The notes beneath the pieces are model-generated. The model was not told the DNA's origin and did no database searches. It saw nothing but the letters and a program-made list of their open reading frames with translations. Source: Sorangium cellulosum (GTDB lineage Bacteria > Myxococcota_A > Polyangia > Polyangiales > Polyangiaceae). From it: DNA of 64,000 nucleotides. The position numbers and the translations under genes were made by a program. Positions 1 through 64,000 of the stretch are shown here, piece after piece. Every line of letters begins with the position of its first letter. Within the stretch, counting starts at the first letter, position 1. The stretch is from assembly GCF_001589285.1 (NCBI RefSeq), contig NZ_JEMA01000168.1:1-64000 (forward strand), read 5' to 3'.

Positions 1-272
1 CGCACGATGGCGGCGAGGTCCGCCTGCCGCGGGTCGTGCTCGACGACGGCGCTCGCCGCGCCCTCGGCGAGGCGCACGGACAGGACCCCCGGCACGGCGA
101 TGAGCCCCGCCTCGAGCAGCGGGCCGAAGGCCGCGTCCCGGCGGAGGCGCGGGAGCCGCAGGCGGACCCTGCCCGGAATCGCGTGGACGACGTCGACGCC
201 GCCCGCGCTGTCCACGACGGAGGCCACGACGGAGAGCGGCCCGGCCCCGCTCGACGGTAGCGCGGCCATCAT
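1..272 (-). CDS. HMA-like heavy-metal-associated domain protein, partial (C-terminus outside window)
   Basis: The reading frame starts at ATG 272 and runs off the left edge, leaving about 90 residues. It contains IPGRVRLRLPRLR (about residues 31-43) followed by a predicted beta-alpha-beta ferredoxin-like segment, the same signature seen in the next gene (IPGRVRLGVPALR). Such HMA-like domains occur alone or at the N-terminus of P-type metal ATPases, so the missing part could be an ATPase or another small domain protein. The start overlaps the stop of the upstream gene (TGATG), which implies translational coupling. No CxxC metal-binding pair is visible in the part present, so metal binding is not shown. 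Confidence 0.6.
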   Translation of the reverse strand, partial: MMAALPSSGAGPLSVVASVVDSAGGVDVVHAIPGRVRLRLPRLRRDAAFGPLLEAGLIAVPGVLSVRLAEGAASAVVEHDPRQADLAAIV

Positions 273-862
273 CACCCCGCCTCGCCGCCGGAGGGCGCCC
301 CCGCGCTCGCGACGAAGCCCTGGATGCGGCCGTGGTTCAGCACAAGGAACGCGTCGAACCCGTACTTGACCAGCGTGATCCAGTGAGGCGCGCCCGGGGT
401 GCGCCGCAGGAGCACCTGGACCAGCCCGGAGCCGACGAGGAGCCCGGGGATCACGAGCTTGAGATCGACCTGCGGCGGCGGGACGACCAGCGACGCCGCG
501 TTCAGCCGGTCCACGGCCTTGACCACGAGGCGCGCCGTCCGCCCCGGGCTCGGCGGCTCGACAGGCCCGGCGCAGCGCGGCGGCGGGGGCGCGAGCTCGT
601 CGAGCGAGCCGCAGCCGCAGCCGGAGAGCTCGGGGATGTGCGCGAGCTCGGAGAGGACGGCCTCGAGCGGGACATCCGGCTCGTGCTCGACCGTGAGGCT
701 CGCGGCCCACGCGTTCTCCCGCGCGTCGACGACGCTCGGGCACGCGCGCGCCAGCTCCGCGATCTCCGCCGCCCGCGCCCGGTCCCGGCGGAGGGCGGGG
801 ACGCCGAGGCGCACGCGCCCTGGAATGCAGTGAATGATGAAGACCCCTCGATCGCTCGACAT
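272..862 (-). CDS. HMA-like domain protein with C-terminal hydrophobic segment
   Basis: A 196-residue protein. The N-terminal about 80 residues carry the IPGRVRLGVPALR signature and a ferredoxin-like pattern typical of the HMA-like family. A Cys/Pro-rich linker follows (GCGCGSLDEL), then a hydrophobic part (DLKLVIPGLLVGSGLVQVLL) that looks membrane-associated. I chose ATG 862 over an in-frame start 33 nt upstream because GGGAGGTG lies directly before it. It is the middle gene of three on the minus strand and overlaps the next HMA gene. The association with a metal or a membrane stress system is inference; a role in P-type ATPase function is possible but unproven. Confidence 0.6.
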   Translation of the reverse strand: MSSDRGVFIIHCIPGRVRLGVPALRRDRARAAEIAELARACPSVVDARENAWAASLTVEHEPDVPLEAVLSELAHIPELSGCGCGSLDELAPPPPRCAGPVEPPSPGRTARLVVKAVDRLNAASLVVPPPQVDLKLVIPGLLVGSGLVQVLLRRTPGAPHWITLVKYGFDAFLVLNHGRIQGFVASAGAPSGGEAG

Positions 863-912
863 GGCACACCTCCCGGCCGGCGGAGGCCGGGTCACCCAGG
901 ACAGCCCTCTCC

Positions 913-1167
913 TCAGCGCGCGGGCGGATCCATCTCGACGCGCACCCCCGCGGACGCGGCGTCGGCGCTCTGCTGCTGCCGCGCCATCTCGTCCCTCACC
1001 TCGGCGACGAGGTCGGCGAGCCGCTCCCTGCCCTCGCCGAGCGCGCTCTTGACCGACTCGAACGCGACGAAGCCGAGCCGCATGGCCCGCTTGACGGTCG
1101 GACGGGTGATCCTCGTCAAGCTGGCGAGACCAACACCGATGATGATGCCAAGCCCGAGGCGTTCCAT
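913..1167 (-). CDS. Small membrane-associated protein (DUF5132-like)
   Basis: An 84-residue protein with one N-terminal hydrophobic stretch (LGLGIIIGVGLASL, residues 4-17), then an amphipathic, charged helix region (about residues 40-68) and a polar tail. It resembles the short DUF5132-type proteins that often neighbour HMA-like domain genes; that assignment is from memory and tentative. A strong purine-rich ribosome binding site (GGAGAGGAGGGGAG) precedes ATG 1167. It is the first gene of the minus-strand HMA cluster, 50 nt upstream of the next. No catalytic motif is visible. Confidence 0.55.
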   Translation of the reverse strand: MERLGLGIIIGVGLASLTRITRPTVKRAMRLGFVAFESVKSALGEGRERLADLVAEVRDEMARQQQSADAASAGVRVEMDPPAR

Positions 1168-1745
1168 CTCCCCTCCTCTCCTCGAATTACACGAACGGCG
1201 GCGCCGACCGGCGCGCGCCGCGGAATCACGGAATCATGACGGACAGAGTATTTGAACCACAGAGTCACAGAGCGCACAGAGGGAGAGAGTCAGAAGAAGA
1301 AGCTCGCTCTTTGCGCCTCCGCGCGGCGGGTACGCTGGAGTCCGAGCCGCGCGGGGCGACAGGGCCGCGCCGCGCGGGCGCTGCGCGGCCACGACCCGGA
1401 CGGGCGCCGCCGCGCGGGCGACCGCGCCGGATCCGGGATCATGAGAGGCCGCCTTCGAGCAAACACCCATCCTTCCGCGACTTCCGTGAGAGCACCCACA
1501 GGAATTTGTAACACCCTAGTCGCTCGATCGCCACGTACATTTCATGTCCACTCGACACCTGACTCGCGTGCTGGCGGAGCGTTCTGTCCGGACCTCCGGG
1601 GCGAGGCGCGCCGCCACGTGGGCCATGTCGGCCGCCTCGCTTGGGCGCGAGTCCGCGCTGGTCGGGCGCGGGGCGCAGCGGGACGCCCGGGCGCCGGGTT
1701 GTCCGTCGCTTCCAGCCGGCGAGCGACCGTGGTAAATTTTCGGAC
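1168..1745. other. Intergenic region of 578 bp
   Basis: No convincing gene. It holds one copy of a CACAGAG-type repeat at 1251-1290 and separates the minus-strand HMA cluster from plus-strand tssC, so it should contain divergent promoters. An AT-richer patch just before tssC (about 1733-1741) could be a -10 region. Confidence 0.5.
1251..1290. repeat. CACAGAG-type interspersed repeat, copy A (half element)
   Basis: TTTGAACCACAGAG is followed by two further CACAGAG-like steps. The same motif forms both arms of a palindrome at 49874-50001. Read on the opposite strand both copies encode the string LCALC(A/D)SVV, a common false-protein signature of this repeat type in many bacterial phyla. Confidence 0.55.
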
Positions 1746-3218
1746 ATGCAAGCGGGGCAGCACGAAGAGCCCGCGAACGAGGGCGGCGGCTCTCTGATCG
1801 CGGCGCTCCTGGCGGAGACGGGGGTCGCGCCGGCCAGCGACGCGTACGAGGGCGTCAAGCGGGGCGTGGAGGTCGCGCTGGGCAAGGCGGTCCGCCGGCC
1901 GGAGGACGGCGCGGGGATCGACAACGCCCTGGTCGACCTGTGGATCGCCGAGATCGACCTGCGGCTGGCGCGCCAGATCGACGAGATCCTGCACCACCCG
2001 GTGTTCCAGCGCCTGGAGGCCGCGTGGCGCGGGCTCAAGTTCGCGATCGATCACATCGACTTCCGCGAGAACATCCGGGTCGAGGTCCTCAACTGCTCGA
2101 AGGACGATCTGCTCGCGGATTTCGAGGACTCGTCCGAGGTGGTGAGGAGCGGACTTTACAAGATCGTCTATTCCTCGGAGTTCGGCTCCTTCGGCGGCAA
2201 GCCGTTCGCGGCCGTCATCTCGAACTACGAGTTTGGCCCCGGGCCGCAGGACGTCGCGCTGCTCCAGAAATGCGCGGCGGTGGCGACGATGGCGCACGCG
2301 CCGTTCCTGGCCGTCGCTGGCCCGCAGTTCTTCGGGCTCACGGACTACCGGAAGGTGCCGCACCTCGGCGACGTCAAGGCGCTCTTCGAGGGGCCGCAGT
2401 ACGTGAAATACACCGCGTTCCGCGAGTCCGAGGACGCGCGCTACGTGGGCCTGCTCCTCCCGCGCTTCCTCCTGCGCCTGCCGTACGGCGCGAGCACCGT
2501 CCCGGTCAAGGCGTTCTCGTACGAGGAGGACGTCGTCGGCGACCACGCGGCCTACTGCTGGGGCGCCCCGACGTACGCGATGGCGACCCGGCTCGCCGAG
2601 AGCTTCGCGCGCCACCGCTGGTGTCTGCACATCATCGGGCCGCAGTCGGGCGGCACGGTCGAGGGGCTCACGCTCCACGAGTACGAGGCGCTGGGCGCGA
2701 TCCAGACGAAGATCCCGACCGAGATCATGCTGACCGAGCGGCGCGAGTTCGAGCTCAGCGAGGAGGGCTTCATCGGGCTCACGTTCCGGAAGGACACCGA
2801 CAACGCCTGCTTCTTCTCCGCGAACTCCGTGCAGAAGCCCAAGTACTTCGGCCAGAGCGAGGAGGGGCGCGCCGCGGAGGTCAACTACCGGCTCGGCACG
2901 CAGCTACCGTACATCTTCCTCGTCAGCCGGCTCGCGCACTACCTCAAGGTGATGCAGCGGGAGCAGATCGGCACATGGAAGGAGCGCGCCGATCTCGAGC
3001 GCGAGCTGAACGGCTGGCTGAGCCAGTACGTCGCGGACATGGATGTCGTGTCGCCCGCCGTGCGCTCACGCAGGCCGCTCCGCAAGGCGCGGACCGCGGT
3101 GAGCGAGGTCGAGGGGAGCGCGGGCTGGTACCGGGTGCACCTCGAGGTGCGCCCGCACCTCAAGTACATGGGGGCTTACTTCACCCTGAGCCTGATGGGA
3201 AAGCTCGACAGGGAGTGA
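1746..3218 (+). CDS. tssC: Type VI secretion system contractile sheath large subunit TssC/VipB
   Basis: A 490-residue protein, the usual length of TssC. The whole sequence matches the family: the N-terminal IDNALVDLWIAEID region, HHPVFQRLEAAWRGLKF, the central LPRFLLRLPYG segment and the C-terminal PYIFLVSRLAHYLKV followed by a YFTLSLMGKLD end. TssC pairs with TssB to build the contractile sheath around the Hcp tube in the cytoplasm. ATG 1746 gives a family-like N-terminus; an in-frame start 105 nt upstream adds unrelated Arg-rich sequence. No good Shine-Dalgarno is visible. There is no tssB, hcp, vgrG or other T6SS gene beside it or anywhere in this window, so it is an orphan copy or the end of a split locus. 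Confidence 0.93.
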   Translation: MQAGQHEEPANEGGGSLIAALLAETGVAPASDAYEGVKRGVEVALGKAVRRPEDGAGIDNALVDLWIAEIDLRLARQIDEILHHPVFQRLEAAWRGLKFAIDHIDFRENIRVEVLNCSKDDLLADFEDSSEVVRSGLYKIVYSSEFGSFGGKPFAAVISNYEFGPGPQDVALLQKCAAVATMAHAPFLAVAGPQFFGLTDYRKVPHLGDVKALFEGPQYVKYTAFRESEDARYVGLLLPRFLLRLPYGASTVPVKAFSYEEDVVGDHAAYCWGAPTYAMATRLAESFARHRWCLHIIGPQSGGTVEGLTLHEYEALGAIQTKIPTEIMLTERREFELSEEGFIGLTFRKDTDNACFFSANSVQKPKYFGQSEEGRAAEVNYRLGTQLPYIFLVSRLAHYLKVMQREQIGTWKERADLERELNGWLSQYVADMDVVSPAVRSRRPLRKARTAVSEVEGSAGWYRVHLEVRPHLKYMGAYFTLSLMGKLDRE

Positions 3219-3257
3219 GGTAGACCGCGCTCCCGGACGGACGTACGTGCTGTCGCG

Positions 3258-3354
3258 GACCGCGCATCGCGCAGATCGTGCCCGCGTGATGCGCGACCGC
3301 GCATCGCGCAGATCGTGCCCGCGTGATGCGCGACCGCGCATCGCGCAGATCGTG
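3258..3354 (+). repeat. 37-bp tandem repeat, 2.6 copies, with internal dyads
   Basis: Units begin at 3258, 3295 and 3332; the third stops after 23 bp. Each unit contains GCGCATCGCG and, downstream, CGCGTGATGCGC, which can pair as a hairpin. The array lies between tssC and the start of the M13 peptidase and ends 13 bp before that gene's ATG, so it occupies the promoter/leader region. Confidence 0.85.
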
Positions 3355-3366
3355 GTAAAGCGCCGC

Positions 3367-5481
3367 ATGCGCACGCAACGACAGCCTGGAGCTCTCCTCG
3401 CGATCACCCTGGCCCTCTCTGCGCTGCCGGCCTGCGGCCCCGCCGCGAGCCCGCCGCCGCTCCCCGCGGGCGGCGCGAAGGCGACGCCCGCGCCGCCCGC
3501 GCCGCAGGGCCTGCCTGTCGTCGAGACGCGGCTCGAGAGCGTCGGGCTCGACGAGTCCGCGCTCGACCGCTCGGCGAACCCCTGCGAGGACTTCTACCAG
3601 TTCGCCTGCGGCGGGTGGCTGGCGAAGGCGGAGATCCCGGGGGACGAGCCCATCTGGATGCGGAGCTTCAACGAGATCGAGAAGCGCAACGAGGCGGAGC
3701 TGCGGCGCATCCTCGAGGAGGCCACGCAGGCCGGCGACCGGGATCCGGTGAGCAAGAAGATCGGGGCCTACTACGGGGCGTGCATGGACGAGGCCGCGGT
3801 CGAGGCCGCCGGCGTGAAGCCTATCGCGGACCTCCTCGCGAAGGCGCGGCGGGTGCGCGACGCGAAGGGCGTCGGGGCGCTCGTCACCGAGCTCCATGGC
3901 CGCGGCATCTGGGCGCTGTTCGACATCGCCGCCGCGCAGGACATGAAGGACGCGACGCGCGTCATCGCCCAGCTCGACCAGAGCGGGCTCGGCCTGCCGG
4001 ACCGCGACTACTACCTCAACGAGGACGACAAATCGAAGGCGCTCCGCAGGACGTATGAAGAGCACGTCGCGCGGATGATGCGGCTCGCCGGAGCGCAGGA
4101 GGCCGCGGCGAAGAAGGCGGCGGCCGAGGTGATGCAGATCGAGACCGAGCTCGCGAAGATCTCGAAGACGCGGGTCGAGCGGCGGGATCCGAAGGGGCTT
4201 TACAACAAGCTGGACCGGGCGGCGCTCGCGAAGGCGTCGCCCGATTTCCCGTGGGACGCGTACTTCCAGGGGCTCGGCCGCCCGGACGTCAAGGAGGTCA
4301 ACGTGACCTCCGTGCGCTTCTTCGAGGGGCTCTCGCGGCTGCTCAAGACGGCGAAGCCCGCCGCGTGGCAGAATTACCTGGCGTGGCACATTGTGCGCTC
4401 GATGGCGCCCGCGCTGCCCAGGGCGTTCGTCGACGAGAGCTTCACGCTGCGCGCGGCGCTCACGGGGCAGCAGGAGGAGCGGCCGCGCTGGAAGCGGTGC
4501 GTGAGCGCGACCGACGCCGCGCTCGGCGAGCTGCTCGCGCAGCCGTTCGTCAAGACGAGCTTCCCCGGCGAGAGCAAGCCGGCGGCCGAGGCGATGGTGC
4601 GCGAGATCAGCGGCGCGTTCGCGCGCGAGGTCCGGTCGCTCGACTGGATGGATGAGGGGACGAAGCAGCGCGCGCTCGCGAAGCTCGGCGCGATGGCGAA
4701 CCTCATCGGCTATCCCGACAAGTGGAGGACGTACGACTTCGAGGTCGATCCGAAGGAGTACGCGAAGAACGAGCTCGCGTCGCGCGCCTTCGACGTCCGC
4801 TGGCACCTCGGGAAGATCGACAAGCCGGTCGACCGCAACGAGTGGCAGATGAGCCCGCCCGCGGTGAACGCCTATTACGACCCGCAGCGGAACCACATGG
4901 TGTTCCCCGCCGGCATCCTTCAGCCGCCGTTCTACAGCGTGAAGTCGGGCGTGGCGGTGAACCTCGGCGGCATCGGCATGGTGGTCGGGCACGAGCTCAC
5001 GCACGGGTTCGACGACGAGGGGTCGCAGTTCGACGCCAAGGGCAACCTGGAGGACTGGTGGTCGAAGGACGTCGGTGCGGCGTTCAGGGAGAAGACCGGC
5101 TGTGTCGAGGCGCAGTATTCGGCCTACGAGGCGCTGCCGGGGGTCAAGCTGAACGGCAAGCTGACGCTCGGCGAGAACATCGCGGACCTCGGGGGCGTGA
5201 AGCTCGCGTTCATGGCGTACCGGGAGATGCGCAAGGGCGCGGCGGAGCAGACGGTGGCGAGCGGGCTCACCGAAGATCAGCAGTTCTTCCTCGCGCACGG
5301 GCAGGCATGGTGCGGCAAGCTGCGCGACGAGTCGCTGCGGCTGATGGTGCAGGTGAACCCGCACTCCCCGCCGCGCTTCCGCGTGAACGGGCCGCTCGCG
5401 AACCTCCCGGAGTTCGGCGAGGCCTTCAAGTGCGCGCCCGGCACGCCGATGCGGCCGACCCGGCAGTGCGCTGTATGGTAG
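3367..5481 (+). CDS. M13 family zinc metallopeptidase, lipoprotein (neprilysin/PepO-like)
   Basis: A 704-residue protein. ATG 3367 gives a short basic N-terminus, a hydrophobic core and a lipobox LPAC (Cys23), predicting an exported lipoprotein. The catalytic zinc site is complete: HELTH at 542-546 and the third ligand in ENIAD (Glu603). The N-terminal CEDFYQFACGGW motif, the NAYYDPQRN segment before the zinc site and the C-terminal Cys-x-Val-Trp end are all hallmarks of M13 peptidases. The family cleaves small to medium peptides; here it would act outside the cytoplasmic membrane. It follows tssC by 148 nt across a tandem repeat, so co-regulation is uncertain. Confidence 0.95.
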   Translation: MRTQRQPGALLAITLALSALPACGPAASPPPLPAGGAKATPAPPAPQGLPVVETRLESVGLDESALDRSANPCEDFYQFACGGWLAKAEIPGDEPIWMRSFNEIEKRNEAELRRILEEATQAGDRDPVSKKIGAYYGACMDEAAVEAAGVKPIADLLAKARRVRDAKGVGALVTELHGRGIWALFDIAAAQDMKDATRVIAQLDQSGLGLPDRDYYLNEDDKSKALRRTYEEHVARMMRLAGAQEAAAKKAAAEVMQIETELAKISKTRVERRDPKGLYNKLDRAALAKASPDFPWDAYFQGLGRPDVKEVNVTSVRFFEGLSRLLKTAKPAAWQNYLAWHIVRSMAPALPRAFVDESFTLRAALTGQQEERPRWKRCVSATDAALGELLAQPFVKTSFPGESKPAAEAMVREISGAFAREVRSLDWMDEGTKQRALAKLGAMANLIGYPDKWRTYDFEVDPKEYAKNELASRAFDVRWHLGKIDKPVDRNEWQMSPPAVNAYYDPQRNHMVFPAGILQPPFYSVKSGVAVNLGGIGMVVGHELTHGFDDEGSQFDAKGNLEDWWSKDVGAAFREKTGCVEAQYSAYEALPGVKLNGKLTLGENIADLGGVKLAFMAYREMRKGAAEQTVASGLTEDQQFFLAHGQAWCGKLRDESLRLMVQVNPHSPPRFRVNGPLANLPEFGEAFKCAPGTPMRPTRQCAVW

Positions 5482-5533
5482 CGCGCGGGGCCGCGCATTG
5501 CCGCGCGCGGCGTCCTCGGTTACAGGCAGGGCC

Positions 5534-6166
5534 ATGATCCTGATTGGCCAGTACGACTCGCCGTTCGTGCGCCGCGTCGCCGTGGCGCTCCAGCATCATG
5601 GGCTCGCGTACGAGCATCGCCCGTGGTCGGTGTGGGCCGACGCGGAGTCCATCGCGAAGTACAACCCGCTCCGGCGCGTGCCGGTGCTCGTCACGGACGA
5701 CGGGGAGTCGCTCGTGGAGAGCGCGGCGATCCTCGACGCCCTCGACGGCATGGTGGGGCCCGAGCGGGCGCTCCTGCCGCCCTCGGGCGAGGCGCGCCGC
5801 GCCGGGCTGCGGGTCTGCGCGCTCGCCACGGGGCTCGCGGACAAGGCGGTGAGCCTTCTCTACGAGCACGTGCTGCGCTCCGGCGATCGCCGGAGCCCGG
5901 TGTGGGTGAGCCGCTGCGTCACGCAGATCGGCGAGACGCTCGATCTGCTGGAGCGCGAGCGCGCCGCCCGGCGCGGCGACGACTGGTGGCTGGGCGCCTT
6001 CAGCCACGCCGACATCGCCGTCGCCTGCGCGCTGCGCTTCCTCGGCGAGGCGCACCCGACCCTCACCGACGCCGCGCGGCGGCCGGCGCTGGCCGCGATC
6101 GCGGCCCGCTGCGAGGCGCTCCCGGCCTTCGCCGCGGTGGTCCAGCCGCTCCACGTGGCCGTGTAG
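5534..6166 (+). CDS. Glutathione S-transferase family protein
   Basis: A 210-residue protein with a thioredoxin-like N-terminal domain (MILIGQYDSPFVRRV at the N-terminus; KYNPLRRVPVLVTDDGESL with the conserved cis-Pro; then ES for glutathione binding) and an all-helical C-terminal domain, including the FSHADIAVACALRF motif. It probably conjugates glutathione or reduces disulfides in the cytoplasm. ATG 5534 begins exactly at the first beta strand and is preceded by GGCAGGG; a longer in-frame start 36 nt upstream would add an unlikely tail. It follows the M13 gene by 52 nt and could be read through from it. The substrate is unknown. Confidence 0.9.
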   Translation: MILIGQYDSPFVRRVAVALQHHGLAYEHRPWSVWADAESIAKYNPLRRVPVLVTDDGESLVESAAILDALDGMVGPERALLPPSGEARRAGLRVCALATGLADKAVSLLYEHVLRSGDRRSPVWVSRCVTQIGETLDLLERERAARRGDDWWLGAFSHADIAVACALRFLGEAHPTLTDAARRPALAAIAARCEALPAFAAVVQPLHVAV

Positions 6167-6326
6167 CGCTGGCATCGAAAAGATACCGCAACAGCCGATC
6201 AGGGCGCCGCCGCCGCCCGCTCCTCGTGGCCAGCCGCGCAGCCCCTTCCGCGCCGCGGCTCGGCGGCCAGCGCCCGGTGCGCCTCGAGCGCCGGCGCCCT
6301 TGACGCCGGAGGTCGGGGGGCCTATT

Positions 6327-6338
6327 TGCATTCGTGCA
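6327..6338. promoter_or_regulatory. Possible operator dyad before the ArsR-methyltransferase gene
   Basis: TGCATTCGTGCA is a short AT-richer dyad 17 bp upstream of the start of an ArsR-type regulator, followed by a GATACATG GATACATG direct repeat that reaches into the start codon. Its position fits autoregulation by the ArsR domain. There is no experimental or comparative support here. Confidence 0.3.
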
Positions 6339-6355
6339 TCGAGATACATGGATAC

Positions 6356-7309
6356 ATGGGTCTTTCCGAGTACATCGAGACGCTGAACCTCCTCGGGGAC
6401 GAGAGCCGGATACGGCTCTGCGTGCTCCTCCGCGAGCGCGAGCTGCGGGTGACGGATCTGGTCCGCGTGACGGGCATCGCGCAGTCCCGCGTCTCGACGC
6501 ACCTCGGGCGGCTCCGCGAGGCAGGGTTCGTCCGGGATCGACGCCAGGGACCGCAGTCGTTCTACACGCTCGCTGTCGATACCCTGTCCGGGACCGCGAA
6601 GGCTCTCCTCGATGACGCCACGCGATCGGCTGACCCGACCCTGGAAGGCGACCAGCGGCGCCTCCTGGAGCTCGACGCCGAGCGGCGCGGCGGCCTCCCG
6701 GAGTCCTTCGCCGGCGAGATGGAGAGGCGGTACTCCCCGGGCCGCACCTGGCAGTCGCTCGCGGCCGGCATCGCCGCGTTGCTGCGCCTCGGCGACGTCC
6801 TCGACGTCGGATCGGGCGACGGCGCGGCGGCCGCCTCGCTCGCGCCTTACTGCCGCTCGCTCACGTGCATCGACTCGAGCAGCCGGATGATCGAGTCCGC
6901 GAAAGAGCGATTCTCGACCCAGCCCCACGTCCGCGCCCAGGTCGCCGATGTCCACGACCTGCCGTTCCGAGACGCCTCCTTCGACGCGGTCCTCGTGTTT
7001 CACACGCTGACCTATGCCGAGCGCCCGCCGCGGGCGCTGGAAGAGTGCGCCCGCGTGCTCCGCCCGGGCGGACGGCTGGTGATCCTGTCGCTCGACGCGC
7101 ACCAGCACCGGGAGGTCACAGCGCCCTACGGCGAGCGCCACCCCGGCTTCTCGCCCTCCGACATCCGCGCCATGCTCACCCGCGTGAGCCTCGATGTCGT
7201 CGCGTCCGACGTCGCCTGCCGCGAGTCGAAAAAGCCACATTTTCAGGTCGTGCTCGCCATCGCCGACAAGCCGACCCCGGGTCCCCCCAAGAGCGCCAAG
7301 CGAGTCTGA
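6356..7309 (+). CDS. ArsR-family winged-helix regulator fused to SAM-dependent methyltransferase
   Basis: A 317-residue two-domain protein. Residues 1-90 are an ArsR/SmtB-type winged helix ([15 protein letters not shown], then [19 protein letters not shown] as the recognition helix). Residues 140-300 are a class I methyltransferase with the SAM-binding DVGSGDG motif at 150-156 and the LRPGGRLVI motif. No metal-binding cysteine pair is seen in the ArsR part. The gene ends 2 nt before metH, so the two are co-transcribed. In other bacteria ArsR-methyltransferase fusions control methionine-cycle genes in response to SAM or SAH; I infer that role here. A TTG 30 nt upstream is an alternative start. 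Confidence 0.88.
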
Positions 7310-7311
7310 AC

Positions 7312-11151
<3,840 letters not shown>

Positions 11152-11174
11152 TGCCTCGTCACCCAGGGACGAAA

Positions 11175-11191
11175 GCGGGCTGAAGGCCCGC
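11175..11191. terminator. Short hairpin after metH
   Basis: GCGGGC and GCCCGC pair around a 5-nt loop, 24 nt past the metH stop. There is no T-run, so intrinsic termination is only possible. Confidence 0.3.
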
Positions 11192-11311
11192 GAGGCCATG
11201 CCGGGGCGGGGCGGATCGCGCGCGGCGGTCCTCGACGAGCTGCGTCTTCACCTCACCCCGTGCTATCTCTGAACCAGTGCAGTCACTCGATGATTGGATG
11301 AGGTCAGATCC

Positions 11312-11974
11312 ATGAAGGTATACGTCTTCAAATCGTTGCCGCCGTTTCTCTGGGGTTACACGCGCGACCTTCGCGCGATGTGGGCGCTGGAAGAGTGCGG
11401 GATCGCCTACGAGGCCGTCGGGCTCGCTTGCGGGCCGAAAGGTCTCCAGGACGAAGTCGAGTTCGGAGTTGTATCGCCGTTCAAGCAGGTCCCGGCGATC
11501 GATGACGACGGGTACATCTTGACGGAGTCGGGCGCGATCCTGCTCTATCTTGCGGAGAAATCCGGAAAATTGATTCCTCCTGACCTGAAGGGGCGCGCGC
11601 AGGTCTATCGCTGGACGCTCACGTCGTTGAACAACATCGAGCCTTTCGCGCTGCCGATTCTGTTTGCCGATCTTCAAGGCGACTCGAACCCCCATTTGAA
11701 GGCCCTGCGCCCCTGGCATGTCGAGATACTCGATCGCTTCTTGCCGACGATCGACAAGATGCTGCAGGCGCAACCGTTCATCACGGGGGCCGACTTCACG
11801 GTTGCGGACATTGTTCTCACGGGCGTGCTGCGCGAGCTTCGCAAGACGGAGATCCTCGCCAGGTATCCGAACATCGAGGACCACCGTCGTCGCTGCGAAG
11901 AGCGGCCCGCGTTCGTGAAGGTCCTGAACGCCTACGAAGACCGCCTCGGCATTCCCCGCGGAAGCGCGCGATAA
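11312..11974 (+). CDS. Glutathione S-transferase family protein
   Basis: A 220-residue protein. The N-terminal thioredoxin-like part contains FGVVSPFKQVPAIDDDGYIL and LTESGAILLYLAE, the conserved cis-Pro and glutathione-binding ES. The C-terminal helical domain contains FTVADIVLTGVLREL, the usual N-capping box region. It is a cytoplasmic transferase or reductase of unknown substrate. ATG 11312 is preceded by GAGGT at suitable spacing. The coding sequence looks less G+C-rich than its neighbours (several TTG, GTT and ATT codons), which may mean a different ancestry. It belongs to a different GST subgroup from the gene at 5534. Confidence 0.88.
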   Translation: MKVYVFKSLPPFLWGYTRDLRAMWALEECGIAYEAVGLACGPKGLQDEVEFGVVSPFKQVPAIDDDGYILTESGAILLYLAEKSGKLIPPDLKGRAQVYRWTLTSLNNIEPFALPILFADLQGDSNPHLKALRPWHVEILDRFLPTIDKMLQAQPFITGADFTVADIVLTGVLRELRKTEILARYPNIEDHRRRCEERPAFVKVLNAYEDRLGIPRGSAR

Positions 11975-12064
11975 GCCACCCGCCGACGCCAGAGCAGGCC
12001 TGGCGCGCGGATCCGGTCTGCGGTCCGGCCCTGGCGTGTGGTCTCCGGTTATCCTGGGCGGCCG

Positions 12065-12367
12065 ATGCGCGTGCGTCGTTCACTGCCGCTCGTTCTGGTC
12101 CTCGCCGCGTCCGGGTGCCGCGACCGCGCGCCGGATCCCTCGGCCGCGCTCCAGCCGGCGCCCGAGGCGCTCGCCGGCGCCGCGGCTCCGGCCGCTGCGT
12201 CGAGCGGCGCGGCCGGCGATTCAGCGCTTCTTCCTCCGAGCGGCGCTCTACTCGGAGACCGTGAGCCGCAGCGCGCGCCGCGCGAGCGCGTGCAGGTCGG
12301 CGAGGCTGGCCCCCTCGAGCGGCGAGGCCTCGGCGCCCAGGGACGCGGGGGACGCGCCCTGGCCTAG
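12065..12367 (+). CDS. Possible lipoprotein remnant overlapping an antisense gene
   Basis: The first about 55 codons read as a typical lipoprotein N-terminus: basic start, hydrophobic core, lipobox AASGC, then an Ala/Pro-rich linker. From 12248 on the frame only mirrors the 3' end of the LplA-like gene on the other strand, so the protein has no domain of its own. It is either a short lipoprotein or the surviving 5' end of a truncated gene. No Shine-Dalgarno is evident. Confidence 0.3.
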   Translation: MRVRRSLPLVLVLAASGCRDRAPDPSAALQPAPEALAGAAAPAAASSGAAGDSALLPPSGALLGDREPQRAPRERVQVGEAGPLERRGLGAQGRGGRALA

Positions 12368-13243
12368 CGCGTCGAGGAGCCAGCGCGCCGTGAGGACATC
12401 GCCGCCGAGCCACGCGCGCGGCGGCGACGGCTCGCCGAGCGCGGCGGCCTCGATCCAGCCGATGGGCACCCGCGCGACAACCGCGGGGCCGGCGCCCGGC
12501 GGCGCCGGGTCGTCGGGCGCGACGATCGGCCGGAAGCGCTCGACAGCGAGCTCCAGCGCTCCGCCGCCGTCGGTCAGCGGGAGCCCCGCGCGGACGGCGA
12601 CGGCCTCGATCACGACGGCCGCGAGCTCCTCGATCGAGCGGCGCGCCGGGAGGACCTCGGCGAGCGCCGCCGGCGCCTTGCCCAGCCAGCGGTCGAGCGC
12701 GCGCTCGTCCGGCGCCGCGAGCTCGGCCGGGATCGCGAGCGGCGCGTCGTGGCCCGCGAGGACCTCGATGAGGACCGCGCCGTCCGGCGCGGCGTCGACG
12801 CCGAGCAGCGCGGCGGGGCGGTGCTGCAGCGAGATCCACTCGCGCCCGGCGTAGTGCGCGGGCGCGCCCGCGCGGGCGAAGCCCCGGAGGAAGCCGCGCA
12901 CGTTGCGGTTCAGGAGCGTGCGCGCCGTGGCGTCGGCCGCGAGCGCGGCGACGTGCGGCAGCGCGAGCGTCCAGACGACGCCGCGCCCGCCGAGGAACGC
13001 GGCCGTGCCCGTCGTGGAGCGCCGCAGGACAGCCGCGCCGCGCGCCGCGCAGGCCGCCAGGTCGACGACGCGCCCGGCGCGCTGGGCCGCGCCGAGCACC
13101 ACGGCGGGGCCCTCGACGAGGCTGGCGGCGAGCCACGGGGCGGCCGCCGAGCGGGCGCGCTCGAGCAAGGCGGGGCCGAGCGCGAGGGCGTCCGCGAGGG
13201 GGCGGTGGGCAGGCGGGAGGGAGCACAGGGGCGTGGCAGGCAT
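12248..13243 (-). CDS. Lipoate-protein ligase A-like (BPL/LplA superfamily) protein
   Basis: A 331-residue protein. Residues 40-165 follow the biotin/lipoate ligase fold: VEGPAVVLGAAQR (46-55 region), VLRRSTTGTAAFLG (72-85), which corresponds to the family RR-x-(S/T)GGG loop, and a following hydrophobic strand. The position where LplA enzymes have the catalytic Lys reads HRPAALLG, with Arg142 instead. Two glycines of the binding loop are also changed. It may therefore bind a lipoate- or biotin-like ligand without ligase activity. ATG 13243 begins just before the conserved region; longer in-frame starts add Arg/Pro-rich sequence. It is divergent from the kinase gene at 13380. Confidence 0.6.
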   Translation of the reverse strand: MPATPLCSLPPAHRPLADALALGPALLERARSAAAPWLAASLVEGPAVVLGAAQRAGRVVDLAACAARGAAVLRRSTTGTAAFLGGRGVVWTLALPHVAALAADATARTLLNRNVRGFLRGFARAGAPAHYAGREWISLQHRPAALLGVDAAPDGAVLIEVLAGHDAPLAIPAELAAPDERALDRWLGKAPAALAEVLPARRSIEELAAVVIEAVAVRAGLPLTDGGGALELAVERFRPIVAPDDPAPPGAGPAVVARVPIGWIEAAALGEPSPPRAWLGGDVLTARWLLDALGQGASPASLGAEASPLEGASLADLHALARRALRLTVSE

Positions 13244-13379
13244 CGCGTCGAGTATCCTCCGTTGCGGCGAGGGAGGCGGCCCCTGCGCCGAGCACCGCGC
13301 GCGGGTGCGGCGGAGCGGGGGCCGTGGCCGCCGACCGAAGGCGGGATCGGCCGGGCGGCGCCGGTGATAGCATCGCCGC

Positions 13380-14315
<936 letters not shown>

Positions 14316-14437
14316 CCAGAGCGCCAAGCGGGCTCGGGCCCCGGCGGCTCGGGGAGCTCGACAGGCCGGGGCGTCGCTCGCGCCGGGGCAGCACCTGCCA
14401 CCCGGGCCCGCCGGGTCGGGTCGCGGCGGCCGGTACC

Positions 14438-14523
14438 GCGTGGCTCGCGCGCGCTCGGCTGCGTGGCTCGGCCGCGCTCGGCTGAACGAGTTCTGCGTGG
14501 CCCGGCCGCGCTCGGCTGAACGG
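14438..14523 (+). repeat. Imperfect tandem repeat, three copies
   Basis: GCGTGGCTCGG-type units start at 14438 (23 bp, shortened), 14461 (34 bp) and 14495 (29 bp). The last two share GCCGCGCTCGGCTGAACG. They lie in the 420-bp gap between the kinase and the lipoprotein gene. Confidence 0.75.
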
Positions 14524-14630
14524 GCTCCAGGAGATCCTCGCCCCGCGGGCTCAGCGGACGACTGCGCGTCGCGTCACGACCGCGTCCGCGTCGAGCATTA
14601 TTTTCCAGCACGCCAAAGAATGAACGAAGA

Positions 14631-14658
14631 TTGCACAATCATGAACAAACGATATTAC
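14631..14658 (+). promoter_or_regulatory. Candidate sigma70-type promoter of the CxxCH lipoprotein gene
   Basis: TTGCAC at 14631-14636 and TATTAC at 14653-14658 are separated by 16 bp within the only AT-rich patch (about 14597-14710) of this gap, about 80 bp upstream of the GTG start at 14737. Confidence 0.4.
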
Positions 14659-14736
14659 CCAGAACGCTCACTGGGAAGATAAGTGAGGCAAACAACATTC
14701 GACCGTCGCCGGAGGCGACGTTCTGGAGGTTCGACC

Positions 14737-16155
14737 GTGAAGCAAGATCTCCTCCGTTCACCGCATGTGCTGCTGGGCGCTGCGCTCGTCGTTTCGGCCC
14801 TCGGAGGGCTGGGCGCCTGTCAAGGAGACGGGGACGAGGCCGCCCCGGAGGCGTTCGTGGCGCCGGGTCGTTGCGTCTATACGAGCCCCATCACGCAGGC
14901 CGAGGAGTGCCGCGACTACACCGGCACAGGCTGGACCGCGGAGGCTGCGGAGGCCGACTGCCAGGCGCTCCAGGGCGGCACCTTCGCAGCGGGCGAGCTC
15001 TGCACGTATCCGCAGGCGCTCGGCCGGTGCGTGCTCGGCGGCGGGACCGAGGACGAATACAGCATCGTCCTGCCCGGCGACGACACGAGCCAGTGCGCCG
15101 CGACCCAGCGCGGCTGCGAGACCTTCGGCGGCGGCCAGTTCGAGCCCGACGCCTGCAAGGGCGTGACCGGGGAGACAGGCGGCAGCGGCATCGGCACGGG
15201 CGGCGCCGTCTTTCAATGGCCCGAGCAGGTCTGCGTCGATCCGAAGGAGGGCGAGCCGGCCGGGCAGAGCGACGGCAAGGTCTGCACGTTCGGCACGATC
15301 TCGGCCTGCACCGAGCCCGGCCGCCTGTTCACCGACTATGCGTCGTGCGAGCCGGTCCTCACGCAGCGCCCGTACTGGCCCGCGCCTCCCTCCGATTTCA
15401 AGACCCCGAGCGACGATCCGCGCCTGTCCGACCCGGAGTGGCTCGGCGAGCTCGCGTGGGTCACGGAGCAGACCGAGGCGTGCGGGTGCGTGTGCTGCCA
15501 CTCGGAGAAGGCCGCGCCGGCCACGGGGACGTCGAACTGGTACATCGAGGCCGGGCCGGTCTGGACCGACAGCTTCTATCCGACGGGCCTCGCGCTGGCC
15601 GCCGGCTGGGTCTCCTCGGCGGCGCTCGGCGCGTATCCGGCCGACCAGAACAACGGCTTCTCCCGCGACACAGCCGGCCTGCCCACCACGGACCCGGCGC
15701 GCATGATCGCGTTCTTCGAGGGCGAGCTCGAGCGGCGGGGATACACGAAAGAGGATTTCGCGGACATGACCCCGTTCGGCGGGCCCATCCACGAGCAGAG
15801 CCTGTACGAGCCGAGCGATTGCGCGGCAGGGGAAGGCGTGGACGCCGCCGGCAAGATCACCTGGGTCGGCGGCGACGCCCGCTATGTTTACGTCCTGTCG
15901 GCGGAATCCGCGAACCCGGGCGCTCCGCCCAACCTCGACCTGCCCGAGGGGACGATCTGGCGGCTCGACGTGCCCTGGAGGGCCGAGCCCGTGAAGAGCG
16001 GTATCACCTACGGCGAGGTCCTGCCGAACACGAAGCAGGGCTATCCCGCCCAGGGGAGCCCCGAGGAGCTCGTCCCGGGGACGAAATACTACCTTTACGT
16101 GTGGGCCGACGTCGGCATCCCGATCACGCGGTGCCTGTTCGAGGTCTCGCCCTGA
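14737..16155 (+). CDS. Cysteine-rich lipoprotein with a CxxCH motif
   Basis: A 472-residue protein of unknown function. GTG 14737 is chosen because GGAGG sits 7 nt upstream; it gives a signal peptide with lipobox GLGAC (Cys28). The N-terminal half contains several regularly spaced cysteine pairs (for example CVYTSP, CRDY, CQAL, CTYP, CVLG), suggesting repeated disulfide-bonded modules of about 35-45 residues. Near residue 250 ACGCVCCHSEK contains CVCCH, which fits a c-type haem attachment motif, but the extra cysteines could also bind another metal. It probably sits on the outer membrane or cell surface. A haem role is inference only. Confidence 0.75.
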   Translation: MKQDLLRSPHVLLGAALVVSALGGLGACQGDGDEAAPEAFVAPGRCVYTSPITQAEECRDYTGTGWTAEAAEADCQALQGGTFAAGELCTYPQALGRCVLGGGTEDEYSIVLPGDDTSQCAATQRGCETFGGGQFEPDACKGVTGETGGSGIGTGGAVFQWPEQVCVDPKEGEPAGQSDGKVCTFGTISACTEPGRLFTDYASCEPVLTQRPYWPAPPSDFKTPSDDPRLSDPEWLGELAWVTEQTEACGCVCCHSEKAAPATGTSNWYIEAGPVWTDSFYPTGLALAAGWVSSAALGAYPADQNNGFSRDTAGLPTTDPARMIAFFEGELERRGYTKEDFADMTPFGGPIHEQSLYEPSDCAAGEGVDAAGKITWVGGDARYVYVLSAESANPGAPPNLDLPEGTIWRLDVPWRAEPVKSGITYGEVLPNTKQGYPAQGSPEELVPGTKYYLYVWADVGIPITRCLFEVSP

Positions 16156-16172
16156 GAGGGAGCGCGAGAGCG

Positions 16173-16213
16173 CGGCGACCCTCCTCTCCGCGTGGGGAGA
16201 GGGAGGGTCGCCG
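16173..16213. terminator. Bidirectional terminator hairpin between convergent genes
   Basis: CGGCGACCCTCC (16173-16184) pairs perfectly with GGAGGGTCGCCG (16202-16213), and the stem continues inward with one bulge. It lies between the convergent lipoprotein and thioesterase genes, 18 nt past the first stop. There is no T-run. Confidence 0.6.
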
Positions 16214-16227
16214 TGGCCACGGGTGGA

Positions 16228-17091
16228 TCACATGACGTTCGCCTCGTTGAAGCGATAGACCACCGTCCCCAGGGCGTGCACGTCCCCCGTCGCCGGGCTC
16301 GTGACGGTGACGTCGACCCAGTGCACGCGGTCCTTGTGCGCGCGGACGGCGGCGCGCGCGACGAGATCCGCCGCCGGCAGAGGCCCCAGGATCTGGGCGT
16401 GCAACGCGATGGTGGCTCCGCCTGCCCCGGCCGTCGCCGGGACGACGGTCCATGGACATGTGGCTCCCGCCGCGTCGAGGAGCGACAGGACCGCGCCCTC
16501 GTGCACGCCGCCGGCGCGGTCGAGGTTCACCGGCGCCGCGCTCAGGGCGAGCGCGACAGCGCCGCGCGCCGCCCCTGCGAGGCTCACGCGCCGGCGCGAT
16601 AGAAACGGGCTCGCAGCGACCGCCTCCTGGATCGCGCTGACGACCTCGGGCGACGCGCTGTCCAGCGGGCGTTCCGGGGGTCCAACGATCTCTGCCGGAC
16701 CCGGCGAGGTGCCTTGACGGACGATCGAGGACGCGAGGGCGATCGCATTGCCGTCGGCGTCGGTGATCCGCGTCTCGAAGAACTCGAGCTCGCGCGCGCG
16801 GCGCACCGAGCGGGTCTCTGCCACAACCGGTTTGCGGGCCGCGCGGACGTAGTCGACGTGCAGCGATACGGTGCTGAGCTCCGCGGGGGCCGCACCGCGC
16901 GCGCGAATCGCCGAGAACGTCGAGATCGGAACCAGCGACGCCAGGGCGCCGCCGTGGAGGTGACCGAACATCGTGTTGCGCTCCTCGAACGGCAGGGCGA
17001 CGACGACGGCGGCATCGCCGGGCTGCAGCGAGACGGCAAGGTCGCGCGCGTAGGGCGCGTCGATGGGCGAGGGGGAGATCTCGTTCGTCAT
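16228..17091 (-). CDS. Double-hotdog acyl-CoA thioesterase
   Basis: A 287-residue protein with two hotdog folds. The first has FGHLHGGALASLVPISTFSAI and the strand LSTVSLHVDYVRAA; the second has GGVHEGAVLSLLDAAGATCPW and ATIALHAQILGP. Each HGGA/HEGA segment is the usual helix-start signature of the PaaI/4HBT family, whose Asp/Asn/Glu and His residues hydrolyse acyl-CoA thioesters in the cytoplasm. ATG 17091 is preceded by GAGGAG 5 nt upstream; longer in-frame starts have no such site. It is convergent with the CxxCH lipoprotein gene and has no metabolic neighbour, so the acyl substrate is unknown. Confidence 0.87.
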   Translation of the reverse strand: MTNEISPSPIDAPYARDLAVSLQPGDAAVVVALPFEERNTMFGHLHGGALASLVPISTFSAIRARGAAPAELSTVSLHVDYVRAARKPVVAETRSVRRARELEFFETRITDADGNAIALASSIVRQGTSPGPAEIVGPPERPLDSASPEVVSAIQEAVAASPFLSRRRVSLAGAARGAVALALSAAPVNLDRAGGVHEGAVLSLLDAAGATCPWTVVPATAGAGGATIALHAQILGPLPAADLVARAAVRAHKDRVHWVDVTVTSPATGDVHALGTVVYRFNEANVM

Positions 17092-17108
17092 GGGGGCTCC
17101 TCGATAGC

Positions 17109-17478
17109 GTGCCAGCAGCGGTGAGGAAATCGGGGGAGATGCCTGCCGCTGTCCGGCTGCTGGTCGTGACAGCTGCTGGTCGTGACAATCGACGCCGCGA
17201 TCGCGCGGTGGTGCGCGCGGCCGATCGACACGGGCCACCCTGGCTTGACGTTGACGCCGCTGGTGCTCGGGCCCGAGGGCGTCCCGGTCGTCACGGACGC
17301 CGAGCAGGCGAAGGCGGCGCCCGAGGCGGCCGTGCTCGAGGCCCGCGGGCTGGAGGTACCCACCGAGGTGCGGGAGCGCGTCCTCGCGAGCACCGAACTC
17401 GCCGAGCTCGATCGCTGGCTCCGCCGCGCCGCGGTGGTCAGCGATACCCGGGAGCTTCTCGCCACCACCGGCTCCTGA
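17109..17478 (+). pseudogene. Broken Rpn/YhgA-like family gene (frameshift plus deletions)
   Basis: The reading frame from 17109 gives VRLLVVT and is then thrown out of frame by a perfect 16-bp tandem duplication (17156-17171 and 17172-17187). Removing one copy joins it to the frame of 17182-17478: RWCARPIDTGHPG, LVLGPEGVPVVTD, then abruptly ARGLEVPTEVRERVLAS and LDRWLRRAAVV. The first block belongs to the middle and the last to the extreme C-terminus of a roughly 280-residue family of myxobacterial Rpn-like nucleases/putative transposase-associated proteins, as I remember that family. So the N-terminus and an internal part of more than 100 residues are missing. The 98-codon frame from GTG 17182 could still be translated. 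Confidence 0.6.
17156..17187 (+). repeat. 16-bp perfect tandem duplication causing a frameshift
   Basis: GCTGCTGGTCGTGACA occurs twice without a gap. Because 16 is not a multiple of three, it shifts the reading frame of the Rpn-like pseudogene it lies in. Confidence 0.9.
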
Positions 17479-17640
17479 TCGGACAGCGCGAGCCCCTCAA
17501 GGCCGCCAGCATCACCGTTCCTCCAAACCCCCCGAGCTCGCCAGCCCCTGGCATCGGGCACACCCGGGCGCCCCGCAGGCGCGCGATCCCGCTGATGAAC
17601 CCGGGCGGCGACGTAGCGACGTACGATAGCCTCCCCATCC

Positions 17641-18495
17641 GTGGATACATCCGACCCCGTGGCCCGGTACCTGCCGACCCTCGGGCGCGCCCGCGCGGAG
17701 GGCCTCGCGCTGCCGCCAGGCGACCCGGCCGAGGAGCGCCGCGTGGCCGCGCTGGTGGTGCTCGCGTCGATCGTGCGCCGCGAGGGCTGGGCCGAGGTCG
17801 TCGACCTCAGCCCGGAGGCCGCGCAGCAGCTCGAGCGGGGAGAGCCGCCGCTCCCCGATGCCTTCGACGCCCGCGTCCACCGGCGCCTGGCCGAGGACCT
17901 CGGCTCCCGGCCCTGCTCCGCGTGCCTCGGCGCCGCCATGGGGCTCGCGGAAGCGCGGGCCGCCGGCACAGCGCCCGCCCGCTGCGCGTCCTGCGAGGGA
18001 GGCGGCCGCATCCGGCGGGTGCGCCTCCGCCACGTGCACGACCGCCTCATCGAGGTGCGCGAGCTGTACGCCCCGCCCGAGATGTCCTTCGTGCCCGCCC
18101 TGTTCCCGTTCGAGGGCACCCTGAAGCGCTCCCTGGGCGCCGCCGATCCCCCCGAACCCCTGCGCTGCCTCGACCTCCGCCCCCGCGCGGTGCAGACGGC
18201 CTACAGGGGCGGCGGCGATCGGGTGGTCGAACCGGAATTTTACAAGCACCGATTTGCCGGCACCATCGATATCGCGGCGGCCGCCCTCGCCGCGCTCGCC
18301 ACCGGCGGCCGCGTCGTGGCGCAGGCGGTGCGCGCCTACGCGTGGCCGCTGCTCTGGCTCCGCTATGGCCCCGGCGACCCCGCGCGCGACGTGGTCGTCT
18401 TCCCCGACCTCGCCGGCGCGCTCCAGGTCTTCGCGGGCGCGGCCCAGGGCGGGCACGAGGGCGCGCCGCGGGAGAAGCAACCCGCACGCGGATAG
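17641..18495 (+). CDS. Conserved-looking protein with CxxC zinc-finger-like pair
   Basis: A 284-residue protein that I do not recognise. Residues about 98-128 hold two CxxC pairs, CSACLG and CASCEGGGRIRRVR, spaced like half of a DnaJ-type zinc ribbon, suggesting a structural zinc site. A C-terminal half with aromatic residues (EPEFYKHRFAGTIDI) follows. There is no signal peptide or clear membrane segment, so it is probably cytosolic. The start is GTG 17641 without a good ribosome binding site; the real start may be further in. It is convergent with the NO reductase gene, with 37 nt between the stops. Confidence 0.65.
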   Translation: MDTSDPVARYLPTLGRARAEGLALPPGDPAEERRVAALVVLASIVRREGWAEVVDLSPEAAQQLERGEPPLPDAFDARVHRRLAEDLGSRPCSACLGAAMGLAEARAAGTAPARCASCEGGGRIRRVRLRHVHDRLIEVRELYAPPEMSFVPALFPFEGTLKRSLGAADPPEPLRCLDLRPRAVQTAYRGGGDRVVEPEFYKHRFAGTIDIAAAALAALATGGRVVAQAVRAYAWPLLWLRYGPGDPARDVVVFPDLAGALQVFAGAAQGGHEGAPREKQPARG

Positions 18496-18532
18496 GCAGG
18501 CTCCCGCCCGCGCCCCCCTCGCCCACCCCACC

Positions 18533-20833
18533 TCACTCGGCGGCCGACGGCCGCGACCCCGGAGCGGGCTGGATCCCCGGCTCCCCCTCCTCCACCCTCC
18601 CCTTCGAGGGATCGAACGACCGCCCCGTCCAGAGCCCGAGGACGAACCAGCCGAGCAAGAGCGCGCCCAGCGCGAACGCCGTGTCGCCGATCACCCGCAT
18701 CCAGCGCAGCGTGTCCATCAACCCCGTCTGCAGGAACTCCGCCGACCGCGCATACCAGGTCCCGTGCTCGACAGCCGCCCACGCCTGCAGCAGGCCGATC
18801 GGCAAGAGGCTCAGGAGCACCATCGCGGCGAGGCCGCCGTTGATCAGCCAGAACGCGGCGGCGAGCCCGCGCTCCTTCCACGCGAGCCCGGGCCGGAGCG
18901 CGCGCAGACAGAAGAGCATCAGCCCGAGGCCCAGCATCCCGTACACGCCGAACAGGGCCGTGTGGCCGTGCACGGGCGTCGTGTTGAGCCCCTGCATGTA
19001 ATAGAGCGCGATCGGCGGGTTGATGAAGAACCCGAACAGCCCCGCGCCCACGAGGTTCCAGAACGCCACCGCCACGAAGAAGTAGATGGGCCACCGGTAA
19101 GCGCTTATCCACGCCGCCCGCTCGGTCCCGCGCGCGATACGGATGTTCCCCCACGCCTCGAAGCCGATGAGGACGAGCGGGACGACCTCGAGCGCGCTGA
19201 ACATGGCGCCGAGCGCGAGCACCTCGCTCGGCACCCCCGTGAAATAGAGGTGGTGGAACGTGCCGATGATGCCCCCGGCGAGGAATATCACCGTCGAGAA
19301 CAGCACCGCGCGCGTCGCCGGCGCCACCCGGATCAGCCGGAGACGCGCGAAGAGGAACGCGATCACGACCGTGGCGAACACCTCGAAGAACCCCTCGACC
19401 CAGAGGTGAACGACCCACCAGCGCCAGTACTCGGCCGTGACGAGCGGGCTGCGCTGCCCGTACATCAGGCCGGCCGCGTAGAAGAGCGGGATCGCGAGGC
19501 TCGCCAGCGCGAACAGGAGCAAGAGCGGGCGGTTCTCGTCGCGGCGGGCGAGCGCCGGGCGGAGCGCCCGCATCATCAGCCAGAACCAGAAGACCAGCCC
19601 GCCGAAGAGCAGGATCTGCCAGAAGCGGCCGAGATCGACGTACTCGTAGCCCTGCGCGCCGAACCAGAACCAGTAGTCGCCGAGCCGCTGCTGGATGCCA
19701 AGCCACTCGCCCGCGAGCGAGCCCACCACCACGAAGAGCAGCGCGCCGAAGAGCACGTTGACATAGACCCGCTGCCCCCTCGGCTCGACGCCGCCCACCG
19801 CGGGCGCGACGTAGAGCCCGGTCGCGAGCCACGACGTCGCGATCCAGAAGATGCCTATCTGGACATGCCACGTCCGCGCCACGGAGTACGGCAGCCAGCG
19901 ATCGAGCGGGATGCCGTAAAAGCCCGACCCCTCCACGCCGTAGTGCGCCGTGATCGCGCCGAGCGCCACCTGGACGACCCAGAGCGCCGCGACGACGAAG
20001 AAGTACTTCGCCGTCGCCCGCTGCGAGGGCGTCGGGCTCAGGCCCAGCAGCGGATCGCGCCCGGGCGGCGACGCTGTCTCAGGCTCGTGCTCCCTCGAGG
20101 CAAAATACCACACCATCCCGCCGACCCCGGCGAGGAGCAGGACGAAGCTCACCACGCTCCAGACCACCGCCCCGCCTGTCGGCCGGTTGCCGACGAGCGG
20201 CTCGTGCGGCCAGTTCTGCGTGTACGAGACGGTCTCGCCGGGGCGCTCCGCGGCGGACGCCCAGGCCGTCCACCAGAAGAAGGCCGCCATGGCGCGCTGC
20301 TTCTCGGCATCGACGAGCGCGCCCCGCGGGATCGCGTACTCGTCCCGGCCGTCGCCGAAGACGCTCGCGTAGTGCGCGGCGAGCGCCTCGAACGCCTCGG
20401 CGCGCGCGGGATCGATCGCGATCGTGCCCTGCGCGGGGTCGTAGGTGTTCCGGCGCATGCGCTCCTGCAGCCGCGCCTGGAGGGCCGCCTGCCGCTCGAC
20501 GTCGAGCGCGGCGAACGAGGAAGCGCCCTGCTCCCGCGCCCACCGGTCGAGGACGAAGACGGCCTCGCGATGGAGCCAGTCGGCGGTCCAGTCCGGCGCC
20601 ACGTAGGCGCCGTGCCCCCAGATCGAGCCGATCTCCTGGCCGCCGATCGACTGCCAGACGTTCTGCCCGTCCTGGATGGTGCGCCCCTCGAAGAGCGTGC
20701 GGCCCTCGGTCGTGACCACGCGCGCCGGGATGGGCGGCCCCGCGAGGACAGCCCGGTACCCGACGCCCCCGAGCACAGCAAAGGAGGCCAACAGGACGAC
20801 CGCGAGGGCTATCCAGAGCTTTCGGTACTCCAT
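18533..20833 (-). CDS. norZ: Quinol-dependent nitric oxide reductase (qNor)
   Basis: A 766-residue protein with the single-subunit architecture of quinol-oxidising NO reductases: an N-terminal anchor, a periplasmic domain with the NVWQSIGGQEIGSIWGHGAY motif, then about 12 membrane helices of the haem-copper oxidase fold. Conserved segments include the HLWVEGFFEVFATV helix, TFHHLYFTG (ligands of the non-haem iron) and PVHGHTALFGVYGM (haem ligands). It reduces two NO to N2O using quinol electrons at the cytoplasmic membrane. GGGAG lies 9 nt before ATG 20833. No nitrite reductase or NorC gene is near, so a role in NO detoxification is more likely than full denitrification. Confidence 0.96.
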   Translation of the reverse strand: MEYRKLWIALAVVLLASFAVLGGVGYRAVLAGPPIPARVVTTEGRTLFEGRTIQDGQNVWQSIGGQEIGSIWGHGAYVAPDWTADWLHREAVFVLDRWAREQGASSFAALDVERQAALQARLQERMRRNTYDPAQGTIAIDPARAEAFEALAAHYASVFGDGRDEYAIPRGALVDAEKQRAMAAFFWWTAWASAAERPGETVSYTQNWPHEPLVGNRPTGGAVVWSVVSFVLLLAGVGGMVWYFASREHEPETASPPGRDPLLGLSPTPSQRATAKYFFVVAALWVVQVALGAITAHYGVEGSGFYGIPLDRWLPYSVARTWHVQIGIFWIATSWLATGLYVAPAVGGVEPRGQRVYVNVLFGALLFVVVGSLAGEWLGIQQRLGDYWFWFGAQGYEYVDLGRFWQILLFGGLVFWFWLMMRALRPALARRDENRPLLLLFALASLAIPLFYAAGLMYGQRSPLVTAEYWRWWVVHLWVEGFFEVFATVVIAFLFARLRLIRVAPATRAVLFSTVIFLAGGIIGTFHHLYFTGVPSEVLALGAMFSALEVVPLVLIGFEAWGNIRIARGTERAAWISAYRWPIYFFVAVAFWNLVGAGLFGFFINPPIALYYMQGLNTTPVHGHTALFGVYGMLGLGLMLFCLRALRPGLAWKERGLAAAFWLINGGLAAMVLLSLLPIGLLQAWAAVEHGTWYARSAEFLQTGLMDTLRWMRVIGDTAFALGALLLGWFVLGLWTGRSFDPSKGRVEEGEPGIQPAPGSRPSAAE

Positions 20834-21043
20834 TCATTATCTCCCGTCTCGTTCGCTCCTCACCCTCGCCGCGCACCAAGCGCGCAGCGGAGCGGGGCCG
20901 GGAGCATACACGAAATGGACCGGCGCGACGCCGTGGCCACGGCGTCGCCGGACCGGCGGCTCTCAGGCACGCGGCGTCAGGGAGCCAGCCGGCTCATCCT
21001 TCCGGACGAGGGAGCCGAGACGCGGTGTTCGGCCCAGGCGCCG

Positions 21044-22462
21044 TCACCGCACGACGTGCAGCATCCCCATCATGCCAGCGTCGGCGTGGTCGAGGATGTG
21101 GCAATGGAACATCCACATGCCGGGCCGGTTGTCGTAGCGCACGACGAAGCTCGCCGCGCCGTCGACAGGCACGTTCACCGTGTCCTTCCACTCCAGCGGC
21201 CTGGCCGGCCGACCGTCGGCGCCGAGCACCTGGAAGAAGAAGCCGTGCAGATGAAAAGGATGGTCGAAGACCATCGTGTTCTCGACCGTCCACACAGCGG
21301 TCTCGCCCACCGCCGCCACGAGCGGCTCCGCCTCCCACGAGGGCACGCCGTTGATGCCCAGCACGAGCTCGCCCGGGCCATCCTGCTGCGTGAGCTGCAG
21401 ATCGACGCGCCTCGCCGCCCCCGTGTCGAGCGGCTCGATGGCCCGCGCCACCGCGGGGAGCGGCTCGTCCTCGGCCGCGGGCTCGTCCGCGAGGCGGAGC
21501 CGGAAGGCCTCGACCTCGGGCCGCCCGAAGGTGGCGCCATAGCCGCGATCATAAGGCACCCAGCGCACGGGGAGCGTCGCGCCGGGCGCGCCGCGCGGCT
21601 CGATCAGCACGTCGGCGCGCTCGCCGGGGGTGAGCACGATGCGGTCCGTCTCGACCGGGTACTCCAGCAGCCCGCCGTCGCCGCCGATGCGGGTGAAGCG
21701 GTGACCCTCGATCGCGAGCTGGTAATAACGTGACCTGGCCGCGTTGACGAGCCGCCACCGCTGCCGCAGCCCGGCGCGCGCCTCGATGACCGGGTTGACG
21801 CGGCCGTTGACGAGCAGGAGGTCACCCTCGCGCCCGAACAGCGTGCCGAAGTTTCCGCCCGTGTTCGGCGACACAAGCGAGCCGTCGTCCTCCACGCCCA
21901 TGTCGCTCAGCACGAGGACGAGCTCGTCCCCGAGCGCCGCGGGCTCGGCCGGATCCTCGACGAGCAACGCGCCGTACAGGCCATTGCCCGCCTGCGCGGC
22001 CGAGTCGACGTGCGGGTGATACCAGTAGAGACCCGCGTCGGGGACGACGAAGTCGTAGGTGAAGCTGCCGCCCGACGCTGTCTCGGGCTGGCTGTGCCCG
22101 GGCGCGCCGTCCATCTGCGCCGAGAGCCGGATGCCGTGCCAGTGAATCGTCGTGGGCGCCGGGAGCTCGTTGCGGAAATTCACGATCACCCGATCGCCGA
22201 CCCGGGCGCGGATCATCGGGCCAGGGATCCCGCCATCGTAGGTCCAGGCCGGCGTCCGCAGGCCGGGGACGATCTCCAGCTCCTCGACGCGCGCCGTCAG
22301 ATCGACCTCGACGACATCGGCCCTGGCATCGAGATCCAGCGCCGAGCGCAGCGCCACCGCGCGATCCCACCCCTCGGGCTGAGACGGCGGCTCCCCTGCG
22401 CAGCCCGCCGCGGCGGCCACAAGCAAGAGACAGAGAGGAAGCTTTGTGTTCTCGCTCGACAT
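21044..22462 (-). CDS. Multicopper oxidase lipoprotein (CueO/laccase-like)
   Basis: A 472-residue three-domain multicopper oxidase. All four copper motifs are present: HWHG at 107-110, WYHPH at 147-151, HPFHLHG at 401-407 and HCHILDHADAGMM from 453. These form the type 1 site and the trinuclear cluster. ATG 22462 gives a lipoprotein signal with lipobox AAAGC (Cys21); longer in-frame starts add 61 low-complexity residues. It would oxidise a phenolic or metal substrate, such as Cu(I), with O2 outside the cytoplasmic membrane. The axial ligand of the type 1 copper is probably a Met in the final motif. It lies 210 nt upstream of norZ on the same strand, with no clear shared operon. Confidence 0.94.
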   Translation of the reverse strand: MSSENTKLPLCLLLVAAAAGCAGEPPSQPEGWDRAVALRSALDLDARADVVEVDLTARVEELEIVPGLRTPAWTYDGGIPGPMIRARVGDRVIVNFRNELPAPTTIHWHGIRLSAQMDGAPGHSQPETASGGSFTYDFVVPDAGLYWYHPHVDSAAQAGNGLYGALLVEDPAEPAALGDELVLVLSDMGVEDDGSLVSPNTGGNFGTLFGREGDLLLVNGRVNPVIEARAGLRQRWRLVNAARSRYYQLAIEGHRFTRIGGDGGLLEYPVETDRIVLTPGERADVLIEPRGAPGATLPVRWVPYDRGYGATFGRPEVEAFRLRLADEPAAEDEPLPAVARAIEPLDTGAARRVDLQLTQQDGPGELVLGINGVPSWEAEPLVAAVGETAVWTVENTMVFDHPFHLHGFFFQVLGADGRPARPLEWKDTVNVPVDGAASFVVRYDNRPGMWMFHCHILDHADAGMMGMLHVVR

Positions 22463-22589
22463 GATGCGCGTCGAGCTTACCACCCTGTCCAGGGCAGAAG
22501 AAGGACGCCGTACCCGCAATAATTGCCGTGCTCGCGCCGCATGACACGCTGCGTGACGAGGTGATCTCGGCGCTCCCCGGCGCTGCTCG

Positions 22590-22775
22590 GCCCTGCCCGA
22601 GCCCCGCCGGGTGCTCGCCGCCCATGAGCAGCCGGCGACCGTCATTGTAAATTTCCACGAGCTCCGGCCCCCGGAGCACGATCCTCGGGAAGCTCGAGCC
22701 GAGGACGATGCGGACCGCTGTCTCCAGGCTCTGCGACAAGCGCTCGACAGGGCCGAGCGGCGTCGCGCCCCAACC
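22590..22775 (-). pseudogene. Remnant of a PAS-domain sensor histidine kinase
   Basis: In one frame this stretch reads TPLGPVERLSQSLETAVRI, then LGSSFPRIVLRGPELVEIYN and GGEHPAGLGQ. This is the start of the first PAS domain common in large myxobacterial hybrid kinases (family pattern: PLGP..WPQSLRTAVR, S.FPM..WGPEL..YND, G.KHP.ALGQ). After about residue 60 the similarity ends, and no kinase domains follow. There is no proper start codon. It lies just downstream of a receiver-only gene on the same strand, so a receiver-kinase pair may once have existed here. Confidence 0.6.
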
Positions 22776-22829
22776 CTTCGCCCGGCAGAGCGCGGCCAGC
22801 GCGCGAGCGCGCGCCGGCGAGCGAGCTCG

Positions 22830-23174
22830 TCAGACGTAGCGCCCGACCGCGTCGAGCAGCGCGATGAGATCGATGGGCTTCTTCAGGATATCGACATGTC
22901 CGAGCTCGGTCGCGCGCGGCGCCGCCCCCGCCGTGAGCACGATCACGGGGACATCGGCGATCGCGGGCGTGCGGAGCTGCTCTGCGCGGAACGCGTATCC
23001 ATCCATGACTGGCATCATCAGATCGAGCACGATGAGCGCCGGAGTCGGCGCCTCGCGGAGCCGGGCCAGCGCCTCGGCGCCGTTCCCGGCCGTCATCACC
23101 TGATAGCCCTCGTCCAGCAGGACCTCGACGAGCGCCTCGCTGACGCCTCGATCGTCCTCGACGACGAAGATCAT
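22830..23174 (-). CDS. Single-domain response regulator
   Basis: A 114-residue receiver domain: acidic pair EDD (Asp7, Asp8), phosphoacceptor Asp51 in VLDLMMPVMDG, the conserved Thr in VIVLTAG and the Lys in LKKPID. It has no output domain, so it works by protein contact or phosphorelay. ATG 23174 starts directly at the first beta strand; ATG 23258 would add 28 residues of Gly/Ser-rich sequence and is an alternative. Its partner kinase is not adjacent; instead a remnant of a PAS kinase follows at 22775. The paralogue at 39401-39784 is closely similar around the Asp. Confidence 0.9.
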   Translation of the reverse strand: MIFVVEDDRGVSEALVEVLLDEGYQVMTAGNGAEALARLREAPTPALIVLDLMMPVMDGYAFRAEQLRTPAIADVPVIVLTAGAAPRATELGHVDILKKPIDLIALLDAVGRYV

Positions 23175-23442
23175 GCCCGCTCGCGAGGGGCCACTCCCCA
23201 GCTCATGTCCGCGTGAGACATCCGCGCTGTCTCCCCCGCGCGCTCCGTTCGAGTCCATCGAACGACCCCATAAGCCTTTCCTCCGCAGCCCGCAATTCGA
23301 TTCGCGCCGCGCGGGTCGTGGCACGCGCCGGCGGAGCGACCCTGGATGCGCTCATGACGGTACGCGAGGCGGGCTCTTCCGCGTCGGCGAGGCGCGCCCC
23401 TGTCGCGAGGACCGCGGTACGAGGTCTGCATGCGCGCAAGGC

Positions 23443-24048
23443 ATGAGCGCGCACGGCATGAACGTCGCCGTGATCTTCTATTCTCTCCACGGCGATACGG
23501 CCGCGCTGGCTGCCGCCGTCGCGCAGGGCGCCGAGCAGGCCGGGGCGACCGTGCGGCTCCGGCAGATCGAAGGCCTCGCGCCGCCGCAGGACAGGTGGAG
23601 CTCGAGTGAGCGGATCCGTGCCACGCGGGAGCGACTCGCGTCCGTCCCTCTCGCGCGGCACGCAGACCTGTTCTGGGCGGACGCAATCGCCCTCGGCTCG
23701 CCCGCGCGCTACGGCGCGATGAGCGCGGAGCTCCGCCGCTTCCTCGACGGATCGGGGCAGCTCGCGGGAGACCTCGCCGGCAAGGTGGCCTGTGTGTTCT
23801 GCTCTCCGTCTCCGATCCAGGGCGCCCAGCGCGCTGCGCTCCACGCAATGATAGCCTCGCTCCTCCGCCACGGGGTCATCGTCCAGGCCCCGGCCCGCGC
23901 GCAGATGGATCCGGTGGAAACGACGAGCGCGGCGGCGCGTCGCGGCGCGCCCGGGACGAACCTCGAGGAGGCGCCGGGGCTCGATCTCGCCCCGGCGCGC
24001 GCCCTGGGCCGCCGGCTCGCGCTGCTCGGGAATCGGATTCACGGATAG
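23443..24048 (+). CDS. Flavodoxin-fold NAD(P)H oxidoreductase (WrbA-like)
   Basis: A 201-residue protein with the flavodoxin signature: VAVIFYSLHGDTAALAAAV (FMN phosphate loop YS-x-x-G-x-T), ADAIALGSPARYGAMSAELRRFLD (FMN isoalloxazine loop) and the KVACVFCS strand. The usual SGGQGG-like third loop of WrbA is replaced by SPSPIQGAQR. It probably reduces quinones or a related redox partner with NAD(P)H in the cytoplasm. ATG 23443 or ATG 23458 could be the start; neither has a strong ribosome binding site. It is divergent from the response regulator gene. Confidence 0.82.
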   Translation: MSAHGMNVAVIFYSLHGDTAALAAAVAQGAEQAGATVRLRQIEGLAPPQDRWSSSERIRATRERLASVPLARHADLFWADAIALGSPARYGAMSAELRRFLDGSGQLAGDLAGKVACVFCSPSPIQGAQRAALHAMIASLLRHGVIVQAPARAQMDPVETTSAAARRGAPGTNLEEAPGLDLAPARALGRRLALLGNRIHG

Positions 24049-24303
24049 GCGCGGAGACCCGGCCGATCCGTCGGCCTGTGCCGTGACCGCGCCGGCGCAT
24101 GAAGCCCTGGAGTCCCGGACAAGGGCGCAGCAAATCAGCAGGAACTCGCCTCGCTTTCCGGCGCACGGGAAGAGCGCGCCCGCGATGGGCTGTTACACCT
24201 CGGTACCTCGCTACTGGTCGGAACCGATGGACTGCCAGGGATGGCCCTAAGGGGTCGCCGGCGCTCACCTCAGCCGTAGACAGGAAGAAAGCTCAACCAT
24301 CCA
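24049..24303. other. 255-bp intergenic region, unassigned
   Basis: No gene supported. The base composition is more even than in the surrounding genes (for example around 24180-24300), and the segment gives me the impression of a conserved interspersed sequence, but I cannot name it. It would contain the promoter of the ABC exporter. Confidence 0.3.
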
Positions 24304-26316
24304 ATGAGCGCACAGGCTCAGCGCAAGACCTATCGCCCTTCGCCGCCGCGGCGCGAGGGAAGGATATCGAGGCTCTCCCTGAGGAGCACCGCGCAGCGGC
24401 TCGCCGCGCCCAGCCGTTCGGCGGGCGCGGAGCGGCTCCGGTTCTTCCTCCGGGTGGGCGCCTATTTCAAGGGCGAGTGGGCGCGCATCGGGGCGCTCTC
24501 GCTGCTGGTCTGCGTCTCCATCGCGATCAGCCTGCTCCAGGTGTGGCCGGTCGCCGTGATCGTGGACCTCATCTCGAGCGGGCCGCGCGAGGGGGACCTC
24601 GTCCACCGCCTGCTGCTCGCGCCGCTCCCGGACAGCCTGCTCGGCCGCGTCCTCGGGCTCGCGGCGATGACGCTCGTGCTCCGCGTGGCGCAGGAGTTCG
24701 TGGGCATGGGCCGCGCCCTGCTCAACTTCCGCATCGGCTACGGCGGGCTCATGCGCGTGCGGTGCGACGTGTACCGGAAGCTCCAGGCGCTCCACATCGG
24801 CTACCACCGCGCGCAGCCGCAGGGCGACGCCCTCTACCGCCTCAACCAGGACGCCACCGGGTTCCACGGGATCCTCAACGTGGCCGTCTCGGTGCTGGGG
24901 AGCGCGCTGACGCTCGCGGTCATGCTCTGCATCATGGCCGCGCGCAGCCCGGGGCTCACGCTGCTCGCGCTCGCCGTGGTGCCGCCGCTGCTGCTGACGA
25001 ACGTCAAGTTCGGCCGCGCGCTGCGCCGGAAGTGCACCGAGGCGAAGGAGGTCGAGAGCCAGCTCACGACGTCCGTGCAGCGCTCGATGGCGTCGATCGG
25101 GCTCGTGCAGGCGTGCGGGCGCGAGGCGGACGAGGAGGCGCGCTTCCACGCGACGCTGGGCAACAGCGTGAAGGCCTGGCTCCGGCTCCACCACGACGAG
25201 CTCCGCCACACGCTCACGGTCGGCTCGATCCTCGGGCTCGGCGGCGCGCTCGTGCTCGGCTATGGCGGCCACCTCGTTGTCGAGGCCCGCGCGGGCGCCG
25301 GCGACGCCGGCATGACGCTGGGCGCGCTCACGGCGTTCCTCGGCTACCTCGGGATGCTCTACGACCCGCTGTGCAAGCTGACAGGCGCCGGCGCCGCGGT
25401 GCAGGGCGGCGTGGCGGGCGCGCAGCGCGTCTTCGAGGTGCTCGACCGCGACCAGGCGGTGACCGACGTCCACGACGCGGCCGCGCTGCCGCCCGAGCCG
25501 CGCACGCTCTCGCTCGAGAACGTCGGGTTCGAGTACCGCCCCGGGCACCCGGTGCTGCGCGGGGTCGACGCGACGATCCGACCGGGGGAGATGGTCGCGT
25601 TCGTGGGCTCGGCCGGCGCCGGCAAGACGACGCTGTTCAGCCTGCTGCCGCGCTTCCACAACCCGACGCACGGGGCGCTGCGGCTCGACGGCATCGACAC
25701 GCGCGCGGTCCGGGTGGCCGACCTGCGCCGGCACATGGCGATCGTCCTCCAGGACTGCATCCTCTTGCCGGCGACGATCGCCGAGAACATCGCCTACGGC
25801 CGCCCGTCCGCGACCGGCGCGGAGATCCGGAAGGCGGCCGAGATGGCGGGGGCGGCGGGCTTCGTCGAGGCGCTGCCGGACGGCTACGGGACGCAGATCG
25901 CCGACGGCGGGCTGAACCTGTCCGCCGGCCAGCGGCAGCGCATCGCGATCGCGCGCGCGCTCCTGTCGGGCGCGCCCATCCTCGTGATCGACGAGCCGAC
26001 CGACGGGATCGACGCCGAGCACGAGCGGACCCTCGTCGAGGCGCTGCGCGCGCTGAAGGGCCAGCGCACGATCATCCTCATGAGCCACCGCCTGAGCACG
26101 GTCGTAGGCTGCGACAAGATCTTCGTGATGGAGCGCGGCCGCATCGTCGAGCACGGCGCGCACGCGGACCTCCTGCGGCGCGGCGGCGTCTACACCGCCA
26201 TGGCGCGCTGGCAGCACCTCCACACAGGCCACGCCGGCGCGCGCCCCGAGGCCCGGCCCGGCCCGCGCCGCGCCCACCCGGAGCCCTTCCGCGGCGACGA
26301 CGCGCTGATGGGCTGA
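24304..26316 (+). CDS. ABC exporter, fused permease and ATPase
   Basis: A 670-residue half-transporter. After a charged 45-residue N-terminus come six predicted membrane helices (about 55-365; for example LSLLVCVSIAISLLQVWPVA). The nucleotide-binding domain follows from about 400: Walker A GSAGAGKTT at 435-443, Q-loop VLQDCILLPATIAENI, signature LSAGQ at 539-543, Walker B with Asp563-Glu564, and H-loop His595. All catalytic residues are intact, so it should be an active homodimeric exporter of the MsbA/lipid or multidrug type in the cytoplasmic membrane. The C-terminus is Pro/Arg-rich and its last codons lie in an 8-bp tandem repeat. The substrate is unknown. Confidence 0.95.
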   Translation: MSAQAQRKTYRPSPPRREGRISRLSLRSTAQRLAAPSRSAGAERLRFFLRVGAYFKGEWARIGALSLLVCVSIAISLLQVWPVAVIVDLISSGPREGDLVHRLLLAPLPDSLLGRVLGLAAMTLVLRVAQEFVGMGRALLNFRIGYGGLMRVRCDVYRKLQALHIGYHRAQPQGDALYRLNQDATGFHGILNVAVSVLGSALTLAVMLCIMAARSPGLTLLALAVVPPLLLTNVKFGRALRRKCTEAKEVESQLTTSVQRSMASIGLVQACGREADEEARFHATLGNSVKAWLRLHHDELRHTLTVGSILGLGGALVLGYGGHLVVEARAGAGDAGMTLGALTAFLGYLGMLYDPLCKLTGAGAAVQGGVAGAQRVFEVLDRDQAVTDVHDAAALPPEPRTLSLENVGFEYRPGHPVLRGVDATIRPGEMVAFVGSAGAGKTTLFSLLPRFHNPTHGALRLDGIDTRAVRVADLRRHMAIVLQDCILLPATIAENIAYGRPSATGAEIRKAAEMAGAAGFVEALPDGYGTQIADGGLNLSAGQRQRIAIARALLSGAPILVIDEPTDGIDAEHERTLVEALRALKGQRTIILMSHRLSTVVGCDKIFVMERGRIVEHGAHADLLRRGGVYTAMARWQHLHTGHAGARPEARPGPRRAHPEPFRGDDALMG

Positions 26317-26349
26317 GGGGCTGATGGGCTGAGGGGCTGAGGGGCTGAG
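26305..26349 (+). repeat. 8-bp tandem repeat over the stop codon of the ABC exporter
   Basis: CTGATGGG/CTGAGGGG units repeat 5.6 times. The stop codon TGA (26314-26316) is inside the second unit, and every further unit contains another TGA. Slippage by one unit would therefore change only the last residues. Confidence 0.85.
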
Positions 26350-26454
26350 CCGGACGGAAGCCGCGCTTTTCGGCCCCGCCCGGCGCCCCGGCGCGCCCCC
26401 GGACGTGGTAGAGGTCCGGGAGCGCGCGCCGCGCCTGGCGCCGGATCGCCATCG

Positions 26455-28101
26455 ATGCTGCGGGCCACGAACATCGACAGCTTGAGCCGCGAGACGTTCG
26501 ACGTCCTCGTCCTCGGCGCCGGGATCAACGGCGCTGTCGCGGCCGCCGCCCTCGCCGGGAGGGGCGCGAAGGTCGCGCTGATCGATCGGGGCGACTTCGC
26601 GGGCTTCACCAGCCAGGAGTCGTCGAACCTCGCCTGGGGCGGCATCAAGTACATGGAGAACTTCGAGTTTCCGCTGGTGCGGAAGCTCTGCGTCTCGCGG
26701 AACCTCCTCCTCCGGAGCTACCCCTCGACGGTGCGGGAGATCCGGTTCTACACCGCGCACGAGCGGGGCTTCCGGCACGGCCTGTTCAAGCTCTTCCTCG
26801 GCACCTGGCTCTACTGGATCATCGGCAGCTTCTTCACGAAGATCCCCCGCCTGCTCTCCCGCCGGACGATCGCGCGGGAAGAGCCCATCATCAACCTGGA
26901 CGGCTGCGACGGAGGATTCGAGTACTCCGACGCGTACCTCGTCGACAACGACGCGCGGTTCGTCTGGGGGTTCGTCCGCGCCGCGATCGATCGCGGCGCG
27001 TGCGCCGCCAACTACGTCGAGTCGCTGGGCGCGCGGCGCGACGGGGACGGGTGGGTCACGCGGGCCCGCGACGTCCTGTCGGGCAGGGAGCTCGCCGTGC
27101 GGTCGCGCGTGCTCGTGAACGCCTGCGGTCCGTTCGTGGACGCGCACAACGCGCTCACGGGGCAGCGGACGAGCCACCGCCACATCTTCTCCAAGGGCAT
27201 CCACCTCATCGTGGAGCGGCTGACCCCGAGCCGGCGCGTGCTGACGTTCTTCGCGGACGACGGCCGGCTGTTCTTCGTGATCCCCATGGGCTCGCGGACG
27301 TGCATCGGCACGACCGACACCCGCGTCGAGCGCCCGCTGACCGAGGTGACGGCCGAGGACCGCCGCTTCGTGCTCTCCAACATCAACAAGCGCCTCGACC
27401 TGCCCCGGCCGCTGACCGAGGGGGACATCATCGCCGAGCGCTGCGGGGTGCGCCCCCTGGCGGTGGAGGACGGCGGCGGCGCGGCGGACTGGCTGCAGCT
27501 CTCGCGCAAGCACGTCCTCGAGGTCGACCGGGCGCAGGCCCACGTCAGCGTCTTCGGCGGCAAGCTCACCGACTGCATCAACGTGGGCGACGAGGTCTGC
27601 GCCGCCGCGCAGGAGCTCGGCGTCGCGCTGCCCCGCCCGGCAGCGCGCTGGTACGGCGAGCCGGACGAGGCGGTTCGTCAGGAGTTCTTCCAAAGGGCGC
27701 TCCAGCTCGACCTCGACGCCCTGACGCCGCCGCGCGCCTCCGAGAAGCTGAGCGCGCGCCTGTGGCGCCGCTACGGGGCCGACGCGCTCGATCTGCTCGA
27801 CGAGATCCGGCGCGACCCGGGGATGGCCGACGCGCTGATCGACGGGGCGGACGACGTGCGGTGCGAGATCGCGTATGCCGCGCGGCGCGAGATGGTCGCG
27901 AAGCTCGAGGACTTCCTGCGGCGGCGCACGAAGATCGCGCTCCTGATCCGCCGCGAGGAGCTCGCGCGATCGCCCGGGCTCCGGGAGGCGTGCCGGATCC
28001 TGTTCGGCGACGACGCCGACCGGCGGCTCGAGGAGTACTTCGAGGAGCGCGGCGCGCAGCGGGCCGCGACCGCGCCCGTCGCGGAGCTGCCGCTCAGGTA
28101 G
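26455..28101 (+). CDS. glpD: FAD-dependent glycerol-3-phosphate dehydrogenase
   Basis: A 548-residue protein. The N-terminal Rossmann motif GAGINGA (21-27) binds FAD, followed by the typical SSNLAWGGIKYMENFEF segment (family: SS-x-LiHGG-x-RYLE) and the GTTDT motif. The C-terminal domain carries GGKLTDCINVGDEV (family GGKLTT). It oxidises sn-glycerol-3-phosphate to dihydroxyacetone phosphate and passes electrons to quinone at the inner face of the cytoplasmic membrane. A hydrophobic segment (LFLGTWLYWIIGSFF) could help membrane contact. No glycerol kinase or facilitator is nearby. Confidence 0.92.
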   Translation: MLRATNIDSLSRETFDVLVLGAGINGAVAAAALAGRGAKVALIDRGDFAGFTSQESSNLAWGGIKYMENFEFPLVRKLCVSRNLLLRSYPSTVREIRFYTAHERGFRHGLFKLFLGTWLYWIIGSFFTKIPRLLSRRTIAREEPIINLDGCDGGFEYSDAYLVDNDARFVWGFVRAAIDRGACAANYVESLGARRDGDGWVTRARDVLSGRELAVRSRVLVNACGPFVDAHNALTGQRTSHRHIFSKGIHLIVERLTPSRRVLTFFADDGRLFFVIPMGSRTCIGTTDTRVERPLTEVTAEDRRFVLSNINKRLDLPRPLTEGDIIAERCGVRPLAVEDGGGAADWLQLSRKHVLEVDRAQAHVSVFGGKLTDCINVGDEVCAAAQELGVALPRPAARWYGEPDEAVRQEFFQRALQLDLDALTPPRASEKLSARLWRRYGADALDLLDEIRRDPGMADALIDGADDVRCEIAYAARREMVAKLEDFLRRRTKIALLIRREELARSPGLREACRILFGDDADRRLEEYFEERGAQRAATAPVAELPLR

Positions 28102-28512
28102 CGCCGCGCGCGGCGACAGCGCGCGCTCACCCACGAATTCCGCTGCTGGTGCGTGGTCATGGGAAGTCGTCGACCCTCCCATCCACCATCGCTCTACATG
28201 TAGGCCAACGAGGCAGCTTCGGGGGGATGTAGGTCGACGAGGCAGCGTCGAGGGAACCTGCGGTTGTCATCTCCCACTTCCGCCGGGCGGGGCGCCGCCG
28301 ATCGTCGGCGCGCCACCGCGCCCCGCTCACCATTCGTCGCCCGCGGGGCCGCGATGGCGCGCTGATCCACGCGGCGGCGCCCGCCCTGTGTTGTCGCCCT
28401 CTCCAACGTCCCCATTCGCCAAGCTGATCGGATCGCGTGGCCCTTCGATGGCATGCTTGACAAGCAGGGTTGGCCGTCGGGTACGCTACCCAATCACGAT
28501 GACCGGGAGGAC
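28102..28512. other. Intergenic region of 411 bp before the sensing island
   Basis: Contains a 29-bp tandem repeat (28198-28255) and an otherwise featureless G+C-rich stretch. The promoter of the plus-strand island should lie near its right end. Confidence 0.4.
28198..28255 (+). repeat. 29-bp imperfect tandem repeat, two copies
   Basis: Two units, 28198-28226 and 28227-28255, both beginning ATGTAGG and sharing ACGAGGCAGC; a few bases differ. Confidence 0.75.
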
Positions 28513-29472
28513 ATGAGGAGCTTGAAAAGGATATGCAGGCGCTCCACACGGGCACGGCGGTCAGCGATCGGGGCGGCCCTGGGGCACCTCGCGTGTCAAG
28601 CGCGGATCGCGTACCGCTGGATGTCATCGTGTGCGCGGCAAGACAATGATTCGGCGGCTTCGGTTCGGTCCCGCTCGCTTCGCTCCCTGATCAGCCTCCT
28701 CGGCGCGCGCCATCGGCGCGAGGAGGCTCCCCGCGGGCCGCGCCGGATCCTCCGGCCCCAGCGCGCGCCGGCGGTCCTGCTCGCGGCGGCGGTGCTCGTC
28801 GGGTGTTGCCTGCTGCTGCTCAGTCCGCCCACCACCGCAGGCCCCGAGGTCACGCTCTATGTTTATGCGGTGACGCCGCTCCGCGCTCGAGCGCTCGAGC
28901 AGAAGATCGAGGACTCGATGCCCGGCGTCGATGTAACGGTGTTCGGTAAGCTGAGCGACTTCAAGACGGCGCTAGAGACCAGCCCGCCGAACGCGGCGCT
29001 CTCGCCGAGGCCGGTCCTGGCTTCGCTCAACCGAGGCGCCGACCTCCAGGGCATGAGGGCGGGGAGCGACGCGGAGCAATACCTCTTGATCTCGACGAGG
29101 GCGTTGACCAGGGAGATGTTCTCGTCGCTGAGGTACGGGATCGTCGACCTGGTCGAGCGAAAGTCGCTCCCTAAGTTCGTCGCCGGGCTCCTCGGCGTGA
29201 GCGTCGCGCCGGAGGTCCAGCGCGTCACGAAGATCGAGGATCTGCTGCAGCTCCTCCAGTTCCAGACGGCCGACGCGGTGCTCCTCCCGGAGCGGTTCCG
29301 CGCTGATTTCGAGTCCAAGAGCAAGATGAGCTTCACCATCCTGAGCCTTTCGACAGCCAAGGTAGGCCTCGTGGCGGTCACGTTCCTGAGCGATCGTCAC
29401 TCCGTCGAGCACGCGATCCGGAGGCTCCCGAAGCACGTGATGGCCGACCTGGGGGTGGACGAATGGAAATGA
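28513..29472 (+). CDS. Membrane-anchored periplasmic-binding-like protein
   Basis: A 319-residue protein if ATG 28513 is used (GGGAGG just upstream). An Arg-rich N-terminus of about 85 residues precedes one hydrophobic segment (AVLLAAAVLVGCCLLLL). The rest, about 215 residues, looks like a type II periplasmic-binding fold similar to PhnD-like proteins: VTLYVYAVTPLRARALEQ, ADAVLLPERFRADF, TAKVGLVAVTF. The unusual long N-terminus raises doubt about the exact start; ATG 28621 is an alternative. It overlaps the next lipoprotein gene and opens the run ending with the TonB receptor, so it probably presents a ligand or senses it for the hybrid kinase. The ligand is unknown. Confidence 0.6.
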   Translation: MRSLKRICRRSTRARRSAIGAALGHLACQARIAYRWMSSCARQDNDSAASVRSRSLRSLISLLGARHRREEAPRGPRRILRPQRAPAVLLAAAVLVGCCLLLLSPPTTAGPEVTLYVYAVTPLRARALEQKIEDSMPGVDVTVFGKLSDFKTALETSPPNAALSPRPVLASLNRGADLQGMRAGSDAEQYLLISTRALTREMFSSLRYGIVDLVERKSLPKFVAGLLGVSVAPEVQRVTKIEDLLQLLQFQTADAVLLPERFRADFESKSKMSFTILSLSTAKVGLVAVTFLSDRHSVEHAIRRLPKHVMADLGVDEWK

Positions 29473-30491
29473 GGTCGACCCGCCGGCGCTCGCTGTGGCG
29501 AGCCTCTGCCCTCGCGGCGCTGATGCTGGCGCTGAGCTGCTCGTCGGGCACGGCGCAGCACGTCGCCGCGGATCCGGCGCCGCCGCCCGAGACGCCGCCC
29601 CCGGACGGGAAGCCCGTCATCTCCATCATCGCTCCCGCGGGCTCCCAGCTCGACGGCATGCTGGAGTCGCTCCGCGTCGAGCTGTCCGACGACTACCGTG
29701 TCACCATCTCTCCGCTGCGCGTCGAGGAGTCGAGCCCCGATCTCGTGGGGCGGATCGTAGCGCGAGATCGCCCGCGGGCGGTGGTGCTGGTCAACAACTC
29801 GACCGTGCTCCTCTACCGCAACTGGGCGCGCGCCACGCCGGCGCCGCCGGTCGCGCTGATCCTCATGGCGTCCTTCGCCGAGGAGCTCCAGCGCACCGTC
29901 CCCAACTCGGTGGCGATCTCCTACGAGGTGCCGGCGGTCACGGCCATGGTGGGGTTGCGCACGCTGGGCCTCGATGTCCGTCGCGTCGGCGTCGTGTACC
30001 GCCAGGGCTTCGCCCGCCATATCGCCCGGCAGGAAGACCTCATGCAGGTGGAGAAGCTGACCTTCGTGAGGCAGGAGCTCTCGAACAAGCCGCACGTCCA
30101 GGACCTCCGCGCCGCGCTCGTGCACCTCCACCGCGCCGAGGTTGACGCGATCTGGCTGCCCAACGACAATGGCCTGCTGAGCCCGAAGTTCCTGACGAAC
30201 GTCTGGCTCCCTTATGTGGGTCGGCTCGACGCGCCTGTGGTCGTGGCCGTGCGCTCGCTCGTCAACGAGCACGCGGAGTTCGGGACGTTCGCGGCCATCC
30301 CCGACACCCAGGCGCTCGCCGTGCAGGCGGCGGATCTCCTCTACGAGCTCGCGGAGGAGGACTGGAAGCTCCGGGCGTCGGACGTCCGGCTGCCCATCTC
30401 CGTGAAGCGCCTGGTCGACGTGCGGCTCGCGCGGCGGTTCGGCCTTGATTCCAGTCAGTTCGGGCAGGTTGACTTTCTGATCGGGCGGTGA
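29463..30491 (+). CDS. ABC-type substrate-binding-like lipoprotein (PF04392-like)
   Basis: A 342-residue lipoprotein: basic N-terminus, hydrophobic core and lipobox ALSC (Cys26), then a Pro-rich linker. The body follows the type I binding fold of the ABC_sub_bind family (PF04392): PVISIIAPAGSQLDGML, PRAVVLVNNSTVLLYRNW, a domain crossover near DVRRVGVVYRQ, and DAIWLPNDNGLLSPKFL. Family members are found beside or fused to sensor kinases as well as transporters. It overlaps the upstream gene; ATG 29469 forms an ATGA with that gene's stop, so either ATG could serve. No permease follows. Likely function: extracytoplasmic ligand sensing (inference). Confidence 0.75.
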   Translation: MEMRSTRRRSLWRASALAALMLALSCSSGTAQHVAADPAPPPETPPPDGKPVISIIAPAGSQLDGMLESLRVELSDDYRVTISPLRVEESSPDLVGRIVARDRPRAVVLVNNSTVLLYRNWARATPAPPVALILMASFAEELQRTVPNSVAISYEVPAVTAMVGLRTLGLDVRRVGVVYRQGFARHIARQEDLMQVEKLTFVRQELSNKPHVQDLRAALVHLHRAEVDAIWLPNDNGLLSPKFLTNVWLPYVGRLDAPVVVAVRSLVNEHAEFGTFAAIPDTQALAVQAADLLYELAEEDWKLRASDVRLPISVKRLVDVRLARRFGLDSSQFGQVDFLIGR

Positions 30492-30517
30492 GCGCGCATC
30501 GCGGGAATGGAGGAGCC

Positions 30518-30661
30518 ATGCAGTTACTCTCTCAACCGGACACATGGTGTCGAAGCTACCGGCGGGCTCGGACCATGGCGCGCCCGGGTGACGGCTCGAC
30601 GCTCCCACCCCCCCGAGGGCGTCGCCTGCGCGGCTCGCTACCCTGGAGGGAGCGCTCATGA
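30518..30661 (+). CDS. Possible 47-residue ORF coupled to the response regulator
   Basis: ATG 30518 is preceded by GGAGGA at good spacing. The frame stays open for 47 codons, Arg/Pro-rich in its second half, and ends in TGA overlapping the start of the receiver gene (ATGA at 30658-30661). The peptide resembles nothing I know. It may act as a leader peptide for translational coupling, or be a chance frame in a G+C-rich spacer. Confidence 0.35.
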   Translation: MQLLSQPDTWCRSYRRARTMARPGDGSTLPPPRGRRLRGSLPWRERS

Positions 30662-31101
30662 TCCGGGTGCTCGTGATCGATGACGACGACATCGCCCGTG
30701 AGGCGATGTGCGCCATCCTGGTCAAGGCTGGTTACTATGTCTTCGAGCTGGCCACGCCCATCGGCGCGACGTCGGTCATCAAGCGCGACGGGATCACGGT
30801 GGTCGCGCTCGACATCAACATGCCGACCATCAACGGCGACAAGCTGGCCAAGCTGCTCCGGGAGAACGCGCAGCTCTCGAACCTGGGGATCATCCTCGTC
30901 TCCGGCTGTGACGTCGAGCAGCTGAGCGCGCTCGGCGAGAAGGTCGGCGCCGACGGTATCGTCTCGAAATCGAAGCTCCACGTCGCCCTGGCGCCGGCCG
31001 TCGAGCGCGCGGCGGCCGCGCGCGCCGCGAAGAGCGTCGCGCCCCACGCCTCAACGTCGTCCCTCCCCGCTCCCCCGTCCTCGGTGAGGCGTCCTCGATA
31101 A
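30658..31101 (+). CDS. Response regulator receiver protein
   Basis: A 147-residue protein. Receiver domain about 1-120: acidic cluster DDDD (8-11), phosphoacceptor Asp52 in VALDINMPTINGDKL, the Ser of ILVSG in the Thr/Ser position and Lys in VSKSKL. The last 30 residues are an Ala/Ser/Pro-rich tail without a fold. GGAGGGAG lies just upstream of ATG 30658. The stop is 2 nt before the hybrid kinase gene, so the pair should work together, the receiver probably taking phosphate from the kinase's Hpt domain or acting as a shuttle. Confidence 0.92.
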   Translation: MIRVLVIDDDDIAREAMCAILVKAGYYVFELATPIGATSVIKRDGITVVALDINMPTINGDKLAKLLRENAQLSNLGIILVSGCDVEQLSALGEKVGADGIVSKSKLHVALAPAVERAAAARAAKSVAPHASTSSLPAPPSSVRRPR

Positions 31102-31103
31102 GC

Positions 31104-33938
31104 ATGGTTACCCCGAACACCAACGGGTCGCTCCGCCTCAAGCTGCTGCGCCTGATCCTGGGCGCGCTGCTGCTCCTCGGCGGCGCGACGCTCCTGTCGA
31201 GCGGCGCGCTCATCTATTCCACGGATCGCGAGGTCCAGGCCAAGCGCGAGGAGGAGCTCCTCGGCAGCCTCGAGGAGAAGGCCCGCCTGCTCGGCTTCAA
31301 CCAGGCGCTGGCGCTGCGCAGCCTGGTGGCGGACAACCTGTTCGGGGACGTCAAGGCGCTCATCTTCCAGACCGTCTCGGAGAACAACGACATCGCCTAT
31401 GGCCTGTTCTTCGACGCGGAGAACCGGGTCTGGGCGGCGAGCGGGCTCGGCCAGGCGGCCGGCCCCAAGGACGCGCCCGCCCTCACGGCGAAGGATCTGC
31501 AGGCCCTCGGGATCAGCACGGAGCACCACCCCCGGTCCGTGCTGAGGCGGCGGCAGAACCCCATGGGCGGCAGCGACATCCTGGAGGTCGCGGCCCCGGT
31601 CGTCACGGAGGGGACCCACGCCGGGACGGTGATCTACGGCATCAGCACGAAGAGCGTCGTCGAGCGCATGGTCCAGGCCCGGGAGCTCGCCAGGAGCCGG
31701 CTCGTCACAACGCTCGGGCTGATCGGGGCGCTGATCCTCGGCAGCGTCGCGGCCAGCTATTTCCTCGTGAAGCGGGTCGCGGTCCACATCACGGAGCCGC
31801 TGTTCGCGCTGCGCTCGGCGGCGGGCGCCATCGCCAACGGGCTCCGCTCGAGCGCGCCGCCGTCCCAGACGACCGGCATCGAGCCGAAGCAGTGGGAGCG
31901 CGTCCAGATCAAGAGCGGCGACGAGCTCGAGCTCCTGGGCGAGGCGTTCAACAGCATGGTCGAGGCGAACGAGCAGGCGTTCGACGAGCTGCGCGTCAAG
32001 ACGGAGCAGGCCCTCGAGGCGTCCCGGCTGAAGAGCGAGTTCCTCGCCAACATGAGCCACGAGATCCGGACCCCCATGAACGGGATCCTCGGGGTCATCC
32101 GGCTCATGCAGAACCAGCCGCTCGACGGCAAGATGCGGCGCTACGTGGAGACCGTCGACGCCTCCGCGAACACGTTGATGGCGATCATCAACGACGTCCT
32201 CGACTTCTCGAAGCTCGAGGCCGGCAAGTACGTGGCGCAGCACGTCTCCTATGATCTGCGCCTCGTCGTCCAGGAGGTCGCGGAGCTGATGGCGAGCCAG
32301 GCGCACGAGAAGGGGCTCGAGCTCGTGTACCGCGTGGAGCGCCGCGTCCCCACCGGCGTCGTGGGCGACCCCGACCGGTTTCGCCAGGTGCTCACCAACC
32401 TGGTCGGCAACGCGATCAAGTTCACCGACCGCGGCGAGGTGCTTGTCGACGTCGCGGCGCCGCAGCAGGACAAGAGCTCTGCGCTCGTCAAGGTCGCCGT
32501 CGTGGACACCGGCCCCGGCATCGCCGCCGACGACCAGAAGAAGCTCTTCGCCGCCTTCACGCAGGTGGACGGCTCGATGGTCCGCAACCACGGCGGCACG
32601 GGCCTGGGGCTCGCCATCAGCAAGCACCTGGTGGAGGTCATGGGCGGCGAGATCGGCATCGACAGCACGCCGGGGCAGGGCAGCCGGTTCTGGTTCACGA
32701 TCAAGGTCGGCGTCACGGCCGGGGGCGAGCAGATCCGCTCCGCCGAGTGGGCGAGCGGGCGGCGCGCGCTGGTGGTCGAGATCAGCAAGAGCTGGCGCGA
32801 TGTCGTCGTGGAGCATTTGGTGGCCTGGGGCTTCGACGCCGAGGCCACGACCTCCGGCAGGGACGCGATCAGCCGGCTGGAGCTCTCGCTGCTCGAGAAG
32901 CGGCCGTTCAGCGCCGCCGTCGTCGGCGTGCAGATGGACGATCTCGATCTCGAGGCCTTCCTCCGCACCATCCAGTCGGTGCCGGGGCTGGAGAGGCTGC
33001 CCGTTGTGGCGCTCTACCACATGGGGTCGAGCGTGGCGCTGACCGGGCTCGAGTCCACCCTTGTCACGCAGCTCCCCAAGCCGCTCCGCGTGTCCGAGCT
33101 CTACAACACGCTGCAGAGCGCGCTCACCGGCGCCAAGATCGCGCCCGTCAGCAAGCCCGGCGTGGAGCCGGGCAAGATCGCGAGCAAGCTCCCCGTGCTG
33201 GTCGTCGATGACAACGAGATCAACCGCTACGTGGCGATGGAGCAGGTGGAGCAGCTCGGCCTGCGCGTGGAGACCGCGTGCAACGGCCTGGAGGCCCTCG
33301 AGTGCATCAAGCAGAAGCGGTACGTCGCCGTCCTCATGGACTGCCAGATGCCGGTCATGGACGGATACACCGCCACGCAGAAGATCCGCGAGTGGGAGCG
33401 CGAGAAGAATCGTCACACGGTGATCATCGCGCTCACGGCGCACGCGCTGGTCGGCGAGCGGGATCGGGTGCTCGCCGCGGGGATGGACGACTACCTGGCC
33501 AAGCCGGTGCGGCCCCAGTCGCTGCAGAAGACCCTGTGGCGGCACGTTGTCCTGCACCGGGACGAGCCGGAGACGGCGCCCGCGCTCACGAGCGGCGCGA
33601 GGGAGCCTGCGTCCCTGCTCGTGCTCGATCCCGAGGTCCCGCGCTCGCGCAAGCTGATCGAGCTCGTCCTCAAGAACGTCCCGCAGCAGCTCGACGGCCT
33701 GGAGGCCTCCCTGCGGGCGTCGGTCGTCGCCGAGGTGAAGGCGAGCGCCCACAAGCTGAAGGGCAGCATGCTCTCGATCGGCGCGTCGCGCGTCGCCGAG
33801 CTGGCGGAGAAGATGCAGTTCGCGGCCGGCCAGGGCGAGCTGCCGGCGACGGGCGATCTGGCGCGGATACGTGAGGAGTTCGCCTCCGTCAGCGTCGCCC
33901 TGAAGGAAGAGCTCGCCGCGACAGCCCAGGCGACGTGA
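31104..33938 (+). CDS. Hybrid sensor histidine kinase with pseudo-receiver, receiver and Hpt
   Basis: A 944-residue membrane kinase. Order: transmembrane helix (about 12-38), periplasmic sensor domain (about 40-197), second helix (about 198-222), HAMP-like linker, HisKA with His319 in NMSHEIRTPMNG, HATPase (DTGPGIA and GGTGLGLAIS motifs), a degenerate receiver (about 545-670) in which the Asp strand reads AVVGVQMDD, a true receiver with Asp746 in LMDCQMPVMDG, and an Hpt domain with His883 in AHKLKG. This is a complete internal phosphorelay, His319 to Asp746 to His883, expected to end on the receiver encoded just upstream. It lies between periplasmic-binding proteins and a TonB receptor, so the input signal may be a bound nutrient. 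Confidence 0.95.
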   Translation: MVTPNTNGSLRLKLLRLILGALLLLGGATLLSSGALIYSTDREVQAKREEELLGSLEEKARLLGFNQALALRSLVADNLFGDVKALIFQTVSENNDIAYGLFFDAENRVWAASGLGQAAGPKDAPALTAKDLQALGISTEHHPRSVLRRRQNPMGGSDILEVAAPVVTEGTHAGTVIYGISTKSVVERMVQARELARSRLVTTLGLIGALILGSVAASYFLVKRVAVHITEPLFALRSAAGAIANGLRSSAPPSQTTGIEPKQWERVQIKSGDELELLGEAFNSMVEANEQAFDELRVKTEQALEASRLKSEFLANMSHEIRTPMNGILGVIRLMQNQPLDGKMRRYVETVDASANTLMAIINDVLDFSKLEAGKYVAQHVSYDLRLVVQEVAELMASQAHEKGLELVYRVERRVPTGVVGDPDRFRQVLTNLVGNAIKFTDRGEVLVDVAAPQQDKSSALVKVAVVDTGPGIAADDQKKLFAAFTQVDGSMVRNHGGTGLGLAISKHLVEVMGGEIGIDSTPGQGSRFWFTIKVGVTAGGEQIRSAEWASGRRALVVEISKSWRDVVVEHLVAWGFDAEATTSGRDAISRLELSLLEKRPFSAAVVGVQMDDLDLEAFLRTIQSVPGLERLPVVALYHMGSSVALTGLESTLVTQLPKPLRVSELYNTLQSALTGAKIAPVSKPGVEPGKIASKLPVLVVDDNEINRYVAMEQVEQLGLRVETACNGLEALECIKQKRYVAVLMDCQMPVMDGYTATQKIREWEREKNRHTVIIALTAHALVGERDRVLAAGMDDYLAKPVRPQSLQKTLWRHVVLHRDEPETAPALTSGAREPASLLVLDPEVPRSRKLIELVLKNVPQQLDGLEASLRASVVAEVKASAHKLKGSMLSIGASRVAELAEKMQFAAGQGELPATGDLARIREEFASVSVALKEELAATAQAT

Positions 33939-33993
33939 CAAGCAAGTGCGCCCACTCTGCCATGGCCCAAGGCTCAGAACGAACCCTACCCGC

Positions 33994-36183
33994 ATGACCT
34001 TTGCCTCGCTCGAAGCCAAGTGGATGGTTGCCCTGGTGATCGCCGCGGCGCCAGGCGTCGCATGGGCTCAGCCGACGGCCGCCACGGCCCCGGGAGCCCC
34101 GAACGCCGCGGGGAAGGAGCAGCGCAACGACGCGCTCGAGGGCGTCGACCTCTTGCGGCTGCTCGACGTCGAGGTGTCCACGGCCTCCAAGACGCTGGAG
34201 ACGCTGGACGACGCGCCGGCGGTCGTGACGGCGATCACGGCAGAGGAGATCCGCCGCTGGGGGTACACGAGCGTCGGCGAGGTGCTCAGGCACGTCGTCG
34301 GGTTCTACTTGATTGACGATCACATCCTGCCGAACGCGGGCGTGCAGGGCATGACCGGCGGGCTGGGGGCCGAGAGCGGCGGGATCAAGGTCATGATCGA
34401 CGGGCGATCGGTGGCCTTCCGGACGACCAGCGGCAACTGGCTGGGAACGGAGCTGATCCCGCTGTCCGCCATCAAGCAGATCGAGGTCGTCCGCGGCCCG
34501 GCGTCGGCGCTCTACGGCGCCGATGCGTTCCTCGGGGTCGTCAACATCATCACCCTCGCGGGGGAGGACATCCCCTTCGCCGACGGCACGGCGCGCTTCG
34601 GCGTGACGGGGAGCAACCTGAGCGGCGGCCTCGACGTGCTGGGGGGGATGTCCACCGACCGCTTCGACATGATGTTGACGGCCGCGGGGGAGCTCGACGA
34701 TCGCGGTGGCCTGATGATGCCTGGCCAGTCGCCGGCCCCGCGGATCCCGACCTACAACACGCGGGGCGCGGAGGCCGAGAACCTCGAGCGCTTCTCGGCG
34801 GTCTTCGGCTCGCGCATCGCGTTCCGCGATCCGGAGCGCGGTCACCACCTCGTGGTCAGCGGCTACTGGTCGCGCTTCCGGCGCGGCGGAGACTTCGCGC
34901 AGTGGGCGCAGCTCACCGGCGGAACGGACACGTTCGGCAGCCCAGCCGGCACCGTGGTCAGCCTGCAGCAACACCGCATCGCGGTCGATGGGCTCTTCCA
35001 GCTCAACCGGGAGCTCGCCATCGCGGTGCAGGGCATGTATTTCCAGGGCGGCGTCCTGCCGGAAGACCGCGTGGACGTCGCCGGCGGCTGGTACTACATC
35101 GAGCGGCGCATGGCCTACCGCGGCGTCGACGCGAACGTCGAGCTCCGGTGGGTCCCCTGGGACCGCTTCAACGTCATCCTCAACCTCGAGTCGGTCTACG
35201 ACAACGAGGATCTGCCCTCCTTCCGTCGGGTCAGCAAGCTCACGGGGCAGGCGTTCGGCTCGCCGGAGCGGGAGCAGCTCTCGACCGAGCTGGTCGACAT
35301 CGGGGCGCTGCTCAGCGCCAACCTCAAGGTGCTCGACCCGTGGCTGAAGCTGACGGGGGGTTTCCGCTACGATAACCACAGCAGGTACGAGAATCAGCTC
35401 ACCGGCCGCTTCGGGGCGACATCGCACCTGGGGAAGAGCGTCGTGGCCAAGCTGCTGTACGGCAGCGCCTTCAAGGCGCCGTCGCCCTACCTGCTGTACG
35501 CCCAGCCGCTCGTGCCGGGCGACGTGATCGGGAACGCGGACCTGAAGCCTCAGTCCATCCACACGGTGGACGCCGAGGTGACGTGGCGGCCGCGCGCCTG
35601 GGCCTCGGCGAGCACGGGGGTGTCTTACAGCCTCCTGAACGACAAGGCGGAGTTCGTCCCGCGGGGCATCAACCAGACGGCCGTGAACGTCGCCAATCAG
35701 ATGTCGCTGATCTGGGCGACGCGCGCCGAGCTGCGGCGCGGCGACGCCTATGGCGGCTACGCGTCGTTCGAGACCGTGCACTCCACCCGGGAATCCGGCC
35801 AGGTGGGCTACCAGGCCGAGCTGGTCGGTCCGGAGATGGTCGCCTACCCGCGCTGGATCGCCCGGGGCGGGGCGTACGTGAAGCTGCCGTCGCCGAGCGC
35901 CGTTCCGCTCGAGCTCTCGACGCAAGCGATCGTCGTCGGGCCCCGGCGCGCCGCCGACGCGAGCATCCTGGAGAACGGCCGCAGCTTCGACCTGCCCACG
36001 TACCTGTGGTGGAACGCCAGCCTGGTCGCGCGCAACCTGTGGGTCATCCCGGGTCACGAGACGACGGTGGCGCTGCGCGCCAAGAACATCCTCGGCGCCA
36101 GCGGGCCGGACCCCGGGTTCTCGGGCTTCGAGTACCCGCTGGCCCCGCGCGAGGTGTTCCTCGAGCTACGACACCGCTACTGA
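33994..36183 (+). CDS. TonB-dependent outer-membrane receptor
   Basis: A 729-residue protein. ATG 33994 gives a signal peptide ending near GVAWA. The plug domain (about 45-170) shows the pattern STASKTLETLDDAPAVVTAI, WGYTSVGEVLRHVVGFY and VRGPASALYGADAFLGVVNI. The rest forms the beta-barrel and ends in an aromatic residue (LRHRY) as needed for outer-membrane insertion. No clear TonB box could be assigned. The subfamily, with the ASK-plug start, often occurs beside PF04392-type binding proteins and sensor kinases. It follows the hybrid kinase by 55 nt and probably imports the ligand sensed by the system; the ligand is unknown. Confidence 0.93.
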   Translation: MTFASLEAKWMVALVIAAAPGVAWAQPTAATAPGAPNAAGKEQRNDALEGVDLLRLLDVEVSTASKTLETLDDAPAVVTAITAEEIRRWGYTSVGEVLRHVVGFYLIDDHILPNAGVQGMTGGLGAESGGIKVMIDGRSVAFRTTSGNWLGTELIPLSAIKQIEVVRGPASALYGADAFLGVVNIITLAGEDIPFADGTARFGVTGSNLSGGLDVLGGMSTDRFDMMLTAAGELDDRGGLMMPGQSPAPRIPTYNTRGAEAENLERFSAVFGSRIAFRDPERGHHLVVSGYWSRFRRGGDFAQWAQLTGGTDTFGSPAGTVVSLQQHRIAVDGLFQLNRELAIAVQGMYFQGGVLPEDRVDVAGGWYYIERRMAYRGVDANVELRWVPWDRFNVILNLESVYDNEDLPSFRRVSKLTGQAFGSPEREQLSTELVDIGALLSANLKVLDPWLKLTGGFRYDNHSRYENQLTGRFGATSHLGKSVVAKLLYGSAFKAPSPYLLYAQPLVPGDVIGNADLKPQSIHTVDAEVTWRPRAWASASTGVSYSLLNDKAEFVPRGINQTAVNVANQMSLIWATRAELRRGDAYGGYASFETVHSTRESGQVGYQAELVGPEMVAYPRWIARGGAYVKLPSPSAVPLELSTQAIVVGPRRAADASILENGRSFDLPTYLWWNASLVARNLWVIPGHETTVALRAKNILGASGPDPGFSGFEYPLAPREVFLELRHRY

Positions 36184-36187
36184 GCGG

Positions 36188-36222
36188 CGCGTATCGAGGC
36201 GAGATACCCTCCTCGATACGCG
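36188..36222. terminator. Bidirectional terminator hairpin after the TonB receptor
   Basis: CGCGTATCGAGG (36188-36199) and CCTCGATACGCG (36211-36222) form a perfect 12-bp stem with an 11-nt loop, 4 nt past the TonB receptor stop and before the end of the convergent binding-protein gene. There is no T-run. Confidence 0.7.
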
Positions 36223-36275
36223 ATGGGCTCGGTCCCGCGCAGGCCCCAGCGTGAGCGTCGAGCTGACCTGCGCGG

Positions 36276-37583
36276 CTAGTTCACGCCGGAGCACGCCACG
36301 GCGACGGGGGGAAGATCGACGAAGGCGTGCCCTTGGATCTTCCATCGCTGCATGAAGTGATGGATGCTCGCCCCGTATTCGTCGAACTCGTACTCGGCGG
36401 CCGCCCCGATGTACCGGAGCCGGGTCCCCGCGCGGAGCCTGGCCATCGCCGTGTTCAGCTCCGACCACCTGACAGGCTCGTTCTCCGGGCTGTTGAGATC
36501 GCGAATGATCTTCTGCAGCTCATACCCGGACAGCGGCAGCTCCTTGCCGGTCGCCTGGGCGTACACGAGGCCCATCGCGATGAGGACGGCGCCGTCGTAA
36601 TAGAAGTGCGCTGCGGGCAGCGGCGCCTCGCCGTCCCACCGGCGCGAGAAGTGGTCGATGAAGGCGGCGGCGTTCTCTGTCGAGCAGCCGGCCATCTCCT
36701 CGGATCCGTCCACCACCGGGCACTCGCTGCGCAGGCTGAGCGAGGGCGAGACCCCGATGTATTCGTCGAGGGAGCCTGTCGGGATGTTGGCGAGCAGCAC
36801 CTCGGTGCGCAGCGCGGGACCGAGGAGCCAGGTGCCCGGGCGCCCGGAGACTGTCCACTCGGTCACGATGGTCGAGGCGGTGGCGGGGTACGCCGCCAGG
36901 AGCGTGCGGCCGGCGTGCGACGCGAAGGCGGACTCGATCTTCTTCGTGTACGTGTGCTCGCCCGACGTGAACGTCACCGAGGGGAGGACCCTGCCCCGGA
37001 GCGCCACGAACTGGGTCGTGAACTCGCTCCTGACGCGGGTGTTGTAGTCGTCCCGCGCGGCGAGGCTGTTCACGGTGCCGACGCCCTCGCCGACGGCGAC
37101 CATCGCCAGCGCGCAACCCACGTGGAACGGGGCCGGGGCGAGCCGCATCCAGCCTCCCCTCGTCTCGCTGCGCGCGACCGAGGGCGCGGCGTACCCCGGC
37201 AGCATGTGAAACACGTCGAGCCCCTTCACGTCCGTCGCGATCTCACGGGCGAGCTCGTCCTCCTCGGGCCCGACCAGGTAGGCGATCTTGTCCGCGTACA
37301 GCAGCTGGAGCAGCTGATCGAGCCCACGCGCCGTGCTGGAGTGGCTGTCGCGGCTCCGGAGGTCGAACGGCCTGCCGTCGAGCCCCCCCGCGGCGTTCAG
37401 ATCCTCGATCGCGAGCAACATCGCCTGCTCGAGGTTGCGGCCAACGGCCGACTCGCTGCCGGAGAAGGGCAGGAGGGCCCCGAGGACGACGGCATCCTCG
37501 GGGTGGCCTGGCGCTGCCGGCGAGCAGGACGCCGAGAGCAGGGACGTGAGCCCCAAGAGCAGCCTGGTCTCCATGCGGCGCAT
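36276..37583 (-). CDS. Branched-chain amino-acid-type ABC substrate-binding lipoprotein, copy 1
   Basis: A 435-residue lipoprotein: ATG 37583 gives MRRMETR, a hydrophobic core and lipobox LSASC (Cys20). The body is a type I periplasmic-binding fold of the LivJ/Peripla_BP_6 group: VVLGALLPFSGSESAVGRN, LEQAMLLAIEDLNAAGGLDG, AYLVGPEEDE, and the C-terminal HFYYDGAVLIAMGLVYA. ATG 37574 is an alternative start. It is about 75% identical by eye to the next gene on the same strand, so the two arose by tandem duplication, including an upstream 30-bp element. No permease or ATPase gene is present, suggesting a sensory rather than transport role. Confidence 0.88.
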   Translation of the reverse strand: MRRMETRLLLGLTSLLSASCSPAAPGHPEDAVVLGALLPFSGSESAVGRNLEQAMLLAIEDLNAAGGLDGRPFDLRSRDSHSSTARGLDQLLQLLYADKIAYLVGPEEDELAREIATDVKGLDVFHMLPGYAAPSVARSETRGGWMRLAPAPFHVGCALAMVAVGEGVGTVNSLAARDDYNTRVRSEFTTQFVALRGRVLPSVTFTSGEHTYTKKIESAFASHAGRTLLAAYPATASTIVTEWTVSGRPGTWLLGPALRTEVLLANIPTGSLDEYIGVSPSLSLRSECPVVDGSEEMAGCSTENAAAFIDHFSRRWDGEAPLPAAHFYYDGAVLIAMGLVYAQATGKELPLSGYELQKIIRDLNSPENEPVRWSELNTAMARLRAGTRLRYIGAAAEYEFDEYGASIHHFMQRWKIQGHAFVDLPPVAVACSGVN

Positions 37584-37675
37584 GTGTCGTCCGAGGTGGG
37601 TAAGCCACATGCCGGCTTGATGGAAGCAATGCAAGGCGGCAGGGCCCCCTGAGGTCGATGCTTGACCCTCCAGCC

Positions 37676-37705
37676 GATGACATCGCATCGAGGACCGATC
37701 GTCAA
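37676..37705 (-). promoter_or_regulatory. 30-bp element upstream of binding protein copy 1
   Basis: On the minus strand it begins TTGACGATCGGTCC, so a -35-like TTGACG is included. It matches the element at 39221-39250 in 29 of 30 positions, while the sequence between the element and each gene is poorly conserved. It lies about 90 bp upstream of ATG 37583. Confidence 0.5.
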
Positions 37706-37821
37706 GGGGGACGCACGTCGGTGGAGCGGATCGCTGCGTCGACCACCTGAGCTCCAGCTCCAGCCATGGCGCTGCGCGCCACGCGCGGTACCCCCGCGCG
37801 AAAGTCATGCTGGCAGCGGGC

Positions 37822-39204
37822 TCACTTCCTGGGCTCGCACGTCACCGCGACGGGGGCGACATCGACGAACCTGTCACCGTCGATCGTCCATTTCTGCATG
37901 AAATGGTGCACGCTCGCCCCGTACGCATCGAACTCGTATTCGGCGGCTGCCCCGACATACCGCAGGCGGATCCCCGCGCGGAGCCTCGTCATCGCCGCGT
38001 TCAGATCTCGCCAGGAGGCCGCCTCGTTGCCCTGCTGGTTGAGCTCGCGGATGATCTTCCGCAGCTCATGTCCGGACGAAGGGACCGTGCCGCTCGTGGC
38101 CTGGGCGTACGCGAGGCCCATCGCGATCAGGACGACACCGTCGTAGTAGAAGTGCGCCGCGGGCAGCGGCGCCTCGCCGCCCCACCGGCGCGAGAAGTGG
38201 TCGATGAACGCGGCGGCGTTCCCGGTCGTGCAGCCGAGCGACTCCTCGGCTTCGTCCATGACCTGGCACTCGCTCCGCAGGCTGAGCGAGGGCGAGACCC
38301 CGAGGTACCCGTCGAGGGAGCCTGTCGGGATGTTGGCGAGGAGCACCTCCGTGCGCAGCGCGGGGCCGAGGAGCCAGGTGCCCGGGCTCCCGGAGACCGC
38401 CCATTCGGTCACGATCGTCGAGGCGGTGGCCGGGTTGGCGGCCAGGAGCGTGCGGCCGGCGCGTGAACCGAAGGCCGTCGTGATCTTCTTCGTGTACGTG
38501 TGCTCGCCCGACATGAACGTCACGGAGGGCAGGGGTCTGCCCCCGAGCGCCGCAAACTGGGTGGTGAAGCTGCTGCTGACGCTCGTGTTGTAGTCGTCCC
38601 GCGCGGCGAGGGTGTTCGCTGTGTCGATCTCCTCGCGAACGGCGATCTTCGCCAGCGCGCAGCCGACCTCGAACGAGGAGGGGGCGAGCCGCATCCAGCC
38701 CCCCTTCGCCTCGCTGCGCGCGACCGAGGGCGCGGCGTACCCCGGCAGCATGTGAAACACGTCGAGCCCCTTCACGTCCGTCGCGATCCCACGGGCGATA
38801 TCGTTCTCCTCGGGTCCGATCAGGTAGGCGACACGATCCGTGTAGAGCAGCTCGATGAGCTGTTCGAGCCCGCGCTCCGCGCTCGAGTGGCTGTCGCGGC
38901 TCCGGAGGTGGAACGGCCTCCCGTCGAGCCCGCCCGCGGCGTTCAGGTCGTCGACAGCGAGCAGCATCGCCTGCTCGAGGTTGCGGCCGACGGCCGACTC
39001 GCTGCCAGAGAACGGCAGGAGGGCCCCGAGGACGACGGCGTCCTCGGGGTGATCGGGCGCTGTCTGCGCGCAGGACGTCGAGAGCAGGGACGCGAGCCCC
39101 GCGAGCAACACGGCCTCCCTACAGCCCGTGCGCCGCCCGAGATGCGCGGGACAACTGCCGTTTCGATGGCGGCGATGCGACGCCGCGGGCCTCCTGCAAG
39201 ACAT
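37822..39204 (-). CDS. Branched-chain amino-acid-type ABC substrate-binding lipoprotein, copy 2
   Basis: A 460-residue protein if ATG 39204 is used, paralogous along its full length to the gene at 36276-37583 (shared blocks VVLGALLPFSGSESAVGRN, TDVKGLDVFHMLPGYAAPS, GPALRTEVLLANIPTGSLD). Lipobox LSTSC (Cys45) is preceded by an unusually long Arg-rich n-region of about 30 residues, so the true start may be nearer; GTG 39111 is possible but its AGGGAGG is too close. Differences from copy 1 cluster in the ligand-cleft half and the C-terminus, so ligand specificity may differ. The genes are 238 nt apart and each has its own copy of the 30-bp element. Confidence 0.85.
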   Translation of the reverse strand: MSCRRPAASHRRHRNGSCPAHLGRRTGCREAVLLAGLASLLSTSCAQTAPDHPEDAVVLGALLPFSGSESAVGRNLEQAMLLAVDDLNAAGGLDGRPFHLRSRDSHSSAERGLEQLIELLYTDRVAYLIGPEENDIARGIATDVKGLDVFHMLPGYAAPSVARSEAKGGWMRLAPSSFEVGCALAKIAVREEIDTANTLAARDDYNTSVSSSFTTQFAALGGRPLPSVTFMSGEHTYTKKITTAFGSRAGRTLLAANPATASTIVTEWAVSGSPGTWLLGPALRTEVLLANIPTGSLDGYLGVSPSLSLRSECQVMDEAEESLGCTTGNAAAFIDHFSRRWGGEAPLPAAHFYYDGVVLIAMGLAYAQATSGTVPSSGHELRKIIRELNQQGNEAASWRDLNAAMTRLRAGIRLRYVGAAAEYEFDAYGASVHHFMQKWTIDGDRFVDVAPVAVTCEPRK

Positions 39205-39220
39205 CTTTGATCCCAGCGCG

Positions 39221-39250
39221 GATGACATCCCATCGAGGACCGATCGTCAA
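39221..39250 (-). promoter_or_regulatory. 30-bp element upstream of binding protein copy 2
   Basis: Differs by one base from 37676-37705. Here it ends only about 17 bp before ATG 39204, a shorter distance than for copy 1, which argues either for a later start codon or for a leader deletion. Confidence 0.5.
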
Positions 39251-39400
39251 GAGGGCATGGCAGCAAACAACGAGGATCGGAGCGGAGCACATCGATGAAA
39301 GTTCATGGCATCATGCAATACAGGCCACACGACCAGCATCCGTTTGGAGCCGCTGTTCCTGCAGAGCACGTCGCGCCCCCATGGGGCGGCGCCGCCGCGC

Positions 39401-39784
39401 TCAGCGCCCCGGCGCCCCGCAGATCCGGTGGACCAGATCGAGCAGCGGCTCGATCTGGAGCGGCTTCTTCAGCAGGCCCGCGACGCGGAGCCGCGACGCC
39501 TCCTGCTCGGCCCGCACGTCGGCGGACACGATCACCACCGGGATCGACGAGAGCGCCGGGTCGCGCTGGAGCTCGGCCCGGAGCTGCCAGCCATCCATGA
39601 CCGGCATCATCAGGTCGAGCAGGATCAGCGCGGGCGGCTTGTCGCGCCGCAGCAGCGCGAGCGCCTCGGCGCCGTCCGCCGCCTCCTCGACATCGTAGCC
39701 CTCGAACACGAGGAGCTGCGACAGGATGCTCCTGATGTCCAGATCGTCCTCGACGACCAGGATGCGACCCGTTTTCTCACCCAT
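39401..39784 (-). CDS. Single-domain response regulator
   Basis: A 127-residue receiver: acidic pair EDD (Asp13, Asp14), phosphoacceptor Asp57 in LLDLMMPVMDGWQL, Ser in VVIVSAD and the conserved Lys in LLKKPLQ. It has no output domain. It is 230 nt downstream of the PAS histidine kinase gene on the same strand and is the likely partner of that kinase. It closely resembles the receiver at 22830-23174, especially around the phosphorylation site, so cross-talk between the two is conceivable. Confidence 0.92.
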   Translation of the reverse strand: MGEKTGRILVVEDDLDIRSILSQLLVFEGYDVEEAADGAEALALLRRDKPPALILLDLMMPVMDGWQLRAELQRDPALSSIPVVIVSADVRAEQEASRLRVAGLLKKPLQIEPLLDLVHRICGAPGR

Positions 39785-40014
39785 GCTCGAACCTCACGAC
39801 CGACCGCGCCGCGCGGCGCGCTCCCTCCCGCTGATCCGCGGCCCCGCTGAACTGCCCCCGCTCTCGGCCCTGATCGATCGAGCGTCACGGGCCCGTGCGG
39901 CACCTTGGGCGCGCGCAGCCGCGCGCGCAAGCGGCCGGTCCGCCGGCCCGCCCGGACGCCGGCGGCGGAGGGGGCGGCCGGCCCGCGCCTGTCCGCCTGG
40001 GGCGGGCGCCACGC

Positions 40015-41970
40015 CTACTGCGCGGCCTCCTCGGGGTACTCGTCGAGCGGGTCGCCCGGCGCTCCCTCGCGCTCGTCCGCGGCGCCGGCGCCCTCGCGCC
40101 AGACGGGCAGGAGCACGCGGAAGCACGCGCCGCGGCCCACCTCGCTCTCGACCCCGATCTCGCCCCCGAAGCTCGCCACGATGCCGTGGCAGATCGCCAG
40201 GCCGAGCCCCGTCCCCTCGCCGATGGGCTTCGTCGTGAAGAACGGGTCGAAGATGCGGCGCCGGAGCTCCGGCGCGATCCCCGGCCCTGTGTCGCGCACC
40301 TCGATGCGCACGCGGCCGGGCGGCGCGGCGGCGGTGGTGATCCGGATCTCGTTCTCGCCCTCGTTCCCGTCCGGCAGCGCCTGGGCGGCGTTCACGAGCA
40401 GGTTCAGGATCACCTGGCCGAGCTGCGCCTCGTTCGCGTGGACGGGCGGCACCGGGCCGAGCTCCAGGACGAGCCGCGCCTTGCTGCGGATCTGCTGCTG
40501 CGCCATGCGCAGGACGAGCTGGATCACGCGGTCGACCTCCACCGGGCCGAGCGCGCCGTCGTCCGCGCGCGAGAACGTCTTCAGGCCGCTCACGATGTGC
40601 CGGACCCGCGCCCCGCCCTCCGCTGCCTCGTCGAGCGCCGCGATGAGCGCGTCGGCGCGCGCGGCGGCGCCCCTGGCGCGGAGCTCCTTGCGCGCGAAAT
40701 CGACGTTCGTGACCATGTACGCGAGGGGGTTGTTGATCTCGTGCGCCACCCCGGCGGCGAGCGTGCCGAGCGACGCCATGCGATCGGCGAGCAAGAGCCG
40801 CGTCTCCATCTGCCGGCGCTCGGTGACGTCGGAAACGGCCCCGAGCATCCGGTACGCCTTGCCGGCCCCGTCGCGCAGGACGATGCCCCGGTCCTGGACG
40901 TCGGCGTAGCTGCCGTCCGCGAGCAGGCACCGGTACCAGAGCTCGAACGTGCTCGCCTTGCCCTCGATCGCGCGCCGCAGCGCGTTCATCACGCGGTCGC
41001 GGTCCTCGGGGTGGACGCGCTCGAACCACCACGCCGCGTCCTCCTCGATGTCGGCGCCGCCCGTGCCGTAGAAGCTCCGCATGCGCTCGCTCCCGGTGAC
41101 GCGCCCCGACGAGAGATCCCAGTCCCAGAAGGCGTCGCTCGTCGCGCGCACAACGAGCCGCAGGCGCTCCTCGCTCGCGCGGAGCGCGCCCTCCGCGGCC
41201 CGGCGCGCCGTCAAGTCGAGGACGAAGCAGACGCCGCGATCCCGGGCCCCCTCGACAAGGGCGGGGGCGATGAGGACGGGCAGGCGCCGGCCGTCGCGGT
41301 GGAGGAACTCCTTCTCGAACGGCGGGCAGATGCCGTGCTTCCGGACCTCCGAGAGCGCGCGCTCGTCCGCGGCGCGGAGCTCGGGCGGCGTCAGCGCAAC
41401 CCAGTTCAGCCGGCCCGCCTCGACGTCCTCGCGCGCGCGGCCGACCATGCGGAGGAACGCGTCGTTCGCGTCGAGGATGCGCCCCGCGACGTCCCAGACG
41501 AAGAGGCCGATCACCTCCGCGGATCCGTCGCGGAACGAGCGCCCGGCGCGCTCGAGCAGCGCGCGCTCCGCGGGCGCCCTGTCGGCCGCGCGCGCGGCCG
41601 GCCGCCGCACCCACCACGACGCCGCGTCGAGCTGGATCGCGATCGACAGCTCGTCCGCCGCCGCCACGACCGTGGCGCCCGCCTCGAGCAGGGCCACTGT
41701 CGCGGCCGCGTCCCCGGCGATGGCGACAACGGCCACGCGATCGCCCCCCGGGGCCGCGCGCAGCCGCCGGCACAGCGCCAGCGCCTCGCCGAGCGGCCCG
41801 TCGGCCCCGACGACGGCCACGTCGAACGGCTGGGTCGCCAGGAGGTCCAGCCCGGCCTCGACGTCCCGCGCCGGGACCGCGGCGTGGCCGCGCGCCGCGG
41901 CGGCCGCCAGCGCAGCGTCCGCCGAGCCGCCGGGGAAGACCAAGATCCTGGGCCGATGTGATCCCGCCAC
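40015..41970 (-). CDS. Cytosolic PAS-PAS sensor histidine kinase with N-terminal pseudo-receiver
   Basis: A 651-residue protein without membrane helices. Residues 1-115 have the alternating strand/helix pattern of a receiver (PRILVFPGG, PFDVAVVGADGPLGEALAL), but the first acidic pair is absent (FPGG), so it is probably not phosphorylated normally. PAS domain 1 spans about 140-265, PAS domain 2 about 270-390 (YGTGGADIEEDAAWWFERVH), then HisKA with His410 in AAGVAHEINNPL and HATPase (DTGPGIA, GEGTGLGLAI). The start is GTG 41970. It is expected to phosphorylate the receiver encoded downstream at 39784. The input is probably intracellular, through a PAS ligand or redox state. Confidence 0.93.
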   Translation of the reverse strand: MAGSHRPRILVFPGGSADAALAAAAARGHAAVPARDVEAGLDLLATQPFDVAVVGADGPLGEALALCRRLRAAPGGDRVAVVAIAGDAAATVALLEAGATVVAAADELSIAIQLDAASWWVRRPAARAADRAPAERALLERAGRSFRDGSAEVIGLFVWDVAGRILDANDAFLRMVGRAREDVEAGRLNWVALTPPELRAADERALSEVRKHGICPPFEKEFLHRDGRRLPVLIAPALVEGARDRGVCFVLDLTARRAAEGALRASEERLRLVVRATSDAFWDWDLSSGRVTGSERMRSFYGTGGADIEEDAAWWFERVHPEDRDRVMNALRRAIEGKASTFELWYRCLLADGSYADVQDRGIVLRDGAGKAYRMLGAVSDVTERRQMETRLLLADRMASLGTLAAGVAHEINNPLAYMVTNVDFARKELRARGAAARADALIAALDEAAEGGARVRHIVSGLKTFSRADDGALGPVEVDRVIQLVLRMAQQQIRSKARLVLELGPVPPVHANEAQLGQVILNLLVNAAQALPDGNEGENEIRITTAAAPPGRVRIEVRDTGPGIAPELRRRIFDPFFTTKPIGEGTGLGLAICHGIVASFGGEIGVESEVGRGACFRVLLPVWREGAGAADEREGAPGDPLDEYPEEAAQ

Positions 41971-42119
41971 CCGCGCAACATCCCGCGCGCGGCGCGCAGA
42001 CGCAATACCGGCGCAGCCCTCTCCTCCCCTCCTCCGTCCCCTCGCCTACCCTCCCGGCTCACCCGACCCCGGTCCTCCGGTCACCGCCCTGGCCGTCGAA
42101 CCTGGGGCCGCCCCCCTCC

Positions 42120-42773
42120 TCAGAACCACTGGCAGGCGTTCGCGAACCCCGCGCGCTGGGACGATTTCTTGTAGCAGAGGAAGTAGAGCCTTCCGCCTCG
42201 AACACCGCACTCCGTGCGGTCTTTCCAGCAGGCGAGGAGGTCCGGGTCCACCGCCGGGTTGCTCGAGACAGTCGTCCCCTCCTCCAGGTCCGGCGCCTCG
42301 TCGGGGACCGGACAGACCACCGCGTCCGAGGGCGACGGGACGCCCACGGTGTTCGACGCGATCCCCGTGTTGAAGATCGCCTCGGCCACGCGGCGCGCGG
42401 CGGCGGCGCGGTCCGGCCCGCACAGCGAGAGGATGTCGAGGCAGGAGCGCTCCACCTGGACGAGGACGAAGTTGCGCCCCTCGGTCACTGTGAGCTCCAG
42501 CCCCCCCGCGGCGAGCTCGTGGCGGAGCAGGTCGGGCGTGTCGTCCGTGGCCGCGTGGAGCGCGTGCCGCGCCCCCAGGGCCTCGTTGTGCGGGTTGACC
42601 TCGCTCCTGAAGATCGAGTCGCACCAGTAGTACGAGTCGGCGCGCGCCTGGTCCGGCACGTCGTCGAACCGCGCGACGGGCGTGAACCCGTCCGGGGTCA
42701 CGCGCGCCACGGCCGAGAGCCACGCCGCGATCCGCGCGTCGATGTCCTGCCCGAGAGCGTCTTTCCCGTTCAT
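42120..42773 (-). CDS. Hypothetical protein downstream of the transglutaminase-like gene
   Basis: A 217-residue protein that I do not recognise. GGGAGGTGG directly precedes ATG 42773, and the gene starts 11 nt after the stop of the upstream transglutaminase-like gene, so they form one operon. There is no signal peptide or membrane segment. Cysteines are scattered along the chain (WCDSIF, RSCLDILSLCGP, LACWKDRTECG, FLCYKK, ACQWF), and the C-terminal part is aromatic. It could be a partner, chaperone or immunity factor of the upstream protein, but nothing in the sequence proves this. Confidence 0.7.
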   Translation of the reverse strand: MNGKDALGQDIDARIAAWLSAVARVTPDGFTPVARFDDVPDQARADSYYWCDSIFRSEVNPHNEALGARHALHAATDDTPDLLRHELAAGGLELTVTEGRNFVLVQVERSCLDILSLCGPDRAAAARRVAEAIFNTGIASNTVGVPSPSDAVVCPVPDEAPDLEEGTTVSSNPAVDPDLLACWKDRTECGVRGGRLYFLCYKKSSQRAGFANACQWF

Positions 42774-42784
42774 CACCCACCTCC

Positions 42785-43972
42785 CTAACGCCTGTAGATC
42801 GTCACGATCTTCTCGACGCGGTACCCGTCGTTCGGCGCCGAGCTGAACCAGATGAGCCCCCAGAACACGCCGAGGATCGGCTCCACGCTGTCGAACACCC
42901 CGGCGCCCCCCGCGTAGTACCGCGTCCGGCCGCCGTGCGAGAACTCGAGGGCCGCCTCGTACCGGTTGAGCCCCGGGCTGAGCGTCCCGTCGGGCAGGCG
43001 CGTGTGCGAGGCCGGATAGGTCCTCCCCTCCTCGACCGGACCGTCGACGAGCGCCGCGCGCCACACGCGGTCGCCCACGGTCCTCGTCACGTCGAGCCCC
43101 GCCCACGGGCGCTGCTCCAGGTCGGCCGAGAGCGTCCTGCGCCCACCGTCCACGTTCGGATCGCCCCACACAACGATCATGCGCGTCCGCCCCGGGATCC
43201 CGAGCTGCCGCAGCATGCCGCGGACGAGCCGGACGATGGCCTGGCACTCGCCGGTCTCTTGCACGTAATCGGTCATCGCCCAGGCCCCTCCCTCGCTGTT
43301 CAGGTACGTCGGGTGGTGGTATTGCCGGGGCACCCTGGGGCTCGGCTGGAGCGTGTAGATCGGGAATCTGGCGAGCAGCCCGTTCACGATCTCGTGGGGA
43401 TCCAGCGTGTTGAGCGGCTCGATCCACGAGACCGCCCTGTCCATCCGCTTCAGGGTCACCCCGTCTTCCTGCCAGATGTGCTGTTTGTCGGTCTGGGGCC
43501 TCCCCATCGTGACATAGACAAGGTTCGATGTCCGGGAGGGCGACACCGGGGCTCCCCCGCCCGCCGACCAGGACAGGTTCAGGGTGAACTTCTGGATCCG
43601 CCTCGCGAGCTTCCGCGACGAGACGAGATCGAGCGGCCCCCCGCCCGGCGCGAGGCTGCGGCTCTCGAACGTGAGCCCCGCCGGCCCGACGGCGCGGATC
43701 GAGGTCGGCCCCGCGCTGGACGCGCCGCCCCTCGACTCCAGGCCGACGCGGATGACGAGGCTCCTGCCCATCGAGATCGACACCGGCGCTGCGACCTTCG
43801 ACGTCCACTCGGGCCGCGGGCACGGGTCGCCCGCGTTCCTCCAGCCGCTCTCCCCTTTGCAGTCCTTCAGGAGACCGTGATCGGACCTGAACTCGATGGA
43901 ATGCAGCGCGATGGACTGCGCCGCATCGGGCGCAGCTTCGGGCTGCGGGCTCTCCGTGGTCGGATCCGCCAT
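42785..43972 (-). CDS. Transglutaminase-like (papain-fold) domain protein
   Basis: A 395-residue protein without signal peptide. Residues 1-180 are probably beta-rich (SISMGRSLVIRVGLESRG, KFTLNLSWSAGG). Residues 225-330 contain GECQAIVRLVRGMLRQLGIP, the core of the transglutaminase-like fold with nucleophile Cys243; the GIPGRTR turn after it is also typical. A clear His and Asp of the catalytic triad cannot be placed with certainty, although DPNVDGG lies about 30 residues later. The C-terminal part contains a Tyr/Gly-rich segment. The ribosome binding site GAGGAAGG supports ATG 43972. It may cross-link, deamidate or cleave a protein; a secreted-effector role is possible only by inference. Confidence 0.6.
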   Translation of the reverse strand: MADPTTESPQPEAAPDAAQSIALHSIEFRSDHGLLKDCKGESGWRNAGDPCPRPEWTSKVAAPVSISMGRSLVIRVGLESRGGASSAGPTSIRAVGPAGLTFESRSLAPGGGPLDLVSSRKLARRIQKFTLNLSWSAGGGAPVSPSRTSNLVYVTMGRPQTDKQHIWQEDGVTLKRMDRAVSWIEPLNTLDPHEIVNGLLARFPIYTLQPSPRVPRQYHHPTYLNSEGGAWAMTDYVQETGECQAIVRLVRGMLRQLGIPGRTRMIVVWGDPNVDGGRRTLSADLEQRPWAGLDVTRTVGDRVWRAALVDGPVEEGRTYPASHTRLPDGTLSPGLNRYEAALEFSHGGRTRYYAGGAGVFDSVEPILGVFWGLIWFSSAPNDGYRVEKIVTIYRR

Positions 43973-44200
43973 ATCGACCTTCCTCGCTCCCGGCGCTCAT
44001 GGACTCGGCCCCCGCCGAGCCCCCCCGCCGATTCACAGGGATCGTAACGTCGGAGCCGGCCGGGCCAAGTCGGGAGTCGTCGCAGGGGAGGAGGCGCCCC
44101 GCCGGAGGGCGCGTCCGCGGCGCGCGACCGGCCCTCGCGCGGACAGGCGCCGGTCACGTCCCGGGTTCCGGCCGCCGCGCGACCGCGCTAGCTTGCGCCC

Positions 44201-44518
44201 ATGCCCAACAGCCTGCTCATCGTGCATGTCCACGTGCATGTCAAACCCGAGCGCGTCGACGCGTTCCGCCAGGCGACGATCGAGAACGCGCGCGAGAGCG
44301 TCAAGGAGCCCGGGATCGCCCGGTTCGACGTCGGCCAGGACCTCGACGACCCCACGCGCTTCGTGCTCGTCGAGGTCTACAGGAACAAGGAGGCGCCGGC
44401 CGCGCACAAGGAAACGGAGCATTACAAGCGGTGGCGGGACACCGTCGCAGACATGATGGCCGAGCCGCGGACCAGCCGGAAATACGTCAATGTCTCCCCC
44501 GACGACGCGGGGTATTGA
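44201..44518 (+). CDS. Antibiotic biosynthesis monooxygenase (ABM) domain protein
   Basis: A 105-residue dimeric alpha-beta barrel protein: [20 protein letters not shown] at the N-terminus, the central [20 protein letters not shown] strands and [14 protein letters not shown] helix are classic ABM features, shared with quinol monooxygenases such as YgiN and the autoinducer-degrading LsrG. It probably oxygenates a quinol-like or aromatic compound, or isomerises a small metabolite, in the cytoplasm. Its stop is 1 nt before the start of the iron alcohol dehydrogenase gene, so they are coupled and may act on the same substrate. Confidence 0.9.
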
Positions 44519-44519
44519 C

Positions 44520-45707
44520 GTGGCGCCGCCTGTCAACGCGCTCCACGCGCTCGCCTTCGAGTTCGCCACCGCGACGCGCATCGTCTTCGGCGCCGGCAAG
44601 CTCTCCGAGGTGCCCGCGGCCGTGAAGGGCCTCGGCGGGACGCGCGCGCTCGTCGTCACCGGGCAGCGCCAGGGCCGCGCCGCGCCGCTCCTCGCCGCGC
44701 TCGCGGCGGCGGACGTCGGCGCGGTGACCTTCGCCGTCGCGGGCGAGCCCACGGTCGAGCTCGCGCGCGAGGGCACGGCCCGGGGCGCCGCCGAGCGGTG
44801 CGACGTCGTGGTGGCCCTCGGGGGCGGCAGCGCGATCGACGCCGGCAAGGCGATCGCCGCGCTCCTCGCGAACGGCGGCGACCCGCTCGACTACCTCGAG
44901 GTGGTCGGCCTAGGGAAAGCGCTTTCCCTGCCGTCGGTGCCGTTCGTCGCGATCCCCACGACAGCGGGCACCGGCTCGGAGGTGACGCGCAACGCGGTGC
45001 TCGCCTCGAAGGAGGCCCGCGTGAAGGCGAGCCTGCGCAGCCCGCACATGCTGCCGCGCCTCGCGGTGGTCGACCCCGACCTGCTCGCTGGCGCGCCGCC
45101 CGAGGTGCTCGCCTCGAGCGGGCTCGACGCGCTCTCGCAGCTCATCGAGCCGCTCCTCTCGATCCGGAGCAACCCGCTCACCGACGGCCTCGCGCGCGAG
45201 GGCATCCGCCGCTCGGCGCGCTCGCTCCGCCGCGCGGTCCTCGAGGGCCCCGACGCGCCCGCGCGCGACGACCTCGCGGCGGCCAGCCTGCTCGGCGGCC
45301 TCTGCCTGGCGAACGCCGGCCTCGGGGCGGTCCACGGCTTCGCCGCGCCTGTCGGGGGCATGTTCGACGCGCCCCACGGCGCCGTGTGCGCCGCGCTCCT
45401 CCCGGCCGTCCTCGAGGTCAACCTGCGGGCGCTGCGCGCGCGCGGCCCCGATCACCCCGCGCTGCCGCGCTTCGACGAGATCGCCGCGCTCGTGACCGGC
45501 CGCGCCGGGGCCGCCCCCGAGGAGGGCATCGCCTGGGTGCGCGAGCTCTGCCGCGACCTCGCGGTCCCCGGGCTCCGCCGCTACGGCGCGAGCGAGGCCG
45601 ACCTCCCGGCGCTCGTCGCGAAGGCCAGGGCGGCGAGCAGCATGAAGGCGAACCCGCTGCCGCTCACCGACGACGAGCTCACCGAGATCGCGGCGGCGTC
45701 CTTGTGA
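44520..45707 (+). CDS. Iron-containing alcohol dehydrogenase / maleylacetate-reductase-like
   Basis: A 395-residue group III alcohol dehydrogenase. Features: [14 protein letters not shown] near the N-terminus, the NAD(P)-binding GGGS at 101-104 with [24 protein letters not shown], and the metal-binding region with [11 protein letters not shown] and [12 protein letters not shown] (iron ligands Asp and three His). It interconverts an alcohol and aldehyde/ketone, or reduces maleylacetate in aromatic catabolism. I prefer GTG 44520, 1 nt after the ABM stop, to ATG 44490 inside that gene. With the ABM gene this suggests catabolism of an aromatic or hydroxylated compound. A perfect 18-bp palindrome (44912-44929) lies within the gene. 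Confidence 0.9.
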
Positions 45708-45734
45708 TCGCGGCGCCGGTGGTATGATTCCGCG

Positions 45735-45938
45735 GTGGCGAGCCCCTACCGCACGAGACCGCCCCGCCCGCCCGCCCGGCCGACCGACGAGCGCAGGCTC
45801 GGCGTGGCGACCCTCGCGTTCGGCCTGCTCTGCGGCGTGATGGGGCTTTCGCTGGCCGAGGAGGGTCGGGCAGAGTGCGCGCTGCTCGCGGGCCTGGGCG
45901 GCTTCGCCCTGCTCCTCCAGCGCGAGGGCGCTCGCTAG
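45735..45938 (+). CDS. Small membrane protein, hypothetical
   Basis: A 67-residue protein with a Pro/Arg-rich N-terminus and two short hydrophobic stretches (LGVATLAFGLLCGVMGLSL and AECALLAGLGGFALLL) that could form a helical hairpin. GTG 45735 starts 27 nt after the dehydrogenase gene. There is no good ribosome binding site. It could be a real small membrane protein, since hydrophobicity is concentrated where expected. Confidence 0.5.
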   Translation: MASPYRTRPPRPPARPTDERRLGVATLAFGLLCGVMGLSLAEEGRAECALLAGLGGFALLLQREGAR

Positions 45939-45970
45939 CCTCCACAACACCCCCCGACGACCGGAGCTCG

Positions 45971-47056
45971 ATGAAGAACGATCCCGCCCCGAATCCCACC
46001 CTCGACGCCATGCTCGCTGCCCAGCGCATCGCGTTTGCGCCTGTCATGTTCCAGGTGGCGCGGGTCATGCGGAACCGCGGCGTCCTCAAGGCGCTGCAGC
46101 GCGCCGGCAGGAGCGGCAGGACCCCGGCCGAGGTGGCCCAGGACACGGGCCTCTCCGCGTATGCGGCCAAGACCTTGCTGGAGGCGAGCCTGAGCTTCGG
46201 CCTGGTGGAGTGCGCCGGCGCGCGCGGAGAGCGCTACACGATCACGCGGGTCGGGCTCATCGTCGAGAACGACCGGATGACCCGTATCAACATGGATTTC
46301 ATCCATGACGTTTGTTACGAGGGCATGCGCCATCTCGACGAGGCGATCGACGAGGGCAAGCCGGCGGGACTGAAGGTCTTTGGCGAGTGGCCGACGGTCT
46401 ACGAGGCGCTCCCCGCGCTCCCGCCGCAGGTGAGGGAGAGCTGGTTTGCCTTCGATCACCTCTACTCCGACTCGGCGTTCCCCGAGGCGCTGCCCGCGGT
46501 GTTCGAGCGGCGGCCGAGGACGCTGCTCGACATCGGCGGCAACACGGGGCGCTGGGCGATCCAGTGCTGTACGCACGACCCCGACGTGCGGGTCACCCTC
46601 CTCGACCTGCCCGGCCAGCTCGAGGACGCCCGGGTCAACGTGGAGCAGCACGGGCTGCTCGGCCGGATCATGGGCACGCCGATCGACTTCCTGGATCACG
46701 GCCAGGCGTTCCCGACGGGCTTCGACGCCATCTGGATGAGCCAGTTCCTCGTGTGCTTCTCCGAGGCGGACATCGTCCAGATCCTCCGGCGGGCCCGCGC
46801 CGCCATGGGGGACGGGACGGCGCTCTGGATCCTGGACACGTTCTGGGATCGGCAGGCCAACGAGGTGGCGGTCCACTGCCTGCACGGCTCTTCCCTGTAT
46901 TTCACGTGCCTCGCGAACGGGAACAGCCGCATGTACAGCGCCGCCGACATCAAGCGCTGCATCGACGAGGCCGGGCTCACCATCGACGCGGAGATCGACA
47001 ACCTCGGCCTCGCCCACACGCTGCTCCGCTGCCGCAGGCGCGACGTCGGCGGCTGA
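45971..47056 (+). CDS. O-methyltransferase family protein (winged-helix dimerisation domain)
   Basis: A 361-residue protein. Residues 10-115 form a dimerisation/winged-helix domain (FQVARVMRNRGVLKALQR, TGLSAYAAKTLLEASLSFGLV). Residues 165-350 are a class I methyltransferase with the SAM loop DIGGNTGRWAI and downstream DLPGQLEDA and LDTFWDRQ. The layout matches the PF00891/hydroxyneurosporene O-methyltransferase type, often acting on polyketides or aromatic secondary metabolites. GGAGCTCG precedes ATG 45971. No biosynthetic cluster is around it, so the substrate is unknown. The family's catalytic His is not clearly placed here, so activity should not be assumed. Confidence 0.85.
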   Translation: MKNDPAPNPTLDAMLAAQRIAFAPVMFQVARVMRNRGVLKALQRAGRSGRTPAEVAQDTGLSAYAAKTLLEASLSFGLVECAGARGERYTITRVGLIVENDRMTRINMDFIHDVCYEGMRHLDEAIDEGKPAGLKVFGEWPTVYEALPALPPQVRESWFAFDHLYSDSAFPEALPAVFERRPRTLLDIGGNTGRWAIQCCTHDPDVRVTLLDLPGQLEDARVNVEQHGLLGRIMGTPIDFLDHGQAFPTGFDAIWMSQFLVCFSEADIVQILRRARAAMGDGTALWILDTFWDRQANEVAVHCLHGSSLYFTCLANGNSRMYSAADIKRCIDEAGLTIDAEIDNLGLAHTLLRCRRRDVGG

Positions 47057-47184
47057 GGCGGCCCGCGCGCGGCGCGCGGGCGGCGCGCGGGCGTGCTTGA
47101 ACGCCTTCCGCCTGCGGTCCTCGCGGTGCATAGTGGGGCTCCCCGACGGCGCGCCGCGCCATGGGCCCACAAGGAGAAACCATC

Positions 47185-48351
47185 GTGTCCCAGCCTCCGC
47201 TCACCCAGCTCTCCGACGAGGAGCGCCTCTTCCGCGACTCGGTGCTTGATTTCGCCCGGAAGCGCGTCGCGCCGCGCGCGGCGGCGATGGACGAGCAGGG
47301 CGCGCTCGACCGCGATCTGCTGCCCCCGCTCTTCGATCTCGGCCTGATGGGCATCGAGATCCCGGAGGCGTACGGGGGCTCGGGCGCGAGCTTCTTCAAC
47401 GCGATCCTCGCGGTCGAGGCGCTCGCCGTTGTCGACCCGAGCGTCAGCGTGCTCATCGACGTGCAGAACACCCTGGTGGCCAATGCGCTGCTCCGCTGGG
47501 GCAGCGAGGCGCAGAAGGAGAGCTACCTCCCGCGGCTGAGCCGGGAGTGGGTCGGCTCGTATGCGCTGAGCGAGGCGGGCTCCGGCTCGGACGCGTTCGC
47601 GCTCGCGGCCCGGGCCGAGCGCAAGGGCGACCGCTGGGTCTTGAACGGCCGCAAGCTCTGGATCACGAACGCGAACGAGAGCTCGCTGTTCCTTGTGTTC
47701 GCGAACATCGATCCGTCGAAGGGCTACAAGGGCATCACGGCGTTCGTTGTCGAGCGCTCTTTCCCTGGGTTCTCGGTGGGCAAGAAGGAGAACAAGCTCG
47801 GGATCCGCGCCTCCAGCACGTGCGAGCTCGTCCTGGAGGACTGCGAGGTGCCGGAGGGCAACGTGCTCGGCGAGGTCGGCAAGGGCTACAAGATCGCGAT
47901 CGAGACGCTCAACGAGGGTCGGATCGGCATCGGCGCGCAGATGCTCGGCCTGGCGGCCGGCGCGTTCGAGCACGCGATGCGCTACATGGGCGAGCGGAAG
48001 CAGTTCGGCCAGTCGATCGCGAGCTTCCAGGGCGTGCAGTTCCAGTATGCGCGCGTGGCGATGGAGATCGAGGCCGCGCGGCTCCTTGTCTACAACGCCG
48101 CGCGGCTCAAGGACGCGGGCCAGCCGTTCGTGAAGGAGGCCGCGATGGCGAAGCTGTTCGCGTCCGAGGTGGCCGAGCGGACGGCGTCGCTGTCGATCGA
48201 GTTCATGGGCGGCGTCGGCTTCACCAGGGATTATCCGGTCGAGAAGCTCTACCGCGACGCGAAGATCGGGAAGATCTACGAGGGGACGTCGAACATGCAG
48301 CTCTCGACGATCGCGAAGCTCCTCCAGGCGGAGTACGATGTGAAGGGGTGA
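47185..48351 (+). CDS. Acyl-CoA dehydrogenase (short/branched-chain type)
   Basis: A 388-residue FAD enzyme. Recognisable segments: the N-terminal helical domain, YALSEAGSGSDAFAL and LNGRKLWITNANES (FAD and substrate binding), ERKQFGQSIASFQ, the FMGGVGFTRDYPVEKLYRD motif, and KIYEGTSNMQ with catalytic Glu366. It oxidises acyl-CoA to enoyl-CoA in the cytoplasm and feeds electrons to ETF. The match is closest to short/branched-chain dehydrogenases of amino acid and fatty acid breakdown. GTG 47185 is preferred over ATG 47161 because AAGGAGA lies between them at the right distance. A strong hairpin follows the stop. Confidence 0.95.
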   Translation: MSQPPLTQLSDEERLFRDSVLDFARKRVAPRAAAMDEQGALDRDLLPPLFDLGLMGIEIPEAYGGSGASFFNAILAVEALAVVDPSVSVLIDVQNTLVANALLRWGSEAQKESYLPRLSREWVGSYALSEAGSGSDAFALAARAERKGDRWVLNGRKLWITNANESSLFLVFANIDPSKGYKGITAFVVERSFPGFSVGKKENKLGIRASSTCELVLEDCEVPEGNVLGEVGKGYKIAIETLNEGRIGIGAQMLGLAAGAFEHAMRYMGERKQFGQSIASFQGVQFQYARVAMEIEAARLLVYNAARLKDAGQPFVKEAAMAKLFASEVAERTASLSIEFMGGVGFTRDYPVEKLYRDAKIGKIYEGTSNMQLSTIAKLLQAEYDVKG

Positions 48352-48354
48352 GCG

Positions 48355-48373
48355 GGAGGGGGCTCCCCCCTCC
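48355..48373 (+). terminator. Hairpin after the acyl-CoA dehydrogenase gene
   Basis: GGAGGGGG (48355-48362) pairs with CCCCCTCC (48366-48373) around a 3-nt loop, 3 nt after the stop. It is not followed by a T-run. Confidence 0.5.
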
Positions 48374-48426
48374 GTGGGTGCGTGGGCGGCCGCGAGGGGA
48401 GGACTGGCATGCAGCAGAAGGAGTGC

Positions 48427-48552
48427 GTCTCCCGGTCCTCGTCTCCCGTCTCCCGGTCCTCGTCTCCCGTCTCCCGGTCCTCGTCTCCCGTCTCCCGATC
48501 TTCGTCTGCGTCTTTCGTGCGCGTGCGCGTGCGCGTGCTCGTGCTCGTGCTC
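48427..48552 (+). repeat. 21-bp tandem repeat followed by hexamer repeats (left arm)
   Basis: A 21-bp pyrimidine-rich unit GTCTCCCGGTCCTC + GTCTCCC repeats at 48427, 48448 and 48469, with a diverged partial unit at 48490. From 48517 come three GTGCGC and three GTGCTC hexamers. The stretch 48495-48520 is one arm of a perfect 26-bp inverted repeat. Confidence 0.95.
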
Positions 48553-48700
48553 GCTCCTGTTTGATCCCCGTTGAGCCCGGAATCCTCCTTTTCCTCGCAA
48601 CTGAGCCCGCTCCTGCAACGGCTTCACGAGCATGGCTCTCCTCGATCACAAAAACATGCTCATGAGAATGTGTCGCGGGTGATCGCATGAATGCACAATC

Positions 48701-48788
48701 GCGCACGCGCACGCGCACGAGCACGAAAGACGCAGACGAAGATCGGCAGAGGCGAGACGGGAGACGGGAGACGGGAGACGGGAGACGG
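48701..48788 (+). repeat. Hexamer and 7-bp tandem repeats (right, inverted arm)
   Basis: Three GCGCAC hexamers (48701-48718), then the right arm of the 26-bp inverted repeat (48721-48746), then five GAGACGG heptamers (48754-48788). This is a mirror image, on the other strand, of the order seen at 48427-48552, with 200 bp of AT-richer spacer between the 26-bp arms. Confidence 0.95.
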
Positions 48789-48840
48789 GAGGGCAGGTTG
48801 CGCAGGTCAGCTGCGGTAGCGGGTCGAGCGAGAAGCAATC

Positions 48841-48981
48841 TCACCTGGATCGAGCGCGCGCCTGGGCGACGACCTCATCCCAGGTAAGCCTTACCGGCCC
48901 CTCGGCCTCGAGCTCATCGAGACGCCGATCGAGCTGCTCGCCCCGGCTCAATCGGGCGATGTCCAGCGCGGCCTTGGCCAT
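48841..48981 (-). CDS. Short addiction-module antitoxin-like ORF, probably truncated
   Basis: A 46-residue frame from ATG 48981: KAALDIARLSRGEQLDRRL at the front and PVRLTWDEVVAQARAR at the end. These resemble the N-terminal helix and C-terminal end of PF09720-type addiction-module components (usually 65-80 residues), with the middle shortened. No toxin gene of the RelE type is adjacent, so it is more likely a remnant than a working antitoxin. It borders the inverted-repeat region. Confidence 0.4.
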   Translation of the reverse strand: MAKAALDIARLSRGEQLDRRLDELEAEGPVRLTWDEVVAQARARSR

Positions 48982-49039
48982 ACGTCCGGGAGTACCGCGC
49001 GCGGCGCCCGCAGGAACAATCCGCCTGGACCACCCCGCG

Positions 49040-49519
49040 TCACGGGATCTGCCGCTTGATGTTCGTCATCCACCGGAGCGTCGACACCTGCTGCGGCAGG
49101 ATCACGTCCCGCACCAGGACGTGCGACTCGGTGTCGAGCTCCTCGATGTCGTTCCGGTAGTCCTTGAGGCCATGGCCCTCTCCCTCCGCCAGCACCGAGA
49201 GCGCCGTCTTGTAGCCGAGCGCCACCGCAGCCCGCTCGACCGCCTTGGCGAACGCGCCCCACGGGCCCGAGCTCTCCGGCGGATCGCCCCCGAGCTCCTC
49301 GATCCGGCGGCGCAGCAGCTTCACCCGCGCCTCGTGCGACGCCAGGTTGAGCCGGAGGTGCTCGGCCACCCACCCGCCGCCCGCGGCGGCGATGGCGTGA
49401 CGGTAGGTCTCGACCGCGGAGATCTCGCCGCGGCAGAACGATTTGAGCTGCTCGATCGAATCGTCGTCGATCAAACCGTCCAGGCCCACGCTCTCGTCTG
49501 CGAATGCGATCGGTTCCAT
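49040..49519 (-). CDS. DUF2383 ferritin-like four-helix protein
   Basis: A 159-residue, mostly helical protein matching the DUF2383 family (PA2169-type): DDDSIEQLKSFCRGEISAVETYRHAI, LASHEARVKLLRRRIEELGG and a long last helical pair (ALSVLAEGEGHGLKDYRNDIEEL). Glu and His residues spaced on the helices (for example EISAVETY) could bind a di-iron centre as in ferritin-like proteins. The function of the family is not established; it is often stress-related. AGGAGGG precedes ATG 49519 at 6 nt. Minus-strand stress-type genes follow upstream at 50007 and beyond. Confidence 0.8.
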   Translation of the reverse strand: MEPIAFADESVGLDGLIDDDSIEQLKSFCRGEISAVETYRHAIAAAGGGWVAEHLRLNLASHEARVKLLRRRIEELGGDPPESSGPWGAFAKAVERAAVALGYKTALSVLAEGEGHGLKDYRNDIEELDTESHVLVRDVILPQQVSTLRWMTNIKRQIP

Positions 49520-50006
49520 GGGGACCCTCCTGAGGTGTCTGTGAACGCCGTTCCCTTCCTCCTTACCTCCCGAGCAGCGGCCTCCGCGCGGGCCGTCCAC
49601 GCCAACCTGTGAGCGAAAGCGCCAACCATCGCCTCACAGCGGAGATCGCACGACCCTCTTGCCTCAGGGGTACAACCTTGCCACACGCCGAGTCAGCCTC
49701 GGCTGATCTCCATGGATATCATTCAAGCCCCGTTCCACCCATCCGGAACCTCCGTAAATCCCGAGCGGGCTCATCTGACGCTGTCGAAGCAGATTCCGCC
49801 CGATCAGCGTTTCAGATACGTCAGGAGCGTAGCGTCTCCGTCCGAGGCGCGGCGCGCCGGTCCAGGACGCCGATCAGCTCGAAACACCCCGAAATGAAGA
49901 AATTTGAACCACCTAGACATGGAGGGCACGGAGTTTTTCTTGTGTTCCTCTGTGCCCTCTGCGCCTCTGTGGTTCATTTTCTCGGGGTTTCGACCTGTTC
50001 GATGTC
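49520..50006. other. Intergenic region of about 490 bp with a palindromic element
   Basis: No gene is supported. The segment 49874-50001 is an interspersed palindrome (listed separately). The rest is less G+C-rich than the genes around it and must hold the promoter of the DUF2383 gene. Confidence 0.5.
49874..50001. repeat. CACAGAG-type palindromic interspersed element, copy B
   Basis: Outer arms: CAGCTCGAAAC at 49874 and its near-complement GTTTCGACCTG at the right end. Inner arms: ATTTGAACCAC with GGAGGGCACGGAG on the left, and the inverse of AATGAACCACAGAGG with GCAGAGGGCACAGAG on the right. The element could fold into one long imperfect hairpin. Its core is the same as at 1251-1290. Such elements look like non-autonomous mobile repeats; no transposase or RAYT gene is in the window. 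Confidence 0.6.
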
Positions 50007-50516
50007 CTAGACGAGGGAGGCGAAGACGCGCGCGCCCTTGCTGGTCCCGCAGGACTCTCCGCTGCCGACGTCGCGCAGGATGGCTTGCAGCGCCGCGGCG
50101 TCGGCGTCGTCGCGCGCCAGCACGCCGATGAGCATCGCGCCCTCCTTGAGGCGGCGCTCGGCCTCCGGGGCGCGCTGCTCGGGGATGCCGGCGTCGATGA
50201 GCACGCTGCTCAGGCTGGCCATCGTGCTCGCCGAGCTCGCGTCCGCGAGCTGCACGGCGAGGGGGCCCGCCACCGCGAGCCGCAGGCCGGGGACCACGAG
50301 ACCGGCGCCCGCCGCGCCAAGGATCGAGCTGAGCGCCTGGCCGTGAACGGCCGCGCCATGGACGCGCGAGCGCGAGAAATGCTGGCGCCTGGCCGCCTCG
50401 CTCACGATGAGGCAGATGTCTCGGCGCGCGTGCCCGCTGTCCAGGATCCGCCGGATGGCGTCCTCGGCCTCGACACGTGTACGCACCATCCCGGTGATCA
50501 ACCTCTGGCTCGCCAT
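50007..50516 (-). CDS. YflT-like general stress protein domain
   Basis: A 169-residue protein. Residues 1-60 follow the heat-induced stress protein YflT pattern (LITGMVRTRVEAEDAIRRIL, then GHARRDICLIVSE). The middle is a Gly/Ala-rich hydrophobic stretch (SSILGAAGAGLVVPGLRLAV) that may insert into a membrane, and the end is a second alpha/beta part (KEGAMLIGVLARDDADAAAL) like the repeated half of such proteins. AAGGAGAT lies just before ATG 50516. Function is unknown; family members are typically stress-induced. Confidence 0.7.
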   Translation of the reverse strand: MASQRLITGMVRTRVEAEDAIRRILDSGHARRDICLIVSEAARRQHFSRSRVHGAAVHGQALSSILGAAGAGLVVPGLRLAVAGPLAVQLADASSASTMASLSSVLIDAGIPEQRAPEAERRLKEGAMLIGVLARDDADAAALQAILRDVGSGESCGTSKGARVFASLV

Positions 50517-50778
50517 GCAGATCTCCTTGGCTGAGGGTTCGCGCCGCTCTTCGGAGATCCCGAAGAACACGAAGCGTACCGGGCGCGACCTTCGCGCAAG
50601 TCTGCGAAACTGTTCGCGAACCCACGACGGCCCTGCCGCGTCCGGGGCACAACGCCACAGCGCCATGGGCGCGCTGTGACGGAGAGACACGTCGATCTCG
50701 TCAGGACCTGGGGACGGCAGCGTCGTACGCCGGGGACGGCCAGAGCGCAGGGTGTGGCAGGGATTCCGGCGCGGCGGC

Positions 50779-52143
50779 TCAGGCCGCGGCGCGCCGCGCT
50801 TTGCTGGACCGCTCGGCGCTCTTCACGCCGCGCCGCGCACCGCCGGCGCGCCGCGCCTTGGCGGCGGCCCGCACGCTCTCGCGGAGCTGGCTCGCGAGCG
50901 GCACCGCGTCGCGCTCGCTGAAGCCGCGGACGATCCGCAGCATCGTGGCCTCCTCGGGCCGGAGCGCGGCGAGCGCTTCGTCCATGACGGCCTGCTCCGC
51001 CTCGAGCAAGGCCTGCAGGGCGCCCTCGGTGTAGGCGCGGATCACAGCGGGGTGGACATAGCAGCGCTGGCACACGGCGCGCGTGTTCCCGAGGCGGGCG
51101 GACACCATGTCGATCACCTGCGCCACGCACTTCTTCATCTGGCGAGCGGTTGTCGCGACCTCCATCTCGCAGAAGAAGGACGCGCACAGCACCGTGCCGG
51201 TCCACGTGCGGAAATCCTTCGCCGTGAACTCCTGCCCCGCGATCGCGCGCAGGTACTCGTTCACGTCGTCGGAGTGGATCCGCTGCCGACAGCCGTCGTC
51301 GTCGATGTACTGGAACAGCTCGTGACCGGGCACGTCCTGGCAGCGCTTCACGACGCGCGCGAGCCGCCTGTCGCGCACCGTCATCTCGTGCTCCTTGCCG
51401 CTCTTGCCCCGGAAGTGGAACCTGATGCGATCGCCCTGGATCTCGACGTGCTCGTCGTGGAGCGTTGTGAGACCATACGAGTTGTTGTCGCGCGCATACT
51501 CGTCGTTCCCGATGCGGATCGAGGTCTCGTCGAGCAGGCGCACCACGGTCGCCAGCACCTTCTCGCGCGGCAGCCCCGGCAGCGCGAGGTCGCGCTCCGT
51601 CGCCGCGCGGATCGCCGGGAGCGCCGCGCCGAACGCGAGCATCCGGTCGTATTTCGTCTCGTCGCGGACCTCGCGCCAGCGCGGGTGATACCGGTACTGC
51701 TTCCGGCCGCGCGCGTCCCGGCCGGTGGCCTGGATGTGCCCGCGCTCGTTCTGGCAGATCCACACCTCGGTCCACGCGGGCGGGATCGCGAGGCGGCGGA
51801 CGCGCGCGAGCGTCTCCTCGTCCTTCACGGGGCGCCCCTCGGCGTCGAGGTACTTGAAGCCCTTGCCCGCCTTGCGCCTGGAGATGCCCGGCTCATCGTC
51901 GTTGACGTACCGGAGGCCCGCCGACCTGGCCGACTCGATCGGCGACGGGGTGAGCGGCGCCGCCGCGGCGACCGCGCGCGGGTCGTCGACCGCGCGCGGG
52001 TCGTCGACCGTCTCGACGGCGTCGATCGCCAGGGTCACGCGGCGCCGGCGGACGACGCCGCTCGGCGCGGAGCGCCGCTCGCGCCGCGGAGCGCTCCGCG
52101 AGCGGCGCCTGGATCGGGGGGTTGTGGCGCTGGAGCTCTGCAT
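50779..52143 (-). CDS. DNA topoisomerase IB (poxvirus-like)
   Basis: A 454-residue enzyme. After an Arg-rich, low-complexity N-terminus (with a short repeat VDDPRAVDDPRAV), the DNA-binding domain and catalytic domain match bacterial topoisomerase IB: LRYVNDDEPGISRRKAGKGF, IPPAWTEVWIC, GRKQYRYHPRWREVRD, IRIGNDEYARDNNSYGL, FRTWTGTVLCA, and the nucleophile Tyr362 in RCYVHPAVIRAY. It relaxes positive and negative supercoils without ATP by a 3'-phosphotyrosine link. The C-terminus is Arg/Ala-rich. It is found beside a PHA-system gene and stress proteins, with no direct functional link known. Confidence 0.95.
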   Translation of the reverse strand: MQSSSATTPRSRRRSRSAPRRERRSAPSGVVRRRRVTLAIDAVETVDDPRAVDDPRAVAAAAPLTPSPIESARSAGLRYVNDDEPGISRRKAGKGFKYLDAEGRPVKDEETLARVRRLAIPPAWTEVWICQNERGHIQATGRDARGRKQYRYHPRWREVRDETKYDRMLAFGAALPAIRAATERDLALPGLPREKVLATVVRLLDETSIRIGNDEYARDNNSYGLTTLHDEHVEIQGDRIRFHFRGKSGKEHEMTVRDRRLARVVKRCQDVPGHELFQYIDDDGCRQRIHSDDVNEYLRAIAGQEFTAKDFRTWTGTVLCASFFCEMEVATTARQMKKCVAQVIDMVSARLGNTRAVCQRCYVHPAVIRAYTEGALQALLEAEQAVMDEALAALRPEEATMLRIVRGFSERDAVPLASQLRESVRAAAKARRAGGARRGVKSAERSSKARRAAA

Positions 52144-52155
52144 GGCGTCACGAGC

Positions 52156-52503
52156 TCAGACGGCGTCCTCCGCGACCGCAGCCGGGGCGCTCAGCGCGCG
52201 CTGGCGGTGCGCCTCACCGAGGTACCGCCGCACCTCCTCGTCGATCGCCGCGATCGCCATCCGCTTGAACATGCGCAGCGCGAGCGGCACGTCGACGTCG
52301 AGATCGACGGCGCTGGGACGGAGCTCGAGGCGCCCCGTCACCTTGTACCCCTTGAAGGAGAACCCGAGATCCGCGCTCCGATCGTCGCTCCAGAGCATGG
52401 AGGGGGAGTACTCCACGTACCGGTCACGATACCGCGCCAGCGCCCGCAGGACTGCCGTCTTCGCTTCTTCGTCGTTCAGGTCGTGATGGACAGTGTGCTT
52501 CAT
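52156..52503 (-). CDS. Polyhydroxyalkanoic acid system family protein (PF09650-like)
   Basis: A 115-residue protein matching the family over its length: MKHTVHHDLNDEEAKTAVLR, a Tyr/Arg-rich helix (RYRDRYVEY), ADLGFSFKGYKVTGRLEL and VDVPLALRMF. Family members are associated with polyhydroxyalkanoate granules in other bacteria, though the fold resembles ligand-binding START-type beta sheets; whether this organism makes PHA cannot be told here. GGTCATCC before ATG 52503 is a weak ribosome binding site. It is 12 nt upstream of the topoisomerase gene and likely co-transcribed with it. Confidence 0.8.
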   Translation of the reverse strand: MKHTVHHDLNDEEAKTAVLRALARYRDRYVEYSPSMLWSDDRSADLGFSFKGYKVTGRLELRPSAVDLDVDVPLALRMFKRMAIAAIDEEVRRYLGEAHRQRALSAPAAVAEDAV

Positions 52504-52815
52504 GGATGACCTCGGGTGATCGCTGGGACAAGCATCCAGCGGGGGCTGCTGTGCGACAGGCTCGGCAGCGCAGCGGTCGCCAGGGTTAGCAAGGGGGGTG
52601 CCCGCCGGGCGCCGCGGCGGCGGCCGCCCCCGACGGCGCGGCTCCCCCACCCGATCCCGGGCAGATCGCGGAGCACCGCGCGCTCCTCGTCGTGTCGCGC
52701 GCCGCGCGCCTGGCGAGCTTCGCCACAAGCGAGGCAGATCGCTACGGCGGCCCCCGGTACAGCGGCGCTCGCCACGGGTCAGCTCGGCGGCACGCCGCGT
52801 GCGTTCCACGCGATC
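52504..52815. other. Divergent intergenic region of 312 bp
   Basis: Lies between the PHA-system gene and the AsmA-like gene and should contain both promoters. No repeat, hairpin or small gene stands out. Confidence 0.4.
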
Positions 52816-54744
52816 ATGCACGCAGCAAGAGCGCTGAAGTCATCGCCCGGCATCAGGGGATGGCTCGGGCCACGGGCAAGCAAGGCGCTGAAGGTGCTGT
52901 TGATCCTGCCTGTCGCGCTCTGGCTCGGCTACGTCGTGATCATCAATGTCATGCTGAGCACGAAGCTGATGGCGCGGCTCATCAGCTACAACCCGATCGA
53001 CGCGTCGCTGCAGTACGAGTCGGCCTGGAGCCTCTGGCCTGGTGTCGTGCACGTCGAGGATCTCCAGCTCAGCGGGTCGGACAGCTTGCTGCAGTGGGCG
53101 GTGCTGCTCGACGAGGTGGACGCGGACATCCACCTGACCGATCTGCTCCGGAAGAAGTTCACCGCCGAGGACATCCGCGCCGAGGGCTTCGTGTTCCGGA
53201 TGCGGCTGCTCGTGGATCCGACGAGCGAGCGCGATCTCGAAGCGCCGCACATCGAGGCGCTGCCCCCCATCCCGAATTTCGCGAACCCGCCGCTCAAGCC
53301 GGCGCTGCCGCCGCAGCGGGATCTCGAGAACTCGGACGAGGGGTACAACCTCTGGACGGTCCACCTCGAGGGCGTGGACACGACGCTCAAGGAGGTCTGG
53401 ATCCAGCAAGTTCGTTATGCCGGCGGCGGCCGCGTCCGGGGAGGGTTCTATTACAAGCCGCTCCGCTCCGTCCGTGTCGGGCCGCTCGCGATGGAGCTCC
53501 GCTCGGGCGACGTCCACCTCGCCGATCGCGTTGTCGCGCGGGTCGACGGCGACCTCGACGTGACCATGAGCACCTTCGATCCGCGGGAGATCGAAGGGCT
53601 CGACATCTCCGACACCACCTGGGCGCGCGTACGCCTCGACGTCGCCCTCCCCGGGCTCGATTTCATCCGCTTCCTCACGGGCGAGGACGCCGAGCCGCGG
53701 GTGGAGGACGGGAGCGGAGAGCTCCGGACGAACCTCGTCATCAACCGGGGGAAGGTCGAGCCGGGCAGCTCCGCCTCGTACGCGACGAGCCACCTCGTGG
53801 CCGCGGCCTCGTCGCTGCGCGCGGCCGTCGAGGCGGGCGTGGACCTCCGCGTCGGCGAGCGCGGCGAGGCGCGCCTCGAGGTGCAGGTGCCCCGCGCGAC
53901 GCTCGAGCGCCCCGGCAAGGGGCTGCCGCCCATCGTGGTGGAGCGGGCGAGCGCCGTCTTCGACGCGCCGGAGCTCCACCTCATGAGGCTCCCGCCGGGG
54001 TTCTCGTCGAAGGTGGATGTCGTCGCCGCGGCGATCCCGGACCTGCGCTGGCTCAACGCGGACGGCGCCGCGCCGGACGCGCCGCGGTTCACGGGCGGCG
54101 CCGCGTTCATGCGGAGCAGCCTCGAGGTCGACCCGCTGGGGCGCGGGTCGGGCGTGCTGAGCCTCCTGATGAAGCAGGGGGCGCTGCGGTGGAAGGAGAC
54201 GACAGTGAAGGGCGACGCGGAGGCGCGCATCGCGCTCGACGCGGCCAGCGTCCTGAACCCGGCGGCCACGTTCCGCAAGAGCCGTATCGAGATCAAGGAC
54301 CTCGCTGTCGAGCACAAGGGCGAGGCGTGGCCGGACTGGTGGGCGCGCATCGACATCGACAAGGCGAAGGTGGGACGAGGCCTGATGGAGGCGGCGATCC
54401 GGCTCGAGTGCAAGGACGCGCGGCCGGCCGTGGAGCTGCTCGACGCGGAGGACGCCATCCCCGGGTGGGCCACGGGGCTCCTCACCATGGAGGGGCTCAA
54501 GGCGTCCGCGACGGTCAGCCGCAAGGCGAGCGACGTCGATTTCAGGCTGCTGGAGGCGCAGGGGGGCAACCTCGCGATCCGCGGGCGGCTCACGAAGTCC
54601 GACGGACGGGACCCCCGGGGCGCGTTCCTCGTGACGAGCGGGCCCCTCTCGGTGGGCATCGACCTCGCGCAGGACGGCGCCGGCGTGCACCCGCTCGTGG
54701 GCGACGACTGGGTGAACGAGAGGATCGCCGCGCTGGGCAAGTGA
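52816..54744 (+). CDS. AsmA-like membrane-anchored protein
   Basis: A 642-residue protein with one N-terminal membrane helix (LKVLLILPVALWLGYVVIINVML, about 28-50), then a long beta-rich region outside the membrane. Segments such as YNPIDASLQYESAWSLWPGVVHVEDLQ, LLDEVDADIHLTDLLRKKFT and ARIALDAASVLNPAATFRKS follow the repeated beta-strand style of the AsmA/TamB group, whose members bridge the periplasm and move phospholipids. I infer, but cannot show, such a role. ATG 52816 lacks a good ribosome binding site but begins just ahead of the helix; upstream in-frame sequence is low-complexity. Confidence 0.7.
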   Translation: MHAARALKSSPGIRGWLGPRASKALKVLLILPVALWLGYVVIINVMLSTKLMARLISYNPIDASLQYESAWSLWPGVVHVEDLQLSGSDSLLQWAVLLDEVDADIHLTDLLRKKFTAEDIRAEGFVFRMRLLVDPTSERDLEAPHIEALPPIPNFANPPLKPALPPQRDLENSDEGYNLWTVHLEGVDTTLKEVWIQQVRYAGGGRVRGGFYYKPLRSVRVGPLAMELRSGDVHLADRVVARVDGDLDVTMSTFDPREIEGLDISDTTWARVRLDVALPGLDFIRFLTGEDAEPRVEDGSGELRTNLVINRGKVEPGSSASYATSHLVAAASSLRAAVEAGVDLRVGERGEARLEVQVPRATLERPGKGLPPIVVERASAVFDAPELHLMRLPPGFSSKVDVVAAAIPDLRWLNADGAAPDAPRFTGGAAFMRSSLEVDPLGRGSGVLSLLMKQGALRWKETTVKGDAEARIALDAASVLNPAATFRKSRIEIKDLAVEHKGEAWPDWWARIDIDKAKVGRGLMEAAIRLECKDARPAVELLDAEDAIPGWATGLLTMEGLKASATVSRKASDVDFRLLEAQGGNLAIRGRLTKSDGRDPRGAFLVTSGPLSVGIDLAQDGAGVHPLVGDDWVNERIAALGK

Positions 54745-54841
54745 TCCGGCGGTTCCGGGCAGGCGACAGGGCCGCCTCGCTCCGGCGGCGCGGCCGGCAG
54801 AATCCCCTCCTGTCGAGGCCGACGGTCGCTATCCTCGACGG

Positions 54842-55840
54842 ATGACGCCCGCCGTCCAGATCCGCGCGGCCCGGCCGACCGACGCTGACCGGGAGGCGGT
54901 GGCGCGCATCAACGCCGCGGTCCCGCGCGAGGAGCGGCACGACATCGAGCCGCGCTCGGCGGGCGCGCTGCGCGAGCTCGACGAGCTGCTCGCGCGGCGC
55001 GGCCACGCCCTCTGCCGCCATGTGGCCGAGGTCGTCGCGACGGGGGAGATCGTGGGGTATGCGCACGGCTTCCACGTCCCGTGGGAGCACCACCCCGCGC
55101 GGTTCTGGTGCGCGGCGCGGTGCGCTCCGGGCCACCGCCGCCGCGGCATCGGCGCGCGGCTGTTCGCGGCGGTGGAGCGCGACCTCGCGCGCCTCGGCGC
55201 CCGGGAGCTCCGCGCCATGGCGCGCGAGACGCAGCCGGAGATGCTCGCGCTCGCCGCGCGGCTCGGCTTCCAGGAGCTGTTCCGGAGCTGGGATTTCGAG
55301 CTCGACCTCGCGCGGCCGGGCGCGGGGCGCCCCGGGGGACGCGCGGCGCCGGGCGTCGCGATCGCGCCGCTCTCCGAGGAGCGGGCGCGCCGGCCCGGGT
55401 GGCTCGCGGAGCTGCACGCGCTCTACCTCGCCGTGAACCGGGAGGTGCCGCTGCCGAACCACCTCGACCCGGAGCTCCCGGCGGACGCGTTCGCGGCGTA
55501 CCTGGAGCGGTCGCCGACGTCGCTGCCCGAGGCATGCTTCGTCGCGCGGGACGGCGACAGGTACGTCGGGCTCTGCATCCTGCACCGGAGCGAGGACGAC
55601 CCCGCGCGCCTCGACCACCTGTTCACCGGGGTGGCGGCGGCGAGCCGCGGCCGCGGGGTGGCGAGGGCGCTCAAGCTGGCCACGATCGATCTCGCGCGGC
55701 GGCGGGGGTATTCGCGGATCGCGACGGCTGTCGAGTCGAACAACCCGGGGATGCTCGCGCTGAACGAGGAGCTCGGGTTCGTGCGGCGCGGGGGTCTCGT
55801 CGTCTTCGAGAGGCGGACGTCGTGGAATCTTGCAGGCTGA
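54842..55840 (+). CDS. Two-domain GNAT acetyltransferase
   Basis: A 332-residue protein with two GNAT folds. The N-terminal domain (about 5-160) has the acetyl-CoA loop CAPGHRRRGIGARLF and LAARLGFQELFRSW; the C-terminal domain (about 170-325) has AAASRGRGVARALKL and LALNEELGFVRRGG. Both loops keep the R/Q-x-x-G-x-G/A pattern, so both could bind acetyl-CoA. Two-domain GNATs include mycothiol synthase and drug- or metabolite-modifying enzymes; the substrate is not predictable here. It starts at ATG 54842, 97 nt after the AsmA-like gene. Confidence 0.88.
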   Translation: MTPAVQIRAARPTDADREAVARINAAVPREERHDIEPRSAGALRELDELLARRGHALCRHVAEVVATGEIVGYAHGFHVPWEHHPARFWCAARCAPGHRRRGIGARLFAAVERDLARLGARELRAMARETQPEMLALAARLGFQELFRSWDFELDLARPGAGRPGGRAAPGVAIAPLSEERARRPGWLAELHALYLAVNREVPLPNHLDPELPADAFAAYLERSPTSLPEACFVARDGDRYVGLCILHRSEDDPARLDHLFTGVAAASRGRGVARALKLATIDLARRRGYSRIATAVESNNPGMLALNEELGFVRRGGLVVFERRTSWNLAG

Positions 55841-55887
55841 GGACGTCGCCTCTCCGGAGCTGGCCAGCGCGCTCGGCCTCTCCAGGC

Positions 55888-55978
55888 AGAATTGTTCATC
55901 ATCGCTGACACCGTCCAGCGAAGCACACATCAGTGCACTCGGTCCCTCCGGATAGAATTATTCATCATCGCTGACACC
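55888..55978 (+). repeat. Direct repeats 66 bp apart upstream of the luciferase-like gene
   Basis: The 25-bp segments 55888-55912 and 55954-55978 are 24/25 identical: AGAATTGTTCATCATCGCTG and AGAATTATTCATCATCGCTG followed by ACACC. Weaker similarity continues on both sides, giving copies of about 45 bp. They are the only AT-rich blocks in this gap and end about 70 bp before the preferred start of the next gene. Confidence 0.85.
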
Positions 55979-56048
55979 CGCGAACGAAGAGCTGGTTTTG
56001 ATTTATGCCATGACACACCGTGAGACCATGGTCTCCGAGGTGATGGAC

Positions 56049-57149
56049 ATGCAACAGACAACCAGCGCGGCGGGTCGAAGCGGTCATCTGGAGCTCGGTC
56101 TATTCGGCGCCAACAGCACGGGCACGTCGATGTCGAAGGTGCCCGGCAGGTGGCATCCAACCTGGGAGAACAACCGTGATCTGGTGCTCGCGGCCGAGGC
56201 GGCGGGCCTGGACTTCCACATCCCTCTGGCGCGCTGGAGGGGGCACGGAGGCGAGTCCGACCCCCTGGGCGTCACCTTCGATGCGATCGCCTGGACCGCG
56301 AGCCTGCTCGCGATCACGAGGCGGATCAAGCTGTTCACCACGGTGCACACGCCCTTCACGCACCCGCTGGTCGCGGCGAAGCAGCTCGCCACGATGGACC
56401 AGATCGGGGAGGGGCGCGTGGGCCTCAACATCGTCAGCGGCTGGCACCGCGAAGAGGCCGACATGTTCGGCATCGCGCAGCGCGAGCACGACGAGCGTTA
56501 CGAGTACACGAAGGAGTGGCTCGAGGTGATGCTCGAGGTATGGTCCCAGGACAGGCCGTTCCACCACGAGGGCAGGTTCTTCAACCTGCGCGGCGTGGTC
56601 GGGGATCCGAAGCCGCGCGGCGGCAAGGTCACCCTGATGAGCGCGGGCGCCTCGCGCGCGGGCCGGAGCTTCGCGATCGGCCACTGCGATCTGCTGTTCA
56701 CCATCCTCACCGCGCCGGAGGCGTGCCGGGACGAGGTGGCGAAGGTGAAGGAGGCCGCCTGGAACGCGGATCGCCACGTGGACGTCTACACCGGGGCGTT
56801 CATCGTCTGCCGTCCGACCCGCAAGGAAGCCGTGGAGTACCACGAGCACGTGTCGCGCGAGATGGCGGACGAGGTCGCGATCGACAACGCCATGCGGCAG
56901 CTCGGGGTGAATTGCCACTCCTTCACCCCGGAGTTCTACGCCGCGTTCCGGGGCCGGTTCGCCAGCGGGTACGGGCACTACCCGGTCGTCGGCGATCCGG
57001 GCGACGTCGCCGAGGAGCTCCGGCGCATCCGCGACCTGGGCGTCCGCGGGCTGGCCATCAGCTTCATCGACTTCGCCGGCGAGCTCCCGTACTTCAGGGA
57101 CGAGGTCCTGCCCCGCCTGGCCGAGATGGGCGTCCGCCGGGCCGGCTGA
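56049..57149 (+). CDS. LLM-class flavin-dependent oxidoreductase (luciferase-like monooxygenase)
   Basis: A 366-residue TIM-barrel enzyme of the bacterial luciferase family: LELGLFGANSTGTSM at the start, LAAEAAGLDFHIPLARWRG, LFTTVHTPFTHPLVAAKQLAT, RVGLNIVSGWHREEADMFG and YEYTKEWLEVMLEVW. The GWHREEADMFG segment is typical of the dimethylsulfone/alkanesulfonate monooxygenase (SsuD/SfnG) or pyrimidine-ring RutA branch. It would use FMNH2 and O2 to oxidise a small substrate in the cytoplasm. ATG 56049 is favoured by GAGG 8 nt upstream; further in-frame starts exist up to 55998. Paired direct repeats lie in its promoter. No flavin reductase gene is adjacent. Confidence 0.92.
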   Translation: MQQTTSAAGRSGHLELGLFGANSTGTSMSKVPGRWHPTWENNRDLVLAAEAAGLDFHIPLARWRGHGGESDPLGVTFDAIAWTASLLAITRRIKLFTTVHTPFTHPLVAAKQLATMDQIGEGRVGLNIVSGWHREEADMFGIAQREHDERYEYTKEWLEVMLEVWSQDRPFHHEGRFFNLRGVVGDPKPRGGKVTLMSAGASRAGRSFAIGHCDLLFTILTAPEACRDEVAKVKEAAWNADRHVDVYTGAFIVCRPTRKEAVEYHEHVSREMADEVAIDNAMRQLGVNCHSFTPEFYAAFRGRFASGYGHYPVVGDPGDVAEELRRIRDLGVRGLAISFIDFAGELPYFRDEVLPRLAEMGVRRAG

Positions 57150-57309
57150 GCCCCGCGCGAAACCCCTGGCCGCCAAGGGGTGCGCCGAGCGTCCAGACTC
57201 CAGGGCGGCGTTCGGAGTGTCCTGACGACGTCACGCGCGTGCACACCCAAGAGTCGCACGAGCTGGGCGTGGTCCAAACTCCCCCGGTGCCAAGTCACAC
57301 CCTTTGAGA

Positions 57310-57315
57310 TATAAA
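57310..57315 (+). promoter_or_regulatory. Possible -10 box before the large kinase gene
   Basis: TATAAA inside GATATAAAATTAG is the most AT-rich stretch of the gap and lies about 50 bp upstream of ATG 57367. No convincing -35 box was identified. Confidence 0.35.
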
Positions 57316-57366
57316 ATTAGCTGGCCGCAGTGCGTCGCCTCAACGGGCGAGCGAGCAAGGTTTGCG

Positions 57367-60300
57367 ATGATCGTCGAGAGAGGCTACCTGCTCCGCGAGA
57401 AGATCGAGGAAACCGCCGATTTCACCCTGTACCGCGCATGCCGCGAGGGCGACAGCGTCCCGGTCTTGCTGAAAATCCTGCGCGCGGATAGGTCGACAGG
57501 CGCCGAGATCGCGCGCTTCAAGCACCAGTACGAGCGCGTCGCGCGCCTCGCCTCGCCCCGCCTCGTCGCGCTGCGCGGCGTCGAGGCGCTCGCCGGCTCC
57601 TTGATCGTCGTCCTCGAGGACTTCCCGGGCCGCGATCTCGCGCGGATCCTCGCCGCGCGCCCGTCACGCAGGATGCCGGTCGGCGAGGCGCTCGATCTCG
57701 CGGCCGCGCTCGCAGAAGGCCTCGCCGCGGTGCACGCGGCCAGGCTCGTCCACCGCGATCTGCGCCCACAGAACGTGCTCGTCGGCGCGCGCGGCGCGGT
57801 CAAGATCAATGGCTTGGGCGTCGACGCCGAGATCACCCGCGCGCACGAACGGCTCTACGCGCCGGCGGTCATCGCCGAGGTGCTGCCCTACGTCTCCCCA
57901 GAGCAGACAGGCCGCATGAACCGCGGCGTCGACTACCGGACCGACCTCTACGCGCTCGGCGTCATCCTGTACCAGATGCTCACGGGTCAGCGCCCCTTCG
58001 AGGCCCTGGACCCGATGGAGCTCATTCACGCGCACCTGGCCCTCGCGCCCGCGCCGCCGTCCCGCGTCGATCCGACCATCCCCGAGGCCGTTTCCAACGT
58101 CGTGCTCAAGCTGCTCGAGAAGAACGCCGAGGAGCGTTACCAGAGCGCCGAGGGCCTGCTCGCCGACCTTGAGCGCTGCCGCAAGGCCCTGCGAGGCACG
58201 GGGACGATCGAGCCCTTCGTCGCGGGCCAACGCGATCGTCAGGACCTCTTCCGGCTCCACCAGAAGCTCTACGGCCGCGAGCATGACATCGAGGCGCTCA
58301 CCGCCGCGTTCGAGCGCGCGCTCGAGGGCAGCCGTGAGATCGTCATCGTCTCCGGCTACTCGGGGATCGGGAAGTCCTCGCTCGTGCACGAGATCTTGAA
58401 GCCACTCGCGCGGCAGAAGGGCTATTTCACGAGCGGCAAATACGACCAATACAACCGCGGCGCCCCCTACAGCGCGGTGATCCAGGCGTTCGACGGCCTC
58501 GTGCGGCAGATCCTCGCCGAGAGCGATGCGCGCATCCTCGGCTTTCGGAGCGCGCTCCTCGAGGCGCTCGGGCCGAACGCGCAGGTCGTCTGCGACGTCA
58601 TCCCATCGCTCTCCCACGTGATCGGCCCGCAGCCGCCCGTCACGGCGCTCGGCCCGATCGAGGCGCAAAATCGCCTGAACCGGTGCTTCTTGCTGTTCGT
58701 CTCGGTGTGCGCGCGGCGCACGCACCCGCTCGTCCTGTTCCTCGACGATCTTCAGTGGATCGACCCCGCGAGCCTCGTGCTGCTCCGCGCGCTGCTCGCC
58801 GACGACTCGCTCGATGCGCTCTTTTTCTGCGGCGCTTACCGTGACAACGAGGTATCGCCCGGGCACCCGTTCGTCCTGGCGATCGAGGAACTCGAGCAAG
58901 CCGGGCTCGTCGTGCGCCACATCGTCCTCGCCCCGCTCGCGCGCCCGCACCTGATCGAGATGCTCTCGGATAGCCTCAAGCGCAGCGGCTGTGGGCCGCT
59001 CGCCGATGCGGTGCAGAAGAAGACCGGCGGCAACCCGTTCTTCGTCAAGGAGTTCGTCCGGTCGCTGCACGACCACGGCGTCCTCGCGTACGCAGCCGGA
59101 ACAGGCTGGCGCTGGGACCTCGCCGCGATCGACGCGCTCCGGTACACGGACAACGTCGCAGACCTCATGGTGCGCACCATCGCGCGCCTGCCGCCGGCGA
59201 CGGTGAAGGTGCTCAACCTCGCCGCGGCGATCGGCAACCGGTTCGACCTCGACGCGCTCGCCGTGGTGAGCGAGTGCTCGCCGGAAGACGCGTACGCCCG
59301 CCTCGATCTCGCCGTGAGCGAGGGGCTCGTGATCGCCGGGCGCGGCGGCTACCGCTTCGCCCATGACAAGGTCCAGGAGGGCGCCTACGCGATGATCCCG
59401 GAGGCGGACCGCCCCGCCTTCCACCTCCGGATCGGCCGGCTGCTCGCGGGCAAGCTAGACCTCTCGGAGAGCCAGAGCCTCTTCGACGTCGTCGGCCACC
59501 TGAACAGCGCAGGCGACCTCGTGTCGGACCCGGCGGAGCGCCTGCACCTCGCCCGCATGAGCCTCGAGGCCGCATGCCGCGCCGAGGACTCGGCCGCCTT
59601 CGGCGCCGCGCTGCGCTACCTGCAGTTCGGCCTCCTGCGCCTTCCGGAGGACGCCTGGGCGTCACAGTACCCGCTCCGCCTCGAGTACGCGAAGAGAACC
59701 GCCCTGATGCTCTCGCTCTGCGGCCGGCATGACGACGCCCTCGGGATCCTCTCCGATGGCCTGGAGCGGGCCGCGAACCGGCTCGATCGCACCGAGGTGC
59801 TGCGGCTCAAGATGAACGTGCAGGTGCTCAAGAACGACCTGCCAGCCGCGCTCGCGGAGGGGCTCGAGGCCCTGCGCCCCTTCGGGATCGACCTGCCTCC
59901 CTTCCCGGACGACGTCATGCTCGACGCCCAGGTGCGGGCGACGATGGATCTCGTCAGGGAGAGGACGATCGAGGCGCTGCCAGGCCTGCCGCCGCTCGCG
60001 GACCCGGAGATCCTCGCCATGCAGGACGTGCTCCAGGAGCTCTTTCTCCCCTGCTACTTCCTGGCCACGAACAACCTCGGCATCACGGTCGCACAGATCC
60101 TCGAGAACACGCTGCGCCACGGGCTCTCGAAGAACTCGATCTTCGGCTGCATGAACTTCGGGATGCTCCTCTGCGCCCGCGGCGACATCGCGCTCGGCTA
60201 CCGCTTCGGCCGCGCCGCCGTCGACCTCGCGGACTGCTACACGGACAAGAAGTCCGAGGCGATGCTCCGCAACATGTGGGGCGCCTTCGTGCAGCATTGG

Positions 60301-62919
60301 CGAGAGGGCTACGCCACCTGCAAGACGTCGCTGGTCGCCGGGGTGCACGCCGGGCTCGAAACGGGCCAGTACATCTGGTCGTTCTACAACACGGTCAATG
60401 GCATCACGAACAGCCTCCTGCGCGGCATCCCGCCCTCCGACCTCCTCGCCGAGGCGCAGAGCTACCAGCCGATGCGCAAGCTCGACGAGTTCAACGCCAT
60501 CACCTGGATGGTCGGCGCGGTCGGACAGATCGCGCACCAGCTCTCGGTCGAGACCGAGCGCCCCGCCACGCTCAAGGGGGCGTGGATCGATATCGACGAG
60601 GTGATCGAGGAGTCCCGCCGCATCGACAACCAGGCCTCGTTCTTCTTCGCCCACTTCTACATCGTCGTCCTCTGCGTCTTCCAGGGGGCGTTCGAGGAAG
60701 CGGCGCGCGCGGCGCTCTTGCCGAACATCGAGATCCCGGCCGTGGCGGCCTGGCATGGCAACCCCGCGTTCCATTGCTACGCAGGCATCGCGTTCACGCA
60801 GGCGGCGGACGTCGTCTCCCCCGAGGAGCGCGCGCTCTTCCTCGCCCGCGCCGAGGCCTTCGCGGAAAAACTCTCGCGCTGGGCGGACCTCTGCCCGGAG
60901 AACCTGGCGCACCGCCGCGCCCTCCTCCTCGCCGAGCTCGAGCGCGCCCGCGGCGACGCGCGCGCCGCCGGGGACCGCTACGACGAGGCGATCGCGCTCG
61001 CGCAGCGCGGCGGCTATCTCCACGACGAGGCGCTCGGCAACGAGCTCGCGGGCCGCTGCTTCCGCGCGCTCGGCAAGGAGACCATCGCCGGCGCCTACCT
61101 GACCAAGGCGCACAGGGCGTACGGCCGCTGGGGCGCGACGGAGGCGATGCGGCGCCTCGAGCGCGCGTACCCCGACCTCGTCCCGGGCGAGAGCCCCGGC
61201 GGCGAGAGGAGCCCGCAGGCCGGCGCCGCGCTCGACCTCGGCTCGGTGCTCAAAGCCTCCCAGGCCATCTCGGGCGAGATCGTCCTCGACCGCCTGCTCG
61301 ACGCGTTCATGCGCATCATGGTCGAGAACGCCGGCGCGCGACGCGGCGTCCTGCTGCTCCTGCGTGACGGACGGCTCGTCGTCGAGGCCGAGCACCACAT
61401 CCGGGATGCGTCGGTCCACGTGCTCGGCGCGGCGCCCCTCGAGGGCCGCAAGGACCTGCCGGCCAGCGTCGTCACGTACGTGGCGCGGACGCGCGAGACC
61501 GTCCTGCTCGGCGACCTCGCGAGCGACGGGCCGTTCGGGCGCGATCCCTGCTTCGCCGGCGGTGCGCCGCGCTCCTCGCTCGCCGCGCCCATCGTCTACA
61601 AGGGCCGCCTCGCCGGCGTGATCTATCTCGAAAACGACCTCACCCGCTCTGCCTTCACCCCCGATCGCGTCGAGGTGATCCGGCTCCTTTCGGCCCAGGC
61701 GGCCAGCTCCATCGAGAATGCGCGCCTCTATGCGGATCTGCAGCAGGAGAACGCGGAGCGACGGCGCGCCGAGGAGGTGCTCCGCCATTCCTACTCGCTC
61801 CTCGAGGCCACGCTCGAATCGACGGCGGACGGCATCCTCGTCGTCGACGACGAGCAGCGCGTCGTGCGTCAAAATCACAGGTTCGCGGCGATGTGGCGCA
61901 TCCCGGACGAGATCCTCTCCACCGGGTCGGGCGACACGTTCAGTACGTTCGTCTGCGATCAGGTCCTCGATCCCGAGGCGTTCCTGCAATCGATCCGCGC
62001 TCTCTATGCCTCGCCCGAGGAGTCCAGGTTCGATACCATCCCGTTCGCGGACGGGCGCGTCTTCGAGCGTTATTCGCAGCCCCAGCGCATCGGCGGGCGC
62101 GTGGTCGGGCGGGTCTGGAGCTTCCGCGACATCACCGCGCGCGTGCGCGCCGAGCAGCAGCGCGATCAGCTCCTCCTGGACGAGCGGCGGGCGCGCACGG
62201 CAGCGGAGGAGGCCGTGCACCTGCGGGACGAGTTCCTTTCTATCGCCTCGCACGAGCTCCGCACCCCGCTCACCAGCCTGCAGCTCGCCATTCAATCGCT
62301 GGGGCAAAGGCTCGCGCGGGGCATGGACGTCGAGCGCGTGCGATCCGCGGTCGCCCTCTCTGACCGCCAGGTCAAGCGCCTCACCGACCTCATCGATATG
62401 CTCCTCGACGTCTCCCGGATCCAGGCGGGGAGGCTCGAGCTGTACACAGCGCCCGTCGATCTGCGCGCGCTCGTGGACGAGGTCGTCGCCCTCCTCGGCC
62501 ATCAGATCGCGCAGTCAGGCAGCGCGGTCGCCGTGCGCGCGGAGCAGCCGGTCATCGGCCGGTGGGACCCGCACCGCCTGGAGGAGGTCGTGACCAACCT
62601 CCTCACCAACGCGATCAAGTTCGGGGAACGCCGGCCTATCGACATCGCCATCACCCGGGAAGATCGGGTCGCGCGGCTCTCGGTGACCGACCGTGGGATC
62701 GGGATCCCGGCCGAAGTGCAGGCGCAGCTCTTCGAACGATTTCGCCGCGGCGTCTCGTCGAGGCATTTCGGGGGGCTCGGGCTCGGCCTCTACATCGCCC
62801 GCACCATCGTCGAGGCGCACGGCGGCCGGATCCGCGTGTCGAGCGAGGTCGGCCGGGGCTCGACCTTCTGCGTCGAGCTGCCGCTCTCGACCGAGCGCGC
62901 GGGGGATCTGTCGTCGTAG
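57367..62919 (+). CDS. Trifunctional Ser/Thr-kinase-like / AAA ATPase / sensor histidine kinase
   Basis: A 1850-residue cytosolic fusion. Residues 1-275 form a Hanks-kinase-like domain with HRD at 129-131 (HRDLRPQN), but the DFG motif is replaced by NGL (Asn148), so metal binding and catalysis are doubtful. Residues 310-600 form a STAND/AAA-type ATPase with Walker A GYSGIGKSS (330-338) and Walker B with Asp460-Asp461. About 620-1270 is a helical TPR-like region, followed by GAF (about 1290-1455), PAS (about 1470-1600), HisKA with His1629 in ASHELRTPLTS, and HATPase (DRGIGIP, GGLGLGLYIA). Known proteins of this layout are large cytoplasmic signal integrators. GTG/TTG starts upstream add unconserved residues. 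No response regulator is adjacent. Confidence 0.94.
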   Translation: MIVERGYLLREKIEETADFTLYRACREGDSVPVLLKILRADRSTGAEIARFKHQYERVARLASPRLVALRGVEALAGSLIVVLEDFPGRDLARILAARPSRRMPVGEALDLAAALAEGLAAVHAARLVHRDLRPQNVLVGARGAVKINGLGVDAEITRAHERLYAPAVIAEVLPYVSPEQTGRMNRGVDYRTDLYALGVILYQMLTGQRPFEALDPMELIHAHLALAPAPPSRVDPTIPEAVSNVVLKLLEKNAEERYQSAEGLLADLERCRKALRGTGTIEPFVAGQRDRQDLFRLHQKLYGREHDIEALTAAFERALEGSREIVIVSGYSGIGKSSLVHEILKPLARQKGYFTSGKYDQYNRGAPYSAVIQAFDGLVRQILAESDARILGFRSALLEALGPNAQVVCDVIPSLSHVIGPQPPVTALGPIEAQNRLNRCFLLFVSVCARRTHPLVLFLDDLQWIDPASLVLLRALLADDSLDALFFCGAYRDNEVSPGHPFVLAIEELEQAGLVVRHIVLAPLARPHLIEMLSDSLKRSGCGPLADAVQKKTGGNPFFVKEFVRSLHDHGVLAYAAGTGWRWDLAAIDALRYTDNVADLMVRTIARLPPATVKVLNLAAAIGNRFDLDALAVVSECSPEDAYARLDLAVSEGLVIAGRGGYRFAHDKVQEGAYAMIPEADRPAFHLRIGRLLAGKLDLSESQSLFDVVGHLNSAGDLVSDPAERLHLARMSLEAACRAEDSAAFGAALRYLQFGLLRLPEDAWASQYPLRLEYAKRTALMLSLCGRHDDALGILSDGLERAANRLDRTEVLRLKMNVQVLKNDLPAALAEGLEALRPFGIDLPPFPDDVMLDAQVRATMDLVRERTIEALPGLPPLADPEILAMQDVLQELFLPCYFLATNNLGITVAQILENTLRHGLSKNSIFGCMNFGMLLCARGDIALGYRFGRAAVDLADCYTDKKSEAMLRNMWGAFVQHWREGYATCKTSLVAGVHAGLETGQYIWSFYNTVNGITNSLLRGIPPSDLLAEAQSYQPMRKLDEFNAITWMVGAVGQIAHQLSVETERPATLKGAWIDIDEVIEESRRIDNQASFFFAHFYIVVLCVFQGAFEEAARAALLPNIEIPAVAAWHGNPAFHCYAGIAFTQAADVVSPEERALFLARAEAFAEKLSRWADLCPENLAHRRALLLAELERARGDARAAGDRYDEAIALAQRGGYLHDEALGNELAGRCFRALGKETIAGAYLTKAHRAYGRWGATEAMRRLERAYPDLVPGESPGGERSPQAGAALDLGSVLKASQAISGEIVLDRLLDAFMRIMVENAGARRGVLLLLRDGRLVVEAEHHIRDASVHVLGAAPLEGRKDLPASVVTYVARTRETVLLGDLASDGPFGRDPCFAGGAPRSSLAAPIVYKGRLAGVIYLENDLTRSAFTPDRVEVIRLLSAQAASSIENARLYADLQQENAERRRAEEVLRHSYSLLEATLESTADGILVVDDEQRVVRQNHRFAAMWRIPDEILSTGSGDTFSTFVCDQVLDPEAFLQSIRALYASPEESRFDTIPFADGRVFERYSQPQRIGGRVVGRVWSFRDITARVRAEQQRDQLLLDERRARTAAEEAVHLRDEFLSIASHELRTPLTSLQLAIQSLGQRLARGMDVERVRSAVALSDRQVKRLTDLIDMLLDVSRIQAGRLELYTAPVDLRALVDEVVALLGHQIAQSGSAVAVRAEQPVIGRWDPHRLEEVVTNLLTNAIKFGERRPIDIAITREDRVARLSVTDRGIGIPAEVQAQLFERFRRGVSSRHFGGLGLGLYIARTIVEAHGGRIRVSSEVGRGSTFCVELPLSTERAGDLSS

Positions 62920-62943
62920 CGGTCGCCTCGATCGGCTTCGTGC

Positions 62944-63102
62944 GTGCTCGCCGTGATCGAGACGTCGCGTCGGGCCGGGGTGATCGCCTCGCTCGCCAGC
63001 CCCCTGAGCCGCGCCGTCGCCCTCGGGGACGAGGCGGCGGCCCGGGTCGTTCACGAGGCGATCGGTCGGCTGCTCGGGCTGCCGGTGGCACCGGAGGGGT
63101 GA
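62944..63102 (+). CDS. Possible 52-residue ORF after the large kinase
   Basis: From GTG 62944 the frame encodes an Ala/Arg-rich, probably helical peptide (LASPLSRAVALGDEAAARVV, GRLLGLPVAPEG). The regular helix-like pattern suggests a fragment of a larger protein, but I do not recognise it. No ribosome binding site. It may be non-coding. Confidence 0.25.
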   Translation: MLAVIETSRRAGVIASLASPLSRAVALGDEAAARVVHEAIGRLLGLPVAPEG

Positions 63103-63218
63103 CCGAGCTCAGGCCGAACGTCGAACCCCGCGCTCGCGAACACCACCCGCACGAAAAGGCAGCCTGAACTCCTGCCGATCGTGTCCCACGGTGAGCGCCC
63201 GCGAGGGCAGCGTCGACC

Positions 63219-64000
63219 TCAGGGAGCGGGGGTGAAGGCGACGGTGAGCGTGTAGGGGCCGCTGTTGATCGACGTGTAGGTGTCGACGATGACGAACAGG
63301 GGCTCGCCGCCGGTAACATCGATCATGAGCGTCTCGTCATGACCGCGGCCTCCGTCGTCGACGCACGCGAGCTCGGAGCCGAAGTCCGCGCAGCTCTCGC
63401 GCAGGTAGAGGCCCAGGTCGGTCGCGGCGGACAGCGTCAGCGTCAGCGTGCCGTCGCTCGGCGGCGTGAACCTGTGGATCGTCTCCGGCACGTCCCATCC
63501 GAGGCAGCTGCCCTCGAACGCCGAGGTGCCGGTCGCCGTGTTGCCCGTGTTCTCGCCGATCACGAGCTCGACCGCGTTCTCGCACAGCACGTCGGGCTCG
63601 TAGGTGCACGTGGCGGAGCAGCCATCGCCGCTCATGGTGTTGCCGTCGTCGCACTGCTCGGCCGAGCCGACGGTGCCGTCGCCGCAGACGATCGGCGTGA
63701 AGCTGACGTTCAGCGTGTAGGGACCGGCCTCCCCCGGCTCATAGGAGTCGACGACGATCGGCACGGTCTGGCCGTCGCTCACGTAGATCACGATCCGCTC
63801 TTCGTCGGGCAAGCCATCGGAAGGATAGTTCTCGTCGGAGCAGTCGATCTCGGAAAGCATGTCCGCGCACGAGCTACGGGCGTAGACACCATGATCGGTC
63901 GGCGACTCGATCTCGACCACGAGCGTGCCCGACTGCCCGGCGGGCGGCGTGAACAGGTGGATCTCTTCCGGTCCGTGCCCCGCGTTGCCGAGGTAGCAGG
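63219..64000 (-). CDS. DUF4215 cysteine-rich-repeat surface protein, partial (N-terminus outside window)
   Basis: The frame is open from the right edge to its stop at 63219, giving about 260 residues of the C-terminus. It contains one DUF4215 (myxococcus cysteine-rich) repeat, CGDGTVGSAEQCDDGN followed by GDGCSATC, between two copies of a beta-sandwich module of about 110 residues (HLFTPPAGQSGTL..., HRFTPPSDGTLTLTLS..., each with a Cys pair and YTL-V-FTP end). Such modules are common in secreted or surface lipoproteins of myxobacteria. The signal peptide lies outside the window. The function is unknown; adhesion or ligand binding is plausible. Confidence 0.85.
   Translation of the reverse strand, partial: CYLGNAGHGPEEIHLFTPPAGQSGTLVVEIESPTDHGVYARSSCADMLSEIDCSDENYPSDGLPDEERIVIYVSDGQTVPIVVDSYEPGEAGPYTLNVSFTPIVCGDGTVGSAEQCDDGNTMSGDGCSATCTYEPDVLCENAVELVIGENTGNTATGTSAFEGSCLGWDVPETIHRFTPPSDGTLTLTLSAATDLGLYLRESCADFGSELACVDDGGRGHDETLMIDVTGGEPLFVIVDTYTSINSGPYTLTVAFTPAP

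What the first reader, a model, noticed from the sequence alone, without database searches (positions are those of the whole stretch)
36276..39250. Tandem-duplicated binding lipoproteins sharing a nearly identical 30-bp upstream element
The two proteins diverge to about 75% identity, and the 5' leader between the element and the genes has diverged even more, yet the 30-bp element (37676-37705 and 39221-39250) differs at one base only. That points to selection on a promoter or regulator site with TTGACG at one end.
Basis: seen in the sequence. Interest (0 to 1): 0.6.

Follow-up and report, generated by a model that had tools for sequence, protein, structure and literature searches.

The report
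Conserved promoter of duplicated binding-protein genes
Two neighbouring genes for surface ligand-binding proteins in a Sorangium bacterium keep almost the same short on-switch (a promoter), and 27 related sites beside relatives of these genes or of their usual partner gene, in this and five other Sorangium genomes, keep it too; this is a well-supported but ordinary kind of gene-control element.

Summary
The 30-mers at 37676-37705 and 39221-39250 (minus strand) differ at one base, lie just upstream of two tandem LivK-like (Peripla_BP_6) lipoprotein genes of about 76% identity, and occur nowhere else in the 11.9-Mb genome within 3 mismatches. The A/B pair alone is weak evidence, because ten coding blocks are equally alike. 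Outside evidence decides it. All 12 other close Sorangium homologues carry a related element. A model built without the window copies recovers both and, at E<0.01 in the own genome, only one further site, before a third paralogue. Conservation runs from CTTGACA to the last T of a hexamer 18 bases on: the extent of a core promoter. The window copies share a 1-bp deletion (TTGACAG to TTGACG). The element belongs to a two-gene cassette (Peripla_BP_6, then Peripla_BP_4 lipoprotein) and persists at 15 further loci without an intact first gene, nine of them with clear scraps of it. The "leader" is mostly signal-peptide coding: the usual ATG lies 12-19 nt past the -10, predicting a nearly leaderless mRNA; copy B has lost that ATG. 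Best reading: a sigma-70-type promoter carried with an expanding gene family. No regulator site beyond the core promoter is shown.

The parts
39221..39250 (-). Promoter element of copy A: -35 TTGACG 39245-39250, -10 slot TGTCAT 39222-39227, spacer 17
37822..39204 (-). Copy A, Peripla_BP_6 lipoprotein, 460 aa from the conserved ATG at 39204 (17 nt after the -10 slot)
   Evidence: predicted type I binding-protein fold
37676..37705 (-). Promoter element of copy B: -35 TTGACG 37700-37705, -10 slot TGTCAT 37677-37682, spacer 17
36276..37610 (-). Copy B, Peripla_BP_6 lipoprotein; start at ATG 37610 (28 aa before the Cys) or 37583 (19 aa)
37657..37659 (-). ATC in copy B where the other copies have the conserved ATG; the frame is shifted here too
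37706..37821 (-). Spacer between A and the promoter of B; its start weakly resembles the spacer that precedes the second cassette gene elsewhere
   Evidence: 44 nt, 77%, E=4e-4 in a very small database

Best explanation
The 30-mer is the core promoter of a LivK-like lipoprotein gene: a sigma-70/SigA-type -35 (family form CTTGACAG, here TTGACG after a 1-bp deletion), a 17-bp spacer (18 in nearly all other copies) and a -10 at the TGTCAT slot. RNA polymerase should start about 7 nt further on, giving a 5' UTR of only about 5-12 nt before the usual ATG. The promoter travels with its genes: the usual unit is promoter, Peripla_BP_6 lipoprotein, Peripla_BP_4 lipoprotein, multiplied and scattered in Sorangium. 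The window locus most likely arose by tandem duplication after the -35 deletion and has lost the second gene. Shown: the conservation, its extent, its attachment to this family and to derived loci, the shared deletion. Inferred: promoter function, sigma factor, start point, order of events.
For: Related element at 14/14 close copies; in 13 aligned copies column identity is 1.00 over TTGACA, 0.64 spacer, 0.78 -10 slot, against 0.28-0.34 in the flanks and 0.26 by chance. Held-out model: window copies at E=2.8e-5 and 5.7e-4, and in the own genome only the third paralogue besides at E<0.01. 15 derived loci keep the element, nine with scraps of the first gene at E<=2e-6. Six derived loci have TANNNN in the -10 slot, which supports the register. 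First ATG 12-19 nt after the slot in 13 of 14 copies, 12 of these in frame. M. xanthus P_B, a SigA promoter tested in vitro, has TTGACA and TACCTC (PMC8156234).
Against: The -10 slot is poor: TGTCAT lacks the A that sigma-70 normally needs at its second position, and a plain consensus scan finds no promoter here. The -10-proximal half of the spacer (TCGATGnGATG) is more conserved than a plain promoter requires. No transcript data. Part of the similarity is common descent.
Confidence: 0.8

Rival explanations
1. Core promoter plus a binding site for a family-specific regulator overlapping the -10-proximal spacer (TCGATGnGATGTCATC), perhaps served by the neighbouring two-component genes.
For: Spacer columns C16, G20 and G22 are invariant in 13 copies; the weak -10 would suit an activated promoter; kinase and response-regulator genes lie next to the window copies and to several others.
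Against: Derived loci with TANNNN or TCNNNT slots do not keep this half-spacer; the GATGTCATC palindrome is absent from copies with TGGCGT, TGGCCT, TGACGT or TGCAGT; several copies do not have the kinase genes beside them.
Confidence: 0.15
2. The 30-mer is alike only because of recent duplication or gene conversion between A and B, without selection.
For: A and B alone of 29 share the -35 deletion; they pair in the tree (91/94).
Against: The element is conserved in other genomes while the flanks are near random. A 31-bp tract with flanks at 40-68% would be very short for conversion.
Confidence: 0.04
3. The element is conserved because it is translated.
For: ORFs can be drawn through or into the element in both window copies.
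Against: In at least eight copies a stop codon, mostly the TGA of TTGAC, closes the mature-protein frame inside the element. Conservation stops at the end of the -10 slot, and the element persists where the first gene is gone.
Confidence: 0.01

Closest known systems
Sigma-70/SigA-type promoters of myxobacteria, e.g. M. xanthus P_B of carB (TTGACA, TACCTC; PMC8156234)
   Same: Near-consensus TTGACA -35 with a degenerate -10
   Different: No start mapped here; -10 slot mostly TGNCNT; 18-bp spacer in nearly all copies; half of the spacer conserved as well
LivK/LivJ-type (Peripla_BP_6) binding proteins, e.g. 3td9
   Same: Pfam match and predicted fold
   Different: About 16% identity; lipoprotein with a long signal peptide; no importer genes recognised nearby; ligand unknown
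Paralogous gene families of Sorangium cellulosum So0157-2 (PMC3696898)
   Same: Same genus; massive duplication reported there; G005 has exactly the size of So0157-2 (14,782,125 bp)
   Different: The passages read do not mention this cassette or its promoter

Membership tests
Sigma-70-type (SigA) promoter | -35 close to TTGACA | tested here: met
   TTGACA in 26 of 29 copies; TTGACG in both window copies, TTGACT in one
Sigma-70-type (SigA) promoter | -10 close to TATAAT at 16-18 bp, with A at position 2 | tested here: inconclusive
   Spacing met (17-18). T at position 1 in 29/29, T at position 6 in 24/29, but A at position 2 only in six derived loci; window copies TGTCAT
Sigma-70-type (SigA) promoter | Transcription starts about 7 nt after the -10 and depends on the sigma factor | not testable with these tools
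   Only the ATG position, 12-19 nt after the slot in 13 of 14 copies, is known
Peripla_BP_6 (LivK-like) binding protein | Profile match and bilobed type I fold | tested here: met
   72 and 78 bits against a cut-off of 31.7; model pLDDT 80, best match 3td9
Bacterial lipoprotein | Signal peptide ending in a lipobox Cys | tested here: met
   LLSTS-C in A, LLSAS-C in B, Cys at this site in all 14 close copies; processing itself not tested
Branched-chain amino-acid ABC importer component | Permease and ATPase genes alongside | tested here: not met
   Neighbours tested by profile are kinases, response regulators and a TonB receptor; none of the nearby window ORFs tested is a permease or ATPase

The most novel reading that the evidence does not exclude
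The -10-proximal spacer carries the site of a family-specific activator that switches the scattered binding-protein cassettes together, so that a multi-copy set of surface receptors forms one regulon whose promoter is kept even after the first gene is lost.
Probability: 0.12. Interest if true: 0.45.

Novelty: new member of a known kind. Interest (0 to 1): 0.3.

Why it matters
It gives 29 aligned natural variants of one Sorangium promoter, most with a start codon close by, that could help to calibrate promoter and start-codon prediction in a group for which I found no promoter consensus. It also shows a gene cassette that spreads with its promoter, the promoter outliving the first gene at many loci. 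The element itself is an ordinary promoter.

Tried and rejected
Genome-wide TTGACA-N17-19-TGTCAT: one unrelated-looking hit, not followed up. Counts of CTTGACA with TANNNT (13) or TGNCNT (6) against 0 reversed controls: too few to settle the general Sorangium -10. Gibbs search for an upstream operator: 14.9 bits against 12.2-12.3 in three shuffles, but the sequences are related and the positions scatter, so not claimed; a 9-bp inverted repeat seen in G004_c was not pursued. Terminator scan: nothing useful. The first promoter alignment (A1) misplaced the window copies and was replaced by A2. The promoter model does not match the more distant family homologues L046-L050 or G001_a's locus L040. 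Literature: no paper found on this family or on a Sorangium promoter consensus; passages read in PMC5442856 and PMC8579030 give none.

Full report
Observation. They precede two tandem Peripla_BP_6 lipoprotein genes, 76% identical. Aligned end to end, A and B are 80% identical at the DNA level. The element stands out from its flanks (40-68% per 50 bp), but ten coding blocks are as similar, up to 93 bp with 2 mismatches. The pair alone is therefore weak evidence for selection.

Homologues. The genome belongs to Sorangium: a genome ranked in the same genus holds the contig titled Sorangium sp., and another has exactly the 14,782,125 bp of So0157-2 (PMC3696898). Six Sorangium genomes hold 14 close copies, the others being 66-79% identical to A. 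A related element lies upstream of every one. Thirteen align closely; G001_a has the -35 but a different spacer and -10 slot. In the 13, mean column identity is 1.00 over TTGACA, 0.64 over the spacer and 0.78 over the -10 slot, and 0.34 just after it, against 0.34 and 0.28 further upstream and 0.26 expected at random. The block runs from CTTGAC to the last T of the slot: the extent of a core promoter.

Specificity. A sequence model of 11 copies, with the window copies left out, finds them at E=2.8e-5 and 5.7e-4; at E<0.01 the only other site in the own genome is a training copy, before the third paralogue on contig C464. The search scored 150 of 17,319 first-look candidates, so weaker sites may be missed. 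In the five relatives the hits at E<0.002 are the ten training copies and four loci where the first gene is deleted or decayed; a fifth such locus has E=0.04.

The cassette. In twelve of the loci read, the first gene is followed by a gene for a second lipoprotein, Peripla_BP_4, which is split or shortened in two. Searching for that second gene gave copies without an intact first gene; ten of them have a TTGACA element upstream and two others (G004 1.502 and 6.73 Mb) do not. With the five loci above, 15 derived loci carry the element. After the element, nine of them still hold DNA matching the first gene at E<=2e-6; a tenth match (L074, 39 nt, E=0.005) could be chance, and five show none. These ten solo sites were located by looking for TTGAC upstream, so they are less independent than the model hits; nine of the ten scored above the 99% level of random 730-bp sequence or just at it (8.6 against 8.7 for C394), while G004 1.5036 was seen by eye only. 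Six have TA at the start of the -10 slot, which supports the register; G001_a and two derived loci have TCNNNT. M. xanthus P_B, a SigA promoter tested in vitro, has TTGACA and TACCTC (PMC8156234).

The window locus. Both window copies, alone among the 29, read TTGACG with spacer 17; one other copy (G004 1.5036) has TTGACA with 17, the rest 18. This fits duplication after a 1-bp deletion. The protein tree pairs A and B at 91/94, below the tool's strong mark. Sensor kinase, response regulator, binding protein, TonB receptor and hybrid kinase lie in the same order in G005_b, where the second cassette gene is present. No Peripla_BP_4 gene is recognisable in the window, while DNA after A and after B weakly resembles the spacer before it elsewhere (E=4e-4 and 9e-5 in a very small database). 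Loss of the second gene is likely but inferred.

Start codons. In 13 of 14 copies the first ATG is 12-19 nt after the -10 slot; in 12 of these it is in frame with the lipobox Cys, in nine at exactly 132 nt. In G001_b it is out of frame. In copy B the codon reads ATC and the frame is shifted, leaving ATG 37610 or 37583. The 'diverged leader' is thus mostly signal-peptide n-region. A against B gives dN 0.139, dS 0.289 (NG86) or 0.115, 0.963 (YN00): purifying selection, though the methods disagree on dS.

The proteins. Copy A is predicted as a type I binding protein (pLDDT 80; residues 1-51 under 50), closest to LivK 3td9. The ligand is unknown. No importer genes were recognised nearby, so capture or sensing of a solute is inference.

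Verdict. A core promoter, well supported by comparison and ordinary in kind, attached to an expanded lipoprotein cassette. Open: the sigma factor, the meaning of the conserved half-spacer, and whether expression is regulated.

Noticed in passing
36189-36221: A perfect inverted repeat of about 11 bp (gcgtatcgagg / cctcgatacgc) lies between the convergent ends of copy B and the TonB-receptor gene; perhaps a shared terminator, without a T run.
   Followed up: no
29463-36183 and 39401-41970: The binding proteins sit between two signalling gene groups: a response regulator, hybrid kinase and TonB receptor on one side, a PAS kinase (best NCBIfam hits EspA/EspC, below cut-off) and response regulator on the other. 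Most of this order recurs in L042.
   Followed up: partly
L041 (G001_b), downstream of the binding-protein gene: A short internally deleted piece of the second cassette gene follows the intact first gene, the reverse of the loci that kept only the second gene.
   Followed up: no
L035 (own contig C464): The own genome's third copy groups with G005_b (100/100), yet G005_b lies in the gene order of the window locus; the paralogues seem to have been exchanged between sites.
   Followed up: no
upstream of the element in L035, L034, L036, L042, L072, L074: A stretch like CTCACCTCTCGGCCTGA recurs about 115-160 bp upstream of the -35 in several copies.
   Followed up: no

What the first reader, a model, noticed from the sequence alone, without database searches (positions are those of the whole stretch)
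48427..48788. Mirror-arranged tandem repeats around a perfect 26-bp inverted repeat
Left: 21-bp pyrimidine-rich repeats, 26-bp arm, GTGCGC/GTGCTC hexamers. Right, in reverse order and complement: GCGCAC hexamers, 26-bp arm, GAGACGG heptamers. The spacer is clearly AT-richer. The polypurine/polypyrimidine tracts could form triplex DNA, and the whole could extrude as a cruciform. It may be a strand-switching duplication, a mobile-element end pair, or a chromosome-structuring site.
Basis: seen in the sequence. Interest (0 to 1): 0.55.

Follow-up and report, generated by a model that had tools for sequence, protein, structure and literature searches.

The report
Decayed mirror-armed hairpin mobile element
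This mirror-image repeat looks like the gutted remains of a small jumping element that normally carries one gene between two matching arms of repeats, a kind of element that turns up in many bacterial groups and seems not to have been described.

Summary
In detail: 48426-48791 holds mirrored heptamer and hexamer arrays, a perfect 26-bp inverted repeat and an AT-richer core. It is not a singleton. Related copies lie on nine other contigs of this genome, at least 21 places in Sorangium So ceGT47 and 39 in So ce26.

[quoted passage not shown] The window copy keeps that gene's first 8 and last 8 codons; the middle is deleted.

The architecture is general. Matching inverted arms (score at least 40) flank 48 of 76 IVP genes from many phyla, against 0 of 401 shifted positions in the same DNA. 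None of 80 IVP loci lies in rRNA. Seven of 9 GxxExxY nuclease genes (PF13366) have such arms too.

Elements appear mobile. The window site lacks it in 4 of 4 relatives with both flanks. In another genus an element sits where sister genomes have overlapping convergent stop codons (CTAG), with a 2-4 bp duplication. dN/dS among copies there is 0.03-0.08.

Best reading: an internally deleted copy of a hairpin element related to 23S-rRNA IVSs but free-living between genes. How it moves is inferred.

The parts
48426..48791 (.). whole mirror-armed element, internally deleted copy
48426..48507 (+). left outer arm, GTCTCCC heptamers in a 21-bp higher-order repeat
48495..48520 (+). left copy of the perfect 26-bp inverted repeat (linker between the two arrays)
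   Evidence: read directly
48515..48553 (+). left inner arm, CGTGCG then CGTGCT hexamers
48554..48699 (+). core: conserved leader of the IVP gene, gene remnant and gene 3' flank
   Evidence: 79% and 81% matches to the full element of So ceGT47
48632..48682 (+). 16-codon remnant of the IVP (PF05635) gene: first 8 and last 8 codons, deletion junction at 48655/48656
48700..48725 (-). right inner arm, mirrored hexamers
48721..48746 (-). right copy of the perfect 26-bp inverted repeat
   Evidence: read directly
48754..48791 (-). right outer arm, GAGACGG heptamers
47161..48351 (+). left neighbour, acyl-CoA dehydrogenase gene (context, convergent)
49040..49600 (-). right neighbour, DUF2383-like gene, below Pfam's cut-off (context, convergent)

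Best explanation
The feature is a non-autonomous, internally deleted copy of a small dispersed element whose full form is one IVP/S23p four-helix-bundle gene between two mirror-image arms made of tandem heptamers and hexamers. SHOWN: the window core is that gene with its middle missing; the architecture recurs around IVP genes in many phyla; copies are dispersed; sites are empty in relatives; one locus gives a clean insertion at CTAG. INFERRED: (1) the arms fold into a long hairpin (RNA or extruded DNA) that the IVP protein, an Avd/S23-like bundle, recognises; (2) the element enters the 3' ends of genes, mostly away from promoters, by a DNA-level, reverse-transcriptase-independent reaction with a short staggered cut; (3) the arms stay matched because slippage expands the units and template switching across the hairpin copies one arm onto the other; (4) copies that lose the gene, like this one, persist as relics or are moved in trans.
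For: Gene remnant. Full-length copies with an intact PF05635 gene inside matching arms in So ceGT47 and So ce26. Inverted-arm score at least 40 in 48 of 76 IVP loci against 0 of 401 shifted positions in the same loci, Mann-Whitney p 1e-33. Arms are pair-specific: own median 45, cross-pair mean 21, 15 of 76 above every cross pair. A partly overlapping Polyangiales sample: 10 of 24 against 0 of 43. Window site empty in 4 of 4 relatives with both flanks. Another locus empty in 4 sister genomes seen in sequence, CTAG at the junction. Elements 84-89% identical with unrelated flanks at six loci of one 4.2-Mb genome. dN/dS 0.03-0.20. Fold: S23 family 2gsc and 2rld, then Avd. No Y1 transposase in 4 Sorangium genomes; no RVT_1 in G049, G069, G077. 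Orientation: 13 convergent, 16 co-directional, 1 divergent of 30 scored out of 52.
Against: 28 of 76 IVP loci do not reach the arm score of 40, and 3 score only 16, no better than chance. In G040 both flanking arrays run in the same direction, not mirrored, around two convergent IVP genes. Within Sorangium the GTGCGC arms are so alike that only 4 of 37 elements have their own partner as best match; dominant hexamers agree in 21 of 37 against 13.3 expected, part of which is genome-level similarity. No transposition was observed and no catalytic domain is known in IVP. Other G040 copies showed no obvious CTAG junction. The window insertion is not clean: a neighbouring gene pair is partly lost.
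Confidence: 0.72

Rival explanations
1. A bidirectional transcription terminator or mRNA 3'-end stabiliser kept by the host: a long RNA hairpin between convergent genes; the IVP gene in some copies is incidental.
For: Strong folding on both strands; position after stop codons, 29 of 30 scored elements lie downstream of at least one gene; sister genomes have short ordinary hairpins at one of the sites.
Against: Does not explain arms around IVP genes in many phyla, empty sites, the gene remnant in the core or purifying selection on the gene.
Confidence: 0.12
2. A MITE or REPIN moved in trans by an ordinary transposase of the host genome, with IVP as a passenger or helper.
For: Inverted ends, internal deletion, dispersal; short duplication at one site.
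Against: No Y1 (RAYT) transposase in the four Sorangium genomes; arm sequence is not conserved between elements, unlike transposase-recognised ends. Other transposase families were not tested.
Confidence: 0.1
3. Mutational by-product: a tandem array inverted and copied by template switching at a replication fork, with no mobile element behind it.
For: Arms consist of tandem repeats and stay matched as units drift, as hairpin-templated repair would give.
Against: Shared cores and a shared gene at unrelated sites; arms specific to IVP and GxxExxY genes, 0 of 401 and 0 of 48 shifted positions.
Confidence: 0.05

Closest known systems
Intervening sequence (IVS) of bacterial 23S rRNA, e.g. Coxiella burnetii (PMC4990558, passages read)
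   Same: Complementary ends around an S23p/IVP reading frame, a few hundred nucleotides long; spotty, probably horizontal distribution.
   Different: The IVS sits in 23S rRNA helices and is cut out by RNase III; here none of 80 IVP loci lies in rRNA, the arms are tandem heptamer/hexamer arrays, and copies are dispersed between protein genes.
Avd accessory protein of diversity-generating retroelements (4dwl, 8ub7)
   Same: Same fold as the IVP model, TM mostly about 0.75-0.79; the resemblance is in print (PMC10053308, passages).
   Different: Sequence identity about 10%; template and variable repeats were not sought; RVT_1 is missing from three genomes with matches to the elements.
MITEs (recalled)
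   Same: Short inverted-repeat elements, mostly internally deleted relatives of a gene-bearing form.
   Different: The gene-bearing form codes for IVP and no transposase; the end sequences are not fixed.
REPIN/RAYT elements (recalled)
   Same: Dispersed intergenic hairpins.
   Different: No Y1 transposase in the four Sorangium genomes searched.
Repetitive hairpin-forming elements of sponge mitochondria (PMC2800124, search listing only)
   Same: By title and abstract start, repeated hairpins that invaded intergenic regions.
   Different: Listing seen only; whether they carry a gene was not read.

Membership tests
23S rRNA intervening sequence (IVS) | located inside 23S rRNA | tested here: not met
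   Rfam at gathering score: nothing in the window; no rRNA in any of the 80 IVP loci
23S rRNA intervening sequence (IVS) | complementary ends around an S23p/IVP gene | tested here: met
   met for full-length relatives; in the window only a 16-codon remnant is left
23S rRNA intervening sequence (IVS) | excised from RNA by RNase III | not testable with these tools
   needs RNA work
PF05635 (23S_rRNA_IVP) | profile score over 33.8 bits and S23 fold | tested here: met
   L122 gene 80.5 bits; model pLDDT 95.8 matches 2gsc and 2rld. The window remnant itself is too short to score
MITE (non-autonomous transposon) | inverted ends kept, interior of the parent lost | tested here: met
MITE (non-autonomous transposon) | parent element codes for a transposase | tested here: not met
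   the gene-bearing form codes for IVP; no transposase seen inside the arms
MITE (non-autonomous transposon) | target-site duplication | tested here: inconclusive
   2-4 bp with TA(G)/CTAG at one G040/G049 locus; not seen at the window site or in other G040 copies
REPIN/RAYT | Y1 (RAYT) transposase in the genome | tested here: not met
   no PF01797 match in G000, G001, G004, G005
Diversity-generating retroelement | reverse transcriptase with the Avd-like gene | tested here: not met
   RVT_1 absent from G049, G069, G077, which have matches to the elements; adjacency in other genomes not tested
Diversity-generating retroelement | template and variable repeats | not tested
   none sought

The most novel reading that the evidence does not exclude
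A broad, unrecognised class of bacterial mobile elements: a single small gene (IVP/S23p four-helix bundle, or the GxxExxY PD-(D/E)XK nuclease) between two arms of mirror-image tandem repeats that are kept matched to each other while their unit sequence drifts freely. They insert at gene 3' ends (including overlapping stop codons at CTAG), need neither a known transposase nor a reverse transcriptase, and shed many gene-less hairpin copies such as the one in this window. The 23S rRNA IVS would then be the special case that landed in rRNA.
Probability: 0.4. Interest if true: 0.88.

Novelty: new variant of a known kind. Interest (0 to 1): 0.72.

Why it matters
IVP/S23p proteins have had solved structures for two decades without a known function, and are read as rRNA curiosities. 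Tying them, in many phyla, to a recurrent genomic architecture with empty sites and purifying selection makes a concrete test possible: does IVP bind its own arms, and does the pair move? It also explains a class of long mirror repeats in high-GC genomes that look like assembly errors, and offers a natural system for how inverted arms are kept matched. The parallel with GxxExxY nucleases suggests that the arms are a shared strategy of unrelated small genes.

Tried and rejected
Assembly error: rejected, the architecture recurs in complete genomes. Known RNA family: none in the window or over the elements. The first Pfam scan of the L076 core was made in a wrong frame with stops read as X and gave nothing; the right frame is. 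REPIN/RAYT: no Y1 transposase in the four Sorangium genomes. Dependence on reverse transcriptase: weakened by three genomes without RVT_1 that have matches to the elements. CTCTGTG arms as a general IVP feature: only 2 of 80 loci; in G000 that motif belongs to a GxxExxY element. Own-partner test inside Sorangium: weak, 4 of 37; in that script the left hexamer array of L076 was missed because the excluded middle was set too wide. Clean junctions in further G040 copies: not found. Literature: searches listed no paper that by title, abstract start or term counts links IVP or GxxExxY genes to tandem inverted arms; only open-licence papers are held, and I read passages of two.

Rows dropped before counts: the tool kept 80 of 303 relatives; 4 of 80 lacked flanks; 6 of 30 Polyangiales loci lacked flanks, and some of these genomes overlap the named scan. 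Of 15 PF13366 rows, 9 were scored: 4 are partial domains and 2 are one back-to-back gene pair whose coding sequences are themselves inverted. A first, rougher PF13366 pass is superseded. Of 52 Sorangium elements, 22 gave no usable gene orientation (19 undetermined, 3 called inside an ORF).

Full report
What is in the window. The finding is real and exactly placed. Reading the sequence and the repeat tools gives, from left to right: heptamers GTCTCCC arranged as a 21-bp repeat (48426-48507), a linker, CGTGCG/CGTGCT hexamers (48515-48553), a core of about 145 nt, mirrored hexamers (from 48700), the mirrored linker, and GGGAGAC heptamers (to 48791). The perfect 26-bp inverted repeat is 48495-48520 with 48721-48746. 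Both strands fold as RNA 13 to 14 standard deviations better than shuffles. Rfam has nothing in the window at gathering scores. The left neighbour is an acyl-CoA dehydrogenase on + (47161-48351), the right one a DUF2383-like gene on - (49040-49600, below Pfam's cut-off), so the element lies between convergent genes.

It is one of a family. A DNA search of the same genome returned the element, arms on nine other contigs (eight two-armed, one one-armed), a tenth contig with the core alone, and array pieces at some contig ends. Same-genus genomes carry many more. Counting by hand the separate places listed, which are truncated lists, gives at least 21 in G004 and 39 in G001. A pattern for hexamer arrays facing each other hit 3 of 8 genomes (13, 6 and 6 forward hits, overlapping registers included), and the reversed control pattern hit none. 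Some copies are one-armed.

The core is a gutted gene. In So ceGT47 one element (L076) has a core of about 450 nt with an intact 115-codon gene that matches PF05635, 23S_rRNA_IVP, with E 1.4e-21 (80.5 bits). The window core aligns to it in two pieces that abut: 79% over 48428-48658 and 81% over 48655-48791. What remains is the ATG at 48632, eight codons in all, then directly the last eight codons and the stop at 48680-48682. The leader before the gene is conserved too. Other copies have lost more: L016 keeps only the gene's 3' end, and L017-L024 keep short stretches that resemble both ends of the full core (read by eye).

Intact copies in Sorangium. PF05635 matched in 3 of 5 genomes searched, 7 places; G000 itself has no intact copy. 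Four of these lie between mirrored arrays: G001:3119154 (GTGATC and GTCTTTC units on both sides), G004:1214908 (GTGCGC), G004:3803402 (GTGGTC with CAACGTG spacers, mirrored) and G003:2468097 (GTGGTC/GTAGTC). The arm sequence differs between elements while the two arms of one element match. Two further places (G001:7323192 and 7323559, two IVP genes together) show no clear mirrored arms, and the seventh (G004:364650) is below the cut-off.

The architecture is general. A scan of genome contigs with the Sorangium IVP alignment found 303 relatives, of which 80 were returned, from Myxococcota, Planctomycetes, Chlamydiae, Verrucomicrobia, Legionellaceae and others. For 76 with flanks I aligned the 350 nt before the gene to the reverse complement of the 350 nt after it. 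A score of at least 40 was reached by 48 of 76, against 0 of 401 positions shifted by 1.1-1.7 kb in the same loci. Arms match their own partner: own median 45, mean of cross pairs 21, and 15 of 76 beat every cross pair. Many of the arms printed run in hexamers beginning CGT. A second, partly overlapping sample from the order gave 10 of 24 against 0 of 43. None of the 80 loci holds rRNA; the Rfam matches were four tRNAs, one SRP RNA and one group II intron domain. In the order, 87 of 144 genomes carry PF05635.

Mobility. At the window site, both flanking genes were found in G001, G002, G003 and G005, and none of the four carries the element; G004 has the left gene but a different right side. 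A further G000 copy (L019) has an element at the same place in G001, with differently built arms that are mirrored in each, while G003 and G005 have a short ordinary hairpin there. A G005 copy (L094) faces an empty site in G001. The clearest case is outside Sorangium. In G040, 4.2 Mb, six loci fetched carry elements of about 1.1 kb, 84-89% identical, with unrelated flanks. The copies read through have two convergent IVP genes behind strong hairpins, between CACTGN arrays that here run in the same direction rather than mirrored. At one of them (L236), sister genomes G069, G077, G081 and G126 show two convergent genes whose stop codons overlap, at CTAG in three and at TTAG in G081; G124 agrees by coordinates only. 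In G040 one stop codon lies at each end of the insert, and G049 has a deleted copy flanked by CTAG on both sides: a 2-4 bp duplication. Other G040 copies did not show this plainly.

Selection. dN/dS is 0.12 between the So ceGT47 and So ce26 genes, 0.20 between L117 and L118, and 0.03-0.08 among four G040 copies. The protein is therefore being kept, also between dispersed copies in one genome.

The protein. AlphaFold2 gives pLDDT 95.8. Foldseek finds XCC0516 (2gsc, TM 0.87-0.93), the S23 family protein BT_0352 (2rld), and then Avd of a diversity-generating retroelement (4dwl, 8ub7; TM mostly about 0.75-0.79, E 0.03-0.2). That PF05635 resembles Avd is in print (PMC10053308, passages). The 23S rRNA IVS of Coxiella, 428 nt with a 28-bp stem and an S23p frame, is the nearest described element (PMC4990558, passages).

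A second gene in the same kind of arms. G000 carries, at the site where G005 has an IVP-type element, a different palindrome with CACAGAGG arms (L283). The same arms flank an intact GxxExxY nuclease gene (PF13366) elsewhere in G000 (L289). Among 9 full-length PF13366 loci of the order, 7 have arms scoring at least 40, against 0 of 48 shifted positions. So two unrelated small genes share the architecture.

How it may work. Shown: gene between matched arms, dispersal, empty sites, gene loss with arm retention, purifying selection. Inferred: IVP binds the hairpin, insertion is a DNA-level reaction, and template switching keeps the arms equal. Against a REPIN origin, no Y1 transposase was found in the four Sorangium genomes. 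Against a need for reverse transcriptase, G049, G069 and G077 have matches to the elements and no RVT_1. Sites avoid promoters: of 30 elements with both neighbours called, 13 are convergent, 16 co-directional and 1 divergent; 13 against 1 has a two-sided sign-test value of about 0.002 (worked by hand). A side effect on transcription ends is likely.

Limits. 28 of 76 IVP loci fall short of the arm score of 40. The within-Sorangium partner test is weak because GTGCGC arms are alike (4 of 37 best; hexamers agree in 21 of 37 against 13.3). The window insertion is not clean. Whether the element still moves is unknown. Absence from print rests on nine searches of an open-licence library.

Noticed in passing
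window 48852-48981 (-): Shortened remnant of a small gene that is intact in G005 (73 codons) beside a second small gene; by eye they look like an addiction-module antitoxin and a ParE/RelE-like toxin (names recalled, no profile search). In the window the partner is missing next to the element.
   Followed up: partly
L289 1434-1918 (G000:C825) and L283 (G000:C236:30811-31159): A GxxExxY nuclease gene (PF13366) between CACAGAGG arms, and what looks like a gene-less relative of it at another site in the same genome.
   Followed up: yes
L146 1355-1432: Group II intron domain match about 270 nt before an IVP gene with perfect 43-nt inverted arms in a Legionellaceae MAG.
   Followed up: no
L232-L237 (G040), L243-L245 (G084): Variant elements with two convergent IVP genes; the arrays at the two ends of G040 copies run in the same direction.
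   Followed up: partly
L028 1540-1780 (G000:C1001): Array-like GTGATCGTGCGC stretch that matches the hexamers but may be a histidine-rich coding repeat, probably unrelated.
   Followed up: no
L099 1951-2050 and L279: Another intergenic hairpin kind with CGCCAAGG units (CTTGGCG on the other side) close to or at sites of the elements in G005.
   Followed up: no
window 3258-3354: A perfect 37-bp tandem repeat, 2.6 copies.
   Followed up: no
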